Below are positions 1-11,656 of a stretch of 11,656 bases of DNA, in pieces. The notes under the pieces are model-generated. The model did no database searches. It was not told the origin of the DNA and worked only from the letters and a program-made list of their open reading frames with translations. The stretch spans positions 1-11,656 of the forward strand of contig JAJRTK010000036.1 of NCBI GenBank assembly GCA_024278345.1, given 5' to 3'. This DNA comes from a bacterium (GTDB lineage Bacteria; CSSED10-310; JAJRTK01). Within the stretch, counting starts at the first letter, position 1. Each line of letters begins with the position of its first letter. A program made the position numbers and the translations under genes.

Positions 1-4
1 CCGG

Positions 5-106
5 CGGAGGCTCTGCCTCCGGACCTCCGCTGGGAGCGCCGCTCCCAGACCCACGCCAGGGAGCCAGCTCCCTGGACCCACATCTTTGTGCGCTGCGCGC
101 TTTTTT
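5..106 (+). repeat. Three-hairpin GC-rich intergenic repeat ending in a T-tract
   Basis: Three perfect stem-loops stand head to tail: 5-21 (7-bp stem, loop TCT), 30-48 (8-bp stem, loop GCC) and 56-75 (about 9-bp stem, very small loop). They are linked by short GGAC/GACCC spacers. A fourth short GCGC stem (90-93 with 97-100) follows and runs directly into six Ts (101-106). Several high-GC bacteria carry dispersed intergenic elements of this form (GGxGGC-loop-GCCxCC, GGACC, CTGGGAG-loop-CTCCCAG), so I infer a dispersed repeat that may also act as a terminator for a plus-strand gene lying to the left. Only one copy is in the window, so the repeat status is from resemblance and not from a second copy seen here. 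Confidence 0.6.
90..106 (+). terminator. Short GCGC stem plus T6, probable intrinsic terminator
   Basis: A 4-bp GCGC/GCGC stem with a 3-nt loop (90-100) is followed at once by TTTTTT (101-106). The stem is short for a stand-alone terminator, but three strong hairpins lie just upstream. It would act on plus-strand transcription entering from the left edge. For minus-strand transcription the tract would be A-rich, so it is not the terminator of the EEP gene. Confidence 0.4.
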
Positions 107-306
107 CGGGTGGCCGGTACCATGACCGAGGCCGGGGTGAGATTGGGTCGAGGTACGTCTTGAGGGCTCTGAGCATGGTTCCAGGGTGATGAAAGGCGAG
201 TGGCGGCGGACGGATTGCCGGCGCCGCGAGCGGAACGGAAAGAAAAGAAGGTGTTTATCGAGAATCTCTTCCTCAACACGAAAGATCGCTCTCAGCGACC
301 CGCGGA
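107..306. other. Intergenic stretch without a recognisable gene
   Basis: Short open frames cross this stretch but lack a convincing ribosome binding site and give low-complexity Arg-rich translations. The only structure seen is a small stem-loop just downstream of the EEP gene on the minus strand (286-298, listed separately). I see no promoter or RNA gene here. Confidence 0.5.
280..298 (-). terminator. Weak candidate terminator of the kinase-EEP operon
   Basis: Eight bases past the EEP stop codon, positions 286-298 form a 5-bp TCGCT/AGCGA stem with a 3-nt loop. On the minus strand it is followed by TCTTTCG (285 down to 279). Position and orientation fit an intrinsic terminator, but the stem is short and the T-run is interrupted, so the call is tentative. 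Confidence 0.3.
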
Positions 307-1404
307 CTAGGGAAATTCCAGGTCGGCCAAGACTCCGAAGTGGTCCGACAACCAGATTTCTCCGCTTCCGTTTGCCCGGGGAACCCGCTTGTCCATGACC
401 AAACGGGTCCCGATAACAGCCGGAACCGACGGGCTGGCCCCCGGCCGCACGTAGACGTAATCGATCCGCTCCGTGGCTTGATTCGCTGAATTGGAAAGGT
501 CGTCGGCTTGGCAACAAGTGAGACCATCTCCTTGCCCTGCCTGGACAAAAGCATCAAGGAAGCCTGCTCCCCGGACGAGTCCATCCACCTTGCTTCCCGG
601 CGTTGAGTTCATGTCGGCAAAAAGAAATAATGTGTCGCCCACCCCCGATTGTTCTTGGATGAACTGGACGAGCTCCGAGGTTTGATCCCGTTTGAGCTGA
701 GAATCGGGAGGTGTCTGCGCCTCGATATGGGTGTTGAAGAGCCCTGCGGTGACCCCGCCTCGCGAGATTCGCACAAACTGTGCCCCGCGCCCGTAATAGA
801 AGTCCACGGGTCCGGCCGGCCCCGGCAACGTGCCCACTAGAAAGAGGGCGTCGTACAGGGTCTCCTTGGTGGCTTCGACCTTCCAGTCCGGATGCACCAG
901 GATGGCATTGCCCTCTCTGAAAACAAAGTCTTGAAGGCCCCCAAGGAGATCAAACTCCCCTCCAATCTCGTTGAGCACATGGGAGAAAGCCCGGTACCGC
1001 GGACCACCCTCCAGCTCGATGGCATCGAGGAGAAAGTCCAAGAACTCCGCCAACGGCTGATCGTCTGAGGGATCATCGGTGCCTCGAGTCAGGACGATGG
1101 ACATGACCTCCTGGAGGCCGATCACGTCCGGCTCTTCCGCTGCAATGACCTTCGCCATCCCACGGATCCGAGTCACGAATTCCGTCTGCTGGAATTCGTC
1201 CAAAACCTGGCTGAACGCCGCCGCCCTCTCCTCTGGATCGGTGAGATCGTATTCAGAGAGAAATCCGATCCCGAATCCCACGTACATGTTGAAATCCATG
1301 GCGGTGATCCGAGAGTCTTGGTCCGTTTCCCCGCCGCAGCTTCCCAGCCCGACAAGAACTCCCATGGCCACTGCCACGGCGGCTATACCTGTTCTACACC
1401 TCAC
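307..1404 (-). CDS. Exported lipoprotein of the endonuclease/exonuclease/phosphatase (EEP) superfamily
   Basis: A 365-aa protein starting at GTG 1402-1404. The start is fixed by the ribosome binding site AAGGAAGG seven bases upstream and by a complete signal peptide. Residues 5-23 form a hydrophobic segment ending in LGSC, a plausible lipobox, so the mature protein would be lipidated at Cys23 and act at the membrane or cell surface. The EEP/DNase I-like fold is recognisable from Asn39 in the first strand, Glu99 in GLQEV, His226 in NTHIEA, Asp264 and Asn266 in ADMNS, Asp315 in RIDYVYV, and the terminal Ser353-Asp354-His355 with the final strand. These are the metal-binding and catalytic positions of the superfamily, which cuts phosphoester bonds in nucleic acids, inositol phosphates or sphingomyelin. 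All look intact, so it should be active. The substrate cannot be read from sequence; export argues against DNA repair. It is the second gene of an operon with the kinase. Confidence 0.88.
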   Translation of the reverse strand: MRCRTGIAAVAVAMGVLVGLGSCGGETDQDSRITAMDFNMYVGFGIGFLSEYDLTDPEERAAAFSQVLDEFQQTEFVTRIRGMAKVIAAEEPDVIGLQEVMSIVLTRGTDDPSDDQPLAEFLDFLLDAIELEGGPRYRAFSHVLNEIGGEFDLLGGLQDFVFREGNAILVHPDWKVEATKETLYDALFLVGTLPGPAGPVDFYYGRGAQFVRISRGGVTAGLFNTHIEAQTPPDSQLKRDQTSELVQFIQEQSGVGDTLFLFADMNSTPGSKVDGLVRGAGFLDAFVQAGQGDGLTCCQADDLSNSANQATERIDYVYVRPGASPSVPAVIGTRLVMDKRVPRANGSGEIWLSDHFGVLADLEFP

Positions 1405-1411
1405 TAGGTCA

Positions 1412-1419
1412 CCTTCCTT
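1412..1419 (-). promoter_or_regulatory. Ribosome binding site AAGGAAGG of the EEP gene
   Basis: Reads AAGGAAGG on the minus strand, 7 nt before GTG 1404. Its 5' end lies directly against the kinase stop codon (TGA, 1422-1420). The arrangement supports the GTG start and suggests translational coupling of the two genes. Confidence 0.75.
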
Positions 1420-4419
1420 TCATCCGGTAACAGCAGGTTTTTTCTCCCGCCCTGCCAGGAACGCCCTTCTCCGTTTGGCATCGGCGATCTCTCGGAGCCA
1501 TCCATCGCCATCGACCCAGTGTGCAAGGAACTCCTCATAGGCTTCACGAGCCGCCGATAAACGGCCACGCGCCTCGTTGCTCCGGCCAAGTAAGTAATGG
1601 GCGAAGACGCGAACGGGATCACTGGGATCGCCGCGGGCATCGATCCATTCCTTTAGGATGCGGGCAGCCCATTCCGAGTCTCCCTGTTTCAGAGCAAGCT
1701 CCACCACCGGGAAGAAGACGTCGCTGGTTCTTGTTTTCGTCAATCGTTCCGCCCAATTCTTGGCCTCCCGAAATCGCCCTTCTTCCGTCGCTTGAATGAG
1801 CTTCCAATAGTCCAGGAAGAAAGGTGCTATCTGGTTGGCATCGCCTTCCAGGAGGCGCCGCGCTTCCGCCTCAAAGCGTTTCGCAGCCTCCTCCCGCCCC
1901 GCCTCCCTGGCCCAGATGGCCAAACTGAAGACGGGGAAAAAATTGCGGCGCACAACGCCATCGGCCACCAGATTTTCGCCTATCTCCCAAGCTTTGGAGG
2001 GATAGCCAATTCGGACCAGAGTGTGACCAAGCCAGAGACGCATTCGCTCCCCTTGCTCGGGATCCCCCAGGGCAACAGAGGTTTCGGCGGCTTCCTCAAT
2101 GACCCCGAAGGCGGCATCAAAGCGACCCACGGCAACAAATCCCCGGGCCCGTTCGTAAGCGGCGGACAAGATCGCAGGGGATGTCCCCAACTGTTCCAGT
2201 CGAGTAATCCATGCGTTGGATTCGTCCATCCTTCCCTGGGCACGGGAAAGTTGGGCCATGGAAACGAGAACCAGCAGATCGTCCGGTTTCTTTTCCAACA
2301 CTGTTTCCAGTTCCACGGCAGCTTCGTGGAGCTGCCCCGTCCGCTTGAGCAGCCGAGCATAGTGAAGGTGCATTCGGACGTCATCGGGGCGGAGCCGCAC
2401 ATAATCCGACAGGACTTCGATGGCATCACCCTTGCGGCCCGCTCCAAACAGCCCCTCGGCGTAGCTCTTCACCGAGGCGGCGGAAAGCGGATCTTCGGAA
2501 TAAATTCGGCGCAGTCCCGACAGGCCCTCTTCGAGTTTTTCGTCGTCACCCAGAAGACGTCCCACTTCAGCCCGTATGAGGCAGGCTACGCGCCCTATTT
2601 CCGGATCTCGCTGGTACTTGGCCTCCAGTTTTTGCACTGAGTTGAGGAGGCCATCGATACTCCCCTTGGCCATCTCTTCGTAGAGTCGGACAAGTCCTCT
2701 GTGCTTTTGGCTTAGCCCAGAGAGCCTCGTGGACAACAATCGTAGCTGCTCATCGGCTCGCTCGGTCCTTCCTTCGCTACGGTATGACTCAAAGAGCCGC
2801 AATCTTGCCAGCGGAAAACCTGGGTCGATCTCCACGGCTGTTTCAAAAAAGGGAATTGCCCGATCAGTCTCCAAACGGTTGAATTCTCGCATGCCTTGCG
2901 CAAAAGCTGAAGCCGCCGGCTCTAGCTTCGTGAACCGAACTGGCTCATCCCTTCGCGAGTTTTCGGCACCCAGTTTCTCACCCAGAGCGGTTCGAAGCTT
3001 AGCGCTCAATTCGAAAACATCTGCCGCGGTTTCCTTCAACGAAGCTAATAAGGTGCCATCTTTCACGTCCTCCAACTGCGCCACAACCAGAAGCCGATTC
3101 TCCGTCTTGAAGAGAGCCCCGGAGAAGGTAAAATCCGCGCTGGCCTTTCTGGCCACTGTCGCTCTGACCTCCGGATCGAGGCCCCGGCCCAGCTCGCCTC
3201 CAGCCCGACTGACAAGATCGGCGATCCTCTGTGACCCGATGATCCGAAACTCCTCCACATCCGAGAATTCCGCTATGAGGAGTTCCGGCAAGCCCGAGAC
3301 GACCCAATCCAGGCCGGGGTCACCGGTGAGATTGCGAAAGCCAAAGATCGCTAATGCGGGGGCCTTGGAGACAGCCTGGCTTCCGCTTCTGCTCCCGGCG
3401 ATCCAGATCCCCGTTCCGGCAGCGAGGAGCAGTAAAAAAAGAAGATAGGGAAGGAAGCTCCTTCCCCACCGTCGATGGGTCTTCCCGCCAGGAAAAACTG
3501 GCGGGTGTGCCAGATCCCATAGGCCGGCACGGGGGCTGGTGACCAATCTGTCGCTTTGGAGCCTGAGAGCTCGGAGTTCCGTCCGGATTTGCCTCGCCGA
3601 CGGATAACGATCTTCGGGGGATTTTTCCAAGCACCGAAACACGATCTTTTCAAACTGTGGAGGCACAATTTGGCCTCCCGCCTCAAATGGCTTGGGCTCG
3701 TCCCGGAGAATCGCGGCAATGGCTGTAAAATCCGAATCACCTGCAAAAGGCAGCTCACCGGAAACAAATTCGTAGAGCACCACCCCGAAGGAAAACAAAT
3801 CACTGCGAAAATCGAGATCAGCAGAGGAAATCTGCTCCGGAGACATGTAGGCCAGGGTTCCCATCACCTGTTTCGCACCGGTCAAGGAGGAACGGGTAAC
3901 CTCGTCCTCCAAAGCCAAGTGGCCAGAAGAAACCGCCGCGGGAAAGATCGGCTTGGCAAGGCCGAAGTCCAAGATCTTCGGGCGGCCGTCCGGGCTGCTG
4001 ATGATGATATTGCCCGGCTTGATATCCCGGTGGAGAATACCCTTGTCGTGGGCTGCCGCCAGGCCGTCGGCAATCCCCTCCGCCAACCTGAGTAGCCTTT
4101 CCATGGGAACAGGCCCTCTGGAGATCAAACTCCGCAGGCTCTCGCCCTCCACATACTCCATGACCAGGTAGTGGAGTCCAGCCTCTTCGCCATACTCGTA
4201 AATGTGAGCCACATTGGGGTGGGATAGCTGGGCCGCGGCGCGGGCTTCCTGCTGGAATCGGAGCACGGCTTCCGGCGAACCCAAAGCGGCCTCGGACAGT
4301 ATCTTGACAGCGACCTGACGGCCCAACCGGGGATCGGCGGCAAGAAATACCTTTCCCATCCCGCCTTGGCCAAGAAGCCGCAGAACTTCATAAGGTCCTA
4401 TTCGTCCTGGATCGTCCAT
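1420..4419 (-). CDS. Transmembrane Ser/Thr protein kinase with TolB-like and TPR domains
   Basis: A 999-aa protein, taking ATG 4417-4419 ([11 protein letters not shown]) as start because the kinase domain begins about 10 residues later, as in PknB-type enzymes. A weak GAGAG lies upstream. The frame continues to ATG 4530, but those 37 extra residues have no family signature. Kinase domain about 10-280: glycine loop GQGGMG 17-22, Lys39 (VAVK), Glu58, HRDIKPGN with catalytic Asp132, DFG at 151-153, and YMSPEQ at 191-196, so it should be active. One membrane helix lies at about 321-341. The remainder is predicted extracytoplasmic: a TolB-N-like region (about 356-470, FGFRNLTGD...VVSGLPELL) and then degenerate TPR-like helical repeats to the end (about 500-965; clearest near 655-715 and 940-965). 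This kinase/TM/TolB-like/TPR order is a receptor layout common in Acidobacteriota. The ligand is unknown. It is the first gene of an operon with the EEP lipoprotein, and divergent to the crotonase gene. Confidence 0.92.
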
Positions 4420-4585
4420 GGTCTCTCGATTTTTTCGCGCAATCAAGGTCGTCTCTCGTCGCGGCCGCGGTCCGGTTGACATCTGCAAGGGACTCAGCTC
4501 AATAGAACATATCCCACGGCCAGATGCCATTCTGCTTTTCGTGTGTGTGGGAGAGAAGGGCTATTTGTTGAACCAAGGAGTCGGC
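4420..4585. promoter_or_regulatory. Divergent intergenic region between kinase and crotonase genes
   Basis: These 166 bases separate the two divergent start codons and must carry both promoters. On the plus strand a perfect TTGACA box lies at 4476-4481. The hexamer 17 nt downstream, TCAATA (4499-4504), is a poor -10 match, so the plus-strand promoter is only a candidate. I could not pick a convincing minus-strand promoter. Open frames run through this stretch on both strands as N-terminal extensions of the flanking genes, but neither extension is needed by its protein family. Confidence 0.4.
4575..4580 (+). promoter_or_regulatory. Ribosome binding site AAGGAG of the crotonase gene
   Basis: Strong AAGGAG placed 5 nt before ATG 4586. 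It decides this start against the in-frame GTG/ATG codons upstream, where the open frame reaches back to 4418. Confidence 0.85.
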
Positions 4586-5395
4586 ATGGAGCAGGTTTCA
4601 CCGCCAAGGCACTATCATACTATTCTGTTCCGAAAAGAAGGAACTATCGGGGTTTTGACCTTAGATCGCCCCGAAAAACTCAACGCCATGTCCCCGGAGA
4701 TGGGCCGGGAGGTCGCGGAGTTGGTGACCCATCTGGAACGGGACTCCTCTTTGCGGATCCTTGTGATCACTGGAGCCGGAAAGGCATTTTCCGCCGGTGG
4801 TGACTTGGATCTCATCCTGGAAAACTCCCAGCGCCGGCCCGATGAAAATACCGCCGATATGCTCCGTTTCTACCGGGCATTTCTTGGAATCCGACAACTG
4901 CCTGTCCCCCTCATCGCGGCGATTAACGGAGCCGCTGTCGGCGCTGGCCTCTGCCTGGCCCTGGCATGCGACTTGCGGATTTGCTCCCAGTCCGCACAAC
5001 TGGGTCTGCCCTTTGTCAACCTGAATCTTCATCCTGGCATGGGTGCCGAGTCCTTTCTCATGGGCCTTGTGGGACCCGCCTGCACGGCGGAGCTGCTCTT
5101 GACGGGCCGAACCTTCTTGGGGGAAGAAGCCAAACGGATGGGACTGGTGAACCGAGCCGTGGCACCGGCAGACGTTCTCTCTTGTGCCTTGGAGCTTGGG
5201 CGGGAGATTGCTAGCAAGGGTCCCCTTGCCGTCCAACAAATCGTGCAGACCCTCCGGGCCCTCACCGACTCCCGGCTTTCCGAACTCCTGAATAGGGAAG
5301 CATCCGCCCAAGCCCTGGGCTTTGCAACAAAGGATGTGCTGGAGGGTGTCCGGGCCGTCCGGGAAAGGCGAGCGCCGCGATTTTGCGGGCATTAG
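4586..5395 (+). CDS. Crotonase-superfamily (enoyl-CoA hydratase/isomerase-like) protein with atypical active site
   Basis: A 269-aa protein, the usual length for a single-domain crotonase. Visible are the first oxyanion-hole region FSAGGDL (68-74), the second at VGAGLCLALACDLR (118-131), the LHPGMG loop (148-153), TAELLLTGR (167-175) and the C-terminal alanine/arginine-rich helices. CoA-thioester binding and oxyanion stabilisation are therefore expected, probably in fatty-acid or aromatic acyl-CoA metabolism in the cytoplasm. Against rat mitochondrial crotonase, the position of Glu144 (GGGCE) is Cys123 and that of Glu164 (QPE) is Phe143. Both catalytic glutamates are therefore absent, and a classical syn-hydration is unlikely. 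The LHPGMG signature recalls a subfamily with Phe at the second site. The reaction is not assigned. It is transcribed alone and divergently from the kinase operon; no partner beta-oxidation gene is present. Confidence 0.88.
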   Translation: MEQVSPPRHYHTILFRKEGTIGVLTLDRPEKLNAMSPEMGREVAELVTHLERDSSLRILVITGAGKAFSAGGDLDLILENSQRRPDENTADMLRFYRAFLGIRQLPVPLIAAINGAAVGAGLCLALACDLRICSQSAQLGLPFVNLNLHPGMGAESFLMGLVGPACTAELLLTGRTFLGEEAKRMGLVNRAVAPADVLSCALELGREIASKGPLAVQQIVQTLRALTDSRLSELLNREASAQALGFATKDVLEGVRAVRERRAPRFCGH

Positions 5396-5473
5396 CGGAA
5401 CTTTCTTGCGCGGTCTGGCGCAATGGGCAAAGGACCGTGTATGCTAGTGTCTCCTGCTTTTCCCCACGAGAAA

Positions 5474-5494
5474 CTGGGCAATCCTATTGCTCAG
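5474..5494 (+). other. Strong stem-loop 79 bases past the crotonase stop
   Basis: CTGGGCAAT pairs with ATTGCTCAG over nine base pairs (one G.U) around a 3-nt loop. No T-run follows, so it is not a standard intrinsic terminator. It may be an mRNA 3'-end stabiliser or the first element of the structured region. Confidence 0.45.
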
Positions 5495-5818
5495 CCTTAT
5501 GCTAAAGGGAACCGTTTCTGTCGGCGGTTAGTTCCTTTCCTGGGGAACGTGGAGGCTCTTTAGCCAGGATTCTCGCTATATAAGGGATCGTGGAGGACAA
5601 ATTGGCGTGCGTGCTCCCCAAGGAGAAGGCGGGATGGATACCGGAGCGCGGGGTGGGTTTCAAGCCCACCAGCAAACATAGAGAACCTCCTACCGAGGAC
5701 ACCGGTGGCAACCACGGATGGCCCGCTGCGGGGATTATGGATGGGTGCTCCGGATCAAGGGGGATAGGTGCTCAACTCCGGGTGGTCAGTTGGCTCGATT
5801 CAACCTGGCGAGAAGGAT

Positions 5819-5840
5819 ATCGGGGGGGGGCGCTCCCGAT
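5819..5840 (+). other. Stem-loop containing a nine-G tract in the 5' leader
   Basis: ATCGGG (5819-5824) pairs with CCCGAT (5835-5840); a G.U and a G-C pair can extend the stem. Positions 5822-5830 are nine consecutive Gs. It lies about 30 bases before the ribosome binding site of the REC-GGDEF-EAL gene, so it would be in the mRNA leader. G-runs of this length can slip in replication or adopt other folds. Confidence 0.45.
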
Positions 5841-5869
5841 TTCCAGTTCCCTTTACGCCCCACATTGCC

Positions 5870-5876
5870 GAGGAAG
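5870..5876 (+). promoter_or_regulatory. Ribosome binding site GAGGAAG for the GTG start at 5880
   Basis: GAGGAAG ends 3 nt before GTG 5880 (AGGA is 5 nt away). It favours this GTG over the upstream in-frame ATG at 5718, since the receiver domain begins only five residues after the GTG. Confidence 0.75.
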
Positions 5877-5879
5877 ACT

Positions 5880-7628
5880 GTGAACGACAAGACGATTCTC
5901 GTCATCGATGACTCTCGTCTCGTGCTGGAAATGATTGCCACGCTCCTGGAGGACGAAGGATTCAACGTGCTTCAGGCTAGCAACAGCCCGGCGGGGGTGG
6001 AGCTTGCCAGGCGGCATTGTCCCGACCTTGTCATCTGCGACATTATGATGCCGGTCATGGACGGATATGGCGTGTTGGCAACGCTTCGGAGCGACCCTGT
6101 GACGGCGGCGATTCCCTTCATTTTTCTCACTGCGAAGGCGTCTCGCGCGGAGATCCGCCAAGGTATGAACGTCGGGGCTGACGACTACCTGACCAAGCCA
6201 TTCGAGTTTCAAGAGCTGCTCGATGCTGTCTACGCCAGATTTCAAAGGCACAAGACTGTTTCCGACCACTTTGGTGCCGAGTTGGCGCGGGCGGAAAAAG
6301 AACTCGAGTACCTCATGCAGCACGACCATCTTACAGGGCTTCCCAACCGGAGCCGCTTGGAGGTGCAGCTCGAGTTAGCGCTGCGGATCACTCCGACAAA
6401 CCTTCTGGTGGGCATTCTAGGTATCGATCTTGATCGATTCCAGAACATCAACGACGCTCTTGGACTGGCAACGGGCGACCAAGTCCTCAAGTCGATTGCC
6501 AAGCGTTTGCGTGGGTTTGCCCGGGGGGATGACCGCGTATTCCACATTGCCGGAAACGAGTTCACGGTTCTTATTGCTGGCGCCGCGAACAGGAGTGCCT
6601 TTGAGGAAGCGGCGCAACAGGTGCTGGACTGTATCGCGGAGCCCATCCCGTGTGAGACCCGGGAAATCCATATCACGGCCAGCGTCGGCATAGGTATCTA
6701 CACTGTGGAAGTGGAAGAGGCGGGAGCTCTGCTCCGGCACGCCGAGATGGCCATGACGGAGGTAAAACAACGGGGTGGCAACAATTATTTGTTCTACCGC
6801 CCGGATTTCCAGGCCAGGGCAGTAGACCGCCTGGCCCTGGAAAGCAGCTTGTATCGGGCGATCCGGGAGAACGAGCTCTCTCTTGCCTACCAGCCGCAGG
6901 TAGCGGCGCAAACGGGCCGAATCATCGGCATGGAAGCTCTACTCCGCTGGACCAGTGGCGAGCATGGCTCCGTGCCGCCCCTCCATTTCATTCCATTGGC
7001 CGAGTCCAACGGCCTCATCGTCCCCATCGGTCGCTGGGTTTTGCGGCAAGCCTGCCTCTTCCGTCTTTCCTTGGTCGATGTTTTGCGCGACACGGATCGG
7101 GTTGCCGTGAACATTTCAGGACGGCAGCTCAAGGAACCCGATTTCGTCAGGGATCTATTCCGGGTTTTAGAAGAAACGGGGCTGCCGCCAGAAGCTCTGG
7201 AACTGGAGCTCACGGAGAGTATCCTGATGAAGAACGAGCTGCGCACCATCGGAGCTTTGGAGGAGTGCAGAGCCGCCGGAATCTCCATCGCCATCGACGA
7301 CTTCGGAACGGGCTATTCCTCCCTTTCCTACCTCAAGACATTCCCCCTGGACAGAATCAAGATCGACAAGTCGTTTATCGATGACGTGACGACTGACGCC
7401 AATGACGCGGCCATCGCATCGGCAATCATCAGCATAGCCCGAGGCCTCGAAATCGAATCCGTGGCTGAGGGAGTGGAACACGAGGCCCAGCTCAATAAGC
7501 TCAAGAAGCTCGGGTGCAACATCATCCAGGGCTACTATTTCAGCAGGCCATTGCAGCCCCATGACTTCATGGAGTTCCTGGATCGGCAGTTGCCTTGCCC
7601 GCCCCGGGAAGGATCTTTCCGACCGTAG
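5880..7628 (+). CDS. Response regulator REC-GGDEF(degenerate)-EAL, probable c-di-GMP phosphodiesterase
   Basis: A 582-aa cytoplasmic protein starting at GTG 5880. REC domain about 4-122: acidic pair Asp10-Asp11, phosphoacceptor Asp54 (CDIMMP), Thr84 and Lys106 (TKPF), all intact, so it should accept phosphate from a histidine kinase not encoded here. A helical linker (about 125-147) leads to a GGDEF domain about 148-308 that opens with DHLTGLPNR. Its signature is AGNEF (224-228), while RGDD (215-218) keeps the inhibitory I-site RxxD with correct 5-residue spacing. EAL domain about 316-575: EALLRW 352-357, Asn411 (VNIS), Glu446 (LTES), Asp473-Asp474 (DDFGTG), Lys494 (KIDKSF), AEGVE 529-533 and QG 550-551, all intact. 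I infer hydrolysis of c-di-GMP to pGpG under phosphorylation control, with GGDEF as a regulatory domain and not a cyclase. It is monocistronic and convergent with the transglycosylase gene 57 bp away. Confidence 0.93.
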   Translation: MNDKTILVIDDSRLVLEMIATLLEDEGFNVLQASNSPAGVELARRHCPDLVICDIMMPVMDGYGVLATLRSDPVTAAIPFIFLTAKASRAEIRQGMNVGADDYLTKPFEFQELLDAVYARFQRHKTVSDHFGAELARAEKELEYLMQHDHLTGLPNRSRLEVQLELALRITPTNLLVGILGIDLDRFQNINDALGLATGDQVLKSIAKRLRGFARGDDRVFHIAGNEFTVLIAGAANRSAFEEAAQQVLDCIAEPIPCETREIHITASVGIGIYTVEVEEAGALLRHAEMAMTEVKQRGGNNYLFYRPDFQARAVDRLALESSLYRAIRENELSLAYQPQVAAQTGRIIGMEALLRWTSGEHGSVPPLHFIPLAESNGLIVPIGRWVLRQACLFRLSLVDVLRDTDRVAVNISGRQLKEPDFVRDLFRVLEETGLPPEALELELTESILMKNELRTIGALEECRAAGISIAIDDFGTGYSSLSYLKTFPLDRIKIDKSFIDDVTTDANDAAIASAIISIARGLEIESVAEGVEHEAQLNKLKKLGCNIIQGYYFSRPLQPHDFMEFLDRQLPCPPREGSFRP

Positions 7629-7685
7629 GAAACCTTTAGCGGAAAAGACTTGAAAACCGCTTGCTTTCAGGCCATCTTCCCCGAT

Positions 7686-8972
7686 TCATGCCCCGGCATT
7701 GTCACCCGAGGCCGCCGCACACTCCATGACGGCCTTGAAATGAAGATAGAGCTGGGTGGAGCGCGGGCCACTGCCCCTGCTCATCAATTCGGGCAGGATC
7801 TGCTGGGAAAAGAGGTCCAGCCATTCCCGTGGCCGAACTGTCTCCAGCCCCTGGAGGTTGCCGCTGGAGAGCCGGCCAAGAATGCGGAGGACCGTTCCAG
7901 GACCCTGGTTGTAGGCCAGCACAGCCAGACCCCGACGAACCGGGCGGGGCAGCTTCAAACGGCGCTCACCAACCTTCCAAGGATAGCGGACGTAATATCG
8001 GAACAACAAGGCCGAATAGGCGACGTTGGTCTCGGGATTGAAGGTGTAGCCTGTTCTTTGGCCGTAGGTCTCTTCGGCGGCAATTCGGTAGGCTTTCACG
8101 ACCTTCCCATAGCGCGGGGCAATGCTCTTTCCCTGGCGAAGGCGCTGGCATAGCTGACGGAGCTTCACCCTGTCCGCAAGCAGATCCGGGGCATCATGAG
8201 ACAGAAGAAGAAAAACTCGCCGAAGCAACTGTTCGCTGACACCAGAGCGCTCCGCCCCATTGATTCGTTCGATTCTTGGGATGCGAAAATCGGGGAAGAT
8301 GGCGTGGAAGAGTATGCGGTTGCCCGGGTCGGAGTAGAGGTCACGCAGTTTTTCTTCATAGCGAAAGAGCCGGTCTGACCGGGCATCAGACCTCTCGAGG
8401 AGCTGTTCGACCTGGTGTATCCCGATCTTTGTGAGCTGCCCGACACCCTCGGCCCCTGTGGGGCTCACAGCCTGTGACCGGAGCCTGGACTCCTGGAGGA
8501 ACAGGCAGAGCAGCAGCTCAGGAGGAAGCTCGAAAGCCTCAGCCGCCACGAGGACCGCCGCGTAAGTCCGGACGGCATCTGAGCCAGAGAGAATGGTCTT
8601 CCCCGACGAACCGGCCTCGGAGAGGAGGCCCAGTAGATCGTCGTGCCAAAGGAGATAGCGGTGGAGAGGGATGCCCTTTTTCGCGGCGGGAGCATGGGCA
8701 CGCTCACTCATTCTTCCGTTCTTTCCCAGGACCGCTTCGAGGTAGAGCATGGTGCGGAAAACGGGTGCTGCATCTTCAAAGCTTCGCAGTACGGGCGCCT
8801 CTGACAGCAAGCGCCGGTAGCTTTCATCGACAGATTCCACGACACTGGGAAGATTCGCCAGCGGGCCAAGGGCAGCTTGAACAGGCCCGGCGAACAAGCA
8901 TCCAAGGACGAAGAGAAGCACCCAACTTCGGCGAACACTGACAGCTCGCCGGCCTATGAAGAGAGAAAACAT
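7686..8972 (-). CDS. Secreted lytic transglycosylase-like (SLT domain) protein
   Basis: A 428-aa protein taking ATG 8970-8972 as start, with a partial GGTGA 7 nt upstream; a TTG at 8999 would add nine residues. An Arg-rich start, hydrophobic core and Ala-X-Ala-like VQA (about 31-33) form a Sec signal peptide. A Cys in the core (VLGC) makes a lipoprotein less likely but possible. Residues about 34-140 are helical and unassigned. The SLT signature follows: LFLQES with catalytic Glu161, then AVSPTGAEGVGQLT (168-181), later NVAYSALLFRYY (316-327) and AYNQGPG (353-359). These are the motifs by which soluble-lytic-transglycosylase relatives cleave the MurNAc-GlcNAc bond of peptidoglycan to a 1,6-anhydro product, in the periplasm. 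The distance between the Glu motif and the NVAYS motif, about 150 residues, is roughly 100 longer than usual. Its 3' end faces that of the c-di-GMP regulator. Confidence 0.85.
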   Translation of the reverse strand: MFSLFIGRRAVSVRRSWVLLFVLGCLFAGPVQAALGPLANLPSVVESVDESYRRLLSEAPVLRSFEDAAPVFRTMLYLEAVLGKNGRMSERAHAPAAKKGIPLHRYLLWHDDLLGLLSEAGSSGKTILSGSDAVRTYAAVLVAAEAFELPPELLLCLFLQESRLRSQAVSPTGAEGVGQLTKIGIHQVEQLLERSDARSDRLFRYEEKLRDLYSDPGNRILFHAIFPDFRIPRIERINGAERSGVSEQLLRRVFLLLSHDAPDLLADRVKLRQLCQRLRQGKSIAPRYGKVVKAYRIAAEETYGQRTGYTFNPETNVAYSALLFRYYVRYPWKVGERRLKLPRPVRRGLAVLAYNQGPGTVLRILGRLSSGNLQGLETVRPREWLDLFSQQILPELMSRGSGPRSTQLYLHFKAVMECAAASGDNAGA

Positions 8973-9260
8973 TGTCAAATCACCAAACCACACTTTCAAG
9001 AATGACTATTTCCCGTTCGGACGTCCATGCGCCCAGGGATCTAACGGGAGCTTTTCACCACGATTTTGCCACGGCACGCAGGCCATGGAGCCCGTTCGGC
9101 TGCGATCCTTGGTGGAAACTCCGGGTGGAACAGTCCTCCAGTGGAAGAACCAATAAGTCCTGGCTCCGAGAAAGCGCGGTGAGGGCTGGGAATCGCTGAG
9201 AGCTGAGAAGAGAGATGGTCACGGCAGACGAGAGCGGGTGGAAGGCGCCGGATGGTTCTT

Positions 9261-9289
9261 TTGGAAAGAATTGAATTGTCCTATATAAC
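9261..9289 (+). promoter_or_regulatory. Sigma70-like promoter of the multiheme cytochrome gene
   Basis: TTGGAA (9261-9266, four of six matches to TTGACA) and TATAAC (9284-9289, five of six matches to TATAAT) are spaced by exactly 17 bases. The surrounding DNA is locally AT-rich against a GC-rich background. Transcription would begin near 9296, giving a leader of about 37 bases. Confidence 0.5.
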
Positions 9290-9323
9290 CTCGGAACTCC
9301 TCTCTGTCAATCCTCCCGGGGTC

Positions 9324-9330
9324 AAGGAAG
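9324..9330 (+). promoter_or_regulatory. Ribosome binding site AAGGAAG for ATG 9333
   Basis: AAGGAAG lies just before ATG 9333 (AAGGA is 4 nt away), the same motif as used by the EEP gene. The next in-frame ATG at 9351 has no such site. Confidence 0.65.
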
Positions 9331-9332
9331 GT

Positions 9333-11656
9333 ATGTGTCAATCCGATACCATGCTCGGTGCCAGCCCGCGTCACCGCGGGCGATGGACACGCTGGAGCCT
9401 CCTGTACCGGAACCTGTTACTCTTCGGCGCCCTGGTGGCGGGAAATACGCTCTATCTTTCCATGACCCGCTTGATTGGCGACATGGGGGCTGCTGGCGCT
9501 GACATGGGGATCTCCGCCTTCTACCAGGTCATGCTCTTGGCTCACACGGCTCTGGGAAGCGTGGCGACACTCTTGGCCCTTTTCTTTGCCGTTGCGCATC
9601 TTCCCAAGGGCTGGCTTCTGCGCCGCAAGGTGGTTCTGGCAAGTGGCTTCTGCCTGGTGGGTCTGGCATCGGCGCTGGCTGGGACAGGATTCTTCATCGT
9701 GAAGGAGGCGCAACGCACGGACCATCGCTGGATATTCTGGGCCCACGTTGGGGCAGCTTTGCTCTTGCCAGCCAGTTTCCTCCTTCACCGGCTGCGCTCG
9801 GTGGTTCCCATTTCGAAGGGTATATTGGTTCGCGGTTTGCTTGTCTTGGCGGTAGTCTTGACGGCGACGATTAGTCTAGATTTCGGAATCAGGGCGCTTC
9901 GGCCCGGCGATTTCTTCGTGTCGGACGGCCACGTTCCTCCTGAAAGCCCTTTTTTTCCGTCGCCCGCTACAACGGCCAAGGGAGGGCTCGTGTCCAGCGA
10001 GATCATCACTCTGGGTGAACCGCATGAGGAGGTTAAGCTTCGGCAAGACCTGGATTCCATCGGCTTTGGGTTTCGGGAGAAGATCGGAGCCGCCCTTTGC
10101 GAGAGATGCCACCCGGACACCGTGGAGCAGTGGGCGATATCAGCCCATCGGTTCGCCTCCTTCAACAACCCCTTCTATGAAGCCACGGTGAAGCAGCTGC
10201 GAAAGAGGGCCGGAGAGTCGGTCTCCCAGTGGTGCGCGGGCTGCCACGATCCCGCCCTGCTCTTTTCCGGAAAGATGGCGAAGCCAGTGGATAGGGAAAC
10301 CGCGGAAGCCCAAGCGGGCCTTACCTGTATGGCGTGTCACGCCATCGACAAGATCCACGACCGGACGGGCAACGGCAACTACAATTTGGCCACCGATACC
10401 CCGAGCCCCTACCTCTTTGCCGACGCTGGGAACGGGATTCGCCAGCTTCTCCACGATAGCCTTCTCAAGTCCCGCCCGGCGGCGCACAAGCAGAGGCTGC
10501 TCAAGCCTTTTTTTCGGGAACCCGAGTATTGTGCCACCTGCCACAAAGTGAGTCTGGACTTCCCCATCAACCGGTACCGTTGGCTCCGAGGGCAGAATGA
10601 ATACGACAACTGGCACGACAGCGGCGTGAGCCGAAACGCGGCTCGAACCTTCTACCTTCCCCAATCACGCCAGATTTGCCAGGATTGCCACATGCCTCTG
10701 GAGCCCGCGCCTCTGGGCGATCTGTCGGCCAAGGGAGGTCAGATCCGGTCCCACCGCTTTTTGGCGGTGAACACTGCATTGCCCTTCATTCGGAACGACG
10801 GCTCCAGCATCCGCCGGATCGAGGAATTCCTCCAAGGCCGCGTGAGCCTCAAGGTTTTTGCCATGCGCCCCTATGGAGAGAGCGTCCCGGCAACTCTTGC
10901 TCTGGGGGAGGAGTCGGCGGTTCTCGAGCCTGGCCGGGAGATCGTCTTCGACGTTGTTGTCCGGAACCGGGGAGTTGGCCACACCTTTCCGGGCGGCACG
11001 ATCGACTCGAATCAGGCCTGGATTGAGTTCCAGGTTCTGGACGGCGACGGCCAGATCCTTGCGAAGAGCGGAACGGTGGATCCATCAGGCGATCTCGACC
11101 CGGCGGCCCACGTCTACGGAGCGTTATTCGTGGACAAGAAAGGCGAACCCGTTCTTCATCGGAACTCCCAGGATTTTCACGCGCCGGTCTATCTCCACGT
11201 CATCGCGCCAGGAACTGCCGACATCGCCAGCTACCGTGTCAGGATTCCGGAGCTGGGAGCCAAGCAAATACGGCTTGTTGCCCGGCTGCTCTGGCGTAAG
11301 TTCCACCGGCCCTTCACGCGCTTTGCCTTCGCCAACAGCCCGGCTTTTGCCGGACTGAGGGGGCAAGAGCCCCCGATGCTTCCGGTGACGGAAATCGCAC
11401 GCCACGAGGTCACTCTGGAGGTTTCCGCGGAAAAGCTGGAATCCGTGGGGCCGCTTTCTCGAGATCGCCGCGGCAATTCCGGCAATCTTGTTCCCGGCAC
11501 CGCTTCCGCCACTGGCCAAGCTCGGAATTGGACCGGATTCAACGACTACGGAATCGGGCTTCTCCTTCGTGGCGAGTTCGCTGGGGCGGACAGGGCTTTC
11601 GAGCTGGTATCGCGGCTGGCGCCGGATCGGGCTGACGGTTTCCGAAACCGCGCGCG
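9333..11656 (+). CDS. Membrane-anchored pentaheme cytochrome c with TPR, 3' end outside window
   Basis: The frame is open from ATG 9333 to the window edge: 774 codons, no stop. Five hydrophobic helices are seen at about 25-43, 62-88, 99-122, 134-152 and 164-182. Basic loops at 11-20, 91-99 and 152-162 place the N-terminus in the cytoplasm and everything after 185 in the periplasm. Helices 2 and 4 carry histidines at both ends (His71/His89 and His138/His152), suggestive of b-haem ligands. Five c-haem motifs follow: CERCH 256-260, CAGCH 301-305, CMACH 332-336, CATCH 400-404 and CQDCH 449-453. Residues about 500-700 look like beta-strands and include VGHTFPGGTID (548-558), a motif known next to haem domains of multiheme cytochromes. 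A TPR-like helix pair begins near 735. I infer quinol-linked electron transfer to periplasmic haems. The family resembles cytochrome c554-type proteins but I do not recognise a named member. It has its own promoter; downstream partners are unseen. Confidence 0.88.
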   Translation, partial: MCQSDTMLGASPRHRGRWTRWSLLYRNLLLFGALVAGNTLYLSMTRLIGDMGAAGADMGISAFYQVMLLAHTALGSVATLLALFFAVAHLPKGWLLRRKVVLASGFCLVGLASALAGTGFFIVKEAQRTDHRWIFWAHVGAALLLPASFLLHRLRSVVPISKGILVRGLLVLAVVLTATISLDFGIRALRPGDFFVSDGHVPPESPFFPSPATTAKGGLVSSEIITLGEPHEEVKLRQDLDSIGFGFREKIGAALCERCHPDTVEQWAISAHRFASFNNPFYEATVKQLRKRAGESVSQWCAGCHDPALLFSGKMAKPVDRETAEAQAGLTCMACHAIDKIHDRTGNGNYNLATDTPSPYLFADAGNGIRQLLHDSLLKSRPAAHKQRLLKPFFREPEYCATCHKVSLDFPINRYRWLRGQNEYDNWHDSGVSRNAARTFYLPQSRQICQDCHMPLEPAPLGDLSAKGGQIRSHRFLAVNTALPFIRNDGSSIRRIEEFLQGRVSLKVFAMRPYGESVPATLALGEESAVLEPGREIVFDVVVRNRGVGHTFPGGTIDSNQAWIEFQVLDGDGQILAKSGTVDPSGDLDPAAHVYGALFVDKKGEPVLHRNSQDFHAPVYLHVIAPGTADIASYRVRIPELGAKQIRLVARLLWRKFHRPFTRFAFANSPAFAGLRGQEPPMLPVTEIARHEVTLEVSAEKLESVGPLSRDRRGNSGNLVPGTASATGQARNWTGFNDYGIGLLLRGEFAGADRAFELVSRLAPDRADGFRNRA

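Follow-up and report, generated by a model that had tools for sequence, protein, structure and literature searches.

The gene at positions 9333-11656 (forward strand) encodes what is, on balance, best read as an inner-membrane single-chain b-c cytochrome that links quinones at the periplasmic face with a periplasmic or surface partner, and the fusion probably connects the quinone pool of the membrane with partner proteins beyond the inner membrane. This model is built on the sequence, its conservation, the fold of the c part, topology signals and gene pairing, all of which were observed, and from them we infer the haem loading, the quinone link and the contact with a partner. The parts of this protein are known and their combination, which is widespread, appears to be undescribed.

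Gene and window

The window, that is, the whole stretch of 11,656 nucleotides analysed here, is an entire contig (G000:C502) of a 6.06 Mb draft genome in 550 contigs. The frame of the fusion cytochrome is open to the end of the window and, as this is also the end of the contig, the 3' end of the gene is missing. From the ATG at 9333, 774 residues lie inside the window, and there is also an in-frame ATG upstream at 9252. When the missing 3' end was sought in the same genome, contig C192 was found to start near an FG-GAP gene, with no TPR continuation and no overlap, and a TPR search of the genome gave generic TPR matches only. The features listed in the first-pass annotation (His71, His89, His138 and His152, five CXXCH motifs, GHTFPGG and the start of a TPR) are all present in the 9333-11656 frame, and they are laid out as follows.

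9324-9331, forward: AAGGAAGG, likely ribosome-binding site 5' of the ATG at 9333 (from sequence)
9333-11656, forward: coding sequence of the fusion cytochrome, 3' incomplete, 774 aa in the window (relatives 850-1080 aa)
9366-9797, forward: four-helix haem-b module, DUF4405-like (AF2, hhalign to unfused DUF4405-like proteins, structural matches)
9543-9545, forward: His71 codon, candidate haem-b ligand on the periplasmic side (83/84 relatives)
9597-9599, forward: His89 codon, candidate haem-b ligand on the cytoplasmic side, His71+18 (conserved in the four-His group only)
9744-9746, forward: His138 codon, partner of His71 (84/84 relatives)
9786-9788, forward: His152 codon, partner of His89, His138+14 (from the alignment, as for His89)
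9816-9899, forward: fifth helix (162-189), membrane anchor of the pentahaem part (AF2; unfused cytochromes start with a single hydrophobic stretch)
9999-11417, forward: periplasmic pentahaem cytochrome c552-like part including a beta-sandwich, residues 223-695 (match to 5ZE8)
10098-10112, forward: CERCH, haem-c motif 1 (this and the next four from sequence and alignment)
10233-10247, forward: CAGCH, haem-c motif 2
10326-10340, forward: CMACH, haem-c motif 3
10530-10544, forward: CATCH, haem-c motif 4
10677-10691, forward: CQDCH, haem-c motif 5
10977-10997, forward: GHTFPGG in the beta-sandwich, with His550 a possible distal haem ligand (invariant, 84/84; aligned to HAMPTG of 5ZE8)
11529-11654, forward: first part of the C-terminal TPR region, which the contig end truncates (AF2 helices 726-773; TPR in full-length relatives)

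The other genes of the window look ordinary and encode a Ser/Thr kinase with TPR (1420-4530, reverse), a GGDEF-EAL response regulator (5718-7628, forward), a lytic transglycosylase (7686-8999, reverse), an endonuclease/exonuclease/phosphatase protein (307-1404, reverse) and an enoyl-CoA hydratase (4418-5395, forward). No tRNA or RNA family was found in the window. The source genome is rich in further multihaem cytochromes (L143, L144, L145 and L142), three of them with eight CXXCH motifs and one a 1020-residue frame with five.

Layout of the protein

Two AF2 models of the protein (pLDDT 86 and 85, pTM 0.80 and 0.85) place five helices at the N-terminus, at residues 12-50, 62-96, 99-125, 129-155 and 162-189. 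Helix 2 carries His71 and His89, which are 18 residues apart, and helix 4 carries His138 and His152, which are 14 apart. Hence the 14-residue spacing pointed out in the first-pass annotation is that of helix 4 and not of helix 2, and of the five-helix membrane module that it described there are indeed five helices, but the module itself consists of four and the fifth is an anchor helix. The CXXCH motifs begin at residues 256, 301, 332, 400 and 449, GHTFPGG spans 549-555, and residues from about 733 to 774 are the start of a TPR region that is carried whole by full-length relatives.

When the PDB was searched with a profile of the full alignment the result was swamped by TPR proteins, and the search was redone with the c part only. 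Residues 223-695 match the penta-haem cytochrome c552 of Thermochromatium tepidum (PDB 5ZE8) with a Z of 19.6 over 341 of 385 residues, a Foldseek E of 3e-12 and a profile E of 4e-11, and in the profile alignment the His of GHTFPGG is paired with the His of HAMPTG in 5ZE8. The GHTFPGG region is therefore the beta-sandwich of a known pentahaem fold and not the separate extra domain for which it had been taken. The five predicted c-haems, on the other hand, are supported by this match over the whole domain and by the Cys and His residues of all five CXXCH motifs, which are conserved in 84/84 sequences. The His residues outside the motifs at 272, 385, 474 and 550 are also invariant among the 84 aligned sequences, and His593 is present in 75/84; these residues are candidates for the distal ligands of the five haems.

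The membrane module and its separate counterparts

In a structure search with the membrane module the best matches were cytochrome b6, FdnI, HyaC, NOX5 and designed haem bundles such as the di-haem 4D2, with Z of 9-11. The top match (Z 11.1) aligned over the whole four-helix span, which is only suggestive since about 13 is the safe level for helical bundles. The arrangement looked for was that of cytochrome b6 and bc1 cytochrome b, whose ligand His residues are on helices B and D, the second and fourth. A PDB sequence search with the transmembrane profile alone gave no convincing relative.

Unfused relatives of the c part, which were obtained by tblastn against plasmids, were found in Shinella and Nitratiruptor beside a gene for a small membrane protein. 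The gene order in Shinella HZN7 is imelysin, DUF4405 protein, multihaem cytochrome and FTR1 permease, and in Nitratiruptor it is ferritin, imelysin, small membrane protein, multihaem cytochrome and FTR1. Of the two small membrane proteins (P0002 and P0004), one scores above the curated cut-off of PF14358 and the other just under it, and both have exactly H-x3-G-x13-H and H-x13-H, while the separate cytochromes (P0003 and P0005) have one hydrophobic stretch at their start. These separate halves indicate that in the protein of the window a four-helix DUF4405-like protein has been joined to the cytochrome, in front of its anchor helix. In Aeromonas caviae (L127:3393-6359, in a record that is labelled plasmid yet is 4.9 Mb) there is an apparent fusion of another kind, in which N-terminal YVTN beta-propeller-like repeats, recognised by eye, are joined to a multihaem cytochrome just upstream of an FTR1-like gene.

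The relation to DUF4405 was also seen in profile comparisons. When the subgroup of the window was compared by hhalign with two paralogues and two unfused DUF4405-like proteins the probability was 91 with the His residues aligned, and when it was compared with the unfused proteins only, the score was 38 and the probability 69, with the helix-2 His pair and the Gly aligned. In the controls for this score the maximum was 17.5 over 60 column shuffles and 16.9 with a reversed alignment. A single unfused DUF4405 sequence against alignment A3 gave a probability of 8%, and a narrower group-A profile against small alignments gave 69-91%. The paralogues L011 and L004 match PF14358 below the cut-off (0.0018 and 0.017), and since the window protein is likewise below the curated Pfam threshold we call it DUF4405-like and not a member. 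Binding of haem b in vitro has been demonstrated for a DUF4405 protein and for the DUF4405-like ferrosome cytochrome FezC (PMC11334425).

Conservation of the His residues

A scan of contigs from one genome per species gave at least 542 confirmed relatives, of which the best 80 were taken; these come from Gemmatimonadota, Planctomycetota, Neomarinimicrobiota, Calditrichota, Latescibacterota, Acidobacteriota, Poribacteria and others, and most have 850-1080 residues with five c-haem motifs. Conservation was counted in an alignment of 84 sequences. His71 is present in 83 of them, the remaining row being a gap, His138 is present in all 84 and Gly75 is nearly invariant, while His89 is found in 30/84 and His152 in 34/84. 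The sequences fall into a four-His group, in which the spacings of +18 and +14 are exact in 24/24 (the window, L013-L031, L033, L074 and the TPR-less paralogues L004 and L011), and the remaining 60, in which neither His89 nor His152 is conserved and single His residues are sporadic. The conservation in homologues that the first-pass annotation had looked to for its four His residues thus holds for His71 and His138 throughout and for all four in near relatives, but not for His89 and His152 in the other large subgroup. One of the paralogues, that on contig G000:C249 of the same genome (L011 1261-3348; L123 5657-9686), has 695 residues, no TPR and all four His, and an FG-GAP/UnbV gene lies directly downstream of it.

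When a tree was built from only the c part, a branch with an SH-aLRT of 99 separated the four-His sequences from the rest, and rooting on the paralogues implies one loss of the inner His pair. Because this loss is a single event, the joint loss of His89 and His152 is suggestive and not statistically proven, and an independent-pairs test had too few events to inform.

The charges of the loops indicate an N-in/C-out topology, which places His71 and His138 near the c-haems at the periplasmic side and His89 and His152 at the cytoplasmic side. Of each helix the half toward the periplasm is better conserved than the half toward the cytoplasm, and strongly so in the two-His group, from which the inner His pair has been lost (Mann-Whitney p 1e-8); Asn38, Tyr41, Tyr64, Gly75 and Gly119 are among the residues conserved there. 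The conserved face of helix 2, computed without the His residues, is within 8 degrees of the His face, and on helix 4 the conservation points 52-92 degrees away from the His residues.

The paired His residues, their conservation, the folds of haem-b bundles and the relation to DUF4405 support a b-type membrane module with paired His residues on helices 2 and 4, the haem loading being predicted from sequence. This much of the proposed di-haem b module stands, but as the inner pair is absent from a large subgroup two b-haems are not obligatory.

The FG-GAP/UnbV partner gene

An FG-GAP/UnbV_ASPIC (CRTAC1-like) family is found in the neighbourhood of 60/81 loci, and at 52/81 loci the gene is on the same strand within 600 nt of the cytochrome gene. 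Where it lies downstream, its start overlaps the stop of the cytochrome gene by 4 nt, as ATGA or GTGA, in 17 of 39 cases, the gene ends being those of a mechanical ORF caller. Many of these partners begin with a signal peptide or a lipobox, as judged by eye, and no CXXCH motif was found in those inspected. The window's own FG-GAP neighbour would lie beyond the contig end, by extrapolation from the relatives. FG-GAP/UnbV genes of the source genome (L118 and L122, on contigs C395 and C20) are near genes that by eye resemble carboxypeptidase-regulatory/TonB-type outer-membrane receptors, and such nearby genes may hint at the role of these beta-propellers.

Proposed function and alternatives

In the proposed mechanism the four N-terminal helices would form a DUF4405-like cytochrome b, in which a periplasmic-side haem b would be held by His71 and His138 and, in the subgroup of the window, His89 and His152 would hold a second haem nearer the cytoplasm. 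The periplasmic pentahaem c552-type cytochrome would be anchored by helix 5, and a quinone site on the periplasmic face of the membrane could exchange electrons, by way of the periplasmic-side haem b and then the five c-haems, with a partner in the periplasm or at the cell surface. At the partner end the exported FG-GAP/UnbV beta-propeller encoded alongside is most likely involved, with the TPR tail as a possible docking arm, and the two may make up the docking or substrate side. As most relatives keep only the periplasmic-side His pair, electron transfer across the membrane from a cytoplasmic donor is presumably not the shared function.

No quinone-site motif was identified in the fusion cytochrome, and this counts against a b-c conduit, as do the Pfam score of the window protein below the DUF4405 threshold, the modest Z of the membrane fold, the conservation of helix 4, which lies off its His face, a relative in Granulicella without the b module and the position of the window's own partner gene beyond the contig. 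This Granulicella tundricola homologue (L124:7734-10076) has the pentahaem and TPR parts, and its neighbours are CRTAC1 genes, a cytochrome c, glycoside hydrolases and a TonB receptor. Were the membrane helices a mere anchor or assembly domain, with His residues that are structural or bind another metal, the existence of such a relative and the dispensability of the inner His pair in one subgroup would be explained, but His71 and His138 are invariant in all relatives that have the module and related DUF4405 proteins bind haem b, which makes this reading very improbable. It is more conceivable, though still unlikely, that the protein is an iron-handling device, a ferric reductase or a ferroxidase that feeds an iron permease, as imelysin and FTR1 genes flank the unfused pairs of DUF4405 and pentahaem genes in Shinella and Nitratiruptor and FezC belongs to ferrosomes (PMC11334425). 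However, no FTR1 or imelysin was recognised among the neighbours that recur around the fused family, most of these clusters being judged from sequence only, and the partner that does recur is FG-GAP/UnbV.

The direction of electron flow bears on a further possibility, in which the same conduit works inward and an exported oxidation with the FG-GAP/UnbV partner delivers electrons to the quinone pool by way of the c-haems and haem b. This fits the close pairing with a gene for an exported beta-propeller, and relatives of CbcL and MtoC have been reported for both directions (PMC6295460), but the inspected partners have no CXXCH and there is no known substrate, and we regard the inward direction as a plausible but lesser prospect. 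For the b-c conduit the outward respiratory direction, that is, quinol oxidation, is slightly preferred over the inward one.

If this is right, a membrane electron conduit is present in hundreds of genomes of abundant soil and marine phyla under names like 'tetratricopeptide repeat protein', and the fused and unfused pair assigns a redox partner to DUF4405 cytochromes. We would go only tentatively as far as an undescribed and widespread class of respiratory quinone-linked b-c fusions with a dedicated FG-GAP/UnbV partner and a large Acidobacteriota/Poribacteria branch with the periplasmic-side b-haem only. If that were true, the pathway would need only quinone chemistry at the periplasmic face, and the second haem, with transmembrane charge transfer, would be an optional energy-coupling feature; the natural split into four-His and two-His groups offers a direct test of the role of the second b-haem.

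Comparison with known systems

The pentahaem part shares with 5ZE8 the fold including the beta-sandwich and the corresponding HAMPTG motif, but the 435-residue chain of 5ZE8 lacks both the four-helix b module and the TPR tail. With DUF4405 (PF14358) the membrane module shares four His residues on two helices and a Gly four residues after the first His, and the spacings of 18 and 14 in the unfused copies beside pentahaem genes are identical to those in the window, whereas DUF4405 proteins are separate proteins and the published DUF4405 model has six transmembrane helices as against a four-helix module here. The Shinella and Nitratiruptor clusters (L125:5174-7308 and L126:5435-7341) have the same two halves as adjacent separate genes, but these are unfused, in an iron-uptake setting, and have no TPR and no FG-GAP partner. 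In the open-licence literature on such an architecture we found only papers on CbcL-type proteins and on DUF4405, and no fusion of DUF4405, pentahaem and TPR parts is described in them. The statement in the first-pass annotation that a single-chain quinol-to-multihaem conduit is uncharacterised is thus not correct in kind, as CbcL is such a protein, with six TM helices, two b-haems and nine periplasmic c-haems (PMC9129911), but the domain order in the window was found in no description. CbcL, MtrH and MtoC of Geobacter, Rhodoferax and Dechloromonas, homologues of which occur in 15 phyla (PMC6295460), likewise combine in one chain a membrane domain with two b-haems and a multihaem c domain in the periplasm, and take part in quinone-linked electron exchange (PMC9129911, PMC6295460), a link that the window protein would share. 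As they are described, their c-haems are N-terminal and followed by a C-terminal b domain of mostly six TM helices, with three conserved His reported and no TPR mentioned, whereas the window protein, unlike CbcL, has its b module at the N-terminus, with four helices and an anchor, and five c-haems instead of nine.
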